Source: a virus. From it: a stretch of DNA of 43,884 nucleotides. Each line of letters opens with the position of its first letter. The first letter of the stretch is position 1. Both the position numbers and the translations under genes were made by a program. This document shows, piece by piece, positions 1-43,884 of the stretch. The DNA lies in IMG/VR virus record IMGVR_UViG_3300045283_000058, positions 1 to 43,884 of that record. One strand, given 5' to 3'. The notes below the pieces were generated by a model, which saw nothing but the letters and a program-made list of their open reading frames with translations, was not told the DNA's origin and did no database searches.

Positions 1-258
1 CTACAATAGCACACTCGCCCCGTCAATGTCTACTCGCGGCAATCGGGATTGTGTTCGCAGCGGCGGGGCTTTCTGGATCACAATCTTACCACTTTGTCTA
101 TTTGTTTTGTAGTAAATATATGAATGTCTTTTGCTTATCCTGTCGCCTTCGTCTATGCGCGCGGCTTATAGTCCTGTTATCGACGTATCCATATACGCTG
201 ATGCGCTGCTCGGCGCTCGAGCGGAGACGTCGTTCGTCGAAAAAGGGCCTGCGCGTGC

Positions 259-468
259 GTGGCTGACGAGGACAACGAGGAAGGCGTCGACAACTTGCGG
301 CAGATTCCCGAGCTGCGCGCCCTACTGGGCCTGCGGCTCGTGGATATTACGTCAGCGGATCGCGATGAACTAGCGGATGGTGACTATCTCTGCCTGCATT
401 TCGAGAACGGCACCACGATCAGAGTGCCGGTGGGCGCGATGGGCTTCGACATCGAGCCGATCGACTAG
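259..468 (+). CDS. small acidic hypothetical protein
   Basis: A 69-residue protein read from a GTG codon. It is acidic and ends in a hydrophobic, probably beta-rich segment (LHFENGTTIRVPVG), as in a small folded domain. I do not recognise the family. Its stop overlaps the stop of the leftward gene at 465-557, so the two converge. No strong Shine-Dalgarno sequence precedes the GTG, so the start is uncertain. Confidence 0.5.
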   Translation: MADEDNEEGVDNLRQIPELRALLGLRLVDITSADRDELADGDYLCLHFENGTTIRVPVGAMGFDIEPID

Positions 469-557
469 CTTTTCTTGAACATGCGGCGCGTAATCGCGGC
501 GAACACCACCAAGTAGATTGCCCACTTCGCGACTTCTGCCCAATCCGCGCCGCTCAT
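465..557 (-). CDS. small single-span membrane protein
   Basis: A 30-residue ORF starting MSGADWAEVAKW, with one hydrophobic stretch (AIYLVVFAAI) and a basic tail (RRMFKKS). It has the shape of a one-pass inner-membrane peptide with positive residues inside. Its ATG overlaps the TGA of the upstream leftward ORF (ATGA), which supports translation in an operon. No function is recognisable; phage genes of this size next to a regulator are often holin-like or host-takeover peptides, but that is only a possibility. Confidence 0.45.
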   Translation of the reverse strand: MSGADWAEVAKWAIYLVVFAAITRRMFKKS

Positions 558-682
558 GGCAACCCCGCAAGACGCCGCGGGCACTCACGCTGCGTACGCG
601 CGAACGGCACACTGGCGACGACACGCCACGCCGGCGCTGTTGACGCGCTCAACACAGCGATCGCGAGGACCGCTGCGATCAG
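554..682 (-). CDS. possible small secreted or membrane peptide, non-ATG start
   Basis: A leftward reading frame of about 42 residues with a hydrophobic N-terminus (LIAAVLAIAVLSASTAPA) that looks like a signal peptide or membrane anchor, then a basic region. The only start that fits the gene spacing is a CTG overlapping the stop of the 679-888 gene (CTGA); GTG and TTG codons lie a little downstream. Its stop overlaps the ATG of the 465-557 gene. The position between two coupled genes argues for it, the start codon against it. Confidence 0.3.
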   Translation of the reverse strand: MIAAVLAIAVLSASTAPAWRVVASVPFARTQRECPRRLAGLP

Positions 683-888
683 TCCGTACCGGTTTTCGTG
701 AGCTGCAACGGATCGGATGGGAAGGGCCAGACTTTGCGGTAACTCTCTCGTGCGGCCTTGATGATCGCACGATACAGTTCCGGTGAGACGACGGACAGGC
801 GGTGGAGCAGATCGCCTGGACTCATCGCATCGATCGTGTTGAACGTCGGCGGGCGACTCCGAACCATGCGTAGTTGACTCTTGGCCAT
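679..888 (-). CDS. hypothetical protein
   Basis: A 69-residue protein (MAKSQLRMVRSR...) with mixed helical composition and no membrane segment. The centre (SPGDLLHRLSVVSPELYRA) looks like a short helical bundle. A CGGAG motif lies about six bases before the ATG. It is followed leftward by overlapping small genes and sits downstream of the repressor at 954-1346, so it is probably expressed with the repressor. Function unknown. Confidence 0.55.
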   Translation of the reverse strand: MAKSQLRMVRSRPPTFNTIDAMSPGDLLHRLSVVSPELYRAIIKAARESYRKVWPFPSDPLQLTKTGTD

Positions 889-953
889 CCTCGACTCCGA
901 GAAAAGTGGGAGGCCATGATCGTCTAAAACCGCTACGATGTTGCATGATTTTT

Positions 954-1346
954 TTACCGATGCTTCAACTTTTTTACAGGTAACGGACTCGCGTGGCGGT
1001 CGGGGACTGCCCCTGATTTTAACCGCACGCGGAGAATCGTGGCGACAGCTTCGCGCATGGCGTCACTCTCGTGACGAAAATGTTCCAGTAAGCGCAGCTC
1101 GCTCGGCGTCATCTCGGCGGAGAACTCGAGCCCGCGATCGCGCACCGCTTCCGACGGCAGAATCGACAGCGCGAAGCAGAGCGCTTCAAGTTCGTCGAGC
1201 GTAATCGGCGTGCGGCCGCTGAATTTTTGCGCGACTTTCGATTGAGACCAGCCCATGATCCCCGCCATGTCGCGCTCGCTGAGTTTACGCGCGACTTTCT
1301 CGTCTTTCAGCCGGACGCGGACGCGATCGTTCAACGATTCGGCCAT
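954..1346 (-). CDS. XRE-family (CI-like) transcriptional repressor
   Basis: A 130-residue protein with an N-terminal helix-turn-helix of the lambda CI/Cro (XRE) type: residues about 20-60 include KLSERDMAGIMGWSQSKVAQ followed by TPITLDELEALCFAL, the usual recognition-helix and stabilising-helix pattern. The C-terminal half lacks any visible LexA-type Ser/Lys protease motif, so RecA-dependent autocleavage is unlikely. I chose the ATG at 1346; a GTG 48 bases upstream would add 16 residues but has no better ribosome site. It is divergent from the Cro-like gene at 1480 across a promoter region, the standard phage switch layout. No integrase was seen, so a classic lysogeny role is unproven. Confidence 0.75.
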   Translation of the reverse strand: MAESLNDRVRVRLKDEKVARKLSERDMAGIMGWSQSKVAQKFSGRTPITLDELEALCFALSILPSEAVRDRGLEFSAEMTPSELRLLEHFRHESDAMREAVATILRVRLKSGAVPDRHASPLPVKKLKHR

Positions 1347-1367
1347 AGGCGGCTGAAGTGTGTCCGA

Positions 1368-1463
1368 TAAGTCCTGATTCTGCAACGGCTTCACGCCATG
1401 ACTCAGTTCGTGATTTTCCCGGCCATCAGAACACTTGACAAATGCGTGCTACAGGACTAACTT
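1368..1463. promoter_or_regulatory. divergent promoter/operator region
   Basis: The gap between the divergent regulators contains a clear rightward promoter: TTGACA at 1435-1440, a 17-base spacer and TAACTT at 1458-1463. Two inverted copies of one half-site are present: TAAGTCCTG at 1368-1376 and CAGGACTAA at 1452-1460, the second overlapping the -10 box. An ACTCAG/CTGAGT pair at 1401-1406 and 1473-1478 flanks the region. This suits repressor binding that shuts off the rightward promoter. The assignment of operators is inference. Confidence 0.55.
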
Positions 1464-1479
1464 ACGGCTCGTCTGAGTT

Positions 1480-1692
1480 ATGGAAAGAACTACCACGAAC
1501 ACATATCCCGATCTGAAATCTTGGCGTGAGGCGCAAGGCTTCACGCATAAGCAAGCGGCCGAATTCCTCGGAATGTCGCGGTCGCACTACCGCACGATCG
1601 AGCTTGGCTATACATCTCCGCGCGCGGTCCTGGCGCAACAGATCATCGAGAAAACCGGCGTGCCGCTCGAATCGCTGTCTGGAGCCGCGTGA
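1480..1692 (+). CDS. Cro-like helix-turn-helix regulator
   Basis: A 70-residue XRE-type DNA-binding protein. Residues about 14-40 form the HTH (LKSWREAQGFTHKQAAEFLG, then MSRSHYRTIELG), with a short C-terminal dimerisation tail. Its length is typical of Cro proteins and of the YdaS/Cro-like regulators in phages. It lies just downstream of the TTGACA/TAACTT promoter and faces the leftward repressor gene. It probably controls the early switch. Confidence 0.75.
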   Translation: MERTTTNTYPDLKSWREAQGFTHKQAAEFLGMSRSHYRTIELGYTSPRAVLAQQIIEKTGVPLESLSGAA

Positions 1693-2119
1693 TCGATGAC
1701 GCTGAGTCACGACATACAGGAAACGCGGTTGCGTGCCCAAGCGCACAGCGACGATCCTCGTGTGCAACACACAGGGTCCGATACTGTATGTCCTGTAAAG
1801 CTGATTCAGTCTGACTCTGAGTTTTCTGGTGATTCGCTCGTAGACTTTATGAGCGGGTCGTGCTCCTCTGGGAACCGAGCCACGGATCCACCCCGATCCG
1901 CTCGTTGTGGACACGGCCCGCTCAGGAAGCTGACCGATCGTAGCACTTTCCTCGCTCGCCAATTCCTTTTTCAGAAAGCGTGACGCCATGACTCCAGACG
2001 GTATCGCTCTGTCGGTCGTGAACGTGAGGCTTGTTTTAGGCCAGTGGACACACGGGCATCCGCTGGTTGCGCAGATCATCCTCACGCTGTTGTGGACGCT
2101 CTGCTATCGCGCGAGTGCG
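1693..2119. other. leader region without a convincing gene
   Basis: About 430 bases separate the Cro-like gene from the next convincing start. A frame is open from 1696 to 1983, but its composition (serine- and arginine-rich, no pattern) does not look coding. ATGTCCTGTAAAG near 1789 and TACAGGAAAC near 1717 resemble the half-sites in the switch region. CGCCATGACTC occurs both near 1394 and near 1985. The stretch may carry operators or a leader transcript. Confidence 0.35.
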
Positions 2120-2413
2120 ATGGACTTGGCGGAACTCGAAACGTTGCTCGCTGTCGCCGTGCGCGAATCGTTGCAACGTGCGGGCATTCCTGAAAAAGCC
2201 GCAGCAGCGATTCTCGGGATGGACTACGGACACTTTCAGCAAGCGCTCCGCCGTGAAGGGCGCGAACTGTCGGTGTTCAAGCTCGCGCGCTTGCCGTGGA
2301 TCTTCTGGGGCTACTTCCTGCCGGCGCTCTCCGCGATTGTCGTGCAGCATCATCTCAGCGAAGTGCTTGACACCGCAAAGGAGTTGATCGCGATGCCACG
2401 GAGGAACGCGTGA
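2120..2413 (+). CDS. putative small DNA-binding phage protein
   Basis: A 97-residue protein starting MDLAELETLLAVAV. The centre (GIPEKAAAAILGMDYGHFQQ) has the layout of a helix-turn-helix. The C-terminal half is hydrophobic with several Trp and Phe (LPWIFWGYFLPALS). I remember similar small phage proteins of unknown role. The frame is open upstream to 1988, but the family-like start is the ATG at 2120. Its TGA overlaps the GTG of the next gene (GTGA). Confidence 0.55.
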   Translation: MDLAELETLLAVAVRESLQRAGIPEKAAAAILGMDYGHFQQALRREGRELSVFKLARLPWIFWGYFLPALSAIVVQHHLSEVLDTAKELIAMPRRNA

Positions 2414-2553
2414 CATGGGTATGGCTCTCCGTGCTGCTCTCGTCGCTCCTGATTCTCACGGCGCCGTGGTGGTCGGGTCTGTTGTTGACGGCGATTCTCG
2501 CAGTGCGGCAGTGGCGACGCGGTTGCTCCTCGGCTTCTTCGTCGCGACGGTGA
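2410..2553 (+). CDS. small membrane protein
   Basis: A 47-residue ORF (MTWVWLSVLLSSL...) with two short hydrophobic stretches, WLSVLLSSLLILTA and GLLLTAILAV, then a basic Arg/Ser tail. The GTG start overlaps the previous stop by four bases. A second frame over the same DNA (2415-2618) is also open and gives a less convincing protein. A 22-codon continuation (GTG at 2550) would again overlap by GTGA. Likely an inner-membrane peptide of unknown role. Confidence 0.45.
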   Translation: MTWVWLSVLLSSLLILTAPWWSGLLLTAILAVRQWRRGCSSASSSRR

Positions 2554-2622
2554 TCGCGGGCGTCTTCGTGGATTGCTCGTGGTGTTGGTGGTGTATCGAA
2601 TGCTGGTTTGCACCGTGAGGTT

Positions 2623-2716
2623 GACGGCGTACGTCGATGGGTAGCCTTGTGCAGTCAGGGGCGTCTGTGACTACGCAATTCCGCGTGGACAGATCACATC
2701 AGAGACGTACGCCGTC
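2623..2716. repeat. 13-bp perfect inverted repeat with 68-nt spacer
   Basis: GACGGCGTACGTC (2623-2635) and its exact complement GACGTACGCCGTC (2704-2716) flank a gene-free stretch. Inside, weaker pairings (GTAG/CTAC, GTCA/TGAC) could extend a long imperfect hairpin. It could be a structured leader for the genes that follow, a protein-binding site or a replication element; the sequence alone does not decide. Confidence 0.6.
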
Positions 2717-2725
2717 CACATTACG

Positions 2726-2818
2726 ATGACGCCTCTTGAATCGTATTTCTGGCTCGCGGTTGGGGGCTTCACGGTGTCGATGATCGCCTTACTCATTCTG
2801 CGGAGGATCGAACGATGA
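2726..2818 (+). CDS. small single-span membrane peptide
   Basis: A 30-residue ORF, MTPLESYFWLAVGG to LILRRIER, with one transmembrane helix (FWLAVGGFTVSMIALLIL) and a basic end. The stop overlaps the next ATG (ATGA), which supports translation and coupling. Function unknown. Confidence 0.5.
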   Translation: MTPLESYFWLAVGGFTVSMIALLILRRIER

Positions 2819-3210
2819 GCAACCCTGACGCTCGACTTCGGCAGATGGAAGAATCCTTGATGGTCCCGATCATCATGCTCGCGCTGTTGCACGCACGGGA
2901 CATCGACGCCGGCCAACCGCCGTTGATGAAAGCGGCAGAGTATCTGTACGACTGGTCCGACATCGCGCGGGAATTGAATCTGTGGTATGGCACGACGGCG
3001 AATCGCGCGGCTCGTCAAGCGGCCGAGGAACTGATTTCGGTGTTCCTCTCATTGGCTCCGCGCACGCCGGCGCCTGTCATTCCCTTCCCGTTGCCCGTGG
3101 ATGATCCGACGATCTGCATTCAGTGCAGCAAGGAACCGATTGTGCCCGCGTGGGAACCGTTCTGTTCACGAGCGTGCAGCATTCGCGCCTATGCCGGAGA
3201 TGCGTCGTGA
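2815..3210 (+). CDS. hypothetical protein with C-terminal zinc-binding motif
   Basis: A 131-residue protein. The first two thirds are helical (RQMEESLMVPIIMLALLHAR). The C-terminus carries a compact four-cysteine motif, CIQCSKEP...FCSRAC, typical of a small treble-clef or zinc ribbon. It could bind nucleic acid or a host protein. Start and stop both overlap neighbouring genes by four bases. Family not recognised. Confidence 0.65.
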   Translation: MSNPDARLRQMEESLMVPIIMLALLHARDIDAGQPPLMKAAEYLYDWSDIARELNLWYGTTANRAARQAAEELISVFLSLAPRTPAPVIPFPLPVDDPTICIQCSKEPIVPAWEPFCSRACSIRAYAGDAS

Positions 3211-3452
3211 GCGAACCCGTCGTGATTTTGAAAGTGGAGCATGGCTGGTTGAACAGCCCTATCAAGGGCTTTCTCCATCATTCAGGACAGCTCGCCGGAT
3301 CTGATGGGATCGCGATCTACTCGGCGGATGTCGTCTCCGACGCGAAACATTTTTGTTATGGACATATCCCCGTCTGCATCGAGGTTCGGCGTCCGTCGCG
3401 CGGTCTGCCATTCGTCGGTCGCATCACACGAGCCTTCGCCCATGTGGACTGA
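3207..3452 (+). CDS. hypothetical protein
   Basis: An 81-residue protein read from the GTG that overlaps the previous stop (GTGA). It has mixed alpha/beta composition, no membrane segment and no motif I recognise (MSEPVVILKVEHGWLN...). The GTG at 3207 is chosen over upstream starts because those would overlap the preceding gene deeply. It overlaps the next gene by 11 bases. Confidence 0.55.
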   Translation: MSEPVVILKVEHGWLNSPIKGFLHHSGQLAGSDGIAIYSADVVSDAKHFCYGHIPVCIEVRRPSRGLPFVGRITRAFAHVD

Positions 3453-3651
3453 CGACGAAATCGCGGCGGAAGCCGAGCGGCACGAGAAGATCGTGCGCTT
3501 CAACACCTGGTTGCATCGGCAATACATGAAGCCGTACGCCCCGATGCCGCAAGACGTCCGCGACTGGATCGACGGCAAGACGGAGACACCGCCGTGGGAA
3601 CAGTCCCGTGAACTGGTGGGCGTCTCGGTCACAGAGCGGAGGACAGCCTAA
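3442..3651 (+). CDS. hypothetical protein
   Basis: A 69-residue, charged, helical protein (MWTDDEIAAEAERHEK...). It overlaps the preceding gene by 11 bases and is followed at once by the next ATG. The DNA before its stop contains GGAGGA, the ribosome site for the next gene. Function unknown. Confidence 0.55.
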   Translation: MWTDDEIAAEAERHEKIVRFNTWLHRQYMKPYAPMPQDVRDWIDGKTETPPWEQSRELVGVSVTERRTA

Positions 3652-3909
3652 ATGGACTTCCTGGCGATGGCCGTCCGCGATGCCCGATTGACGTTCAACT
3701 CGACGAAGGGGGTGATGACCTCTGCACACGACAGGATGCTCATGTCAAGACTGCGCTCTGAAATCGGTGATGCAGCAGTAGCCGGGGGCAGCGCATCCGG
3801 CGAGTCTCACGCTGAGGAATCGATCTGGATCGAAATGCCGGGGGCTGGCCCTGAATTTCAGGAACAGCAAAGTGGGGGCGGGCCGTCGCGCGGAGCGGAG
3901 GAGGCATGA
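3652..3909 (+). CDS. hypothetical protein
   Basis: An 85-residue protein whose ATG follows the previous TAA directly, with GGAGGA about eight bases upstream. The N-terminus is helical; the C-terminus is low-complexity, rich in Gly, Ser and Glu (GGSASGESHAEES). It ends eight bases before the first Y-RNA-like unit, so the RNA cluster may be processed from the same transcript. Function unknown. Confidence 0.5.
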   Translation: MDFLAMAVRDARLTFNSTKGVMTSAHDRMLMSRLRSEIGDAAVAGGSASGESHAEESIWIEMPGAGPEFQEQQSGGGPSRGAEEA

Positions 3910-3916
3910 AGGATTC

Positions 3917-3984
3917 TGCGGCGTGGTGTAGGACTCGGTTACTTCTTGCTATGACGTACCGGGTCCGCCAACTTTCCCGCCGCA
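3917..3984 (+). ncRNA. Y-RNA-like RNA, unit 1 (no tRNA-like domain)
   Basis: First of three related RNA units. A perfect 7-bp closing stem (TGCGGCG at 3917-3923 with CGCCGCA at 3978-3984) encloses blocks shared with the other two units: TGGTGTAG just inside the 5' strand, CGGTTACTTCT in the centre, and CGCCAACTTTCC just before the 3' strand. TGGTG can pair with CGCCA, and CGGT with ACCG. The closing stem differs in sequence from unit to unit but keeps its pairing, which is covariation within one locus. By position upstream of a Ro60 gene and homology to unit 3, it is probably a Y RNA lacking the tRNA-like module. Confidence 0.65.
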
Positions 3985-3995
3985 ATCGTGTAGGG

Positions 3996-4064
3996 CACGC
4001 CGTGGTGCAGAGGGCGGTTACTTCTTCTGCAAAGACAACCGTTCTCGACAACTTTCCCGGCGTG
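3996..4064 (+). ncRNA. Y-RNA-like RNA, unit 2 (no tRNA-like domain)
   Basis: Second unit, 11 bases after the first. A perfect 7-bp closing stem pairs CACGCCG (3996-4002) with CGGCGTG (4058-4064). Inside are the shared blocks TGGTGCAG, GCGGTTACTTCT and CGACAACTTTCC. CGGTT can pair with AACCG, and TGCAGA with TCTGCA; these two would cross, so only one may form or they make a pseudoknot. It has no tRNA-like insert. It is likely a bound partner of the downstream Ro60 protein. Confidence 0.65.
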
Positions 4065-4072
4065 GTGTTCGT

Positions 4073-4205
4073 GGCTGCGTGGTGTAGACGGCGGTTCCTT
4101 CTGTGTCGCGGGTTCGATTCCCGTCAGTCGGGTTGTCCGGCTGTAGCTCAGTGGTAGAGCAAGAGGCCCGTAAGGGTTGACCGTGGTCGCCAGTTTCCCG
4201 CAGTC
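4073..4205 (+). ncRNA. Y RNA with permuted tRNA-like domain (YrlA type)
   Basis: The closing stem GGCTGCG (4073-4079)/CGCAGTC (4199-4205) and flanking blocks match units 1 and 2. The middle holds a tRNA-like domain in permuted order: anticodon-stem strand CTTCT (4098-4102), T arm GCGGG-TTCGATT-CCCGT (4108-4124), acceptor strand CAGTCGG (4125-4131), a GTTGT loop, acceptor strand CCGGCTG (4137-4143), TA, D arm GCTC-AGTGGTA-GAGC (4146-4160), then AGAGG (4162-4166) pairing with CTTCT. The acceptor stem forms 7 of 7 pairs with one wobble. A CCC-GTAA-GGG hairpin (4167-4176) and CGGTT/GACCG follow. This is the arrangement known for bacterial Y RNAs, which mimic tRNA and tether Ro60 to polynucleotide phosphorylase. 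It ends 19 bases before the Ro60 start codon. Confidence 0.85.
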
Positions 4206-4224
4206 GTTCTGAGAGAAGGAGCGC

Positions 4225-5541
4225 ATGAGAACGAATCGATCCGTCACGCTGCCGCCGGTTCATACGCACGAAGGCGCTCCGGCCCGGCATCTCGCGCCGT
4301 TGCAGGAACTGCGGCGCACGGCGCTCTCCGCGTTGCTCTTTGAGGACACGTTCTATGAGAAGGGCGGCGCGCAGGCGGAACGGGCGGCGGCGCTCATCGC
4401 GCAGTGCAGGCCGGAGGATGTGGCGGCGCTCGCGGTCGAATGCCGCTCGCGGATGTATCTGCGCCATATGCCCCTGTTTCTCGTGCGTGAGCTGGCGCGG
4501 CGCAAGGGCTGCGGGTCGTTCGTCGCGGCGGCGCTGGAATCCGTGATTCAGCGGCCCGACGAACTCACCGAGTATCTGGCGATCTACTGGAAGGATGGCC
4601 GTCAGGCGGTGTCGGCAGGGTCCAAGCGCGGACTGGCGCGCGCCTTCCGCAAGTTCAACGCCGAGACGCTGGCGAAGTACGACCGCGCCCACGCCGTGAA
4701 GCTCCGCGACGTGCTGCGCATCGTTCACAGCAAGCCGTCGTCCGCCGAGCAGTCGGCCGAATGGAAGGCGCTGATCGCGGGCGAACTGCCGTCGCCGGAT
4801 ACGTGGGAAGTCGCGCTCTCTGGCGGCGCTGACAAGCGAGAGACGTTCGAACGATTGTTGAGGGAACGGAAACTTGGCGGGCTCGCGTTCCTGCGCAACC
4901 TCCGCAACATGATCGGCGCGCAGGTCGATCCGGCGCTGATGCGCGAGCGGTTCGCGGGCGGGTTCGGCAAGGTGCTGCCGTTCCGGTTCGTCGCCGCGCT
5001 CCGCTATGCGCCGCAGTTCGTGCGCGAGCTGGACAGCGCCATGCAACGGTGCATCGCTGACTTGCCGCAGTTGCCGGGCACGACCGGCGTACTCGTTGAC
5101 GTGTCGGGCTCAATGGACGCGCCGCTCTCCGCGAAATCCGAGATGAACCGGATCGACGCGGCGGCCGGCCTCGCCGTGCTCGTCTCAGCAGTTGCGGAGT
5201 ATCCGCGCATCTTCACGTTCTCAGAACGGCTGGTCGAGGTGCCACCGTTCGCCGGGTTAGCGCTCGTCAAGACGATCCACGACTCCCAAGCGCACAGCAG
5301 CACGTATCTCGGCGCGTCAGTCGCGGCGCTCAATCAACAGCGGCTGGATCGCCTCATCGTCATCACGGACGAACAGTCGCACGACGCGGTGCCGAATCCG
5401 ACCGCGAAGGGCTACCTGATCAACGTCGCGACCTATCAGCATGGCGTCGGCTATGGGCCGTGGGTTCACATCGATGGCTGGTCAGAACGCGTGATCGATT
5501 TTGTGCGCGAGTACGAAGTGGCGAAGGCGGAGGCTCGCTGA
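4225..5541 (+). CDS. rsr: TROVE-domain RNA-binding protein (Ro60/Rsr ortholog)
   Basis: A 438-residue Ro60-type protein. Residues about 25-270 are the helical-repeat TROVE ring (FRKFNAETLAKYDRAHAVKL and LGGLAFLRNLRNMI are typical TROVE segments). Residues about 285-430 are a von Willebrand A domain with a MIDAS metal site: DVSGSMD at 292-298 and the later Thr/Asp positions near SSTYLG (358-363) and ITDEQ. Ro proteins bind misfolded RNA ends in the ring and Y RNAs on its outside; in Deinococcus the complex works with polynucleotide phosphorylase. Length is slightly short of animal Ro60 (about 540) and typical of bacteria. AAGGAG lies five bases before the ATG. The adjacent Y RNAs make the assignment firm. 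Confidence 0.92.
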   Translation: MRTNRSVTLPPVHTHEGAPARHLAPLQELRRTALSALLFEDTFYEKGGAQAERAAALIAQCRPEDVAALAVECRSRMYLRHMPLFLVRELARRKGCGSFVAAALESVIQRPDELTEYLAIYWKDGRQAVSAGSKRGLARAFRKFNAETLAKYDRAHAVKLRDVLRIVHSKPSSAEQSAEWKALIAGELPSPDTWEVALSGGADKRETFERLLRERKLGGLAFLRNLRNMIGAQVDPALMRERFAGGFGKVLPFRFVAALRYAPQFVRELDSAMQRCIADLPQLPGTTGVLVDVSGSMDAPLSAKSEMNRIDAAAGLAVLVSAVAEYPRIFTFSERLVEVPPFAGLALVKTIHDSQAHSSTYLGASVAALNQQRLDRLIVITDEQSHDAVPNPTAKGYLINVATYQHGVGYGPWVHIDGWSERVIDFVREYEVAKAEAR

Positions 5542-5838
5542 ATGCCCCAACTGGATCGCGCGCGTGAATTTCGCGTCTGCAAGCTGGCGGATGTGAATGT
5601 CTGGCGCTTGGAAACGTTGCGGCGTCCACGGCGGTGGGCGTTCTGGCTCAGGCCGCGATGGGTGCCTGTCGTGGTCTGGCGACTGTTCGACGTGCTCGGT
5701 GAGGGCCAAGACGCGGAATATCCCACTCGCGCCCAAGCGATTGAAGCTATGGAACGTTTCCAACGTCAGGACGCGGAAGAACGCGCTCGCAAAGCGAATC
5801 GCTGGAATTGCGCGGCTTCCTCGGAGGGCCAGCCGTGA
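5542..5838 (+). CDS. hypothetical protein
   Basis: A 98-residue basic protein starting directly after the Ro60 stop. It is rich in Arg and Trp (RRPRRWAFWLRPRWVPVVVWR) and ends in a helix (AQAIEAMERFQRQDAEERARK). The basic surface could bind RNA, which would suit its place behind Ro60, but that is speculation. Its last codons read through the junction element TTCCTCGGAGGGCC, which contains the ribosome site for the next gene. Confidence 0.6.
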   Translation: MPQLDRAREFRVCKLADVNVWRLETLRRPRRWAFWLRPRWVPVVVWRLFDVLGEGQDAEYPTRAQAIEAMERFQRQDAEERARKANRWNCAASSEGQP

Positions 5839-6008
5839 ACCCACAGTTCGTTTTCGGCATCGGTGCCGCCCTGATGTTGCTGGCCATGTTAACCGGCGCT
5901 GTTGGCATCACTGAAGAAGTCGTCTGCCGGCGCCTCGTCAAGCAGGCGCACCATGCCGGAAAAACTGACATCGCGGAGTGGATCAAGACGAGCGAGGCGT
6001 GCAACTGA
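5835..6008 (+). CDS. small membrane-anchored protein
   Basis: A 57-residue protein from a GTG that overlaps the previous stop (GTGA). Residues about 4-24 form one transmembrane helix (FVFGIGAALMLLAMLTGAVG); the rest is a charged helical tail. The stop overlaps the next ATG by one base. No family recognised. Confidence 0.6.
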   Translation: MNPQFVFGIGAALMLLAMLTGAVGITEEVVCRRLVKQAHHAGKTDIAEWIKTSEACN

Positions 6009-6460
6009 TGGGGAAATTCGATCATCTCGGGCAGACCTTGGCAGAACAGCGGGCGATCCCGTGCGCACCGCCGAAGTCCATTCCGACACCAGCGCGGAAG
6101 GATGAGGAGCGGCACGCGAAGAAGCTGACGGACGACGCGTTTCGGAAACTGATTTGGAAACTGGACGGCGGGAAATCGCGCGCTACGGGGAAACCGCTCG
6201 CGCATTCCGGGACGACATCCTGGCACGAACTCGGAGAAGTCGATCACAGCATTCCGCGCTCGCTCGCGCCCGATCGGATCTACGACCCGTCCAATGCGCT
6301 TTTGTTGAGCAAGTGGGAGAACCGGATGCGGAAGATTCCCTGTATCAGAGCGCCGGAGTTCAAGTACTTCGATTACAGCGGGCCGGATGATCGTCGGCGA
6401 CCGCAGACGTTCGTGTGGCGCGATGACGACGGCACGGTTGTCAAAACGAGGATCGGATGA
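6008..6460 (+). CDS. HNH endonuclease-like protein
   Basis: A 150-residue protein with an HNH core at residues 73-105: HELGEVDHSIPRSL, then PSNALLLSKWEN. D79-H80, N96 and N105 match the metal and catalytic positions. The zinc-knuckle cysteines common in the family are replaced (KSRATGKPL), giving the simpler cysteine-free form. In phages such enzymes nick or cut DNA in packaging, recombination or homing. It is far from the terminase, so a packaging role is not implied. It is coupled to its neighbours at both ends. Confidence 0.7.
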   Translation: MGKFDHLGQTLAEQRAIPCAPPKSIPTPARKDEERHAKKLTDDAFRKLIWKLDGGKSRATGKPLAHSGTTSWHELGEVDHSIPRSLAPDRIYDPSNALLLSKWENRMRKIPCIRAPEFKYFDYSGPDDRRRPQTFVWRDDDGTVVKTRIG

Positions 6461-6747
6461 AGGGGTGGACGACGCTCGCGCTCGTCTGTCTGCCCGGTGG
6501 TTGCGTGATCGGGTTGCTGTTCTGGATCCGTCGGCGCTGGATCGCGCATCTGGAACAGCAAGTAGAAGACTTGCGGATCGCCGAAGGGTTGATCAAGAAG
6601 CCCGTGCAGCGGTTCACGAAGAACGACGACGACTTGCGCGTGCGAACGAAGTTGAAGCGCGATGCCGCAGCACGGTTGAAGAAACGGGCGCACAAGGTAG
6701 AGAGCGGGGACTCGGTGAGCGACATTCTCCGCGTGGTGAATCGATGA
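6457..6747 (+). CDS. membrane-anchored coiled-coil protein
   Basis: A 96-residue protein with one N-terminal transmembrane helix (about residues 5-23, ALVCLPGGCVIGLLFWI) followed by a basic helical cytoplasmic part (HLEQQVEDLRIAEGLIKK...). It starts with ATGA overlap and ends in the ATGA of the methyltransferase. Function unknown. Confidence 0.55.
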   Translation: MKGWTTLALVCLPGGCVIGLLFWIRRRWIAHLEQQVEDLRIAEGLIKKPVQRFTKNDDDLRVRTKLKRDAAARLKKRAHKVESGDSVSDILRVVNR

Positions 6748-7478
6748 CGCCGTACTACGAGCAAGCAGGCGTGACGATCTACCACGGCGACTGCCTCGCT
6801 GTAATGGAAACGCTGACGGCCGTCGATCACATGATGACGGACCCGCCCTATAGCGAGCACACGCACGCGAAGCAATGGATTGGCTCGGCGCTGACGGATG
6901 ACGGGAAGCCGCGCGTCTCCACGGCTCATAAAGAGCTCGGGTTTGACCCGCTCAACGCAGAAACGCGGAAGCAGGTCTGCCGCGAAGCCTATCGTCTCGC
7001 CGCGCGTTGGACGCTGGCGTTTTGCGACGTTGAGTCCATCTGGCTTTGGCGAGAAGACATCCGCGCCGCGTGCCTCGATTACGTCCGAGCCTGCATTTGG
7101 GACAAGGTCGACTCCGCGCCGCAGTTCACGGGTGACCGTCCAGCGTCGGCTGCAGAAGCCATCGTCGTGGCCCACAGGCCCGGTAAAAAGGTTTGGAATG
7201 GCGGAGGCTCGCGCAACGTCTTTCGGCACGCCGTGAACGCCGAGAAGGGCGCGAAACCCCACCCGTCGACGAAGCCAGAGCCGCTGATGGCTGAACTGAT
7301 CCACTTGTTCACCGATCGCGGCGACCTGATCTTGGACCCGTTCGGCGGGAGCGGCACGACGGCTGTTGCCGCAAAACGACTCGGCCGACGCTGCATCCTG
7401 ATCGAGCAACAAGAAAAGTACTGCGAGATCGCGGCGCAGCGACTCGCTCAAGATGCTCTGCCGTTGGAGGTGGCATAA
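6744..7478 (+). CDS. DNA N6-adenine/N4-cytosine methyltransferase (beta class order)
   Basis: A 244-residue SAM-dependent DNA methyltransferase. The catalytic motif DPPY is at residues 33-36 and the SAM-binding motif DPFGGSGTT at about 198-206, so motif IV precedes motif I, the beta-class order. The C-terminus (GRRCILIEQQEKYCEIAAQRL) matches the family ending. It is short for the class, with a reduced target-recognition region. No cognate restriction enzyme adjoins it, so it probably protects phage DNA or alters regulation. The start is the ATG overlapping the previous stop. Confidence 0.88.
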   Translation: MTPYYEQAGVTIYHGDCLAVMETLTAVDHMMTDPPYSEHTHAKQWIGSALTDDGKPRVSTAHKELGFDPLNAETRKQVCREAYRLAARWTLAFCDVESIWLWREDIRAACLDYVRACIWDKVDSAPQFTGDRPASAAEAIVVAHRPGKKVWNGGGSRNVFRHAVNAEKGAKPHPSTKPEPLMAELIHLFTDRGDLILDPFGGSGTTAVAAKRLGRRCILIEQQEKYCEIAAQRLAQDALPLEVA

Positions 7479-7484
7479 GGGGCC

Positions 7485-7769
7485 ATGAAGGACGAGATCG
7501 CCCGTCGGCAGTCCAACGCGATGAAAGTGTGGTGGCTGTTTCTCCAGCATCCTGGGCGTTGGTTGCACTGGAGACGGTTTGAACGGATTGGAGGTGCCTG
7601 CGCGTGGCGCACCAGAATTTCGGATGCACGGAAGATGGCGAAGGCGATCGGCGGCGTGATTGAACACAACGGCAGCATCACGCGAAGTGCGTACAGATAT
7701 TTGCCGTACGAGCCCATTCCAGCAAGCCATGAGGCGAGCGGGCAGCGCCGCTTAGCGCTCAGTCAGTAA
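7485..7769 (+). CDS. putative winged-helix protein
   Basis: A 94-residue protein. The central part (WRRFERIGGACAWRTRISDARKMAKAIGG, read in pieces) followed by an aromatic strand (RSAYRYLPYE) resembles the small winged-helix proteins found in phages, where the wing carries basic residues. It probably binds DNA. Its C-terminal codons run into a 16-bp repeat that occurs again after the next gene. Confidence 0.5.
   Translation: MKDEIARRQSNAMKVWWLFLQHPGRWLHWRRFERIGGACAWRTRISDARKMAKAIGGVIEHNGSITRSAYRYLPYEPIPASHEASGQRRLALSQ
7738..7753 (+). repeat. 16-bp direct repeat, copy 1
   Basis: GCGGGCAGCGCCGCTT occurs here and again at 8017-8032, flanking the 7786-8010 gene. It is GC-rich and partly self-complementary. 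It resembles the junction elements seen elsewhere in the window and may have delimited a mobile gene cassette. Confidence 0.6.
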
Positions 7770-7785
7770 ACAAGGAGAGAGACCG

Positions 7786-8010
7786 ATGAATGACATCACG
7801 AGTGGAATGCTTGCCGGCACGTACGCGACGGAAGCGTATGGCCTTCAGAACGCGAAGATGGCGCAGATGCCGACGATTCAGCAGCGGATCGACCTCGCCG
7901 TGCAGCAGGCAGAGGACCGCTTGGCGGCCGTGAAGCGCGCGAAAGAACTCTTCGAGAAAAACCCCGACCTTGAGGAGCTGTTGAACATCATGCAGCGAGC
8001 GCACTTCTAA
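7786..8010 (+). CDS. small coiled-coil hypothetical protein
   Basis: A 74-residue, almost wholly helical protein; residues 30-70 (QQRIDLAVQQAEDRLAAVK, AKELFEKNPDLEELLNIM) form a probable coiled coil. AAGGAGAG gives a strong ribosome site. I recall short helical proteins of this kind in phages but no function. It is flanked by the two copies of the 16-bp repeat. Confidence 0.65.
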   Translation: MNDITSGMLAGTYATEAYGLQNAKMAQMPTIQQRIDLAVQQAEDRLAAVKRAKELFEKNPDLEELLNIMQRAHF

Positions 8011-8016
8011 TGAGGG

Positions 8017-8032
8017 GCGGGCAGCGCCGCTT
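8017..8032 (+). repeat. 16-bp direct repeat, copy 2
   Basis: Second copy of GCGGGCAGCGCCGCTT, beginning seven bases after the stop of the helical gene. The first copy is at 7738-7753. Confidence 0.6.
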
Positions 8033-8048
8033 CAGTTTGACGTAGGAG

Positions 8049-8262
8049 TTGGACGCTTCATTGTGCTGAGCGCATCAGCCTTTGGTTCCAGCTTCGCGCC
8101 GAAAAGCTGACGAGCACGATCCGGGCTTGACCCGAAAATGCACGGGGAAGTGCGCCGAACCGGACACCTTCGCGCCCCGTCCTCTGATGCCTTGTGTAGC
8201 GTCAGTGATTTGGTTCTTCGGCTGATCGCGTTCAAGCGGTATCAGAGGAGAAAGGTGTCCGG
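8049..8262 (+). ncRNA. candidate structured RNA of unknown class
   Basis: A gene-free stretch packed with hairpins. Four small ones come first: GCTGA/TCAGC (8065-8079), CAGCTT/AAGCTG (8089-8109), CGGG/CCCG (8122-8134) and GCAC/GTGC (8140-8153). Then a three-layer nested structure: an 11-bp helix CCGGACACCTT (8160-8170) with AAGGTGTCCGG (8252-8262); inside it an 8-bp helix CCTCTGAT (8181-8188) with ATCAGAGG (8241-8248); inside that a 7-bp helix with one bulge (8199-8205 with 8222-8229) and a 16-base loop. It ends 20 bases before the next gene, so it is either a stand-alone RNA or a leader. I recognise no known class. Strand is assumed from neighbours. Confidence 0.55.
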
Positions 8263-8282
8263 GTGTCTTTAAGAGAAAAGAG

Positions 8283-8624
8283 ATGAATCTCTCTCGTGAG
8301 CACAAAAACGATTTCGCCGCCTTTTGGGCCATCTACCCGCACCGGGTGGGAAAACTCGCCGCTGAACGTGCGTACGAAAAAGCGCGCCGCAGCGGAACCG
8401 AGCCGGCGGAGATTCTGGCGGGAGTGCAACGGTACGTGAAATCGAAACCGGACTGGCAATCGTGGGCGCATCCGAGTTCGTGGCTGAATGCGGGCCGATG
8501 GATGGACGAAGCGCCGCAGCGGAAGCGCGGGAACCGGACGTGTCCACACGATCCGTGTTGTCAGTCATTTACCGAATGCCGCGACAAGTTGCTTGGGCGG
8601 AAGGCGTCAGGAGTTCGGGCGTAG
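8283..8624 (+). CDS. replication-protein-O C-terminal-like domain protein
   Basis: A 113-residue protein whose first 80 residues match the small domain often found at the C-terminus of phage replisome organisers: DFAAFWAIYPHRVGKLAAERAYEKA, then a helical part and WAHPSSWLNAGRWMDE. In lambda O-type proteins that end contacts the helicase or loader. Here it stands alone and is followed by a short Cys-containing tail (CPHDPCCQSFTECRD). It may recruit host replication proteins; it is the only replication-like gene seen. Confidence 0.6.
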   Translation: MNLSREHKNDFAAFWAIYPHRVGKLAAERAYEKARRSGTEPAEILAGVQRYVKSKPDWQSWAHPSSWLNAGRWMDEAPQRKRGNRTCPHDPCCQSFTECRDKLLGRKASGVRA

Positions 8625-8701
8625 TGGGCGCAGCTTCGCGTGTCCCGGAAACCCACATGGTTTCGTGTGCGGAAGGAGCCGGGACAAACCACTACGCCCC
8701 G
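8616..8701 (+). ncRNA. nested hairpin element at gene end
   Basis: Three nested perfect helices: GGGCGTAGTGG (8617-8627) with CCACTACGCCC (8689-8699), TGTCCCGG (8641-8648) with CCGGGACA (8679-8686), and GAAACC/GGTTTC around a CACAT loop. The outer 5' strand includes the stop codon of the preceding gene. There is no T-run, so it is not a standard Rho-independent terminator. It may protect an mRNA end or regulate the next gene. Confidence 0.55.
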
Positions 8702-8721
8702 AAATTTCACGGTCAGGTGGC

Positions 8722-8740
8722 GGCGGTCCCTCCCCAGGAG
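8722..8740 (+). repeat. junction element (SD-bearing palindrome)
   Basis: GGCGGTCCCTCCCCAGGAG, identical to 8913-8931. CTCC can pair with GGAG, so the ribosome site of the 8749 gene lies in a small hairpin. It belongs to the family of GC-rich elements found at many gene boundaries in this window. Confidence 0.6.
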
Positions 8741-8748
8741 CAATCGCG

Positions 8749-8943
8749 ATGAACGAGCGGAAGCCAGATGTCAAGGCGATGATTCTGCGCGCGCGCGAAG
8801 CGACGACACAGCTTCGCGATGCCGCCCGTCAGGGGCGCGTGATTGACTTCCGTCAGCGCGACGCACTCGTGATGGCGATTCACGACGCGCTTGATTTGGT
8901 GGAATTTCAACGGGCGGTCCCTCCCCAGGAGGGCCGGGAATGA
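8749..8943 (+). CDS. hypothetical helical protein
   Basis: A 64-residue protein (MNERKPDVKAMILRAR...) of two or three amphipathic helices. The ATG is served by the AGGAG of the upstream junction element. Its own last codons (RAVPPQEGRE) are encoded by a second copy of the same element at 8913-8931. Function unknown. Confidence 0.6.
   Translation: MNERKPDVKAMILRAREATTQLRDAARQGRVIDFRQRDALVMAIHDALDLVEFQRAVPPQEGRE
8913..8931 (+). repeat. junction element (SD-bearing palindrome)
   Basis: An exact copy of the 19-bp element at 8722-8740, here inside the end of the 8749-8943 gene. A related copy (CGGCTCCCCAGGAGGGCCG) lies just past the SPFH gene at 10006-10024. Confidence 0.6.
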
Positions 8944-8973
8944 ATCTGTTTTTAACGGATTTGAGGTGATTTG

Positions 8974-10005
8974 ATGAAGTGGATTGCGCTGCTGATCGGT
9001 GCGCTCGTCATGATGCTCGGCGTCAATCTCGCGCTGCGGTTGCTGAGCATGGCGGACGATTGGGCCGTTGCCGCAGGTTTGCTGCTGCTGCTCGCGATTG
9101 CGTGGATCGCGCTGACCGTCGCCGGTCGCTATTCCAAGCGCGGTATCGATGCGATGAAGGCGCGCGTTCTGTTCGTGATTCTGCTCGCGATCGCGGCGTC
9201 CGGTTGCGGCAGCACGATCCAGCCGGGCCATGCGGGCATCGTAGTCGACTACTACGGCAAGAATCGCGGCGTGCAGGATTACACCGTCACGACCGGGCGC
9301 GTCTGGGTCAACCCATTCACCACGGAAGTGCTCGAATGGCCGACGTTCGTGCAGTCCGTCGTATGGACGCACGATGTGAACGAGGGCCATCCAGCCAATG
9401 AGGAAATCACGTTCACGAACAAGGACCAGATGCAGATCGCGGCCGATATTTCCTTAGCCTATCACCTCGACGTCGCTAAGTTGCCAGCGTTTTACGTGAA
9501 ATTCCGAACCGCGAACATGGACTCGTTCACGCACGGCTATCTGCGGAGCCTGACGCGCGACAAGTTCAATGAAATCGCAGGGCGCTACACCATCGCGCAA
9601 ATCATGGGCGACAACGCTCCATTTCTGAAGGAAGTGCGTGACGCCTTGCAGACAGATCTTGAGCCGTTCGGAGTGATGCTCGAAACACAATTCGGCATCA
9701 TCGGTGCCCCGAGACCGCCTGCGAATGTCGTGGAAGCTATCAATCTTCAGGCGGTGGCACAGCGGCTCGCGCTGACCAAAGAGAACGAGCTGCGACAGGT
9801 GCAGGCCGACGCCGCGAAGATTGTCGCGAAAGCGGAAGGCGATGCGCGCGCCAAGGCCATCTGGGCGGAAGCTGAGGCATCGGCGAATCGGAGAGTAGCG
9901 GACAGCCTCACGACGAACCTGATCGAACTGAAACGACTGGAACGCTGGAATGGCACGTTGCCGCAAGTGACGAGCGGCGCGACGCCATTTCTCTCACTCA
10001 AATGA
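8974..10005 (+). CDS. SPFH/band-7 domain membrane lipoprotein
   Basis: A 343-residue protein of the stomatin/prohibitin/HflK (SPFH) superfamily. Two transmembrane helices lie at about 3-24 and 30-50. A second hydrophobic segment with a lipobox follows (VILLAIAASGC, Cys78). The SPFH domain runs about 85-270 and a coiled coil about 255-310 (NELRQVQADAAKIVAKAEGD). The GAGGTGAT site places the start at 8974; an internal ATG at 9154 would give a plain lipoprotein. Such proteins form membrane scaffolds and can modulate FtsH-type proteases. In a phage it may affect membrane stress or lysis timing, which is inference. Confidence 0.8.
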   Translation: MKWIALLIGALVMMLGVNLALRLLSMADDWAVAAGLLLLLAIAWIALTVAGRYSKRGIDAMKARVLFVILLAIAASGCGSTIQPGHAGIVVDYYGKNRGVQDYTVTTGRVWVNPFTTEVLEWPTFVQSVVWTHDVNEGHPANEEITFTNKDQMQIAADISLAYHLDVAKLPAFYVKFRTANMDSFTHGYLRSLTRDKFNEIAGRYTIAQIMGDNAPFLKEVRDALQTDLEPFGVMLETQFGIIGAPRPPANVVEAINLQAVAQRLALTKENELRQVQADAAKIVAKAEGDARAKAIWAEAEASANRRVADSLTTNLIELKRLERWNGTLPQVTSGATPFLSLK

Positions 10006-10036
10006 CGGCTCCCCAGGAGGGCCGCTAGATTCCCCC

Positions 10037-10351
10037 ATGCGCAAACGGTTTGATTGGGCCGACACGTTAGCGTTGCAGATTCGGGCGGAACGGTTGCCGT
10101 TGCCGACGCGTGAACATCGGTTTCATCCGGTGCGGAAATGGCGCTTTGACCTCGCGTGGGTGGATCGCTTGCTCTATGTCGAGTGCGATGGCGGCGAGTT
10201 CGTGCGGGGATCGCTCGGGCGACACGGAACGGCGCGCGATTGTGAAAAGCAGAATACGGCGGTGCTCCTCGGGTGGAAGCCGTTGCGGTTTGTCGGGTCA
10301 CAGATTCGGAGCGGCTACGCGATTGGCGTGCTGCGGGATGCTCTGCGATGA
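10037..10351 (+). CDS. PD-(D/E)XK-like phage endonuclease
   Basis: A 104-residue protein resembling Vsr/DUF559-like phage nucleases. The motif run is WRFDLAW (Asp38), LLYVECDGG (Glu49), RDCEKQNTAVLLGWKPLRF (Lys71, Asn73). The Asp-Glu-Lys spacing fits a PD-(D/E)XK core. Such enzymes process DNA junctions or mismatches in phage recombination. AGGAGG of the junction element lies about 20 bases upstream. Confidence 0.7.
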   Translation: MRKRFDWADTLALQIRAERLPLPTREHRFHPVRKWRFDLAWVDRLLYVECDGGEFVRGSLGRHGTARDCEKQNTAVLLGWKPLRFVGSQIRSGYAIGVLRDALR

Positions 10352-10566
10352 CGTGGTTGTTCGATCTTCGCCCACCGACGCCAGACGCGGAGACGCGTCG
10401 CGCTGACCTCGCGACAGGTGGGAAGGACGGCGGATCGAGGACGCCGGAAGATTCCTCGGGGACGGACTCGCCCCTCACCGTGACCGAATGGGCCGAGCAG
10501 ATGGTGCCGCACTTTCACGCGGCGTCTGATTTGGTTCCTGGGTTCGGGGGGGGGGCGAGAACGTGA
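10348..10566 (+). CDS. hypothetical protein ending in a poly-G tract
   Basis: A 72-residue acidic, probably disordered protein (MTWLFDLRPPTPDAETRR...) with ATGA overlap to the nuclease gene. Its 3' end contains ten consecutive G (10546-10555) encoding glycines. Slippage there would move translation into a frame that continues about 18 codons (NVTRKSKSRTVATRRAS) and stops against the methyltransferase ATG. Function unknown. Confidence 0.45.
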   Translation: MTWLFDLRPPTPDAETRRADLATGGKDGGSRTPEDSSGTDSPLTVTEWAEQMVPHFHAASDLVPGFGGGART

Positions 10567-10613
10567 CTCGTAAATCGAAATCGCGGACAGTGGCGACGCG
10601 GAGGGCGTCCTAG

Positions 10614-11425
<812 letters not shown>

Positions 11426-11429
<4 letters not shown>

Positions 11430-11677
11430 GCCAACAGAACGTTAAATGGGGCGCCGAGTGGTATTCACGGAACAGGCTCAACGGCACGACCCGATACCTG
11501 ATGTGGATCGAGCCGAATCGACCGGCGCTGTTTAGCACGCGGCAAGCCGCCCGCGCGTGGATTCACGAGCGCTACGGCTACATTCGGGGTCGGCGCGATC
11601 TACGTACCGAACCGCATGGCTGGCGACTTCCACGAGCGGTGCGTGTACGGTGGACTCTCAACCGTGTCAAATCGTAA
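11426..11677 (+). CDS. hypothetical protein
   Basis: An 83-residue basic, Trp/Arg/Tyr-rich protein (MSQQNVKWGAEWYSRNR...). The segment PALFSTRQAARAWIHERYG looks like a strand-helix unit. Coupled by ATGA to the methyltransferase. A nucleic-acid-binding accessory role is possible but unsupported. Confidence 0.6.
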
Positions 11678-11710
11678 CCCGGTGGCGTCCCTGACGACGG
11701 AGCACGCCCA

Positions 11711-12097
11711 ATGAACGAGCCTTTGTATTGGACCTTGGAGAATGTCTTCAGCGCGGAGGTGGAGATTTACCTCGGTAACGAACTTGCGGAAATCTCCGTC
11801 GATGCCGAAGTGCCGATGCGCGGCAGGGAGCGCCAGCCCAGGCGCGGGAATCGGATGTATCCGACCTTCATCGATCTGGACCTGTCGATGCGGGACGCGC
11901 CGTCGAAAGGCTTTCGGGTGACGCTGGATGCTGAGACTGCGCGCGATCTGGCGATGCGACTCCTCGAGGCGGCGACGCACGCGGACCTGATCGATCTGCC
12001 CGACGTCGATACATGCGGGCACTGGTTTCCCTGCGATTGTCAACAAAAGTTAGCCGGTGGGGCGTCGCGTCGCGCGCCCTCGGAGGCCAACAGGTAA
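11711..12097 (+). CDS. hypothetical protein
   Basis: A 128-residue acidic alpha/beta protein (MNEPLYWTLENVFSAEVEIY...). The segment DLSMRDAPSKGFRVTLDAET looks like paired strands, and a CGHWFPCDC cysteine cluster sits near the C-terminus. The C-terminal codons (RAPSEANR) run through a CCCTCGGAGG junction element. Family not recognised. Confidence 0.6.
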   Translation: MNEPLYWTLENVFSAEVEIYLGNELAEISVDAEVPMRGRERQPRRGNRMYPTFIDLDLSMRDAPSKGFRVTLDAETARDLAMRLLEAATHADLIDLPDVDTCGHWFPCDCQQKLAGGASRRAPSEANR

Positions 12098-12197
12098 GAA
12101 TTGTGAATTTCTCGCGCTGGCGGAATAGACGTTGGGCGCAGCGATGCCCCAAACAGTAGACGCAGCCGGTACGCAGCGCCGCGAAGGATGGCGGTAA

Positions 12198-12284
12198 ATG
12201 GGCGTGATGGCCCTGAGTGAGCACGAGCGCTCGTTGCTCCACCGCCGTAGAGACGCACGAGCATTGTGCCGTGAACGCTCATAA
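12198..12284 (+). CDS. possible small ORF
   Basis: A 28-residue ORF starting MGVMALSEHERSLL and ending in a very basic tail, preceded by AAGGA. It lies in an otherwise gene-poor stretch (12098-12270) and overlaps a 21-bp palindrome. Its stop overlaps the next GTG-started ORF by 14 bases. It could be a leader peptide or not coding at all. Confidence 0.3.
   Translation: MGVMALSEHERSLLHRRRDARALCRERS
12219..12239. repeat. near-perfect 21-bp palindrome
   Basis: GAGCA-CGAGC-GCTCG-T-TGCTC with one extra base and no loop. The core ACGAGCGCTCGT is a perfect 12-bp palindrome. It could be an operator for a dimeric regulator such as the HTH protein encoded at 12641. Confidence 0.5.
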
Positions 12285-12402
12285 CTTCGTTGGCGGACAA
12301 GGGCGGTGCTGGGGAATAGGCCGAGTAGCTTGTCCTGCGGAGCCAAATACGCCCGGCATTCCGAGGTGGCAAACGGGAATCCTCGGGCGCGAGAAAATAT
12401 GA
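12271..12402 (+). CDS. hypothetical small protein
   Basis: A 43-residue ORF from GTG (MNAHNFVGGQGRCWGIG...), Gly- and Pro-rich with two Cys. Its stop overlaps the next ATG (ATGA), which is the main support. No family recognised. Confidence 0.4.
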   Translation: MNAHNFVGGQGRCWGIGRVACPAEPNTPGIPRWQTGILGREKI

Positions 12403-12635
12403 TTTTCGGTCGAGCATCGAAACGGTATTTGCGAGAGCGCCGCATTCGTCAGGCTGGCGGCAATCCGCTCGACGTGCAGCCTGAGAGCGTGGATGAAGCG
12501 CTCGATGAATTGACGCGATTGGTTGGGATTTTCGAGCGCGCGGAATTGCCGAGAGCGGCGCATCGGCTCCGCGTGTTGGTCGGATACCTTCGACGCACGA
12601 TCAAGGGGGAACCTGTCGCGGCTCCCTCGGAGTAG
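12399..12635 (+). CDS. hypothetical helical protein
   Basis: A 78-residue basic helical protein (MIFGRASKRYLRERR...); the second half (SVDEALDELTRLVGIFERAEL) is an amphipathic helix pair. It ends in a junction element (VAAPSE then stop) whose GGAG may serve the next gene. Confidence 0.55.
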   Translation: MIFGRASKRYLRERRIRQAGGNPLDVQPESVDEALDELTRLVGIFERAELPRAAHRLRVLVGYLRRTIKGEPVAAPSE

Positions 12636-12640
12636 CCAAG

Positions 12641-12841
12641 ATGAACTGGTTTGCCGATCATCGTCAGGCGTGGATCGCGGAAACGCTTCGCGTGTACGGC
12701 TTCATCAATCGCGAGCATCTACAGCGGAAGTTCGGCATTTCACAGCCGCAGGCGTCGCACGATCTGAAGGTGTTTCAGCGCGACAATCCCGCTGAGATTC
12801 GGTACGACTCGTCGCGAAAATGTTACGTGGCCTCGGAGTAG
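12641..12841 (+). CDS. DeoR-like winged-helix DNA-binding protein
   Basis: A 66-residue protein consisting of one winged helix: RVYGFINREHLQRKFGIS (first helices), QPQASHDLKVFQRD (recognition helix) and the wing strand IRYDSSRKCYVASE. This is the layout of small DeoR/HTH_11 regulators. It ends in the CCTCGGAG junction element and is followed at once by the zinc-ribbon gene. It probably binds an operator nearby. Confidence 0.7.
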   Translation: MNWFADHRQAWIAETLRVYGFINREHLQRKFGISQPQASHDLKVFQRDNPAEIRYDSSRKCYVASE

Positions 12842-13025
12842 CCCCCATGAGCACCAACCCTGAACCAGCATGGCGTCTGAAATGTCCGTGGCCTGAATGC
12901 GGGCACGAATTTCTCAGCGCGTATTCGCGGCTCGCGTACGATTCGTGTCCTCGCTGCCATCAGTCAGTGATGACGAACAAGTTGATCGAACTACCGTTGG
13001 CGGCCCCAGCCGCCGGAGGACGCCA
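12838..13025 (+). repeat. 188-bp duplicated zinc-ribbon module, intact copy
   Basis: This segment recurs as 15463-15512 plus 17264-17409, the two parts separated by the IS element. The second part (146 bp) is identical and the first (50 bp) differs by one base. The duplication starts inside one junction element (GTAGCCCCCATG) and ends at another (GCCGCCGGAGGACGCCA), so a whole gene module was copied between boundary elements recently. Confidence 0.9.
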
Positions 13026-13656
13026 TGAACACGGAACAGAAGGCGATACCGCCGAAGGCGCGCTGCGAGCATTGCGGCCGATACGCGAAGGACCATCTGC
13101 TGGTGAACTACGCGGACGGTCCACTGATCGGCCGCTCGGAGTTGATCTGCCCGACGAGCACGTTCAAACAGCAGCAAAAGCGGCGGGGGACGTAGGGCCC
13201 CGCTCAGGGCCGCCGCCGTGGATTGTGGATCTCGCGATTGAAGCCTCGGGCTGGTCGCCGTGCCGAAGCAAGCGCGGCGTCGTCATCTTCAGAGATGGGA
13301 ACGTCGTCAGCCACGGCCACAACTTCAAGCCGGAAGGGTTCGCCTGCGACGGCTCAGAGGTGTGCAAGGCGACGTGTCGCGCGGAAGCGGTCCACGCGGA
13401 GCAGGATGCGCTAATGGCCGCCGACTGGGGCGCACGGGGAGCTGAGTTGCTGCACGTCAAGAGCGTCGATGGCGCGCTCGTCGCGTCAGGCGGTCCATCG
13501 TGCGTGCAGTGCAGCAAACTGATTCTCGCGTGTGGCGTCGCTGGCATCTGGCTCTATCACGCGGACGGCTGGCAACGCTACGACGCGACGGAATTTCATC
13601 GCCTTTCACTGGCAGCGGAGGCCCGCGCAGGGCAGGAGCCGAGACATGAGCGATGA
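12847..13656 (+). CDS. zinc-ribbon / deaminase-like fusion ORF
   Basis: A 269-residue ORF. Residues 1-58 are a zinc ribbon (C13, C18, C34, C37). Residues about 60-125 read poorly and lie over a convincing gene in another frame (13025-13195). Residues about 127-269 are a cytidine/dCMP-deaminase-like domain with HAEQ (183-186) and PSCVQC (217-222), the zinc-binding HxE and CxxC pair. The deaminase may also start at the GTG at 13225. So this is either a true fusion or two genes joined by chance read-through. Deaminase activity would supply dUMP or edit bases, which is inferred from motifs only. Confidence 0.6.
   Translation: MSTNPEPAWRLKCPWPECGHEFLSAYSRLAYDSCPRCHQSVMTNKLIELPLAAPAAGGRHEHGTEGDTAEGALRALRPIREGPSAGELRGRSTDRPLGVDLPDEHVQTAAKAAGDVGPRSGPPPWIVDLAIEASGWSPCRSKRGVVIFRDGNVVSHGHNFKPEGFACDGSEVCKATCRAEAVHAEQDALMAADWGARGAELLHVKSVDGALVASGGPSCVQCSKLILACGVAGIWLYHADGWQRYDATEFHRLSLAAEARAGQEPRHER
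13025..13195 (+). CDS. small zinc-finger protein nested in another frame
   Basis: A 56-residue ORF, MNTEQKAIPPKAR then CEHCGRYAKDHLLVNYADG and a later Cys. It looks like real protein, unlike the overlapping frame. GGAGG of a GC-rich hairpin lies five bases upstream, and the stop is followed by another junction element (GGCCCCGCTCAGGGCC). It probably is the true gene of this interval. Confidence 0.6.
   Translation: MNTEQKAIPPKARCEHCGRYAKDHLLVNYADGPLIGRSELICPTSTFKQQQKRRGT
13195..13212 (+). repeat. junction element
   Basis: GGGCCCCGCTCAGGGCCG directly after the stop of the nested zinc-finger gene and before the GTG of the deaminase domain. It shows the element in its between-genes form. Confidence 0.6.
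13613..13642 (+). repeat. 30-bp junction element with ribosome site
   Basis: Exactly repeated at 14115-14144. It covers the end of one gene (encoding AEARAGQEP) and carries GGCAGGAG just before the next ATG. It supplies both a C-terminal tail and a Shine-Dalgarno site. Confidence 0.8.
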
Positions 13657-14152
13657 ACCGAACGACAGCAGGAGAGACGGAGCCGCTGTCATTAAAGCAC
13701 TGATCCGTGATGGAACCCGGCCAAAGGCGTGTCCGCTTTGCGGCGGTGAAGCGTACGCCTACTGCACGGTCAACGGCACACAGATGTTCAAGGTCGGCTG
13801 CGCAGCCTGCGGTCTCGAACTGAAGGCCGCGTGGTATCGCGACCAGGACAAGCCAACGAAGGACATTCTGACGCTGTGGAACACGCGGGCTGATTCCGGC
13901 GTCCCCCGCTCAGGGGTGCCCGAATTTGATGCGGAACGAGCGCTGAGAGAGGAATGGTGGGCGAATCACGGCTGCGCGCCCTCAGCGCAGTACGGCGACG
14001 ACAGCGAAATGCAGTGCAACGCGCTCGGGTGTATGCACGACTTCAAACGGGAACCGCTGGCGACCCTCGCCGAGTACGTGTATGACCGTCGCCTGCGACG
14101 TGCGATTGAGTCAACAGCGGAGGCCCGCGCAGGGCAGGAGCCGACGACATGA
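13646..14152 (+). CDS. Lar-like zinc-ribbon protein fused to a second module
   Basis: A 168-residue protein. Residues 28-81 resemble Lar/restriction-alleviation proteins: CPLCGG (29-34), GCAACG (51-56) and a closing LWNTR. Lar proteins modulate host type I restriction and modification. Residues 83-92 (SGVPRSGVPEF) are encoded by a junction element. The rest (ERALREEWWANHGCAP...) is a separate helical module with several Cys. It appears to be two small genes joined in frame. The start follows the 30-bp junction element. Confidence 0.65.
   Translation: MSDEPNDSRRDGAAVIKALIRDGTRPKACPLCGGEAYAYCTVNGTQMFKVGCAACGLELKAAWYRDQDKPTKDILTLWNTRADSGVPRSGVPEFDAERALREEWWANHGCAPSAQYGDDSEMQCNALGCMHDFKREPLATLAEYVYDRRLRRAIESTAEARAGQEPTT
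13896..13923 (+). repeat. in-frame junction element
   Basis: A 28-bp element with core CCCCCGCTCAGGGG, identical to 14324-14351. CCCC pairs with GGGG. Here it lies inside an ORF and encodes GVPRSGVP between two protein modules. Confidence 0.8.
14115..14144 (+). repeat. 30-bp junction element with ribosome site
   Basis: Second exact copy of the 13613-13642 element, again at a gene end just before an ATG. Confidence 0.8.
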
Positions 14153-15522
14153 GAACTCTTGATGCAGCGATGCCGAACGAGCAGGCGGCCACGCTCGGGG
14201 AGATTGCCCGCACGGCCGGAGGTCAGCGCGCCGCTGTGGGCGACGCCATCGACCGCGGCTTGATCTTGCGTCGAATGCTGGAGGAAGCCGGATTCGGACT
14301 TGTGCGACTCGGAGAGGCTGATCCCGGCGTCCCCCGCTCAGGGGTGCCCGACTTCTGGCTGTGCAAGACGTGCGGCTGTCTCTGGCGCGACAACCACGAC
14401 GCCGGACAGTACCCGAATACGGCCATCTGCGACGGCAGCGTGTCGCTCGGGGCGAAGCAGACCTCATGCGCCAAGTGCGAGGCGAACACGTTGCCGCCCA
14501 TCACAGAACCGTTGTATCGCGTCGCCGTCCCCCGCTCAGGGGATTCAACGACTGAGAAACTGTACACGGCGCGAAAGCTGTCAGCGGGCGAAATCACGAT
14601 CAGTACCGTCGATGGCGAAGTTCGGCTCCGAGTCACGGACGCGCAAGCATTGCGCATCGCGAGCGACATTCTTGAACTTGTTCCACGCGATGACGCTGCC
14701 GGAGCGCCACTGAACATCGAACAGGCAAAGTACGACCTTGCACGTATGTCGATGGACGAGGCGCCGCTGGTGTTTCGCCGTTATCTCGAAAAAGCCATCG
14801 CCGAACTTGAGACCCTGCGAACCGCCCAATCCGCCGAGGCCCGCTCAGGGGTGGCCCCGCTGGACCTGGAGCCGATTCGACAACGTGAACGCGCGGCTAC
14901 GCCGACACCTTGGACGGCTGGCTGGTCAGGCGACCCCGACGATCAAGGGAAAGACGATGCGGGGCCGATTGATATTGTTTCGACGTGGCGAGGCGGTGTC
15001 GCGCGTTGTTCGCCAAGTCCAACAGGACATGCGAGCACGTGGGACCAAGTTGAGGCAAACGCGGCATTCATCGCGCACGCTCGGCAGGACATCCCGGCGC
15101 TTCTCGCTGAAATTGACAGATTGCGGGCGCTCTCATCCGAATTGCTGGCGCGTTATTCGTTAGCGCTTCGAGATGGCAAACCAGCACTTGTTAATGATTC
15201 GAACGGCTTGTGGTGTAGCTATCGGCAAGCGGCCCAACGGATCGTAGCCGCCGAAGTTGTGTCGTCCTCAGGGGCCACACCGCAGGAGTGGTTGCCGATT
15301 GAGACCATTCCCGAGAAGGGACCAGTGCTCGTCGCATCGGGCGACTTGATCTGGATCGCGTGCCATCCAAAGCGAACGTTGGCGCAAAGACGTGCTGGCG
15401 GCGGTCCGACGCACTGGTTGCCGCTGCCTCAGCCGCCGGGAACCGTGCGGGCCTCCTCAGGGGTAGCCCCCATGAGCACCAACCCTGAACCAGCGTGGCG
15501 TCTGAAATGTCCATGGTTATAG
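14149..15522 (+). CDS. multi-module fusion ORF, 3' end truncated by transposon
   Basis: A 457-residue ORF that reads as five or more small phage proteins in a row, separated by junction-encoded linkers (GVPRSGVP, VPRSG, ARSGVAP, SSGATP, SSGVAP). Recognisable modules are a Cys-containing unit (LCKTCGCLWRDNH), an Ea22-like unit (FIAHARQDIPALLAEIDRLR), and a DUF551-like unit (EWLPIETIPEKGP to THWLPLPQPPG). It then enters the duplicated zinc ribbon and stops inside the IS element's left end. The right-hand remainder is the ORF at 17243. Rejoined, the ORF would be near 700 residues. Each module alone is an ordinary accessory protein of unknown function. Confidence 0.65.
   Translation: MRTLDAAMPNEQAATLGEIARTAGGQRAAVGDAIDRGLILRRMLEEAGFGLVRLGEADPGVPRSGVPDFWLCKTCGCLWRDNHDAGQYPNTAICDGSVSLGAKQTSCAKCEANTLPPITEPLYRVAVPRSGDSTTEKLYTARKLSAGEITISTVDGEVRLRVTDAQALRIASDILELVPRDDAAGAPLNIEQAKYDLARMSMDEAPLVFRRYLEKAIAELETLRTAQSAEARSGVAPLDLEPIRQRERAATPTPWTAGWSGDPDDQGKDDAGPIDIVSTWRGGVARCSPSPTGHASTWDQVEANAAFIAHARQDIPALLAEIDRLRALSSELLARYSLALRDGKPALVNDSNGLWCSYRQAAQRIVAAEVVSSSGATPQEWLPIETIPEKGPVLVASGDLIWIACHPKRTLAQRRAGGGPTHWLPLPQPPGTVRASSGVAPMSTNPEPAWRLKCPWL
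14324..14351 (+). repeat. in-frame junction element
   Basis: Exact 28-bp copy of 13896-13923, encoding GVPRSGVP between modules of the fusion ORF. A shortened copy is at 14527-14542, a variant at 14836-14857, and CCTCAGGGG variants at 15265-15277, 15447-15471 and 17578-17596. Confidence 0.8.
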
Positions 15523-15559
15523 ACTTGACGCAAGGTAGCGCCGGGCGTATTGTCCCGGA

Positions 15560-16159
15560 ATGCTCAGCAAATCTGACTGGCTCGCTGTGGGTGTAGCTGC
15601 GTCTCTGGGGGCGCTGACATTCGTGGTCGAAACGCCTCTTCTGAAGTATTTGTGCGGCATTGCGTGCGCGGCCGTGGCCGTCTATGCATTCGTCAGGTTT
15701 CTGCGCGCCCAGCATGAGCCGCGTTCTGGTAATGCGATTTCGTGGAAGGAGATGGAAGATCGATTTAAGGAACTAGAGCAATTAAACCTCCAGCACAAGG
15801 GCGACGGACCGCTCCATGCTTTTCAGAATGAAGCCGGGCAAGAGTCTTCCTGGTATGTCGGAGGTGGCGGAAGAAAGGTCACTGAGGACGGGCAGCGACT
15901 ATGCGCGTTAGCTGGACGCAAGCTGAAGGCTGATGGCATCGCAAAGCAATATTTACGACTCGAAAAAGAGTCAATCGATCTGGATCGATGGTTGTGGTTT
16001 CTCGTCGAATTGGGACAAGCGAGCCGAACAATTATCGATGGAGTCACTCATGGCCGCCGTGAACCGACGAGATACCTCTATAACATTCAGTTTCTTACGC
16101 AGTCATCAGTCGCCGGGTGCGTGGAATGTCTCAAACACGAAATGAAGCCTACGCTGTGA
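15560..16159 (+). CDS. passenger membrane protein of unknown function
   Basis: A 199-residue protein with two N-terminal transmembrane helices (WLAVGVAASLGALTFVV; YLCGIACAAVAVYAFVRFL) and a soluble region (SWKEMEDRFKELEQLN, then GRKVTEDGQRLCALAG). It lies wholly inside the IS element, convergent with the transposase and overlapping its end by 11 bases. Codon choice is less GC-rich than the phage genes. It is not a known transposition gene, so it is cargo. Confidence 0.7.
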   Translation: MLSKSDWLAVGVAASLGALTFVVETPLLKYLCGIACAAVAVYAFVRFLRAQHEPRSGNAISWKEMEDRFKELEQLNLQHKGDGPLHAFQNEAGQESSWYVGGGGRKVTEDGQRLCALAGRKLKADGIAKQYLRLEKESIDLDRWLWFLVELGQASRTIIDGVTHGRREPTRYLYNIQFLTQSSVAGCVECLKHEMKPTL

Positions 16160-17057
16160 GTTTTTCGTACGGGAGCTTTTCAGATTCAATGAGCTTCAGC
16201 AACGTATCTCGGAACAGAAACGGATTCTTCCGATTATTGAAACGCCATTCGAACTCATCGAGGTAAGCGTCAAGATGCTTCGCGGAGACTTGATGATAGC
16301 TGCCGACAATCGACCGCTTGAACAGCGACCATACGCCCTCGACGCTGTTCGTGTGAACGTCGCCGCGCACCCATTCCTCTTTCGAGTGGTCGACGGTTTC
16401 GTGCGTCGTGTCGTGGTCAGTCATGTTGCCGTAGCCCGTGTGCTGGTCCGTGTAGATTTTCTCCGCCCACCCGCCAACGTTTTCATCGATGAACTTGCGG
16501 AGCGTTTTCCTATCCGCGCGCTTGTCGACGCGAAGCCGGATACGACCGCCACGTTCGACCGCGCCGAGCACCATCGTTTTGTGATCGAGCGAGCCGCTTC
16601 CGACATGACGCCGACGCCCGCCGACATACGTCTCATCAACTTCGACGGTGCCACCGAGTTTCGGCGCGTTCAATTCCGCCATCGCCTTGCGAATACGGTG
16701 GCAGAGATACCACGCCGTTTTGTAGCTCACGCCAATCGTGCGCTTCAGTTGATTCGCGCTCACGCCCTTTCGGGCCTGTACCATCATGAAGACGGCAAGG
16801 AACCACTTCCAGAGCGGCAGGTGCGAGTCGTGGAAAATCGTGTTCACGCGCACGCTGAACTGATAGCGGCAACCGTCGCAATCAAATTGGTTGCGCTCAA
16901 CAATGCGCGAAATCTTTTTCGACTGGCAACGCGGGCAGGCGATGCCGTCCGGCCAGCGAAGCGCCGCGAGGTAGTTGAAGCACCGTTCCTCGCTGCCGAA
17001 CTGGTCGATCAACTGGCAGATGTCGAGTTCGTGCGTTTTAATGGGTTTCATTTGCAC
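16149..17057 (-). CDS. IS1595-family (ISXO2-like) transposase
   Basis: A 302-residue complete transposase. An N-terminal zinc ribbon (C41, C44, C60, C63) is followed by a helical region (WKWFLAVFMMVQARKGVSAN) and the ISXO2 catalytic domain: VEVDETYVGG (Asp141), IYTDQHTGY (Asp204) and HTNSVEGVWSLFKR (Asn237/Glu240). This matches the DD(N/E) pattern of the family. It catalyses cut-and-paste or copy-out movement of the element. No frameshift or missing catalytic residue is seen, so it may be active. Confidence 0.92.
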   Translation of the reverse strand: MQMKPIKTHELDICQLIDQFGSEERCFNYLAALRWPDGIACPRCQSKKISRIVERNQFDCDGCRYQFSVRVNTIFHDSHLPLWKWFLAVFMMVQARKGVSANQLKRTIGVSYKTAWYLCHRIRKAMAELNAPKLGGTVEVDETYVGGRRRHVGSGSLDHKTMVLGAVERGGRIRLRVDKRADRKTLRKFIDENVGGWAEKIYTDQHTGYGNMTDHDTTHETVDHSKEEWVRGDVHTNSVEGVWSLFKRSIVGSYHQVSAKHLDAYLDEFEWRFNNRKNPFLFRDTLLKLIESEKLPYEKLTA

Positions 17058-17080
17058 ACGCTGATTTATGTGTAAGCGAA

Positions 17081-17224
17081 ATGTCTAAAAAATCTCCGAA
17101 GCATCCGCGCCACATGACCGACGCCGAAGCGATGGCGCACTTGTTCCACCCGCACGTCATAAAGCACGTATCTAAAGCAGTTACGGCTAAGGGCGGGAAG
17201 AAGAAAGCAACCACAAAGAGATGA
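17081..17224 (+). CDS. small basic ORF in the IS element
   Basis: A 47-residue ORF (MSKKSPKHPRHMTDAEAM...) that is His- and Lys-rich and ends in KKKATTKR. It is divergent from the transposase, 23 bases away, and ends just before the right inverted repeat. It may be a second passenger or regulator. Confidence 0.45.
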   Translation: MSKKSPKHPRHMTDAEAMAHLFHPHVIKHVSKAVTAKGGKKKATTKR

Positions 17225-17242
17225 TACCCGAGGGGCTACCTT

Positions 17243-18028
17243 GTGTCAAGTATACAATCATCGAAATGTCCGTGGCCTGAATGCGGGCACGAATTTCTCA
17301 GCGCGTATTCGCGGCTCGCGTACGATTCGTGTCCTCGCTGCCATCAGTCAGTGATGACGAACAAGTTGATCGAACTACCGTTGGCGGCCCCAGCCGCCGG
17401 AGGACGCCAGCAAGAGATTCACGAGAGTCGCAGCCCGGTGGGTGACGGGCAGGACGCCTTCGTCCGCGTGCTGCAACGCGTCGCCGAGCTACCGGACCGA
17501 ACCAGCCCGGACGATTGGCCGGAAGCGATGCTCGTCACCGGCGAGGAACTGCGCGCGATCCTGCTCGACGAACTTCCGCGGGCCTCCTCAGGGGCCAGCG
17601 CCCCACGGTGTCAGAAAGTGTGTGAGGTCAATGCTGCGTATGGTCCGGCGTGCGGGAAGCCTTGTCAATTCGCGGAAGGGCATACGGGGCGCTGCGAATG
17701 CGGCTGTTACAACTGGGCCAGCGCCCCACCCGACGCCAACGATGCGAGTCGGCACTACGCCGAGCGATTACACCGCGAGAAGATCGAGCGACTTCTCACC
17801 GAAGTTCGAGACTTGTTGGTCTGGCGCTTTCGTGACGATCCACCCCCATCCATAAACGCGGTAGATCCCAGCGCCACGGATCCGGGAACGCCGACCACGC
17901 GCGACGCCTCATCTTCGTCTTCGTCCGAGATTCCGAACGTTGGTGGTGCGTTAACGCATTGGATTGAGAGATGTTACCGGGCGGAAGCCGAGATCCAGCA
18001 GTTGAAGAAGGACCGGGAACCCCGATGA
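17243..18028 (+). CDS. right-hand remainder of the split fusion ORF
   Basis: A 261-residue ORF whose GTG lies in the transposon end; the first residues (MSSIQSS) are transposon-derived. Then come the zinc ribbon (KCPWPECGHEF...CPRCHQ), a helical unit (PDDWPEAMLVTGEELRAI), a linker (RASSGASAP), a cysteine-rich unit (CQKVCEVNAAYGPACG...CECGCYNW), and a helical tail ending IERCYRAEAEIQQLKKD. It continues the module pattern of the 14149 ORF. Whether the GTG is used is unknown. Confidence 0.6.
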   Translation: MSSIQSSKCPWPECGHEFLSAYSRLAYDSCPRCHQSVMTNKLIELPLAAPAAGGRQQEIHESRSPVGDGQDAFVRVLQRVAELPDRTSPDDWPEAMLVTGEELRAILLDELPRASSGASAPRCQKVCEVNAAYGPACGKPCQFAEGHTGRCECGCYNWASAPPDANDASRHYAERLHREKIERLLTEVRDLLVWRFRDDPPPSINAVDPSATDPGTPTTRDASSSSSSEIPNVGGALTHWIERCYRAEAEIQQLKKDREPR

Positions 18029-18261
18029 GCCAATCGATTTGCGGGATTTGCCAGATGCCCTACGTGCCAGATGCGAACGGCCTCATTCATCTGCCGTGTC
18101 CGCACTGCGGCGCGATGTCGTTGATCTGCACCGCGATCTACACCAGCATCACGACTAATCGCGTGGCGTACTGGTCACCGCTCGCATCGCGCGAGTCCGA
18201 CGAACCCCTGATCGGCCCTGACGGCGCCAAACAACTGCAACGCTGGTTCGATCGAGGTTAG
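18025..18261 (+). CDS. zinc-ribbon protein
   Basis: A 78-residue protein with two CxxC knuckles (CGICQMPY...CPHCGAM) in the first 35 residues and a short alpha/beta tail. It is ATGA-coupled to the preceding ORF. It is the last small gene before the terminase; a terminase small subunit is otherwise missing, but this protein has no visible HTH, so I do not assign that role. Confidence 0.6.
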   Translation: MSQSICGICQMPYVPDANGLIHLPCPHCGAMSLICTAIYTSITTNRVAYWSPLASRESDEPLIGPDGAKQLQRWFDRG

Positions 18262-18330
18262 CGACTTGGCTAAATGCGCATCAAATAAGCAGTTGGGGGC
18301 GGGCGCCGGTCCGCAGGAGTAGCGAACACT

Positions 18331-19797
18331 GTGAACCCGATCGAATTCCGAGGGAAGCACGCGGAGATTTTGGCCGACTGGACGACGGCCGAGCTCTGCG
18401 CTGAAGGGGCGCTGTCCTGCGGGAAAACGACCGTAGCGCTGTGGAAGGAACTCGAAGCCCTGAAACGGTGGCCGGGGATCTGGATCTTTCTCGCCCGCTG
18501 GACGAACGATGCGACCACGACGCTGCTGCAACCTGCCTTTGAACAGCTCGCGCGGATTCACGGCACCACTTGGACGTGGGATCGAGATGAGAACTGCTAC
18601 GGCTTTGAGAACGGCTCCAGGGCGTTTTCGTTTGGCCTGAAAACCCAATCGCAGGATCCGACCGAACGCTACGGCAAGATCCGCGGACTTCCTGTGTCCA
18701 GAATCTACATCGACCAGGCGGAACAGATCCCCGCCGACATCGCGGCCGAATTACGGCTGAGACTACGGCCCGACATCGAAGCGCGGCAACGTGGTGATCG
18801 CTTCCCGTTTCAATTGACCTTCACGCCGAATCCGGTACATCCACAGAACCATTGGATCGCGAAAGATTTCCCGCTCAACAACAAGATCAAAGGCCGTCGC
18901 CATTGGACGATCAGCCTGTTCGACAATCGCCACAACCTCCCGCCCGAACTGATCGAAAGCGCGGAACGGACGTATCCACCGGAACACCCGAAACACAAGA
19001 CGGTCATTCTCGGGGAGCGTGGTCTGAACGTGATGGGCGATCCGGTCTATGACCAACAGTACGATCGCGCGCTGCACGTTCGACCCGTTCAAGCACGGAC
19101 GGACGCACCCTTGATCGAAGCCTTCGAGTTCGGTCAGCACAATCCGACCTGGATCATCGCGCAGCGCACCTATCACGGCGGGCTGATCGTGCTTGGCGGG
19201 CTCATGGGGATGCGGTTAATGCAGGAAGACTTTCTGCCCTTGGTCAAACAGTACCGTCAGGAGTGGTATCCCGATCTGCCCATTAAGACCTGCACGGCAC
19301 CGATGGGCGAAACGCAGAAGACGGTCAGCGGCCGGTATACCTTGCTTGGGTTGTTGCGTCAGGCGGGCTTCTCGGCGGTCTGGCGGGAACATGCGAATGC
19401 CCCGGACGTGAAGCTCGCCATGATCGAGGAAATCGCCGCGTTATTGCGCCGGCGGACCGGCGTCCGCGAAGAAGCCTTGAGCATCAATGCCGACCCGTCC
19501 CGGTGGCTCCGCGCGGCGCCGGATGGCTCGATTAAGCCGGAACCGTTTCTCTCGTTCGCCTTCGATGGTGGATACGTCTGGTCCGAACACACCGTCAGCA
19601 TCTCCAACAAAGAAGTGCGCCAACCGCACAACGATGACGAGTACGCCAATGCGATGCGGTGTCTGGAGAATCTGATCCTGAACTTCTGCGCGGGTCAAGC
19701 CAGCCAAGACGCACGAGACCGTCAACGATCGAAGGCTCAGGCCCGCTCGCATGCTACGGACGTCGCGGAGGGTCCACACGGCTGGATGGCCCACTAG
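18331..19797 (+). CDS. terL: terminase large subunit
   Basis: A 488-residue packaging motor. The ATPase Walker A variant GALSCGKTT is at 26-34 and Walker B IYIDQAEQ at 125-132, with the adenine-side and coupling region between them. The C-terminal half (AFEFGQHNPTWIIAQRTYHGG, and near 320 KTCTAPMGE) fits the RNase-H-like nuclease. It cuts concatemers and drives DNA into the prohead through the portal encoded two genes downstream. It starts at GTG after GCAGGAG. The length is usual for P22-like TerL. No small subunit was recognised. Confidence 0.9.
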   Translation: MNPIEFRGKHAEILADWTTAELCAEGALSCGKTTVALWKELEALKRWPGIWIFLARWTNDATTTLLQPAFEQLARIHGTTWTWDRDENCYGFENGSRAFSFGLKTQSQDPTERYGKIRGLPVSRIYIDQAEQIPADIAAELRLRLRPDIEARQRGDRFPFQLTFTPNPVHPQNHWIAKDFPLNNKIKGRRHWTISLFDNRHNLPPELIESAERTYPPEHPKHKTVILGERGLNVMGDPVYDQQYDRALHVRPVQARTDAPLIEAFEFGQHNPTWIIAQRTYHGGLIVLGGLMGMRLMQEDFLPLVKQYRQEWYPDLPIKTCTAPMGETQKTVSGRYTLLGLLRQAGFSAVWREHANAPDVKLAMIEEIAALLRRRTGVREEALSINADPSRWLRAAPDGSIKPEPFLSFAFDGGYVWSEHTVSISNKEVRQPHNDDEYANAMRCLENLILNFCAGQASQDARDRQRSKAQARSHATDVAEGPHGWMAH

Positions 19798-19803
19798 CGG
19801 TCC

Positions 19804-19813
19804 GTGTTATACT
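19804..19813 (+). promoter_or_regulatory. possible extended -10 promoter
   Basis: TGTTATACT just after the terminase stop matches an extended -10 box (TGn plus TATACT at 19808-19813). No good -35 is present at 17 bases. It could drive the head genes. Confidence 0.3.
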
Positions 19814-19838
19814 CTCGATGTTTTTATTCACACCGCTT

Positions 19839-20099
19839 ATGAGTGAATCGGCCGCGAAGCAGGAACGCCGGGATCTGCGTCGAGCGTTTGGCGAACGGGC
19901 CATCGGCGTCATCGACACACATGGCGCCGCGATTCTCGGCCTGACTCAGAATCAGGATCGCATCGCCGCCTCCCTGGATCTCTCCCACAAACGTCACGAT
20001 CAACAGCACGCCGCCTTTGCGCCGGTGCAGGAATGGCAGCAGGCATTTGCGCGCCGCTCGTTTCGTGAACGCTGGCGCTGGCTGTTCTTCGGTCGATGA
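19839..20099 (+). CDS. hypothetical protein
   Basis: An 86-residue, basic helical protein (MSESAAKQERRDLRR...) ending WRWLFFGR. An ATG 21 bases upstream (MFLFTPL) is possible. It lies between terminase and portal, where P22-like phages carry small head or packaging accessory genes. Function unknown. Confidence 0.6.
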   Translation: MSESAAKQERRDLRRAFGERAIGVIDTHGAAILGLTQNQDRIAASLDLSHKRHDQQHAAFAPVQEWQQAFARRSFRERWRWLFFGR

Positions 20100-20452
20100 C
20101 GCCCTCCGCCTGCGCGACGGCCATCGTCGATGCAACCTCGAGTAAGGACACACGCGCGCCGAGCCCAGCCGACAATCGCTCTATCGCTGATCTGTTGAAC
20201 GCTTGGAAGGTGGCGCATCTCGCCTACCGACAAGCGACACAACGCCGCGATAAAACCGCCGCCGCGGAAGCCCTGAACAACGCCGCGATCGCCCGCGCCC
20301 GTGCGGAGCTCGCCGATCCCACCCATACCGATCCGATCTGGCAAGAGAACGCCGGCACGCACTCGCTCGGCTCCCAAACCCACGACGAACTCAACGCGGA
20401 TCTGCTCCAGTTTTATACGGAGCGGCTAGAGATCGCGAACGCGAATGGCTGA
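20096..20452 (+). CDS. hypothetical helical protein upstream of portal
   Basis: A 118-residue Ala-rich helical protein (SIADLLNAWKVAHLAYRQ; KTAAAEALNNAAIARARAEL). ATGA-coupled to the preceding gene and overlapping the portal start by eight bases. It may be a head-assembly accessory; family not recognised. Confidence 0.6.
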   Translation: MTPSACATAIVDATSSKDTRAPSPADNRSIADLLNAWKVAHLAYRQATQRRDKTAAAEALNNAAIARARAELADPTHTDPIWQENAGTHSLGSQTHDELNADLLQFYTERLEIANANG

Positions 20453-22751
20453 CCGTACGCCAGCAGCGGTTGCGGAGTCGATTGCTGATGCGATCGCCTG
20501 GTTAAAATTCGTCAGCGAAGTCGAGAAGACGCAACGCACGCGCGAAGACGAAGACCTCGCCTTTCAATCGGCTGACGGTGCATGGCCGAGCGAGATCAAA
20601 GCCGCCCGTGGCCCGCAACCCGCCCGCGATGGACTCCCCGCCTCGCCGGCGCAGCCCATGATCTCAGTGGCGAGTCTGGACGAACCGATCGCCCTGACTG
20701 CCGCGCAAGAACGCAAAGCGCACCTGGGGATCACGATCCACGCGCTCTCCGAAGATGCGACCGACGACACGGCCGAAGTCCTGACCGGTCTGTACCGCAG
20801 CATCGAAACCGATTCGCGCGCACAGAATGTGCGGAGCTGGAGCTATCAACGCTCGCTCTGGGCTGGACGGGGCGCGTATCGCGTCGACAAAGTGTACGAC
20901 CCGCAAGGCGGGCACAAGTTCGATCAAAAGCTCGTCCTGAAGCGCATCCTCTATCAGTCGCAAGTCTTTTTGGATCCGTTCGCGCAGAATCCCGATTCGT
21001 GCGATGGGCTCCGAGCGATGGTGATCGAGGACGTGCCGCGATCCGTCTACAAGCGCAAGTACAAGAAATCGAAGATCGCAAAACTCGACGGCGAAGCCCT
21101 CCGCGAACTCGGTACCGAATTCCCCGAGTGGGTCAAAGCGAGCGACGAAGGCACCGACGACACCTGCACGATTCGGATCGCGGAAGATTGGCGCGTCGAG
21201 ATCACGGAACGCAAACTCGTGTTACTCGACGACGGATCCACCGCCTACGAGGACGAGATCCCATACGGTCGCAAGGCGCGAACCGGAACCGACGCGCGGT
21301 GGCGCTGGGAAGAAACCCGGAAAGTCTTCTGGCGTGTCATCAACTGCCAAGAGGAATTGGAACCCGAACAAGAGTGGGACGGCCAGTACATTCCGATCAT
21401 CCCCACGATCGGGCGTGAGCTCCAACCCGTCAAAGGGAAACGCGAATGGATGGGGATCGTTGCCAACGCTAAAGGCGCGGTTCGGCTGACGAACTACGCC
21501 GCGTCTGGTGCCGTGAAAATGGCGGCGCTCGAGCCACGAGCTCCGTGGCTCTACGATCCGAAACAGATCGAGAGCTTTGACAAATGGTGGGAGACCTCGA
21601 ATACGCGCGACTGGTGGGGACTCCCATATCACGCTGAAGTCGATGGACGGCAGATGCCGCCGCCAACCCGTGTGCAAGCGGATACCGGACGCCTCGGCCC
21701 GAACATGATGCTGTTGCAGATGGGTCGTGATTTCGTCCAGACCGCCACCGCCACATACGATCCTGCCCTCGGGAAGCAACCGACGGCGCACCGCTCGGGC
21801 CGCGCGATCGTCGCCTTGCAAGATCAGTCCGTCGAAGCGACGTCGCCGTATCTGGACAACCTCGCTACGGTATCCATGCCGTATGAAGCGATGGTGGTGC
21901 TGGATCTGATTCCGAAAGTGTACGATCGCCCAGGCCGGATCGCGCGCATTCTCGACGAGCAGGATCGTTCCTCGCTCGTGATGTTGAATGCGCCGTATCA
22001 ACTCAACCCGCAGACGAAACGCCCGCAGCCAATGCCGGAAGCGACGCCTGAGCAGACCCAGAATCCGCAGCATCCCGCGAAACACTACGACCTGAGCAAA
22101 GGCCGGTACGGAGTCAGCGTCCAGATCGGGAAAGCGCGGCCGTCTCGACTGGCCGAAGGATCAGATGCGCTCAGCAGTCTTATGCAGAGCGATCCGCAGC
22201 TCGTACCGATCCTCGGACCGGAGTGGGCACGCTTCCAAGATTTCCCTGGTGCGGATTCCGTGGCGCGATTGCTCACGAAGATGCGCGATCACACTATGCC
22301 ATGGCTGTCGGATCAACAGCAGCCGATGGACCCGCAACGGCTCGCCGCTGAGAATCAGCAACTCAAAGCGATGTTGCAGCAAGCCTCGCAGGAAAAAGCA
22401 GGGAAGGTGATCGAGAATCAGGGCAAAGCCGCGATCGCCCAGATTCAGGAAACCGCCGAGACGCAGCGAGCACGCGAAGCGAACGAGACGAAGCTGGCCG
22501 TCGCCGCGTTGGGCGCGAAATTCGAAACGCTCGCCAACGCCATGAATTTATTCATGGAAGAACGGGCACGGCTCGGATCGCAGCAGCACGACGCGCTGAT
22601 GGCCTCCGGTCAGCATCAATCGGATGCGATGTTGGCTGAATTGGATAATTCGCACTCGCTGGAGCAGGGCGCGCAGTCCGGCGAGCAAGCATTAGTGCAG
22701 GGTGCGCAGCCGCCACCCCCAGCGCCAACAAATGGATCGGGTGCCGCTTGA
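20445..22751 (+). CDS. portal protein (P22 gp1-like)
   Basis: A 768-residue portal, close to the 725 residues of P22 gp1. The core contains VKMAALEPRAPWLYD and RPGRIARILDEQDR, typical of the P22-portal family. The C-terminus (about 620-740) is a long Gln/Ala-rich coiled coil (QQLKAMLQQASQEK; AQIQETAETQRAREAN), like the P22 barrel. It forms the dodecameric DNA channel at one vertex and docks the terminase and the gp4-like ring. The position after TerL and before scaffold and coat fits the P22 order. Confidence 0.88.
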   Translation: MADRTPAAVAESIADAIAWLKFVSEVEKTQRTREDEDLAFQSADGAWPSEIKAARGPQPARDGLPASPAQPMISVASLDEPIALTAAQERKAHLGITIHALSEDATDDTAEVLTGLYRSIETDSRAQNVRSWSYQRSLWAGRGAYRVDKVYDPQGGHKFDQKLVLKRILYQSQVFLDPFAQNPDSCDGLRAMVIEDVPRSVYKRKYKKSKIAKLDGEALRELGTEFPEWVKASDEGTDDTCTIRIAEDWRVEITERKLVLLDDGSTAYEDEIPYGRKARTGTDARWRWEETRKVFWRVINCQEELEPEQEWDGQYIPIIPTIGRELQPVKGKREWMGIVANAKGAVRLTNYAASGAVKMAALEPRAPWLYDPKQIESFDKWWETSNTRDWWGLPYHAEVDGRQMPPPTRVQADTGRLGPNMMLLQMGRDFVQTATATYDPALGKQPTAHRSGRAIVALQDQSVEATSPYLDNLATVSMPYEAMVVLDLIPKVYDRPGRIARILDEQDRSSLVMLNAPYQLNPQTKRPQPMPEATPEQTQNPQHPAKHYDLSKGRYGVSVQIGKARPSRLAEGSDALSSLMQSDPQLVPILGPEWARFQDFPGADSVARLLTKMRDHTMPWLSDQQQPMDPQRLAAENQQLKAMLQQASQEKAGKVIENQGKAAIAQIQETAETQRAREANETKLAVAALGAKFETLANAMNLFMEERARLGSQQHDALMASGQHQSDAMLAELDNSHSLEQGAQSGEQALVQGAQPPPPAPTNGSGAA

Positions 22752-22817
22752 CAATTTGTTGGGCTGGGCGCACTATTAGCGGCGGTTATAATCTGACTCA
22801 CATCATAAGGACTTGAG

Positions 22818-23033
22818 TTGCCAGCCAAATCACAGGCGCAGGCGCGATTAATCGCCGCCGCTGAGCACGGCGCGACGTTTCCGAAGGCGAATTCCATCCG
22901 AGCGCACATGACGCATCAGCAGATGCACGACTTCGCCGCAACGCCCCGCAAAAACCTGCCTGCCCATGTTCCGAACCGGCATCCGCACCGGAATCTCGGC
23001 GGTTACCTTCATCCAGCAAAGAAATCGCGCTGA
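22818..23033 (+). CDS. small basic protein, DUF3008-like
   Basis: A 71-residue basic protein from TTG (MPAKSQAQARLIAAAEHG...), with MTHQQMHDFAATPRKNLPAHV. I recall this pattern (KSQAQ...DFA.T..K.LP) from small DUF3008-like proteins encoded beside phage portal or capsid genes. The sequence TATAAT at 22787-22792 upstream might be a -10 box. It overlaps the scaffold start by one base. Confidence 0.6.
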   Translation: MPAKSQAQARLIAAAEHGATFPKANSIRAHMTHQQMHDFAATPRKNLPAHVPNRHPHRNLGGYLHPAKKSR

Positions 23034-24052
23034 TGGCACCTGAAGCCGTCGAAGTCGTCGCGAATCCCGAAGCCGAACTCCCGATGGAGGAATTCTTCGA
23101 GCGCGGCAACAAGCGCGATCGCGGCGAAGACGTGCCTGAACTCCCCCGCGCTGGCAGCGATGCGGGTACCACCGACACCCCTCAGGTGGACGCTGCTGGG
23201 AACGCTGCCAGCGCCAAAGTCGACGAACCGCCGAAGCCCGACAAACGCACGCGCGAAGGTCGGAAAGCGTCGATCCAGCAAGAAATCGACGACCTGACGA
23301 CGCAGAAGCATTCCACGAAGCGCGAAGTCGAAGCCGCGCAGGCCGAACTCACGCGTCTGCGAGCGGAACGTGCCGCGCTCGAGAAGCCCGCCGACAAACC
23401 CGTCAATCGCGTGCAGGCTGCACCGGTCTATGACGGATCCGATCAGTCCGACCCGGAACCAAAGCTCGAGGACTTCAAGGATCATCCGAGCGGCGATGCC
23501 TACACGGCCTGGCTGCGGGCGACGTCGGCGTGGGAAGGTCGTAAATCCTATCGCGCGGAAGCCTATCGCAGTCAGGCCGATCTGACGTATCGCTCGCGCA
23601 CGATGAAGCTGCGCGAAAAGTTGGCGGTCTACGAAAAGAGCCATCCCGACTTCGGCAAATCGCTGCATCCGGTCGTGGCCGATATTCAGTTTTCCACGCC
23701 CGTGATGCGTGGCACACCGCTCGGCGATTTACTGATCGACTCTCCGTACACAGCAGAACTCTTGGAGCATTTTAGCGAGCACTTCGACGACTTTCAGCGC
23801 ATCTCCACGCTGCACCCGATCCTTGTGGGTCGGGAATTGGGGAAACTCGAGCATCGTATCGAATCTCGGACCGCCGCTGCTTCGTCTGGCCCAGCGTCGA
23901 AACCGATCCCTGTCAGTGCTGCGAAACCGCCGGTTAAGCCAGTCGGCAGTTCGCCCGTTGTCAGCGACGACGCTGAGGACGAAAGCGAGCTGTCCGTGGA
24001 AGAGTTTTTCCGCCGCGGTAACGCTCGCGATCGCCAACGCGCTCGTTCCTGA
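23033..24052 (+). CDS. scaffolding protein
   Basis: A 339-residue highly charged protein between portal and coat, the scaffold position. A coiled-coil region is at about 75-120 (GRKASIQQEIDDLTTQ...LTRLRAERAALEK) and the C-terminal half is helical. The same short motif closes both ends: EEFFERGNKRDR near residue 19 and EEFFRRGNARDR at the C-terminus. In P22 the scaffold C-terminus binds coat; two copies could mean two docking sites. Scaffold guides procapsid assembly and exits before packaging. Confidence 0.75.
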   Translation: MAPEAVEVVANPEAELPMEEFFERGNKRDRGEDVPELPRAGSDAGTTDTPQVDAAGNAASAKVDEPPKPDKRTREGRKASIQQEIDDLTTQKHSTKREVEAAQAELTRLRAERAALEKPADKPVNRVQAAPVYDGSDQSDPEPKLEDFKDHPSGDAYTAWLRATSAWEGRKSYRAEAYRSQADLTYRSRTMKLREKLAVYEKSHPDFGKSLHPVVADIQFSTPVMRGTPLGDLLIDSPYTAELLEHFSEHFDDFQRISTLHPILVGRELGKLEHRIESRTAAASSGPASKPIPVSAAKPPVKPVGSSPVVSDDAEDESELSVEEFFRRGNARDRQRARS

Positions 24053-24091
24053 CCCTGACGCGCCTAGTAGCGCGCAGGAAGGGATCCGAGC

Positions 24092-25336
24092 ATGGCCAAT
24101 ACGCTCGCCACCTCGCTGTGGACGACGAAAGAAACAGCGCGGTACTGGGTCAATGATCTAACGATCCTTGCGACCGGGAACATCAATCGAGAATACGACG
24201 ACCAGTACGTCATCGCCGGCGCGAAAGTCGGCAATACCGTCAACGCCCGTCTGCCGCAGCGCTACACCGTCACGGACGGTCAGGCGCTCCAGATCCAGGC
24301 GATCTACGACCAGACGGTCCCGATCACTCTCACCAATCAGAAGAACGTCGCCACGAGCTATTCGTCCGCACAGGCGACCACTGAACTCGATAGCATCCGT
24401 CAACGCTATGTGCAGCCGATGGCGGAAGCGCTCGCCAATGCGGCGGAGGTGCTGTTCTTCCAGTCGGTCTATCGCGACATCTACTCGTCGGTGGGCACGC
24501 CTGGGACGACGCCTGGATCGCAGACGCTGTATCTCCAGGCCGGCACGAAGCTGACCGACCTCGCCACACCGCTTCGTGGACGCAAAGCCTGTCTGGATCC
24601 GCTGGCGATGCAGACGCTCGCCGGCAGTTCCGCCACGCTGTTCAATCCGGCAGCGACCATCTCCGAGAACTACAAGATGGGGATGTTCGGCCGGCAGCAG
24701 CTTGGGATCGACGAGTGGTATCAGGATCCCGCGCGGCCGACCCACACGACGGGCACCTTCACCTCGTGCTCGCCGACGGTCAACGGCGCGAATCAGACGG
24801 GTTCCACGCTCAATACGCAGGCGTGGGCGTCTGGTGCGACGACGCTGAACAAAGGCGATGTGTTCACGATCGCCGGCGTCAACAGCATCAATCCGCTGAC
24901 GTATGCGAGCACGGGCCGGCTCCAGCAGTTCGTCGTGACCGCCACGACGTCGGATTCTGGCGGCAACATGACCGCGCTGCCCATCTCGCCGTCGATCATC
25001 ACGTCAGGGCAGTTGCAGACGGTGGATGCGTCGCCGGCCTCCGGTGCGGTGATCACGGTGCTTGGTGCGACCTCCGCGACGAGCGGCACACTCGCCACGA
25101 CGACCTCGCCGATCGGGTTTGTCTATCATCCCGATTTCGCGACGTTCGTCATGGCCGACATGATCAAGCCGGGAGGTGGAGCGGAATTCCAGACTGTCCG
25201 GTCGAAAGCGCTCGGCTTCAGTTTCCGATTCGTCGAGCAGTATCAGATCGCCACGGATCAGAATCCGAACCGCATGGACTTCCTTGCGGGGGCGGCCACT
25301 CTACAGGCGCGGCTCGCGTGCCGCGTGTGGGGGTAA
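24092..25336 (+). CDS. major capsid protein (P22 coat-like)
   Basis: A 414-residue coat protein. The N-terminus (TARYWVNDLTILATGNIN) and the segment DGQALQIQAIYDQTVPITL match the P22-coat family (HK97 fold). An inserted beta-rich region at about 200-320 (TFTSCSPTVNGANQTG...SGTLATTTSPIG) corresponds to the P22 insertion domain. GGAAGGG precedes the ATG. It forms the icosahedral shell with the neighbouring scaffold and portal. Confidence 0.88.
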   Translation: MANTLATSLWTTKETARYWVNDLTILATGNINREYDDQYVIAGAKVGNTVNARLPQRYTVTDGQALQIQAIYDQTVPITLTNQKNVATSYSSAQATTELDSIRQRYVQPMAEALANAAEVLFFQSVYRDIYSSVGTPGTTPGSQTLYLQAGTKLTDLATPLRGRKACLDPLAMQTLAGSSATLFNPAATISENYKMGMFGRQQLGIDEWYQDPARPTHTTGTFTSCSPTVNGANQTGSTLNTQAWASGATTLNKGDVFTIAGVNSINPLTYASTGRLQQFVVTATTSDSGGNMTALPISPSIITSGQLQTVDASPASGAVITVLGATSATSGTLATTTSPIGFVYHPDFATFVMADMIKPGGGAEFQTVRSKALGFSFRFVEQYQIATDQNPNRMDFLAGAATLQARLACRVWG

Positions 25337-25342
25337 TCAGCC

Positions 25343-25975
25343 ATGGCACTCGCAACCACAACCCTCAGCACGGCCGTTGCGGCCACGGATACCACGATCG
25401 TCGTCGCTTCGGCGACCTCGGTGGCGGCTGGTCGAGTGGTACTTATCGATCAGGAAACGATGCAGGTCGCGACGGGTTACGTCAGCGGCACCACGGTTCC
25501 GGTTCTCCGCGGACGGGACGGCACCGTCACGGCAGCGCACAAAGTCACGGCGAACGTGACGCACGGACTCGCCTCGGACTTCTCCTTGCCAGCGGCGCAG
25601 ACCAGCGTCACCTATCCGCTGATTCGGTCACGACAGATCATCTCCATCACGGCGACCAGCACCTTGACGCTGCCGCCGAGCGGGGAAGATCTGATGGTCA
25701 TTCTCAACGGCACGAGCGTGATCACGCTGACCATCCCAGTGCCGACGAAGGACATGGACGGCTGCGAACTGTCAATCGTCGCCAACGGTGTGGCGGCGCA
25801 TCTCTTGACGTTCACGGGCGGACTCTCCGGTGCGGGCAGCAACTACGACGTGATCACGATCAACGCCACCGCTCCGGCCGCCTTCAAGGTGGTCGCCTGT
25901 AACGGTCTGTGGCTGGTCTATTGCGGCCCCGCCATGGGCGGGACCGTCACCAACATCATCGGTTCGATCGCGTAA
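25343..25975 (+). CDS. head decoration-like structural protein
   Basis: A 210-residue beta-rich, Thr/Val-rich protein. Residues about 5-75 (TIVVASATSVAAGRVVLID; PVLRGRDGTVTAAHK) form a domain that recurs in the gene at 26707. The C-terminal half (LPPSGEDLMVILNGTS; LLTFTGGLSGAG) looks like a separate beta-sandwich. Coming right after coat, it is probably displayed on or in the capsid. Confidence 0.6.
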   Translation: MALATTTLSTAVAATDTTIVVASATSVAAGRVVLIDQETMQVATGYVSGTTVPVLRGRDGTVTAAHKVTANVTHGLASDFSLPAAQTSVTYPLIRSRQIISITATSTLTLPPSGEDLMVILNGTSVITLTIPVPTKDMDGCELSIVANGVAAHLLTFTGGLSGAGSNYDVITINATAPAAFKVVACNGLWLVYCGPAMGGTVTNIIGSIA

Positions 25976-25987
25976 GGGAGCATATAC

Positions 25988-26707
25988 ATGGCTACTGCAC
26001 GCTTACTCCCCACGCGCAATGCCGACGGATCCGCCGTTGTCACCCCGAGTCGTACCGGCCCCTATGGCGAAAACTATGGGCTTCCGCTGGGCGCCGGCAA
26101 CTGGGTCTTCGCCGATGAAGGCTCGTACTACGTCGGCAATAACGCCACGCTGGCGACGGGTATCGCCGGACATGCGGCACCCGTCGTTGCGGACACCGAC
26201 ACGAAGGCGCTCTTTCACCTGTTCAACGGCTCGACGAAGAACGTGGTGATGGACTACCTGTTCACCGAACTGACGAACGCGGGCACCGCTGGCACGATCA
26301 CCTACACGGTGGCCTACGTTGATCAGAAAGGCACGACCGCGCTGACCTCTGGCGGCACGACCATCACGCCCGTCTCATGCCTCAGTGGTGGCGGCGCCAT
26401 CCCGACTGGCATCGTGACGACGTTTGGCGCGTGCGTGACGGCCATGACCTCCAGCGTCAAAGTGGGCCAGCAGATCGCGCGCGAAGTGATCCCGGTCGTG
26501 CAGGACACGCTGCTCGTGAAATTCGGCGCCGTCAGCGGTCAGGCGCACTCCGCGCTGACAACGGCTGGAACGGCGACCAATCATCTGGTGCAGCTCTTCG
26601 CGCCGATCGTGATTGCCCCTGGTGGGAATCTGAACATTGCGCACATCAGCCCCTCACAGTCCGGTGCGCGTAGCTATCAGGTCTCCTTCGGATTCTGGGT
26701 TCGCTAA
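25988..26707 (+). CDS. virion structural protein
   Basis: A 239-residue beta-rich protein (GENYGLPLGAGNWVFADEG; VVMDYLFTELTNAG) with few charges, as in capsid decoration or fibre domains. AAGGGAG precedes the start. It lies in the head cluster and overlaps the next gene by one base. Family not recognised. Confidence 0.6.
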   Translation: MATARLLPTRNADGSAVVTPSRTGPYGENYGLPLGAGNWVFADEGSYYVGNNATLATGIAGHAAPVVADTDTKALFHLFNGSTKNVVMDYLFTELTNAGTAGTITYTVAYVDQKGTTALTSGGTTITPVSCLSGGGAIPTGIVTTFGACVTAMTSSVKVGQQIAREVIPVVQDTLLVKFGAVSGQAHSALTTAGTATNHLVQLFAPIVIAPGGNLNIAHISPSQSGARSYQVSFGFWVR

Positions 26708-27162
26708 TGGCGAATGCGACAGTCTCGCTGAGCACGACGACGTTCTCGAACACCGTGGAACCCGCAGACTCGCGCGTCATTTTGGCCAGCACGTCGGGCA
26801 TCACGCCCGGCGTGCGGCTCTATGTCGATCGCGAACTGATGGCCGTCGATCGACTCACGGGCATCGGCAATGAAGCGGTGGTATTGCGCGGGATTGAAGG
26901 AACGGCGGCATCGCGACACGCCACGAACAGCACGATCTACATCGGACGTGGGGATCAATTCTACTCCAGCGATCCGATAGGTCTGCCGCCAGCCATCCTG
27001 CCCGTGTATCCGTACATCAACGTCTTGACTGGCGTGGTGTGGGTCGCACAGGGGGATGAAGTCGGCGCAGGGAATGCGGGTCGCATCTGGGCACCGATCA
27101 CGTTAGCGATGGCACGCGATGGGGTCGGAGCCTATCAGGTGACGACGACGACGCCAAGCTAA
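26707..27162 (+). CDS. structural protein paralogous to the 25343 gene
   Basis: A 151-residue protein. Its first 80 residues (RVILASTSGITPGVRLYVD, AVVLRGIEGTAASRH) align with the N-terminal domain of the 25343 product (LRGRDGT...H). The tail ends (ILPVYPYINVLTGVVWVAQG) differ. The pair probably arose by duplication and may occupy related sites on the head. Confidence 0.6.
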   Translation: MANATVSLSTTTFSNTVEPADSRVILASTSGITPGVRLYVDRELMAVDRLTGIGNEAVVLRGIEGTAASRHATNSTIYIGRGDQFYSSDPIGLPPAILPVYPYINVLTGVVWVAQGDEVGAGNAGRIWAPITLAMARDGVGAYQVTTTTPS

Positions 27163-27171
27163 GGAGCAGGC

Positions 27172-27615
27172 ATGACTCAATTCGCAGACGGGGAGGCGGG
27201 CGGCGCAATCGACCCGACTCGAAACCTCAACTTTGGCAGCATCGACTGCGCCAACATTCAGGTATCAACGCCGACGGGCACGTTCGGCTATGCCACAGGC
27301 GCGGGCGGCGTCGTGACGCAGGCGACGAGCAAATCGACCGGCGTCACGCTCAACACCAATTGCGGAAAGATCACGATGAGCGGCGCCGCACTCTCAAACG
27401 GCGTCGTCGTGTCCTTCACGCTCACCAACAGCGCGATCAGTATCGGCGATCTGCTGATCCTGAATCACGTCTCGGCCGGTACGGTCGGGGCGTATCTGCT
27501 CAATGCGCAGTGTACGAACGGATCCGCCCTGATCAGCGTGACGAACATCTCGGCCGGCTCGCTGAGTGAAGCGATCGTGATCGCGTTCGCCGTCTTCGAT
27601 GGCGTGGTTTCGTAA
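27172..27615 (+). CDS. phage structural protein of the GYATGAGGxVTQ type
   Basis: A 147-residue protein with a pattern I remember from many phage virion proteins: GTFGYATGAGGVVTQATSK, TLNTNCGKITMSGAAL, SFTLTNSAI, LNHVSAGTVGAYLLNAQ, NISAGSLSEAIVIAFAV. It folds as a beta-sandwich and is often annotated as capsid decoration or fibre. GGAG precedes the start. Confidence 0.75.
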   Translation: MTQFADGEAGGAIDPTRNLNFGSIDCANIQVSTPTGTFGYATGAGGVVTQATSKSTGVTLNTNCGKITMSGAALSNGVVVSFTLTNSAISIGDLLILNHVSAGTVGAYLLNAQCTNGSALISVTNISAGSLSEAIVIAFAVFDGVVS

Positions 27616-27631
27616 TACAGGGAGAAGAACG

Positions 27632-28240
27632 ATGCCGATGGTTATTGCGCCGGAAAGTGCTTGGGGGAAAGAACTCGCCAAGTGGAATACCCCACGCAAT
27701 GAGGCGATCAAGGATGCGAACGGAGATGAGATCCTCGATGACATCACGCGCCAGCGCATCATGGGAATGGGCTGTATAGGGATCGAGCGCTATCCCAAGA
27801 TGCTCTACAAAGCGCAGAAGAACATGCACGGCAAGGTGCTGTGCATGGACATCAACCCGCCGGGCTATCTGTTCCCCGATGAACGCGCGTATGACCGCGC
27901 CTGTCAGGAAGTCGACGCCTTCAATCGTCGGTGCTATCGAGTCGTTCGCAACGATGAGGAGTATGAGAAGGCGAAGCATGATGGCTGGTGCGACGATCCG
28001 ACCTCCGCACTCCATGCGCATGAACTCTGCGAGCAGGCGATCGCGAACGCCGCAGCCGAAGCCAACTTCTCCGTACGCGGGATGTCACGGAAAGCGCGGG
28101 AGGAATTCGCAGCGGCAGGGGCCGAAACCTCGCAGCATGTGACGGATGTGGCCGGAGTTCCCAAAGCGCGCCGAGGACGTCCGCGCAAAGCGCAACCCGT
28201 CGTCGCTGATGAAGCGCAGCACGCGATCGACACCGAGTAG
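27632..28240 (+). CDS. hypothetical virion-cluster protein
   Basis: A 202-residue charged protein (MPMVIAPESAWGKELAKW...). It begins at the ATG after GGGAGAAG. The C-terminus is a basic tail (KARRGRPRKAQPV) like an AT-hook. It may be a minor head protein contacting DNA. Confidence 0.55.
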   Translation: MPMVIAPESAWGKELAKWNTPRNEAIKDANGDEILDDITRQRIMGMGCIGIERYPKMLYKAQKNMHGKVLCMDINPPGYLFPDERAYDRACQEVDAFNRRCYRVVRNDEEYEKAKHDGWCDDPTSALHAHELCEQAIANAAAEANFSVRGMSRKAREEFAAAGAETSQHVTDVAGVPKARRGRPRKAQPVVADEAQHAIDTE

Positions 28241-28244
28241 CGTC

Positions 28245-28544
28245 ATGGACGAATATCCGAAGTTTGTCAACGGCTGGATCGTTCCTGATCGACAGACGGA
28301 AGACGCCTTCCTCGCTGGCACGATTCAGCCGCCGACCCTGCCGCACTCCGCACAGCCGAATGATCACAAGCCGATCATTCCCTCCATCGGCGCCTTGCCG
28401 AAGAAGGCTGAGCCCGCCATGCGTGCTCGCACTCCGATCGCCTCGCAACATCCGCGCGCCAAGACGCGCGCCAAATCGCAGCGAGCGCGCCCGCGCCGGC
28501 CGGTCAAAACGAGGCGCGGCAAGAAAAAGTCGGTGAAGCGGTGA
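28245..28544 (+). CDS. hypothetical protein with very basic tail
   Basis: A 99-residue protein. The first 45 residues form a small domain (MDEYPKFVNGWIVPDRQ...); the last 45 are Arg/Lys/Pro-rich (RARPRRPVKTRRGKKK), probably bound to DNA or a negatively charged partner inside the head. It overlaps the next gene by four bases. Confidence 0.55.
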   Translation: MDEYPKFVNGWIVPDRQTEDAFLAGTIQPPTLPHSAQPNDHKPIIPSIGALPKKAEPAMRARTPIASQHPRAKTRAKSQRARPRRPVKTRRGKKKSVKR

Positions 28545-29071
28545 TTGAAGACCTCCAGTACGGCGACGCCTCCCTCGGCAAACGCCTGTACATGGCGCAC
28601 GCCATTGTGACGGCACCGGTCATCTACAGCACGGCCGCCGGGACAGGTGGGCCGTTGCTGTGGAATGGCTCCAAGACGGTGCTGGCGCGCATCGTGGGCG
28701 TGGGCTGGGGCATCACGACGGCATCTGGTGCGGCTGGCGCGCTCGGCATCACGGGCGCCACAGGCCAGACAGCCGCACCGAGTAGCACGACCGCAATCGA
28801 CAGCACGACCAATCTCTACATCGGGGCGCCAGTTTCGAGTTGCACGCCCTACCGGATCGGTACGCCGACGAATGCGGGAACGTTCTTTTTCCCGTTCGCC
28901 AGCATCGGCACGACCGCAGTCACCGCAGAGCCTCCGCAGGCGAGCTGGATCCGCCTGGATCGGATGATCACCGTGGCGCCGGGTTCGTGGGCGTCGGTCT
29001 CGGCTTCGGCCACCCTGACCTCCGCCGTGATGCAGATTTCGCTCGTGTGGGAAGAAATCCCGTTGTCGTGA
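28541..29071 (+). CDS. virion structural protein
   Basis: A 176-residue Gly/Thr-rich beta protein from GTG (MIEDLQYGDASLGKRLYM...). It has a hydrophobic low-complexity centre (GAAGALGITGATGQTAAPSS) and ends in strands. Located between head and connector genes, it is likely a minor capsid or head-completion protein. Confidence 0.6.
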   Translation: MIEDLQYGDASLGKRLYMAHAIVTAPVIYSTAAGTGGPLLWNGSKTVLARIVGVGWGITTASGAAGALGITGATGQTAAPSSTTAIDSTTNLYIGAPVSSCTPYRIGTPTNAGTFFFPFASIGTTAVTAEPPQASWIRLDRMITVAPGSWASVSASATLTSAVMQISLVWEEIPLS

Positions 29072-29077
29072 GCCTCC

Positions 29078-29821
29078 ATGACCGTTGCCGATCTCATCAC
29101 GGCCAGTTTCCGACGCGTCAACGTTATTCAGGCGAACGAAACTCCTGCGCCTGAAGACATGGCGGATGGCTTCATCCGCTTCAAGATGATGCTCGGGAGT
29201 TGGCGACTGCAACGCAATACGATCCCGTTCATTCAGCGCACGACGTTCACAATCTCCTCCACCAAGGGTACGGCCACGAATCCGTACACGGTCGGGACCG
29301 GTGGCGATGTCAGCACGCCGCGGCCACCGCAGCCGAACGAACTCGTCTGGAAATTTCAGGACACCAGCGTGTCGCCGACGATGGAATATCGCCTGCATTC
29401 CATCACCGACAAAGAGTACCAAGCGATTCCGCAGAAGAACCTCACAAGCCCGTTTCCGCAGCAGGCGTACTACAACCCGACCTATAGCGGGAGCCTCGGT
29501 AGTCTCCATCTGTTTCCAGTGGCGACCGGATCGAACCTGCAAGGCGTGCTCTACGCGCCGGCCTCCATTCAAGATCCTGCCGCGACAAGCACGACGCTCG
29601 TGGTGCCTGACGGCTACGAACTCGCCCTGATGGACAACCTCGCTGTTCTGATGTGGCCTGAATGGCGCGAAGGGCAACCGATTGATCCGATGCTGTTCGC
29701 CAGCGCGAAAAGCGGCAAGGACTGGATCAAGACCGCAAACGTGCGGCCCGTGGAGCTCATCACGGATCTGGCCTCCGTCATGTACGACATCAACAGCGAT
29801 ACGAACGTGGCGGCGCCCTAA
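29078..29821 (+). CDS. head-tail connector, P22 gp4-like
   Basis: A 247-residue protein with the gp4 pattern: MTVADLITASFRRVNVIQ, MLGSWRLQRNTIPF, ELVWKFQD, YELALMDNLAVLMWPEWREG. P22 gp4 forms the ring under the portal and starts closing the packaged head. The next gene is the gp10-like partner, as in P22. Confidence 0.85.
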   Translation: MTVADLITASFRRVNVIQANETPAPEDMADGFIRFKMMLGSWRLQRNTIPFIQRTTFTISSTKGTATNPYTVGTGGDVSTPRPPQPNELVWKFQDTSVSPTMEYRLHSITDKEYQAIPQKNLTSPFPQQAYYNPTYSGSLGSLHLFPVATGSNLQGVLYAPASIQDPAATSTTLVVPDGYELALMDNLAVLMWPEWREGQPIDPMLFASAKSGKDWIKTANVRPVELITDLASVMYDINSDTNVAAP

Positions 29822-31272
29822 TGGAGTATCGCGGCTTCTGCTCTCCGAGCTACACGTCGCAATCGTTGACTGCGGATGCCGAGCGGACGATGAACTGGTA
29901 TCCCGAGACGATGGAATCCCAGTACGCCAAGTCTCGGACGGCGATGTATCCGACGCCTGGCTTTCAGTCGTGGATCTCCGTTACTGATGTCGGTGGCCGA
30001 GCCCTCACATCGATGAATGGCCGCACGCTCGGAGTCATAGGCGCCGGGTTCTACGAATTGTTCCAAACGCAAACGTCATCGAGGTACGGCACAGTCGCGC
30101 AGGACAACAACCCCGCCATGATCGTGATGAACGGCACGATCGGGAATCAGGCGTTGGCCTCGAGCGGCGGCAATGCCTATAACCTGAATCTCTCGACGAA
30201 TGCGCTAACCCAAGTGCTGACGAACAAAAGCATGATGATCGGCACGATCGACGGCTACGGGATCAGCTTCGACAACAGCACCGGCCGGATTTACCTGTCC
30301 GATCTCGACGACTTCACAACCTGGGATCCGACCCAGTTTGCGGTTCGATCGGCGGCGCCGGATACATGGAAAGCGATGATCGTCAACCCGCCGGACATCT
30401 GGTTGATCGGCTCGCTCTCCGGGGATGTCTGGTACGACGCCGGCACGTTTCCGTTTCCGCTCGCGCCGCGGCAAGGGCTCAACTTCAAGTACGGCATTGT
30501 GGCGCCGTTTTCATTGGCCGCGTCTGGTCCATCGGTGATGTGGCTCAGTCAAACGACGGAAGGCGCGGGCATTGTCGTACGGACTGTCGGGTACTCGCCG
30601 CAACGGGTGAGCACCTACGCGGTCGAAACGGCGATCGCGAACATGGCGCGCACCAGCACGATCGCGGATGCCGAAGCGTTGGTGTATCAGGATCAAGGCC
30701 ACACGTTCTATAACCTGAACTTTCCCACCGCCAACGCGACGTGGACGTTGGATCTTGAAACGAATCAATGGCACGAGCGCGGCTACTGGAAAAGCGCGAC
30801 CAATTCGTATGAAGTCTGGCGCCCGCGCGTCCATACGTTCGCCTTCAACAAGCATCTGACTGGCGATCGCGTGAGCACGATGATCGCCGAGATGGATGTC
30901 ACCTTTGGCACCGAACTGGACGGCAGCGCGATCCGTCGCGAACGTCGCGCGCCTGGCCTGTTCAACGAGCATCGCCAAGTCCCGATCCGCAACATCGAAC
31001 TGTATCTTGAGGCCGGACTTGGTACGCAGAGCGGGCAAGGGAGCGATCCACTCGTGCTGTGGCAGACCTCAGATGATGGCGGCAAAACCTGGGGCAATGA
31101 GCGACAGAAACAAGCCGGGAAAGTCGGCGAATACAAACGCCGCGTCCGGTTCTGGCGGATGGGCGTTCCGCGCGATCGCGTGAACAAGTGTGTCGTCTCG
31201 GATCCGATTCCGTGGCGCCTGATCAATTGCTACGTCAACAACGACGCGAGTTCACAGGGACAGGCGGCATGA
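29821..31272 (+). CDS. tail hub / packaged-DNA stabilisation protein, P22 gp10-like
   Basis: A 483-residue protein. The N-terminus (YTSQSLTADAERTMNWYPET; SKSRTAMYPTPGF-type region) and repeated beta blades match P22 gp10, which forms the hexameric ring to which tailspikes and needle attach. Blocks such as WLSQTTEGAGIVVRTVGYSP and VYQDQGHTFYNLNFP fit the family. Its ATG overlaps the gp4-like stop (TAATG). Confidence 0.85.
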   Translation: MEYRGFCSPSYTSQSLTADAERTMNWYPETMESQYAKSRTAMYPTPGFQSWISVTDVGGRALTSMNGRTLGVIGAGFYELFQTQTSSRYGTVAQDNNPAMIVMNGTIGNQALASSGGNAYNLNLSTNALTQVLTNKSMMIGTIDGYGISFDNSTGRIYLSDLDDFTTWDPTQFAVRSAAPDTWKAMIVNPPDIWLIGSLSGDVWYDAGTFPFPLAPRQGLNFKYGIVAPFSLAASGPSVMWLSQTTEGAGIVVRTVGYSPQRVSTYAVETAIANMARTSTIADAEALVYQDQGHTFYNLNFPTANATWTLDLETNQWHERGYWKSATNSYEVWRPRVHTFAFNKHLTGDRVSTMIAEMDVTFGTELDGSAIRRERRAPGLFNEHRQVPIRNIELYLEAGLGTQSGQGSDPLVLWQTSDDGGKTWGNERQKQAGKVGEYKRRVRFWRMGVPRDRVNKCVVSDPIPWRLINCYVNNDASSQGQAA

Positions 31273-31275
31273 TCG

Positions 31276-31776
31276 ATGGCACTCGATCCTCCACCGGACA
31301 AAGCGCCGATTGCGGATCGGTGGTTCACGTCGGGCGATTGGCTCCGCTGGTTTCTGGCGATCTGGGGGAATGTCAGCGCGCAACCGCTGTTGATCGGGCT
31401 CACGACCAGTACGCCGGGGTCGCCAGCCACGTCGCCACCGGTCAGCCTGACGAATCAGAACGCGGCGATTGCCACGACGCCGATCCCGTTACCCACACTG
31501 ACCGGGGAACCCTGTCGGATCACCTGGTACGCGCGGATCACCACGGCGGATGGAGTCAGCAGTTCACTGACGGTCACGATCTCGTGGACGGAAGGCGGCG
31601 TGGCCAAGAGCGTGAGCGGAGCGGCGCTGACCGGCGACTCGATCGGCACGCTCCAGAGCGGCACCGTGATGATCCCAGCGGATCAGGGCACACCGATCAA
31701 CTATGCGACCGCGTACGCGTCGAACACGCCCAACAAGATGAAGTACCGGCTGATCGTCATGGTGGAACAGCTTTGA
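31276..31776 (+). CDS. tail-cluster structural protein
   Basis: A 166-residue beta-rich protein; after a Trp-rich N-terminus (WFTSGDWLRWFLAIWGN), residues 70-165 look like an Ig-like or fibronectin-like fold (RITWYARITTADGVSSSLTV). Possibly a tail accessory attached to the gp10-like ring. Function unknown. Confidence 0.6.
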   Translation: MALDPPPDKAPIADRWFTSGDWLRWFLAIWGNVSAQPLLIGLTTSTPGSPATSPPVSLTNQNAAIATTPIPLPTLTGEPCRITWYARITTADGVSSSLTVTISWTEGGVAKSVSGAALTGDSIGTLQSGTVMIPADQGTPINYATAYASNTPNKMKYRLIVMVEQL

Positions 31777-32459
31777 CGAGCCGACTTCTGCCAGCCGATG
31801 AGTGGCCGCGCCTGTCAGGAACAGAAGCCGGAAGCATCTGGCAGATGTTGGATCCTGAGAAGGCTCGAGTCGTCGTTGTCGAATGCGATGGCGAAATTGT
31901 CGGGTGTCACATCTTGCTCTTCATTCTTCATGCGGAATGTCTGTGGATTGCGGAACATCATCGCGGAAAGGTCTCTGTGCAGCGTGCGCTCTGGTCTGCC
32001 GTGCAAGCTGAAGCCACATCCGTTGGCGCGAGCGCAATTATGACCGCTTCGGTAGATGAGAAGGTCGACAGGCTCCTGAAGCATGTTGGCGCGAAGAAAG
32101 TTGAAGCCGATCACTACATGATTCCGCTGAAGTCGTCACGAGACAGACGCGATGAAAAAGTCGGCGCTCGATTTCATCGTCAACTCGATAAGCAGTTAAT
32201 CCACGACAACCATCCGAGCGATCCTGATCACAATCGGGAAGTTGGAAAGGCGTTACGCATCGGCATTGCCGAAGGTCGTATCGACGATGCGGTGAGCGGC
32301 TACAACGCATGGGCGGCCGTGTCTGGTTATGTGCCAGTGACGTATGCCGGAATGCGTGACGGTCAAGTCATGCTGGACATGCAGACAGCGATCGTCTCGA
32401 TTGGAGACGATTACTCGGTGCGACTTATTGAAGAGAGGACGTCGCCATGCCAACCGTAG
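31773..32459 (+). CDS. GNAT-fold protein in the tail cluster
   Basis: A 228-residue protein from TTG overlapping the previous stop (TTGA). Residues 15-110 follow the GNAT acetyltransferase layout: VVVVECDGEIVGCHIL, LWIAEHHRGKVSVQRALW, and a final GAKKVEADHYMIPL. The acetyl-CoA loop (RGKVSVQ) is degenerate, so catalysis is uncertain. The second half is helical. Similar proteins occur in tail regions of other phages with no known role. Confidence 0.6.
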   Translation: MTSRLLPADEWPRLSGTEAGSIWQMLDPEKARVVVVECDGEIVGCHILLFILHAECLWIAEHHRGKVSVQRALWSAVQAEATSVGASAIMTASVDEKVDRLLKHVGAKKVEADHYMIPLKSSRDRRDEKVGARFHRQLDKQLIHDNHPSDPDHNREVGKALRIGIAEGRIDDAVSGYNAWAAVSGYVPVTYAGMRDGQVMLDMQTAIVSIGDDYSVRLIEERTSPCQP

Positions 32460-33139
32460 CCGTAGCTGGGATTGCGGGAGGGGCGGCGATTTATGGGGCC
32501 AACAGGCAAGCAAACGCCGCTGAAAATTCAGCGGCGCGTCAGGCTCGAGCCTCCGCGATGGCGGCTGGGATTCAGACGAAGAATGACGCGTACGCCTTGG
32601 ACTATCAGAAACAACGCGACGCGCAAACCCAGTCCAACTTCGACGCCTCGCAGCGCGGGAATTACGATCTCGAATCCGCCCGTCAGCAGCGCGCGAACAT
32701 CGTGCGTTCGATGTTGGGCCTGCCCACGGTGCCGATGCCGCCCTACGTATCAACGAGCGGCGCGAGCACGGCTAGCAGCAACGGCAACAGCGGCGCAACC
32801 CTGCCGACCATCAATTCATCGGGCGATCTCGCGACACAGATTTCTTCGTACTTCCGATCGCGCGGCGTGTCCGATCAGGAGACCCCGTATTGGGTCCAGA
32901 AGTGGCCCGAACTCGTCGCCCGTGGACAAGAACTGAACGACCCGCAGTATCCGCTCAAGCGTTTGGCGCAAGCCGACGTGTTTGGCGGTCAACCGTCGTC
33001 GTCTACTCCGAATAGCTTCGGCAGCATGTTGGCACCGCAGACCGGGACGGCGACGACGAGCCCATTCATGTCCGCGAAGGCGAACGACTTGCCCTATCTG
33101 CAACCGAACAGCTTCGGTGCCTACATGGGGTCACGCTAA
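32447..33139 (+). CDS. internal virion / DNA ejection protein
   Basis: A 230-residue protein. The N-terminus has a glycine-rich hydrophobic helix (VAGIAGGAAIYGANRQA) followed by a Gln/Ala-rich coiled coil (RDAQTQSNFDASQRGNYD), like P22 gp7/gp20-type ejection proteins that enter the host envelope with DNA. Position after gp10 and before two more such genes fits. Confidence 0.65.
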   Translation: MPTVAVAGIAGGAAIYGANRQANAAENSAARQARASAMAAGIQTKNDAYALDYQKQRDAQTQSNFDASQRGNYDLESARQQRANIVRSMLGLPTVPMPPYVSTSGASTASSNGNSGATLPTINSSGDLATQISSYFRSRGVSDQETPYWVQKWPELVARGQELNDPQYPLKRLAQADVFGGQPSSSTPNSFGSMLAPQTGTATTSPFMSAKANDLPYLQPNSFGAYMGSR

Positions 33140-34113
33140 TGGCCGATCTCCCGACTGATCCAGGCTACGTCGCGCCACCGAATACGGGCGATCCGACCGC
33201 ATGGTGGAACGGACCCCCGCCGGCTGGCTGGACGGGTCCGTGGCCGCCCGCGCTTCCTGGTCCTGGCTATAGCTACGGATCTGAAATCGGATCCGTGGTC
33301 TATACAGGGGGAAATGCCAACACCAATCCCGATTACCCCGTCGTGGGAACGCCGAATGGACAGGATCCGAATCCGGTACCTGGGCCGAATCTGAACGACC
33401 CGAATGATCCCCTGTTGCAGAAGATCCCAGGGGTTACGCCGTCAGGTACCAAGACGCCTGGCCTACCCACTTCCACGACGAATCCCGGCACGCCAACGAC
33501 GCCGTATACACGAGGGACACCGACTACGCCGGATGTGGGCGCAACGCCTACGCCGACACCTCCTCCGCCGATACCGGATGCACCCGGGTTCAACGCGCCT
33601 CCAGTGCCTCGTGCGCCCGCGTTTCAGTATGGAGACTTCACGCCGCCGACTGGTACGGATGTCTGGAACGATCCCAGTTATCAGTTCCGATTCGGGGAAG
33701 GCTTTCGCGGCCTCGAAAACAGCAAAGCCGCACAAGGGGTGATCGGGACCGGAGGATCGATCAAGGACTTCATCAACTACGGCCAGAACTTCGCGTCCAA
33801 CGAATACAACAACGCGTACAACCGGTCGTTGCAGACCTACGCCACGAATCGCAGCAATGCGCTCGACACGTACAACACGAACTATGGCACGCAATACCGG
33901 GATCCGTTCTTGGAGGCGTTCCAGAACTCACAAGCGACATTAGCGCCGCAGCTCGTCGGCTATCAAACTGGCGTGCAGAATCAGCAGTTCAATCAGAATC
34001 TCGGGTTCAATCGCGATGTCTTGAACTACAACCAGCAGCGCAATGCGCAACTGGATTCGTTCGATGAGTGGTACCGGAAGTTCCTGTTGCAATTGCAGGC
34101 GACACAGCTCTGA
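33139..34113 (+). CDS. proline-rich internal virion protein
   Basis: A 324-residue protein. The first 160 residues are Pro/Gly/Thr-rich and disordered (PPNTGDPTAWWNGPPPAGW; GTPTTPDVGATPTPTPPPP). The last 150 are Asn/Gln/Tyr-rich helices (YNNAYNRSLQTYATNRSNA). Likely one of the three ejection proteins of a P22-like virion. Confidence 0.65.
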   Translation: MADLPTDPGYVAPPNTGDPTAWWNGPPPAGWTGPWPPALPGPGYSYGSEIGSVVYTGGNANTNPDYPVVGTPNGQDPNPVPGPNLNDPNDPLLQKIPGVTPSGTKTPGLPTSTTNPGTPTTPYTRGTPTTPDVGATPTPTPPPPIPDAPGFNAPPVPRAPAFQYGDFTPPTGTDVWNDPSYQFRFGEGFRGLENSKAAQGVIGTGGSIKDFINYGQNFASNEYNNAYNRSLQTYATNRSNALDTYNTNYGTQYRDPFLEAFQNSQATLAPQLVGYQTGVQNQQFNQNLGFNRDVLNYNQQRNAQLDSFDEWYRKFLLQLQATQL

Positions 34114-34115
34114 TC

Positions 34116-35972
34116 ATGCCGTTTGAATATCAGCCCTACGTTTCGCCCTACGCGAACAGCATCGCGGAGATCATGCGGCATCAAGGCGATCCGCAGGCGC
34201 AAGCGTTGCTAGCCGGCGCGGCGGCTCGAGCGAGAGCGGGAGAGATTGGGGCGCAAGCCTGGGGCGGAGCGGTCCAGAACATCGGGCAGAGTGTTGCCGC
34301 GATTCCCCAGCAGATGCAGCAGCAGCGCGCGCAGGCGGAAGAAAGCCAGCTACGTCAGGCGAGGCTCGCGCAGGAACAGCAGCAAACGGCCGCCGTCGCC
34401 GCCTCGCAGCGATTCCAAGAGGCGTCCAATCGCATCGTCTCAACGTTAACGCAGGCGAATCCTGACGGGAGTCGCACACTCGATCGGGCGAAACTGGTGC
34501 AGCAACTCTCGGCCGCGAACATTCCGCCGGCGATGCAGCAAACGGTCCTGAAATCTCTGGATGATGTCGACGCATCGATTGCGAAGTTCACGGCGACCAA
34601 GGTCGACCATCGTGCGGACTTCGCTCATGCTGCATTGCAATCCGAGCTTGGGAAAACTCCCGAAGGGATCGTGACGCTCGCCGGGCTCGCCAAAGCAAAC
34701 GGCCTCGTCACAGACGACGAACTCAAGCCGATCTTCGATGCGCTGGCCGGCGGAGCCACACCGACCGCCGTGCTGCAAGCGGTGCGCGGGCTCTCCGAGA
34801 AATACAAGGACGCGGAAAAGCCCGTGATTCTGCCTGAAGGCGGCACGCTTGTGAAGCCGTCAACGGGCGAAGTCATCACGACCGGTGCGCCAAAACCCAA
34901 AACGGAAGCAGAGCTCGATGCAGAGGCTCAAGCGATATACGCCAAGCGCGCGAGCGGTCAAACGCTGACGCCGACGGAAACATCCTCGCTCGCAGGCTAT
35001 GAAGCCCGAAAGATCAAGCCGCCAGAAGCGCAGCACGTCACGTTCCGTCTGGACGGCAAGGACGTGCCGGGCTCATTCGTCCCCACACCGACGGGCGGGA
35101 AGTACTTCTATAACGGCGAGGATGTGACCGCGCGAGTGAAAGCGATTCCGCCGGCCTCGATTCAGGTCAACGCCGCCGCATCGAATGCCTTGGCGAATCT
35201 GCCGTCATGGGCGCTGGACGATTCGCGGCCGACTGGGCCTGATGCGAACAAGCTCGATCCGACCGTCAGAATGACGCCGAACGGGCTGTATCAGGCCGCG
35301 CAGAACTACATCGCGACGGGACAGTTCCCGCAGACGGGCCGCGGCAACGATCCGGCAGCGCAAGCGGTACGTGCGGCGGTCAATGCCAAGGTCGGCGCGA
35401 TCGCGGCGTCATCGGGGATGGACGAACCCGCGCTCCGCGCGTTCTACAAGTCCAACGCCTCGTCGCTGTCGCAGCAGCAGAAATCGTACGACGCGGTTCA
35501 GAGCTTCATGGCGACCGCAGACCGCAATGCCGACAAACTCAAGAGCGTCGTCGATAAGATCCCCGATGTCGGATCGCCCCTGCTGAATCGGCCGCTGCGC
35601 GCGATTGATCAGAAGGCACTCGGCGACGTCGACCTCTCGCAGTTCCGTGTCTACGTGCAATCGGTGCAAAACGAATACGCGCGCATCATCTCGCAGCCAA
35701 ATCTGGCGGGACAGTTGACCGATTCCGCACGACATGAAGCCGAACAACTCGTAGATCCGAATGCGACTGTCGCGCAGATCCTGGGCTCGATTGCCGCGTT
35801 GCGGACTGAAGGTGAGAATCGCTTGCTCTCAGTCGGTCAACAGATCCAGCGGATTCAACAGCGGCTCCAGACGCCCACCGCCGGCGGTCCTGCGCCAGCC
35901 GTGACCGCGCCGACCGTCAACGAGCGCTGGGAACGTGGACCGGACGGCAAAATGCGCCGGGTCGGTGGCTGA
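34116..35972 (+). CDS. large internal virion / ejection protein
   Basis: A 618-residue protein. Residues 60-120 form a Gln/Arg-rich coiled coil (AIPQQMQQQRAQAEES), and the rest is mainly helical with a middle beta region. Size and place match P22 gp16/gp20-type ejection proteins. I chose the ATG at 34116 (MPFEYQPYVSPY), just after the previous stop. Confidence 0.7.
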   Translation: MPFEYQPYVSPYANSIAEIMRHQGDPQAQALLAGAAARARAGEIGAQAWGGAVQNIGQSVAAIPQQMQQQRAQAEESQLRQARLAQEQQQTAAVAASQRFQEASNRIVSTLTQANPDGSRTLDRAKLVQQLSAANIPPAMQQTVLKSLDDVDASIAKFTATKVDHRADFAHAALQSELGKTPEGIVTLAGLAKANGLVTDDELKPIFDALAGGATPTAVLQAVRGLSEKYKDAEKPVILPEGGTLVKPSTGEVITTGAPKPKTEAELDAEAQAIYAKRASGQTLTPTETSSLAGYEARKIKPPEAQHVTFRLDGKDVPGSFVPTPTGGKYFYNGEDVTARVKAIPPASIQVNAAASNALANLPSWALDDSRPTGPDANKLDPTVRMTPNGLYQAAQNYIATGQFPQTGRGNDPAAQAVRAAVNAKVGAIAASSGMDEPALRAFYKSNASSLSQQQKSYDAVQSFMATADRNADKLKSVVDKIPDVGSPLLNRPLRAIDQKALGDVDLSQFRVYVQSVQNEYARIISQPNLAGQLTDSARHEAEQLVDPNATVAQILGSIAALRTEGENRLLSVGQQIQRIQQRLQTPTAGGPAPAVTAPTVNERWERGPDGKMRRVGG

Positions 35973-36631
35973 TGGCGGAGCAAGGACGCCTCGTGACCTT
36001 CGAAGGAAAGACGATGGAGTTTCCGGCCGATGCGACCGACGCCGAGATCAGCGCCGCGCTGGGCGCGATCCCGTCGGCCAATGCCCCTAACGCGCCGAAA
36101 GCCAAGACGTGGACGGCACTCGCGCTGAGCTCTGTCAAGCCGCTCGTCGAAGGATCGTCTCGCGTCGCCGCTGAAGTCGCCACGAACCCGAACATGAGAA
36201 GCCTGGGCTCAACCGCAGGGCAAATCGTCGGAGGCATTGCTGGCGCGAAAACATTAAACCCGTTGAACGTTGCTGGCGGAGTATGGGCTGGAGGCCGCGC
36301 TGGCTGGCACACAGGCGCGCTGGCGCAAAAGCTCGCGACGCCTGTAGCCAAAGCCCTCGAAGCCGTCGCGCCCTACGCACAGGCCGCCAGCACCCTTGCC
36401 GGGGCTCAAGGCGTCAACGACCTCGCCCAGATCGCCGAGCCGGACCGGAAAGACATCGGCGTTCTCGGGGTGGGTCGCACGACGCACATCCGCAACGATC
36501 CCGCCGCGGTGGCTCGAGTGATCAAAGCCTCCCCGTCTATCGGCGATGCCGTTGCAGCCCTCGTGCAGCTCGGGATGCCACAAGGGGAAGCCGTCCGTAC
36601 CGTCTGGAATGCTCGGGTAAAGGCACAGTAG
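35972..36631 (+). CDS. virion-associated hydrophobic protein
   Basis: A 219-residue protein with a small N-terminal domain (RLVTFEGKTMEFPADATDAE) that I recall at the start of phage internal proteins, and a central glycine-rich hydrophobic stretch (AGQIVGGIAGAKTLNPLNVAGG) able to cross a membrane. It probably joins the ejection machinery. Confidence 0.6.
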   Translation: MAEQGRLVTFEGKTMEFPADATDAEISAALGAIPSANAPNAPKAKTWTALALSSVKPLVEGSSRVAAEVATNPNMRSLGSTAGQIVGGIAGAKTLNPLNVAGGVWAGGRAGWHTGALAQKLATPVAKALEAVAPYAQAASTLAGAQGVNDLAQIAEPDRKDIGVLGVGRTTHIRNDPAAVARVIKASPSIGDAVAALVQLGMPQGEAVRTVWNARVKAQ

Positions 36632-38143
36632 ATGGCGACTGGTACCTACGCTCCTGACATCGATAAACGCGTCGTCGACAGCAACGGGACACCTGTCAGC
36701 GGTGGACTGGTCTGGACCTATTTGGCCGGGACATCCACACCCGTGGCGACGTACACCGATGTGGCTTTGAGCGTCGCGAACACCAATCCGATCGTGGCGG
36801 GCAGCGACGGGCGATACGTCGCGTTCCTCACGATTGGGGTCTCCTACAAATTCGTCGAAGAAACGGCCGCCACGCCACCCGCGCACGGCTCCGTCATCAT
36901 TACGCGCGACAACATTTCAGCGATTCCGAGCACGTCCAACAACGTTGAATTGATCGGCACCGCGGGCGAGGCATTGACCGCCGGCCAAGCCGTGTACTTG
37001 TCGGATGGCAGCGGATCAAAGAACGCCGGCCAGTGGTACAAAGCCGACAGCACGCAAATCTATAGCTCGGTGGTGCCTGAGATTGGGATGGTGCCCTCAA
37101 ACATCGCGAGCGGCACGAGCGGCACGATTCGATTGAACGGCCAGATGACGGGCTTAGGTTCCCTATCAGTCGGCAGTATGTATTACATCGGCGCTGCCGG
37201 CGCGCTGACAACGACAGCGCCCGTCCTACGGCGTCTCGTCGGTGTGGCCGATTCCGTATCCACGCTGGTCTTGACGCCGAATCCCTCAGTACCAGTCGAG
37301 GGATGGATCAATGACTTCCGGCTGACGCTGACAACCGCCGTCCCGGTCACAGTGAGCGATGTGACGGCCGCCACCACGATTTATTGTTCCCCACTGACGG
37401 GCAATCGCTTGGACTTGCCAGATTCCAACGGCAATCCGACGCGCGTGACCTCTGCGGAATTTTCGATCGCGGTGCCCGCATCAACGTCCACGATGTACGA
37501 CATCTTCTGCTATAACAATGCCGGCGTGGCGACGCTGGAACTGCTCGCCTGGACCAATGACACCACGCGAGCCACAGCCGTTGTCCGCACGACGAACGGA
37601 CGCTTGCTCAAGAGTGGCGACAATACGCGCATGTTGCTTGGCGTGTTCCGCACCACGGGCGTGAGCGGGCAGACCGAAGACTCAGCGACAAAGCGCCATC
37701 TGTGGAATTACTACAACCGTGACCGGCGCCCGCTCCAGCGATTTGAAACCACCGCGACGTGGACCTATTCAACGGCCACGGTGCGACAAGCCAATGGCTC
37801 GACGACGTCCAATCAAGTCGACGTCGTGGTGGGCTGGCAGGATGCGGATCTGGATCTCACCCTCCAAGGCGTCGTCGTCGACAACACGGGTGCAGTCGAT
37901 GTGTCGGCTGGAATCGGCGAGGACTCAACAACCACCTACGCCGTCGGCGGCACGATGCACACCATCGCGGAGCAGGGCTCGATGATTTCAGCGCTCCGCC
38001 TCGTGAAAAAGCCGGCTGTGGGGCGCCATTTCTACAGTTGGAATGAATGGAGCCAAGCCACAGGCACGACGACATGGCGGGCCAATACGGCCTCTGTCGG
38101 CTCGACGATCACGGCTGGGCTTATTGGCTGGATTGAGGGGTGA
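36632..38143 (+). CDS. tail fibre / tailspike protein
   Basis: A 503-residue protein. The N-terminus (IDKRVVDSNGTPVSGGLVWT, GSDGRYVAFLTIGVSYKFV) is a head-binding domain common to phage fibres. The middle has repeated beta segments (GQMTGLGSLSVGSMYYIG). The C-terminal part (STTYAVGGTMHTIAEQGS) resembles receptor-binding tips. It recognises the host surface. No lyase or esterase motif is visible. Confidence 0.8.
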   Translation: MATGTYAPDIDKRVVDSNGTPVSGGLVWTYLAGTSTPVATYTDVALSVANTNPIVAGSDGRYVAFLTIGVSYKFVEETAATPPAHGSVIITRDNISAIPSTSNNVELIGTAGEALTAGQAVYLSDGSGSKNAGQWYKADSTQIYSSVVPEIGMVPSNIASGTSGTIRLNGQMTGLGSLSVGSMYYIGAAGALTTTAPVLRRLVGVADSVSTLVLTPNPSVPVEGWINDFRLTLTTAVPVTVSDVTAATTIYCSPLTGNRLDLPDSNGNPTRVTSAEFSIAVPASTSTMYDIFCYNNAGVATLELLAWTNDTTRATAVVRTTNGRLLKSGDNTRMLLGVFRTTGVSGQTEDSATKRHLWNYYNRDRRPLQRFETTATWTYSTATVRQANGSTTSNQVDVVVGWQDADLDLTLQGVVVDNTGAVDVSAGIGEDSTTTYAVGGTMHTIAEQGSMISALRLVKKPAVGRHFYSWNEWSQATGTTTWRANTASVGSTITAGLIGWIEG

Positions 38144-38149
38144 GCCATC

Positions 38150-38497
38150 ATGGCGATTGCGCCAATCCAGACGGTCGAACGCGCGCTCCGCGATGCGGGC
38201 ATCCCGATCGATGGCGTCAGTATCGGCACGCTGGCAGATCGATCCACATGGCGTGCATTCTATCAGCTTGCGGCGACCGATCAACAGCGGGCGCAAGGCG
38301 ATGCCTTGATCCTCTCGGTCGACCTCGCGGATCCGACGCTGTTGGCGGAAGTGCGAGCGGATCTTTCTACGATGCGCATGAACGATGAAGCTGTACGCGC
38401 GATCGTGCAGGGGTTATGGGAGTCGATTCCGGCGCCGACGATGACGCTGGTGCAGTTGCGGAGTCGCATTCTGACGATTTACCGCGGATTGATCTAG
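38150..38497 (+). CDS. hypothetical protein
   Basis: A 115-residue helical protein (VERALRDAGIPIDGVSIG; SIPAPTMTLVQLRSRIL), directly after the fibre gene. It may assist fibre assembly or attach to the tail. No family recognised. Confidence 0.6.
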   Translation: MAIAPIQTVERALRDAGIPIDGVSIGTLADRSTWRAFYQLAATDQQRAQGDALILSVDLADPTLLAEVRADLSTMRMNDEAVRAIVQGLWESIPAPTMTLVQLRSRILTIYRGLI

Positions 38498-38546
38498 GAA
38501 ATGTGGTGACTAGAACCGATGACGGCATCTCAGGCTGGATCGAAGT

Positions 38547-38978
38547 GTGAATCCAATGCCGTGGACCATCGACACGCTGAAGGAATATGTCGATCAACGT
38601 CTGACCGACAACGACAAGGCGGTGAGTGCAGCGTTGCAATCCGTGAAGGAGCAAACGCGCAGTTCGTTTGAAGCGAGCGAGAAAGCGATCGTGAAAGCGG
38701 AAGAGGCGCAGAAATCGTACAACCAGACGCACAATGATCTCAGTCGAAAACTCGATACGCAGAACAAAGAGACGATGCCGCGGCCTGAAATTGAGGCCCG
38801 GTTCGCCTCACTGGACGAAAAACTCAGCGAACTTAGGAATACCGTCTCAGCAGGCGGCGGGATTGTGCAGGGTGGGAAAGCATTCAAAGATGAAAGTCGC
38901 GCGAATATCGCGATCGTCATTTCGGCGATTGGCCTTCTCGCGGTACTGATTCGGTGGCTGCTGACCGCGCCGAAATGA
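38547..38978 (+). CDS. coiled-coil protein with C-terminal membrane anchor
   Basis: A 143-residue protein from GTG. Residues 10-105 are a long coiled coil (QSVKEQTRSSFEASEKAIV; FASLDEKLSELRNTV) and residues 117-138 a transmembrane helix (IAIVISAIGLLAVLIRWLL). It looks like an endolysis accessory or spanin-like membrane protein. Confidence 0.6.
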   Translation: MNPMPWTIDTLKEYVDQRLTDNDKAVSAALQSVKEQTRSSFEASEKAIVKAEEAQKSYNQTHNDLSRKLDTQNKETMPRPEIEARFASLDEKLSELRNTVSAGGGIVQGGKAFKDESRANIAIVISAIGLLAVLIRWLLTAPK

Positions 38979-38991
38979 CTGGGAGACTGAC

Positions 38992-39189
38992 ATGGACATC
39001 GTAGGGATTCTGACGACCTTGCTGCTGTTCGCGCTCGTCGGCTTCGTTGTGTACTTGATCGTGACGTACATTCCGATGCCAGCGCCGTTCGCGCAGGTTA
39101 TTATCGTTGCGGTCGTGATTCTGCTCGTGCTGTATCTGATCACGATGATCGCTGGAGGGGGTCACGTCGCGTTTCCGCATGTCCGGTAA
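38992..39189 (+). CDS. two-helix membrane protein (Thivi_2564-like)
   Basis: A 65-residue protein with two transmembrane helices (ILTTLLLFALVGFVVYLIV and VIIVAVVILLVLYLITMI). I recall this form as Thivi_2564-family small membrane proteins encoded in bacteria and prophages. It could act as holin or pinholin. SD is GGGAG. Confidence 0.65.
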   Translation: MDIVGILTTLLLFALVGFVVYLIVTYIPMPAPFAQVIIVAVVILLVLYLITMIAGGGHVAFPHVR

Positions 39190-39316
39190 GACCGAAGCGG
39201 GGAGAGCCCAAGCGGGCAGCAAGGAACTCTCCCCTAACCGTATGACAGCAGACGATGCTCTGCTCCCGCACGGCTGGACTGAAGTGTCCATGATCTTGCA
39301 TGAGCGTGTTGCATGA
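39179..39316 (+). CDS. small ORF overlapping a hairpin
   Basis: A 45-residue ORF (MSGKTEAGRAQAGSKELS...) overlapping the previous gene by 11 bases and the next ATG by four. The 5' part is a nested hairpin, GGGGAGAG (39199-39206) with CTCTCCCC (39227-39234) around GCCC/GGGC. Either the ORF or the RNA structure may be the real function. Confidence 0.4.
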   Translation: MSGKTEAGRAQAGSKELSPNRMTADDALLPHGWTEVSMILHERVA

Positions 39317-39714
39317 CTTCTGCTGATCTTGCACAGAACTTAACGCAGTTCAGAGCCCAGGCCGGGCAGGGGCGTTTTGGCGATGATGGAGACGTGACAC
39401 CCGGACGACGAGAGGACGACATCACTAAGTCGAAGATCACATTACGTGATGGTCTACTCCTGATCGTCGGTGCGGCCAGCATGTGGGGTGTGCAGGTCGG
39501 CACGCAATGGGGTCTGCGCTCAGAGATTCGGGAGTTCATTGCCGAGCAACGCGGGACAAATGCCGCACAGCAAGCCACGATCAACGAATGGCGTTCAGAG
39601 ACAAAACTCAATCGGGAGAAACAAGAAGCTGCCGATAACGAACTCTCAGAACTCAAGGGGTTCCTAGCAGGGATCGGCATAAAAGGCATTCCTCCGAAGA
39701 GAAAAGGACAATAA
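39313..39714 (+). CDS. membrane-anchored coiled-coil protein, spanin-like
   Basis: A 133-residue protein with one transmembrane helix at about 45-66 (GLLLIVGAASMWGVQVGTQ) and a C-terminal coiled coil (TKLNREKQEAADNELSELK). The shape fits an i-spanin or a holin partner in the lysis cluster. Confidence 0.55.
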   Translation: MTSADLAQNLTQFRAQAGQGRFGDDGDVTPGRREDDITKSKITLRDGLLLIVGAASMWGVQVGTQWGLRSEIREFIAEQRGTNAAQQATINEWRSETKLNREKQEAADNELSELKGFLAGIGIKGIPPKRKGQ

Positions 39715-39716
39715 AA

Positions 39717-39932
39717 ATGAGTAACGGTATTCGGAATTGCGCGATCGAGGCATGCTGCACGAAGCCGCAGAAGCTCGCCAAGATTGCGGAGTCAACCGGG
39801 CTCGAGCTTCAGTATTGCGCGACGTTTCTGAAATGGATGGACGATCATGGGTTGATCTTCGCGCCGTCCGAATTTCAGGTCACGATCGATGCGATCCTTA
39901 ATATCGAGCGCGAGAATCATTCGCACAAGTAA
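39717..39932 (+). CDS. putative HTH protein
   Basis: A 71-residue protein (QKLAKIAESTGLELQYCATF then KWMDDHGLI) with the pattern of a small winged helix. It may regulate late genes. It overlaps the next start by TAATG. Confidence 0.5.
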   Translation: MSNGIRNCAIEACCTKPQKLAKIAESTGLELQYCATFLKWMDDHGLIFAPSEFQVTIDAILNIERENHSHK

Positions 39933-40159
39933 TGGGAGCCAGCCGCGTCTGGAAAGAATCGCCATCGCTCATGCCACGCGAGCGCGAAGAAGCCGCCTTG
40001 CAGAAGGTGACGGCGTGGTTAGACTTGCCGCTCAGTGAGCGTATCAAGCGGAAGGACGCGTATCGACAGACGCTGGAGCGGTGTGCGGAGTGTGGCGGCC
40101 GATTGACCTACAGTCGTCGGAAAGCGCCCGCCGATCTCGCGGCGATGAAGGTGGCCTAA
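39932..40159 (+). CDS. small Cys-containing hypothetical protein
   Basis: A 75-residue basic helical protein with CAECGG near the C-terminus, a possible half zinc knuckle. Coupled to both neighbours. Function unknown. Confidence 0.55.
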   Translation: MGASRVWKESPSLMPREREEAALQKVTAWLDLPLSERIKRKDAYRQTLERCAECGGRLTYSRRKAPADLAAMKVA

Positions 40160-40507
40160 ATGGGGCTCTGGGTCGTCCTGCTGCTGGTGCAGGTGATGCC
40201 GTTGCACACGTATTACCCGGAAACGATCGATTCGCTCACGTCCTCGACGCGGACCTATGTGCAGATCACGGGTACGACGATGAGCACCACGCTCGCCCGT
40301 GATGGCCGGCTGAATGTGACCTTGCGCGATGGGCATGGCCACACATTGAGCTGTATCTGGGCGAGAACCCTACGCGATCAGCCGCGTATCGGCGTGGAGA
40401 TTGTGATCTACGGGCGCGTACAGCGGCTCAGATTCGAGGATCAACCGATGGTCGTGGAAATCGATCCGGTGGATCGCTTCGATCCCGTTGAAGATCTCCA
40501 GGCATAG
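40160..40507 (+). CDS. secreted OB-fold-like protein
   Basis: A 115-residue protein with an N-terminal signal-like helix (WVVLLLVQVMPLHT) and a beta-rich remainder (YVQITGTTMSTTLARDG; RIGVEIVIYGRVQRL) that resembles a small OB or nucleic-acid-like barrel. Probably periplasmic. Confidence 0.5.
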   Translation: MGLWVVLLLVQVMPLHTYYPETIDSLTSSTRTYVQITGTTMSTTLARDGRLNVTLRDGHGHTLSCIWARTLRDQPRIGVEIVIYGRVQRLRFEDQPMVVEIDPVDRFDPVEDLQA

Positions 40508-40509
40508 CG

Positions 40510-41679
40510 ATGAGCACGATCTTTCCCATCGATGTTACGGTTGACCGCTTGATCGAATTCCACGGGCTCGCCGATGCGCTGTGCGTGGCCGAGCTGGGAC
40601 GCTATCCGACGCATACCGTCGGCGATCCCGTGGCCGAAATCATTGAGATGATGGCCCTGCGAGGCCGAACCGGCGAAGAGATCCAAGCGTGGCTCCACGA
40701 CCAGCCCGAAGCCATCGCGCATCGCACGAAGCCCCCGCTGCCTCCAGTCCCCACGCGTGAACAGGTCTGCGGCGTCAATCTGACCTTCCAAGGGCTCACC
40801 GTCCAGACCGCGCAGTACGGCCCGATCGCCTGGTTCGAACCATGGCTCGTCGCGCTCTCCGAATCCGATCGCCAAGCGGTCTACACGGCGAAGCATGCGG
40901 CTGGCGATACGCATTGCATCGTCGAGTTCTTCGCTGGCGGCCCGATCTATAACGAGCCACCGTTCGACCGCTACGTCTCGCCAAACTACGAAGCAGACCC
41001 GCAAGCATTTCGCGCGCTCGTCGAGGACATCATCCGCGCCGGCTTCATTCCGATCGTGGTGTTCGATGGCGACAATGCCGACAACCCGACCGACGGCTAC
41101 CCGAACGCACTTCGCCAGCTTCCGATCCTGGTGAACCTGTTTCAGAGCGGCGTTGACCTGACGCCGTACATTTTGTTCGGTCGGCTGTGGGATGGCGTGT
41201 TTTACGGCTCGAGTCCCGAGAATATCGCGAACTTCGGCAAGCAGTTCCGCGCACTCCTCCCGAATGGCTACTTGGCGATCGAACACAATCCAGGGCACAT
41301 CCCCTGCGGTGAAGGTGGAGGCGACTGGAACGGTGCCGGCGCGATGACGACGTACGATGTGCTGTTCTCCGAATATGAGAACGGTGTCCTGCATTCAGGC
41401 CGGCAGACAGGCGTTGATTCGGGCGGGCGACCGACGTACGAAGGCGATACGATCTGGCAAGTGGCCGGCAGGACGATCCGGCCGTTCCATCGCGATCCGA
41501 ATCAGACCGGCGACATCAACCCGCCGTGGTATCTCGCACCAGGAAATCCCCGCGGGCCGTACTTCGTCTGCGCCTTTGAGTTCGACGCGTATCGGTGGGT
41601 ACGTGGACAGGTCAGCGCGAACGATGTTGAGACTGAGCGTGCGTATCTGCGATCACTCGGCTATCAGTATCTCGGCTAA
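40510..41679 (+). CDS. putative glycoside-hydrolase-like protein
   Basis: A 389-residue protein. The alternation of strands and helices (IAWFEPWLVALSESDRQAV; GFIPIVVFDGDN; YILFGRLWDGVFYG; GYLAIEHNPGHIPC; YFVCAFEFDAYRW) suggests a TIM-barrel hydrolase with Asp and Glu at strand ends. In the lysis-side cluster it might be a cell-wall or capsule hydrolase. No signal peptide. The family is not recognised, so activity is inference. Confidence 0.5.
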   Translation: MSTIFPIDVTVDRLIEFHGLADALCVAELGRYPTHTVGDPVAEIIEMMALRGRTGEEIQAWLHDQPEAIAHRTKPPLPPVPTREQVCGVNLTFQGLTVQTAQYGPIAWFEPWLVALSESDRQAVYTAKHAAGDTHCIVEFFAGGPIYNEPPFDRYVSPNYEADPQAFRALVEDIIRAGFIPIVVFDGDNADNPTDGYPNALRQLPILVNLFQSGVDLTPYILFGRLWDGVFYGSSPENIANFGKQFRALLPNGYLAIEHNPGHIPCGEGGGDWNGAGAMTTYDVLFSEYENGVLHSGRQTGVDSGGRPTYEGDTIWQVAGRTIRPFHRDPNQTGDINPPWYLAPGNPRGPYFVCAFEFDAYRWVRGQVSANDVETERAYLRSLGYQYLG

Positions 41680-41685
41680 ATTCCT

Positions 41686-42033
41686 ATGAATGATCCGCAA
41701 CCCACTGTCGTCACGGTCTCTGCGAGTTCGCTCAATACGGGCCGACGGGCGAGCGATCCACCGCTGACGGCGTATGCTGATCATGCCCATGTGATCGTGC
41801 GAGTGATTCAGCCACTCACGATTGTCTTCGTGCGAGCCTTGCGGACCTTTCTTCAGACGCTATTGGGCACGTTGACAGCGGGCATGATGGGCGTCATGCC
41901 GGCTACAGATTTCCTGCATTTGCTGAAGGTGTGCGCGAGCATTTCCGTTGCGTCCGGTGTCGTGAGCTTGCTCCAGAACACGATTGAACTGCTCGGCAAA
42001 TTCGATCAGTCACATCCGACGCTAACATCCTGA
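41686..42033 (+). CDS. holin-like membrane protein
   Basis: A 115-residue protein with two membrane segments (TFLQTLLGTLTAGMMGVM and LLKVCASISVASGVVSLLQ) and charged ends. I recall the pattern LRTFLQTLLG...SVASGVVSLLQN from phage holins. It would form the lesion that triggers lysis. Confidence 0.65.
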   Translation: MNDPQPTVVTVSASSLNTGRRASDPPLTAYADHAHVIVRVIQPLTIVFVRALRTFLQTLLGTLTAGMMGVMPATDFLHLLKVCASISVASGVVSLLQNTIELLGKFDQSHPTLTS

Positions 42034-42043
42034 AAGGTCTCAC

Positions 42044-42415
42044 ATGAAGCGATTGCTATTCGTCTGTCTGTTGCTCGTCGCGCCAGCCTGCAAACACGTT
42101 CCGCCGAATCTGAACCCGCAAGCCACCGCCGCATGGTACGGCACGCAAGCGATTCACGATCTGGATCTGTTGCGGGACATCGCGCAGGATGGATCCGCAA
42201 CAACGCCGCCAGTCATTTCCGTGGCCACCGCACGCAAGGTGACGCTCTACCATGAGTCCGCGATCAAGACGATCCACGCGGTTCCGACAGGCTGGCAGGC
42301 CATTGTCGGCGCCGGACTCGACGAACTCCTCAAGGATCTGCCGGCGTCCGAGGGTCAGCAGCTCGCGCCGTATGTGGCGCTCGTCAAAACAATCATCAAG
42401 GAGACGGCGAAGTGA
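42044..42415 (+). CDS. putative lipoprotein
   Basis: A 123-residue protein with a signal peptide ending LLLVAPAC, a weak lipobox. The rest is helical (SVATARKVTLYHESAIKTI). Next to the holin, it may be an outer-membrane spanin or an exclusion lipoprotein. Confidence 0.55.
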   Translation: MKRLLFVCLLLVAPACKHVPPNLNPQATAAWYGTQAIHDLDLLRDIAQDGSATTPPVISVATARKVTLYHESAIKTIHAVPTGWQAIVGAGLDELLKDLPASEGQQLAPYVALVKTIIKETAK

Positions 42416-42603
42416 ACCAAGCATTGCTACAGCTCGCGATCCAAGAGACCCCAGCGCTGATCGCCGGGATCAAATCCCTGTTCGCCAAGGACAATCCCGA
42501 CGAACCGCTCCCAACGAATGATGAGGTGATCGCCGCCTTCGATAGCGCCTTTCGATCGTCCCTGGCGAAGGATGAAGCCTGGCTGGCTGTCCATACTGAG
42601 TGA
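42412..42603 (+). CDS. small hypothetical protein
   Basis: A 63-residue acidic helical protein from GTG (MNQALLQLAIQETPALIAG...), coupled to the lipoprotein by GTGA. It is the last rightward gene. Function unknown. Confidence 0.55.
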   Translation: MNQALLQLAIQETPALIAGIKSLFAKDNPDEPLPTNDEVIAAFDSAFRSSLAKDEAWLAVHTE

Positions 42604-42604
42604 T

Positions 42605-42624
42605 CCGAGCGTGCGTGATCTCGG
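42605..42624. terminator. weak hairpin between convergent genes
   Basis: CCGAG/CTCGG with a 10-base loop lies between the last rightward and last leftward genes. No T-run follows, so factor-independent termination is doubtful. Confidence 0.25.
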
Positions 42625-42648
42625 GTTCTACTACTGTTCGTACTGGCC

Positions 42649-43074
42649 CTAGACCTCGGTGATCGTGATTCCGTCTTGGAGCTCCAGCCACTTGCGTTTC
42701 AGCAAGTACCGCCGCGTCCGCTGGCCTTTCGCATCCTCAATCACCTGTTTGCCTGTCTCGCAGAGGATGTAAACGAAATCCGCGACATATTGGGAGACCA
42801 CCGCGAAGCCATCGCGTGTCGGGTTCGGACACATCAGATCGAATTCCACCTGACGCTCTAGCGCGCGAATCTCGCCGGCCTGTTGTCTGGCCTTCAGTTC
42901 CAGCCATCTCGCCGCTTCACGCTTCGAATCGAACTTCTCGCCGTCGAACGTGACCGTTTTGACGTTGCGATACTTCTGGCGCTCAATGATTGGCGTCGCT
43001 GAAATCGGCGCTTCGGCAGGCCGCGAACGACGCGCGGTCACACGATCGACATCCGCTTGTGTCCAGTTCCCCAT
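42649..43074 (-). CDS. DUF1064 phage nuclease
   Basis: A 141-residue protein of the DUF1064 family: KYRNVKTVTFDGEKFDSKRE, WLELKARQQAGEIRALERQV, YVADFVYILCETGKQVIED and LKRKWLELQ. The DF...ED...K pattern suggests a PD-(D/E)XK nuclease core, possibly a Holliday-junction resolvase role in phage recombination. The start is the ATG at 43074, coupled to the upstream leftward gene. Confidence 0.8.
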   Translation of the reverse strand: MGNWTQADVDRVTARRSRPAEAPISATPIIERQKYRNVKTVTFDGEKFDSKREAARWLELKARQQAGEIRALERQVEFDLMCPNPTRDGFAVVSQYVADFVYILCETGKQVIEDAKGQRTRRYLLKRKWLELQDGITITEV

Positions 43075-43229
43075 CAGTGAACCTCTGGACTGCTCACACC
43101 TTCCCCAAGTACATCCACGTACGGCGCGAGCATGATAAGGGCAAACGCGCGAGCGCTCGGTGAGTCGTATTCGATCACCTTCTCCTCGCCGCTCCGATGA
43201 TAGCGAACGCGGACCCAGTAGAGCGTCAT
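43074..43229 (-). CDS. small hypothetical protein
   Basis: A 51-residue ORF (MTLYWVRVRYHRSGEEKVIE...) with strand-helix pattern. Its start overlaps the previous stop and its stop overlaps the DUF1064 ATG, which supports it. Confidence 0.5.
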   Translation of the reverse strand: MTLYWVRVRYHRSGEEKVIEYDSPSARAFALIMLAPYVDVLGEGVSSPEVH

Positions 43230-43381
43230 GCGGCACCACCTTTCACTTTAGCCCATCGCGCGATAACAGCCGCTCGGGCAATCTCGGAGCGTCGTTCTGG
43301 TGTCAGCTTCGCGGCTCGAGCCTTGCCGCCAGCTTGGGCGAGCTGCGCGATCGTGAGCGCCTTAGTCTTCAGTTTTCTCAT
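43226..43381 (-). CDS. small basic protein
   Basis: A 51-residue protein (MRKLKTKALTIAQLAQAGGK...; LTPERRSEIARAAVIARWAK). The repeat-like ARA...KLTPERR...ARWAK is common in phage and bacterial small proteins and may be a DNA-binding helix. A longer start 42 bases upstream is possible. Confidence 0.55.
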   Translation of the reverse strand: MRKLKTKALTIAQLAQAGGKARAAKLTPERRSEIARAAVIARWAKVKGGAA

Positions 43382-43799
43382 GCACCAGCCTCGGTCTCGC
43401 CAGCGTTGCCACGAGTTGTTCAAGCCGTTCCCACTTTACATCTTGCGTGTGTTTGTCCCAGTGGTTGTCGCCCAGCTTCGTGAGATGTGAGAAGTACACA
43501 TCAACTTCCTCGTTCGGCAGATGCCAGTTGAGCAACCCTTCCGGTGAGTGGATGCAGACAACCCAGTTCCACGTATTCATCTGACCGCGGACATCCCGAC
43601 CAGGGCGCACGGGCATCAAGTGCGAGGGCCACAGACGCGAGAGCACAGCGACGAGTAAGTTGCGTTCGTGGTACGCGCGCTGCCGATGCTCGCGCATCCG
43701 CGCCGACTGCCGACGCGCCGCCAGCATCCGCGCCGTGATGGAGACGTGACCATCGGGCAATTCACGCTTCGCAGCAGGCATATCCGTAGTCAACACCAT
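43362..43799 (-). CDS. conserved phage hypothetical protein
   Basis: A 145-residue protein. The core (ERNLLVAVLSRLWPSHLMPV; WVVCIHSPEGLLNWHL; HTQDVKWERLEQLV) resembles phage proteins I remember without assigned function. ATG at 43799 has a weak AGG site; ATG at 43781 is possible. It is the first gene of the leftward block. Confidence 0.6.
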   Translation of the reverse strand: MVLTTDMPAAKRELPDGHVSITARMLAARRQSARMREHRQRAYHERNLLVAVLSRLWPSHLMPVRPGRDVRGQMNTWNWVVCIHSPEGLLNWHLPNEEVDVYFSHLTKLGDNHWDKHTQDVKWERLEQLVATLARPRLVHEKTED

Positions 43800-43884
43800 A
43801 CTTGCCTGCAAGTAAAGAGTAGCGTGATGGTGAGACGCGATCTCAAGATGAGAGCGGCGCAATGTGAACGAGCGTTCAGGAACG

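What the first reader, a model, noticed from the sequence alone, without database searches (positions are those of the whole stretch)
3917..5541. Phage Ro60-Y RNA locus with three tandem Y RNAs, one carrying a permuted tRNA-like domain
Three homologous RNA units (68, 69 and 133 nt) precede a Ro60/Rsr gene. Their 7-bp closing stems differ in sequence but keep pairing. Only the third has a tRNA-like insert, with T arm, closed acceptor stem, D arm and anticodon-stem strands in permuted order and full pairing. Bacterial Y RNAs with tRNA mimicry near Ro60 are known, including in phages; a three-member array with two module-free units in a P22-like phage is, as far as I know, unusual. It suggests a phage RNP that could recruit host polynucleotide phosphorylase or sequester tRNA-modifying enzymes.
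Basis: partly seen in the sequence, partly recalled or inferred. Interest (0 to 1): 0.88.

Follow-up and report, generated by a model that had tools for sequence, protein, structure and literature searches.

The report
Phage Ro60 with Y RNA array
A small P22-like phage carries a gene for the ring-shaped RNA-binding protein Ro60 and, just in front of it, three small partner RNAs (Y RNAs), one of which contains a rearranged tRNA look-alike; the pattern is real and well supported, but such arrays turn out to be common next to phage and bacterial Ro60 genes.

Summary
Confirmed. The locus is a phage Ro60/Rsr gene (4225-5541) preceded by three tandem Y RNA genes (3917-3984, 3996-4064, 4073-4205). 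The protein's predicted fold matches only Ro60 structures at the top of the PDB list. A covariance model built without the window or its close relatives finds units 1 and 2 at E about 2e-11. A model from all module-free units finds all three. In 163 Ro60 loci from phages and bacteria it gives 401 matches, all on the Ro60 strand and 393 of them upstream. Unit 3 has a true permuted tRNA core (T arm, closed acceptor, D arm); 101 comparable modules in 79 loci show strong covariation of the acceptor stem. Mechanism (inferred from Deinococcus and Salmonella): Y RNAs gate Ro60, and the tRNA-like one tethers a partner, probably host PNPase. Side findings: the last Y RNA usually ends 15-40 nt before the Ro60 start codon; several arrays have a sigma70 promoter at unit 1; some bacterial Y RNAs carry a tRNA mimic opened in the D loop. 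New member of a known kind.

The parts
3917..3984 (+). Y RNA unit 1, module-free (68 nt): closing stem 3917-3923/3978-3984, Ro60-side motif UGGUGUAG 3924-3931, inner stem, loop motif GGUUACUUC 3937-3945, 3' side CGCCAACUUUCC
   Evidence: R1 54.7 bits; leave-out model R2 47.3 bits, E 2e-11; fold z -4.1
3996..4064 (+). Y RNA unit 2, module-free (69 nt): closing stem 3996-4002/4058-4064, motif UGGUGCAG 4003-4010, GGUUACUUC 4016-4024
   Evidence: R1 53.8 bits; R2 47.0 bits; fold z -4.4
4073..4205 (+). Y RNA unit 3 with permuted tRNA-like module (133 nt); closing stem 4073-4079/4199-4205, motif UGGUGUAG 4080-4087
   Evidence: R1 34.8 bits although not in the model's training set; Rfam YrlA 43.9 bits, below cut-off 69
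4108..4124 (+). T arm of the tRNA-like module (GCGGG UUCGAUU CCCGU)
   Evidence: unconstrained fold, pair probability 0.90-0.99; same element in 101 modules
4125..4143 (+). closed acceptor stem, 7 bp with 5-nt loop (no free CCA end)
   Evidence: pair probability 0.96-0.98; acceptor stem covaries in 101 modules: 89% paired against 52% shuffled
4144..4160 (+). D arm with U8-A9 linker (UAGCUCAGUGGUAGAGC)
   Evidence: pair probability 0.97
4098..4102 (+). 3' strand of the permuted anticodon stem (CUUCU), partner 4162-4166 (AGAGG)
   Evidence: exact tRNA spacing, but pair probability only 0.05-0.11; 0.9 kcal/mol above the minimum
4217..4221 (+). AGGAG Shine-Dalgarno of Ro60, shortly after the closing stem of unit 3
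   Evidence: sequence; spacing conserved in viral loci
4225..5541 (+). Ro60/Rsr gene, 438 aa: ring of helical repeats plus vWA domain with MIDAS DVSGS (residues 292-296)
   Evidence: Pfam TROVE and Ro60 vWA; PHROG 850 E 6e-38; AF2 pLDDT 86; Foldseek top 13 PDB hits all TROVE/Ro60

Best explanation
The locus encodes a phage Ro60 ribonucleoprotein: one Ro60 ring protein and three Y RNAs made from the stretch in front of its gene (identity about 0.95). Each Y RNA ends in a closing stem plus a conserved internal loop (5' UGGYGNAG, 3' CUUGUUCC or AACUUUCC), which I take to be the Ro60-binding end. Bound there, a Y RNA covers the outer surface of the ring and so gates entry of structured or damaged RNA. 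The two module-free Y RNAs would act only as gates or as a storage form. The third carries a permuted, non-aminoacylatable tRNA core as an effector arm that tethers or attracts a tRNA-recognising partner, most likely host polynucleotide phosphorylase as in Deinococcus and Salmonella, so that the phage RNP steers degradation or quality control of structured RNA during infection. Because unit 3 ends about a dozen nt before the Shine-Dalgarno of Ro60, I also expect Ro60 to bind its own leader. Shown: RNA family, structure, Ro60 fold, linkage. Inferred: Ro60 binding, PNPase tethering, gating, autoregulation.
For: Ro60: TROVE and Ro60 vWA domains, profile hits to human/Xenopus Ro60 and D. radiodurans Rsr, predicted fold with only TROVE/Ro60 structures in the first 13 PDB hits, including the Ro60 of Thermus phage phiLo. 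RNA: 15-pair consensus with 12 pairs changed on both sides, 92.4% of cells paired, covariation score 0.804 against 0.227 shuffled and 0.17 or less when slid; leave-out model finds units 1 and 2; 401 matches in 163 Ro60 loci, none on the opposite strand; weaker matches also beside distant Ro60 genes of Arthrobacter, Streptomyces and Gordonia phages. tRNA-like core: 101 modules in 79 loci. Transcription signals: sigma70-type promoter just upstream of unit 1 in 22 of 59 viral loci against 6.3 expected, often ending 2-9 nt before the unit. Mechanism by precedent: Rsr-Y RNA-PNPase complex (PMC7790460, PMC8394870, PMC9879122); three highly expressed RNAs upstream of an Rsr gene in Listeria phage CKA15, suggested by its authors to be Y RNAs (PMC12282133).
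Against: No expression data for this phage; no promoter-like or terminator-like site was found near the array in the window, so the units must be cut out of a longer transcript or use an unrecognised promoter. Unit 3 is below the Rfam YrlA cut-off, and that model also rings weakly in ordinary genomes; the leave-out model gives unit 3 only 17.8 bits.
Confidence: 0.6

Rival explanations
1. The units act mainly in cis: structured leader elements of the Ro60 mRNA that Ro60 binds to control its own translation, rather than free Y RNAs.
For: In 54 viral loci measured the last unit ends a median of 29.5 nt before the start codon, 40 of them within 40 nt, next to the Shine-Dalgarno. The window shows no promoter or terminator for separate transcripts.
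Against: Multiple units with different modules, tRNA-like cores kept by covariation, and strong promoters placed to start transcription at unit 1 in relatives point to independent RNAs; some loci have units downstream of Ro60 or several hundred nt away.
Confidence: 0.15
2. The tRNA-like Y RNA is a decoy that soaks up host anticodon nucleases or tRNA-modifying enzymes, and Ro60 only stabilises it.
For: Module keeps T loop, D loop and variable-loop spacing of tRNA; competitive inhibition of a tRNA nuclease by YrlA has been proposed (PMC7790460), and YrlA is a substrate of DusA and TruB (PMC8394870).
Against: The anticodon arm is opened and has no anticodon loop, so a decoy for anticodon nucleases is unlikely; it does not explain the module-free units 1 and 2 or the loci without any tRNA-like unit.
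Confidence: 0.15
3. Remnants of a tRNA gene cluster: T and D arms in tandem tRNAs can mimic the permuted order.
For: Some phage Ro60 loci lie among tRNA genes; the YrlA model rings weakly in ordinary genomes.
Against: ARAGORN finds no tRNA in the window; the acceptor is a closed 7-bp hairpin that covaries across loci; units 1 and 2 have no tRNA part but share the core.
Confidence: 0.02

Closest known systems
Bacterial Y RNAs: YrlA (Rfam RF02553) and YrlB of the Salmonella rsr-yrlBA-rtcBA operon; Y RNA of Deinococcus radiodurans
   Same: Encoded next to Ro60/Rsr; 5' and 3' ends pair into a stem; permuted tRNA-like domain with D, T and acceptor arms in unit 3; more than one Y RNA per locus
   Different: Units 1 and 2 lack any tRNA part and match no Rfam family; the Ro60-side stem differs from the YrlA consensus; no rtcBA genes recognised among the neighbours tested; the RNAs lie upstream of the protein gene
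Candidate Y RNAs and Rsr of Listeria phage CKA15 (PMC12282133)
   Same: Three highly transcribed non-coding regions upstream of and in the same direction as a phage Rsr gene
   Different: P100-like phage of a Gram-positive host; RNAs not structurally characterised; here a 44-kb P22-like phage
Ro60 of Thermus phage phiLo (PDB 9l5y, 9kop)
   Same: Phage Ro60, best structural and profile match
   Different: About 27% identity; only one weak core match nearby, downstream of the gene
Y RNA arrays of Xanthomonas phages Olaya and 10KY502B and of Caulobacter phage CcrColossus (found here)
   Same: Ro60 47-54% identical, 5-6 core-model matches upstream, mixed module-free and tRNA-like units
   Different: More units; annotated in the records only as hypothetical or RNA-binding proteins and tRNAs

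Membership tests
Ro60/Rsr protein | TROVE ring of helical repeats plus vWA domain | tested here: met
   Pfam TROVE above cut-off; Ro60 vWA 23.1 bits, below its cut-off 27.7; predicted fold matches Ro60 structures, TM 0.54-0.73 by query length
Ro60/Rsr protein | MIDAS motif DxSxS | tested here: met
   D292, S294, S296 invariant in 31 aligned proteins
Ro60/Rsr protein | binds Y RNA on the outer ring surface and RNA ends in the cavity | not testable with these tools
   needs binding assay or structure
bacterial Y RNA | encoded beside Ro60, same orientation | tested here: met
   units 3917-4205, Ro60 at 4225; 401 of 401 matches on the Ro60 strand
bacterial Y RNA | long-range stem formed by 5' and 3' ends with conserved internal loop | tested here: met
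bacterial Y RNA | permuted tRNA-like domain (at least one RNA of the locus) | tested here: met
   unit 3 only
Rfam YrlA (RF02553) | score at or above gathering cut-off 69 bits | tested here: not met
   unit 3: 43.9 bits; units 1 and 2: none
vertebrate Y RNA (Rfam Y_RNA) | match to the Rfam family | tested here: not met
   no match at E <= 5 in 3700-4400
Y RNA in a PNPase-Rsr complex (RYPER) | tethers Rsr to PNPase | not testable with these tools
   needs pull-down in the host

The most novel reading that the evidence does not exclude
The phage Ro60 array is a modular RNP kit: one ring protein shared by Y RNAs with interchangeable effector arms (none, plain hairpin, tRNA core opened in the anticodon loop, tRNA core opened in the D loop, half-tRNA), whose last member also serves as the Ro60-binding leader that sets Ro60 level to the supply of Y RNA. 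Composition changes between close phage relatives, as if arms were swapped to meet host factors.
Probability: 0.25. Interest if true: 0.65.

Novelty: new member of a known kind. Interest (0 to 1): 0.42.

Why it matters
Ro60 and Y RNAs are studied mainly in animals, Deinococcus and Salmonella, and why phages carry them is open. A 44-kb P22-like phage with a compact three-RNA locus points to an easier genetic system than the jumbo phages, once a cultured relative is used (for example Xanthomonas phage Olaya, a 43.7-kb phage with the same arrangement). The module-free units give a natural comparison for asking what the tRNA-like arm adds. The core model found here covers Y RNAs that Rfam misses at its curated cut-off.

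Tried and rejected
Rfam at curated cut-offs over the whole window: no match. ARAGORN: no tRNA. Promoter and terminator scan around the array: none. An attempt to find YrlA in E. coli genomes with the Rfam consensus gave no match. A strict search for tRNA modules with a closed 7-nt anticodon loop gave only two places, and these looked like neighbouring units run together; a rule-based count of D-loop-opened modules was unstable, so that class is supported only by individual folds. crAss001 and Rhizobium phage loci have at best weak core matches. The main papers on bacterial Y RNAs (Chen 2014; Sim and Wolin 2018; Sim et al. 2020; Wang 2018) are not held, so their statements are quoted from memory or from papers that cite them. 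A unit-identity table failed for units with short 5' ends and was not used.

Full report
What was checked. The window is a 43,884-base virus record with a P22-type portal protein (Pfam PF16510, E 6e-92), a major head protein and a head-closure protein.

The protein. The 438-aa product of 4225-5541 matches the Pfam TROVE domain, and weakly the Ro60 vWA domain, and PHROG 850, an RNA-binding protein family. A profile of 14 relatives finds the solved Ro60/Rsr structures in the PDB. The AlphaFold2 model (mean pLDDT 86) has as its first 13 Foldseek hits only TROVE/Ro60 structures: a TROVE domain entry and the Ro60 of Thermus phage phiLo, Xenopus and human Ro60, and D. radiodurans Rsr. The MIDAS residues D292, S294 and S296 are invariant among 31 aligned proteins. 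It is a Ro60.

The RNA family. Upstream of related Ro60 genes the same element recurs: closing stem, UGGYGNAG, an inner stem of 7-10 bp, a loop starting GGUUACUUC, then the other side of the inner stem, CGCUUGUUCC (or CGCCAACUUUCC in the window's lineage) and the closing stem. In 35 module-free units 92.4% of cells form standard pairs, 12 of 15 pairs have changes on both sides, and the covariation score is 0.804 against 0.227 in shuffles and at most 0.17 with the partners slid. The model R1 was searched in 163 Ro60 loci (1.38 Mb, both strands): 401 matches at E <= 0.01, every one on the strand of Ro60; by my count from the tables 393 lie upstream of it (exceptions in L016, L072, L091 and L096). 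About 78 of the 83 phage-type loci have at least one. Units 1 and 2 helped to train R1, so a second model was built without the window and its four close relatives; it still finds them at 47.3 and 47.0 bits, E about 2e-11, while unit 3 with its long insert scores 17.8. Unit 3 was not in R1's training set and scores 34.8 bits; the next best place in the window has 15.6. Weaker but significant R1 matches lie beside distant Ro60 genes of Arthrobacter phage Atuin and Streptomyces phage BRock.

The tRNA-like module. Without constraints unit 3 folds into a T arm, a closed acceptor and a D arm at high probability; the anticodon stem has correct tRNA spacing but is only one of two near-equal folds. 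In 101 modules of the same order from 79 loci the acceptor stem pairs in 89% of cells against 52% in shuffles, the permuted anticodon stem in 67% against 44%, and the D and T stems in over 99% (the D stem hardly varies, so it says little by itself); the T loop is mostly UUCGAAU-like and the variable loop AGGUC-like, while the acceptor loop varies in length. The modules were chosen by T-arm and D-arm motifs, not by the acceptor or anticodon stems, so those two figures are not circular. The acceptor is closed, so the RNA cannot be aminoacylated at a CCA end (inference from the structure). Rfam YrlA matches unit 3 over its whole length at 43.9 bits, but below the curated cut-off, and the same model rings weakly in 7 of 14 ordinary genomes, so that match alone would not be proof.

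How common the array is. Of 190 phage-type units classified, 98 are short and module-free, and most loci hold two or more units, up to six. In the window's closest relatives the make-up differs: L001 has a module-free unit and one with a D-half, hairpin and T arm; L002 has two units with hairpin or other inserts and one permuted tRNA; L003 two inserts without tRNA parts; L022 a hairpin and a permuted tRNA. The three-member array is therefore ordinary for this kind of locus. Published parallels: Salmonella has YrlA and YrlB in one operon (PMC9879122), and Listeria phage CKA15 has three highly transcribed regions upstream of an Rsr gene which its authors suggest may be Y RNAs, its Rsr being detected in purified particles (PMC12282133). 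From memory, Chen et al. 2014 reported likely Y RNAs near Ro60 in more than 250 bacterial and phage species with at least one tRNA-like member each; that paper could not be opened here.

Expression and regulation. The window has no recognisable promoter at the array. In 22 of 59 viral loci a sigma70-type promoter lies within 100 nt upstream of unit 1 (6.3 expected from shuffles), in many ending 2-9 nt before it, so transcription would start at about the 5' end of the RNA. The last unit ends a median of 29.5 nt before the Ro60 start codon in 54 loci, 19 nt in the window, next to the Shine-Dalgarno. This suggests, but does not show, control of Ro60 by its own Y RNA.

Mechanism. By precedent, D. 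[quoted passage not shown] I take units 1 and 2 as gating or storage Y RNAs and unit 3 as the one with an effector arm. Binding, tethering and the effect on infection are untested.

Verdict. Observation confirmed; identity as a phage Ro60-Y RNA locus about 0.95; proposed mechanism about 0.5-0.6. New member of a known kind; the wider comparison adds a core model, the leader position, and the D-loop-opened variant.

Noticed in passing
L172:3717-3851, L101:3324-3455, L154:3790-3922, L120:3789-3932, L166:3479-3624 (bacterial Ro60 loci): Y RNA modules in the order D-stem 3' half, closed hairpin at the anticodon-arm position, T arm, closed acceptor, D-stem 5' half: unconstrained folds give a tRNA core opened in the D loop rather than the anticodon loop. 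I know of no description of this form, but the main papers could not be read.
   Followed up: partly
L001:4870-4984; also L122:3803-3890 and L087:3853-3946: Half-tRNA modules (D-half, hairpin, T arm, no acceptor) inside Y RNA units; L001 is the window's closest relative.
   Followed up: partly
L011:2792-2859 (Xanthomonas phage 10KY502B) and L015:2164-2231 (CcrColossus): Annotated tRNA-Thr and tRNA-Gln genes lie inside Y RNA units (L011 unit 2787-2920 by model; L015 unit 2155-2329 by motif): probable misannotations.
   Followed up: partly
viral Ro60 loci, e.g. L001, L002, L022, L043, L066, L095: TTGACA-16/18-TATAAT-like promoters ending 2-9 nt before the first Y RNA unit, 22 of 59 loci against 6.3 expected; absent in the window.
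   Followed up: yes
L013:6345-6690 and L014:6751-7006 (Brevundimonas jumbo phages): Matches to the permuted tmRNA family RF04321 above the curated cut-off (57.7 and 60.2 bits) a few kb from Ro60.
   Followed up: no
window 6387-7478 and 10614-11429: Two DNA methyltransferase genes; 13532-14152 weakly resembles a Lar-like restriction alleviation protein.
   Followed up: no
window 3906-4157: An 83-aa open frame overlaps units 1-3 on the same strand; the paired changes in the units argue against it being the selected feature, but it was not tested separately.
   Followed up: no

Follow-up and report, generated by a model that had tools for sequence, protein, structure and literature searches.

The early region of this phage genome raises the question of what kind of sequence can stand between genes at some sites and yet be read through as protein at others. 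The window analysed here is the whole record, a stretch of 43,884 bp, and the sequence in question is a short GC-rich element for which the preliminary description had reported 15 or more sites. We counted 17, all on the + strand and all at 5.8-17.6 kb, in the early, non-structural region; none lies past 18.3 kb, and the motif count over the whole record found no copy across the 25 kb occupied by structural genes. On balance, the element is probably a short repeated joint between the early-region modules of a phage with a P22-type portal. The evidence set out below suggests that one and the same joint serves for shuffling genes and for fusing them.

The 17 sites do not form one uniform element, and the single family originally proposed is better described as four related cores: CCTCGGAG (4 on the + strand, 0 on the - strand), CTCAGGG(G/C) (8 and 1), CTCCCCAGGAG (3 and 0) and CCCGCGCAGGG (2 and 0). 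CTCAGGG closely resembles CCCGCGCAGGG (80% over 20 nt), CCTCGGAG and CTCAGGGG are connected through two copies of one cassette, and CTCCCCAGGAG, only weakly similar to the other cores, was missed by the sequence profile. The exact copies described previously were all recovered (28 bp at 13896 and 14324, 30 bp at 13613 and 14115, 19 bp at 8722 and 8913), and the 30- and 39-bp repeated joints have unrelated DNA on their flanks. GC content alone, one of two refuting outcomes named at the outset, was ruled out as the cause of the copies by order-3 Markov simulations, in which CCCGCTCAGGG, observed five times, did not occur in 100 simulations, and CTCAGGGG, observed seven times, had a mean of 0.36 and a maximum of 3. 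The other, equal frequency inside single-domain genes, did not appear either, the structural genes being without the element. Chi is a recombination hot-spot octamer, and the strand bias of CTCAGGGG (7 to 0) would suit a Chi-like octamer of the host or a phage repressor site; however, its seven copies lie within 4 kb with none in the other 40 kb, and the element keeps a fixed reading frame, which makes such an origin extremely unlikely. The element also has what we take to be a resemblance to partition sites.

Ten of the 17 sites lie no more than 35 nt from where a gene begins or ends, against an expected fraction of 0.109 (10.9% of early-region positions qualify; binomial P 2.3e-6); this count rests on our own list of 29 genes, six of them with a misplaced start, and bears out the proposed concentration at gene boundaries. 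At these seams, 20-30 bp accommodate the close of one gene, a ribosome site and the start of the next. CCTCGGAG forms the end of ORF 5542-5838 (element 5811-5838, tail ASSEGQP-stop) and the final codons of ORF 11711-12097 (12070-12097, PSEANR-stop). CTCCCCAGGAG at 8722-8748 supplies the ribosome site for ATG 8749, and the copy at 8913-8940, with 19 bp in common with it, ends ORF 8749-8943 (VPPQEGRE-stop). The elements at 12615-12643 and 12824-12849 encode PSE-stop and ASE-stop, respectively (TCG GAG TAG in both), the first with GGAG as the ribosome site for ATG 12641 and the second with the ribosome site for ATG 12847 of a zinc-ribbon cassette. CCCGCGCAGGGCAGGAG at 13613-13644 and its copy at 14115-14146, identical over 30 bp, each provide the tail EARAGQEP and the ribosome site of the following gene (ATG 13646 and ATG 14149), so that the same short sequence ends unrelated neighbouring genes. 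A further junction element, CCCGCTCAGGG at 13193-13219 (VGPRSGPPP), lies between the end of a small ORF, ORF B, and a deaminase domain. Four ribosome sites had been claimed between genes, and those at 8722, 13613 and 14115 hold; at 10006 (element 10003-10030, directly after ORF 8974-10005) the AGGAGG ends 16 nt before ATG 10037, which is far for a site of this kind.

These arrangements could also be read as serving translation only: the element would be a hairpin that carries a ribosome site and acts at starts or in coupling, as in cluster K mycobacteriophages, the in-frame copies would be relics of ancient fusions, and recombination would play no part. AGGAG or GGAG stands 7-8 nt before the ATG at 8722, 12615, 12824, 13613 and 14115, and the GC-rich hairpins hold the ribosome site in their 3' arm. 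On average the hairpins are stronger than random (mean -11.15 vs -7.70 kcal/mol), those at 12078, 12831 and 17713 being ordinary in strength. Under the first structure tried, 60.3% of cells were paired, no better than in shuffles; a structure picked after sliding gave 79.4%, reached by 5 of 500 shuffles. Translational coupling is a known mechanism, and at gene boundaries the hairpin might, on weaker grounds than those for the joint itself, cover the ribosome site until a ribosome arriving from the upstream gene melts the stem. Intrinsic terminators were rejected, as judged from the bases themselves, since no T run follows the hairpins. A translation signal with no further role is nevertheless unlikely: the DNA of the in-frame copies has stayed identical even though no gene starts at them any more, and the recent duplication of a cassette with its borders at junctions, described below, needs movement. 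The start-associated sequences (SAS/ESAS) of cluster K mycobacteriophages are, according to the accessible part of PMC3203893, repeated, mostly in one orientation and confined to the non-structural region, with a ribosome site inside; SAS itself, 13 bp long and asymmetric, precedes starts by 3-7 bp and may overlap the upstream stop. The present element is likewise in one orientation and non-structural, but seven of the 17 copies are remote from starts, within ORFs, and are read in frame as linkers, a use not described for SAS in that part of the source.

The preliminary description had taken the read-through copies to encode linkers, and this reading stands, the seven copies lying at domain edges wherever outside evidence exists. 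One (13895-13922, SGVPRSGVP) follows the Lar-like zinc domain and precedes the second module of ORF 13646-14152 (+ strand). Five are found in a 457-aa mosaic ORF at 14149-15522 (+ strand), the C-terminal end of which is cut by an insertion sequence: 14323-14350 (PGVPRSGVP), 14521-14548 (AVPRSGDS), 14832-14859 (AEARSGVAP, immediately upstream of a phrog_722-like module), 15258-15283 (SSSGATP, immediately upstream of a DUF551-like module) and 15446-15474 (RASSGVAP-M, joining the ORF to the second copy of the zinc-ribbon cassette, cassette A). The last (17577-17603, RASSGASAP) marks the end of an ELPDRTSP/VTGEEL module. No relatives of the 457-aa ORF were confirmed in IMG/VR, and a single-sequence AlphaFold model of it (mean pLDDT 37.7) was set aside. 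A search with another module matched nothing in phages.

Outside evidence places six of the eight CTCAGGG copies at a gene or domain edge, a count that leaves out those at 14331 and 14529. One edge is the start of the dCMP-deaminase-like module (13225-13656, + strand; phrog_174, E 3e-12), which is a stand-alone gene in L012-L016 and in virus Rctr197k; another is the end of the Lar domain, Lar_restr_allev being matched to the end of its profile (58/58) at residue 82. A third is the start of phrog_722, where 112 of 117 distinct loci (128 before identical rows were merged) have an ATG or GTG at most 13 codons upstream and where a phi105 CDS starts exactly. The remaining three are the start of DUF551, which stand-alone genes in L185, L186, L188, L190, L191, L196, L201 and L203 place 3-5 aa from their N-terminus, cassette A, and the end of the ELPDRTSP module, shortly past which phiKM1_040 ends.

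At these domain seams of the mosaic ORFs, element DNA in one fixed frame yields a Ser-Gly/Pro linker. It might be argued that selection acts only on the protein, Ser-Gly/Pro being favoured between domains and the DNA being similar as a result of the shortness and recent copying of the linkers. Each of the eight CTCAGGG copies does code for SG in the same frame, and Pro/Ala-rich linkers of a like kind occur in other mosaic phage proteins. However, the Ser-Gly codons are TCA GGG in 8/8 copies, as against 1/45 Ser-Gly pairs in 18 other genes, which argues for conservation at the DNA level and not of the peptide alone; the same DNA, moreover, also serves as gene end plus ribosome site, and a linker at the protein level only is decidedly improbable. 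Palindromic cores and in-frame copies inside ORFs would also fit a small selfish element inserting into genes, like the Rickettsia palindromic elements, which the review PMC10969869 describes as palindromic repeats, about 150 bp long, that insert into genes and are translated in frame as part of proteins. The joints resemble these in being palindromic and read in frame, but they measure only 14-39 bp, the six of eight copies tested are all at module edges, none of the eight is seen to interrupt a known domain, and most sites are gene ends or ribosome sites. We consider a selfish origin very unlikely.

At least one cassette has moved, namely cassette A, a zinc-ribbon module of 187 bp present twice on the + strand (12839-13025; 15464-15511 continuing at 17271-17409) with 186 of 187 nt identical. 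The identity begins and ends at junction sequences, the left edge lying inside the element and the right edge at another GC-rich gene-start junction; copy 1 ends on the right with the A that opens the following gene's ATG, downstream of the hairpin GGCGGC-CCCA-GCCGCC and GGAGG. At copy 1 the element provides a stop, a ribosome site and a start, whereas at copy 2 it differs by 4 nt, a net frame change of +1, and the reading frames are fused. Of the claim that genes here are shuffled and fused as cassettes, one cassette in two places and one junction in separating and fusing form are seen in the sequence, whereas a general grammar is inferred. A single long fusion of cassette A and the deaminase cannot be taken as certain and was rejected as such: the long ORF 12847-13656 encloses ORF B, a small zinc-ribbon ORF (57 aa, 13025-13198, + strand), in a different frame, as read from the sequence.

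Copy 2 is interrupted by a 1751-bp insertion of the IS1595 family (15512-17262, - strand; PF12762, E 4e-38, and PF12760), with a transposase at 16149-17057 (-) and a passenger ORF at 15560-16159 (+). It has the DDE_Tnp_IS1595 domain, a zinc ribbon, matching inverted ends and an 8-bp target duplication, GAAATGTC, at 15504-15511 and 17263-17270. The remainder of the mosaic ORF (17263-18028, + strand) holds the right part of copy 2, the ELPDRTSP module and a Cys-rich module. Across the empty insertion site the frame is open for 706 codons; a fused 706-codon ORF was later split by an IS1595-type insertion.

As for how such an arrangement arose, recombination may be its origin. With 14-39 bp of shared sequence, the repeated joints would allow recombination by RecA or by phage functions, or else slippage, and modules could thereby be duplicated, deleted and fused, with selection keeping the joints at module edges. 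The proteins scanned from this record, which may be incomplete, included no recognisable recombinase and none of the RecT, Redbeta, Erf or Sak type.

That the element forms a family common to related phages was not borne out. It is absent from the five portal-related contigs L005-L009 (one GCTCAGGG in L005), and the profile scan gave two chance-level matches in 780 kb of other phage DNA (94 of 292 loci). A 16-mer core matched two IMG/VR contigs, and no DNA relatives were found among phages. The element's sequence is private to this phage. Nor is a joint of this kind a general phage feature. The DNA upstream of the phrog_722-like module was tested for local repeats at 128 of 160 module loci, the rest being dropped because their match began outside module residues 1-6, had no clear placement or lay less than 150 nt from a locus edge; eight of the 128 had an unusually long local repeat (percentile 0.05 or below), which is chance level; the window itself reached only 0.141. 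In a set not picked for linkers, in-frame repeats occurred in 2/15 long DUF551 ORFs vs 9/233 other long ORFs (Fisher P 0.14), L292 being omitted as a duplicate of the L193 contig, and in L181-L205 in 2/6 vs 6/87 (P 0.08). DUF551 was detected in 1/399 genomes of one order with a two-row alignment and in 7/399 with a 15-row alignment.

Repeats with sequences of their own stand at comparable places elsewhere. In L025, an unrelated phage without a matching portal, CGGCTCCCGTCCTTCCAC stands at four places and in one frame, once with a mismatch, in a 616-aa mosaic ORF whose 22-23-nt linkers adjoin WDGH and DUF551 domains, while in L068 GAGCGGCGGCATGA stands at four successive gene ends; neither repeat is palindromic. 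Separately, an attC-like array was observed in L104.

Work on boundary sequences, short conserved sequences in mosaic genomes, is reportedly well rooted in the lambdoid phages. According to the accessible part of PMC3029335, such sequences are short stretches of DNA at the ends of otherwise unrelated neighbouring genes, proposed as sites of homologous exchange; Island3 gp67 and gp68, for instance, have a common 18-residue C-terminal tail (about 50-60 bp). The joint described here likewise ends unrelated neighbours and bounds the identity of exchanged modules, the latter in one case only, cassette A. It differs in having about 17 copies in one genome, in not being common to different phage genomes, and in standing also in frame between the domains of fused proteins. 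Phage proteins built from exchangeable domains are known from mosaic Ea22 proteins, with DUF551 as a portable domain (PMC10834534), and from phage domain shuffling (PMC10684548), but the accessible parts of both leave a repeated DNA joint undescribed, and the words 'linker' and 'boundary' are absent from the latter. In a search of titles and abstract openings, with the subscription literature mostly outside its scope, none named one repeat as both gene boundary and interdomain linker. Boundary sequences are thus already known, and the new part is one repeat in both roles.

It is possible, although we propose it tentatively and would not call it probable, that early regions more widely use genome-private repeated joints to shuffle genes and domains: one joint would multiply within a genome, would supply the stop, ribosome site and start between genes, and would turn into an interdomain linker once an indel shifts the frame. 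Unrelated phages such as L025 and L068 would have evolved joints of their own, and the domain mosaicism of early proteins would be in part a by-product of recombination at gene boundaries. In the present phage a single genome shows repeated joints, the recent move of a cassette and a junction in both its gene-separating and its gene-fusing form, and this offers a concrete path, open to testing, by which small separate genes become multidomain proteins.

A GC-rich repeat built on four related cores occurs at 17 plus strand sites, all between 5.8 and 17.6 kb of the 43,884-bp IMG/VR virus record that makes up the window and whose portal is of the P22 type (phrog_156, E 2e-66). The same four cores give one site on the minus strand and none on the plus strand from 18.3 to 43.9 kb. 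The sequence CCCGCTCAGGG was seen five times in the window compared with no occurrences in 100 order-3 Markov simulations. The exact repeats claimed in the preliminary description were recovered at the same positions and lengths, and together with the 17 sites they confirm its observation of a repeated GC-rich junction element.

A role for this element as a gene boundary is well supported. For 10 of the 17 sites, a gene end is no more than 35 nt away or a start lies as close downstream (binomial P 2.3e-6); 10.9% of the positions in the region qualify, and the gene list was our own set of 29 plus strand genes, 6 of the 29 starts being misplaced in the list as run. Each of the four CCTCGGAG sites lies at a gene's stop or among its last codons, in one common frame (SE). 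Those at 12615 and 12824 read TCG GAG TAG, in which GGAG is the ribosome site of the next ATG. A 30-bp stretch, identical at 13613 and 14115, closes two unrelated genes with the tail EARAGQEP and also supplies AGGAG to the following ATG.

Coupling by hairpins is possible at these junctions. For 18 selected 30-base stretches (16 of the 17 sites, all but 5819, together with 13012 and 17713) the mean folding energy was -11.15 kcal/mol; for stretches at 3000 random places it was -7.70 (sd 3.05). The 18 were selected partly as GC-rich palindromes, and the comparison is therefore not an unbiased test. In the 17-site alignment the first structure gave 60.3% pairing, no better than shuffles; moving it by one column gave 79.4%, matched in 5 of 500 shuffles, for a structure picked after the slide table had been viewed.

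The role of the element as an interdomain linker is also well supported. All eight CTCAGGG copies are read in one frame as Ser-Gly, with the codons TCA GGG every time, a choice made in only 1 of 45 Ser-Gly pairs in 18 other genes; the copy at 13199 is at the same time the boundary that follows the stop codon of a small zinc-ribbon ORF, ORF B. At six of the eight copies a gene or domain edge is marked by an outside relative or by a second copy in the window, and no module relatives were found at copies 14331 and 14529. In five loci (L012-L016) and in virus Rctr197k the deaminase stands alone as a gene. The match of the Lar domain runs to the end of the Pfam profile, two residues ahead of the element, and its weak local relatives stop at the same WN-R motif. 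In 112 of 117 distinct loci the phrog_722-like module has an ATG or GTG no more than 13 codons ahead of it, and in 61 of the 117 there is a stop within 30 codons; the phi105 CDS starts exactly with the module, that of Asapag three codons earlier, and in mu1/6 it is annotated as a fusion. Stand-alone genes of L185, L186, L188, L190, L191, L196, L201 and L203 have DUF551 starting 3-5 residues into the protein. The gene phiKM1_040 ends soon after its ELPDRTSP module, which sits within longer proteins in phages Aval and BgManors32. Finally, cassette A, a zinc-ribbon cassette, is a separate gene at its other place in the window. A further linker that is repeated in frame, GGCCAGCGCCCCAC (ASAP), can be read at 17594 and 17713, flanking a Cys-rich module.

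Of the two copies of cassette A, one follows a boundary and the other a fusion. Copy 1 spans 187 bp, beginning with the TAG at 12839 and ending with the A of the ATG at 13025; copy 2 (15464-15511 and 17271-17409) is identical at 186 of the 187 nt. They diverge leftward inside the element and rightward, past another hairpin and GGAGG, within the ATG that opens the following gene. One cassette is shown to occur in two places with its borders at junctions. Upstream of the ATG, copy 1 has GCC TCG GAG TAG and copy 2 has GCC TCC TCA GGG GTA GCC CCC ATG; this 4-nt difference at the left joint moves the frame by one and turns the boundary into a fusion. Copy 2 is split by a 1751-bp insertion of the IS1595 type at 15512-17262, with GAAATGTC as its target duplication; read across the empty site, the ORF spans 706 codons. 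We infer that modules move by recombination. Within the insertion lies a 199-aa passenger ORF (15560-16159), for which Pfam gave no match at E 1.

Other features of the window deserve mention. An (AGGC)8.5 tetranucleotide repeat (10631-10664) lies a short way into a methyltransferase-like gene (10614-11429), and the gain or loss of one unit would break the frame after about 30 codons; a G10 tract is found at 10546 in the preceding ORF. This methyltransferase-like gene looks like a phase-variable phage gene. A Ro60/TROVE-like protein (PF05731, PF25045) is encoded at 4225-5541, and directly upstream is a Y RNA-like RNA (YrlA; 4079-4187; 43.9 bits, E 9e-8, under the Rfam gathering score of 69), the 5' part of which is present in three diverged copies at 3919, 3998 and 4075. 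The phage early region also encodes a Band_7/SPFH protein (8974-10005) with a membrane- or lipoprotein-like N-terminal stretch.

Short conserved boundary sequences have been proposed as sites of exchange in phages; in Island3, genes 67 and 68 have a 3' end and a C-terminal tail in common (PMC3029335). Start-associated sequences are described for cluster K mycobacteriophages (PMC3203893), Ea22 proteins have a mosaic make-up, with DUF551 termed a portable domain (PMC10834534), and phage domain shuffling has been surveyed (PMC10684548). A single repeat acting as both gene boundary and interdomain linker was not found described in the literature covered, which includes few subscription papers.

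By sequence searches and a profile scan, the element is private to this phage. Upstream of the phrog_722-like module there was no general repeat, with 8 of 128 loci at a percentile of 0.05 or below. In a repeat scan of 942 ORFs, none overlapping and each 200 codons or longer, a mosaic ORF of L025, from a record without a matching portal, ranks near the top. It carries CGGCTCCCGTCCTTCCAC at four places in a single frame (three exact, one with a mismatch), with 23-nt and 22-nt repeats directly after and before its DUF551 domain and also after its WDGH domain. Mosaic-looking ORFs of L184, L198, L238, L241, L246 and L252 contain weaker in-frame repeats, and L068 has GAGCGGCGGCATGA where stop and start overlap in four successive genes. 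The high scorers L196, L033 and L127 resemble repeat, coiled-coil and Rhs-like proteins and were not counted. In loci not picked for linkers, long ORFs with in-frame repeats numbered 2 of 15 with DUF551 versus 9 of 233 others (P 0.14), and repeat pairs were in frame in 17 cases and out of frame in 3, where codon shuffles would give 0.8 in-frame pairs. In-frame linker repeats are thus recurrent, not general.

Several arrangements were noted in passing. In other phages, genes with unrelated remainders have one end in common (L068 4958-5872 and 3333/3874, L094 3813-5386, L087 3810/3989): near-identical 3' tails in L068, and identical 5' ends of 16-34 bp in L068, L094 and L087. L132 has a perfect palindrome, TGTTCCACGTGGAACA, whose 18-mer recurs in 7 forward and 3 reverse copies in 8 kb, some directly upstream of gene starts; it resembles a partition site. 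In L104, a Dyella contig, GCCGCTTAACTCCAGCGTTA occurs 11 times at spacings of 345-1130 bp in an integron-like cassette array that contains the phrog_722-like module.

The interpretation first given to the element is supported in part: it stands for the boundary and linker roles. The wider grammar that was suggested with it, for which there are a few independent parallels, may be put forward as a hypothesis.
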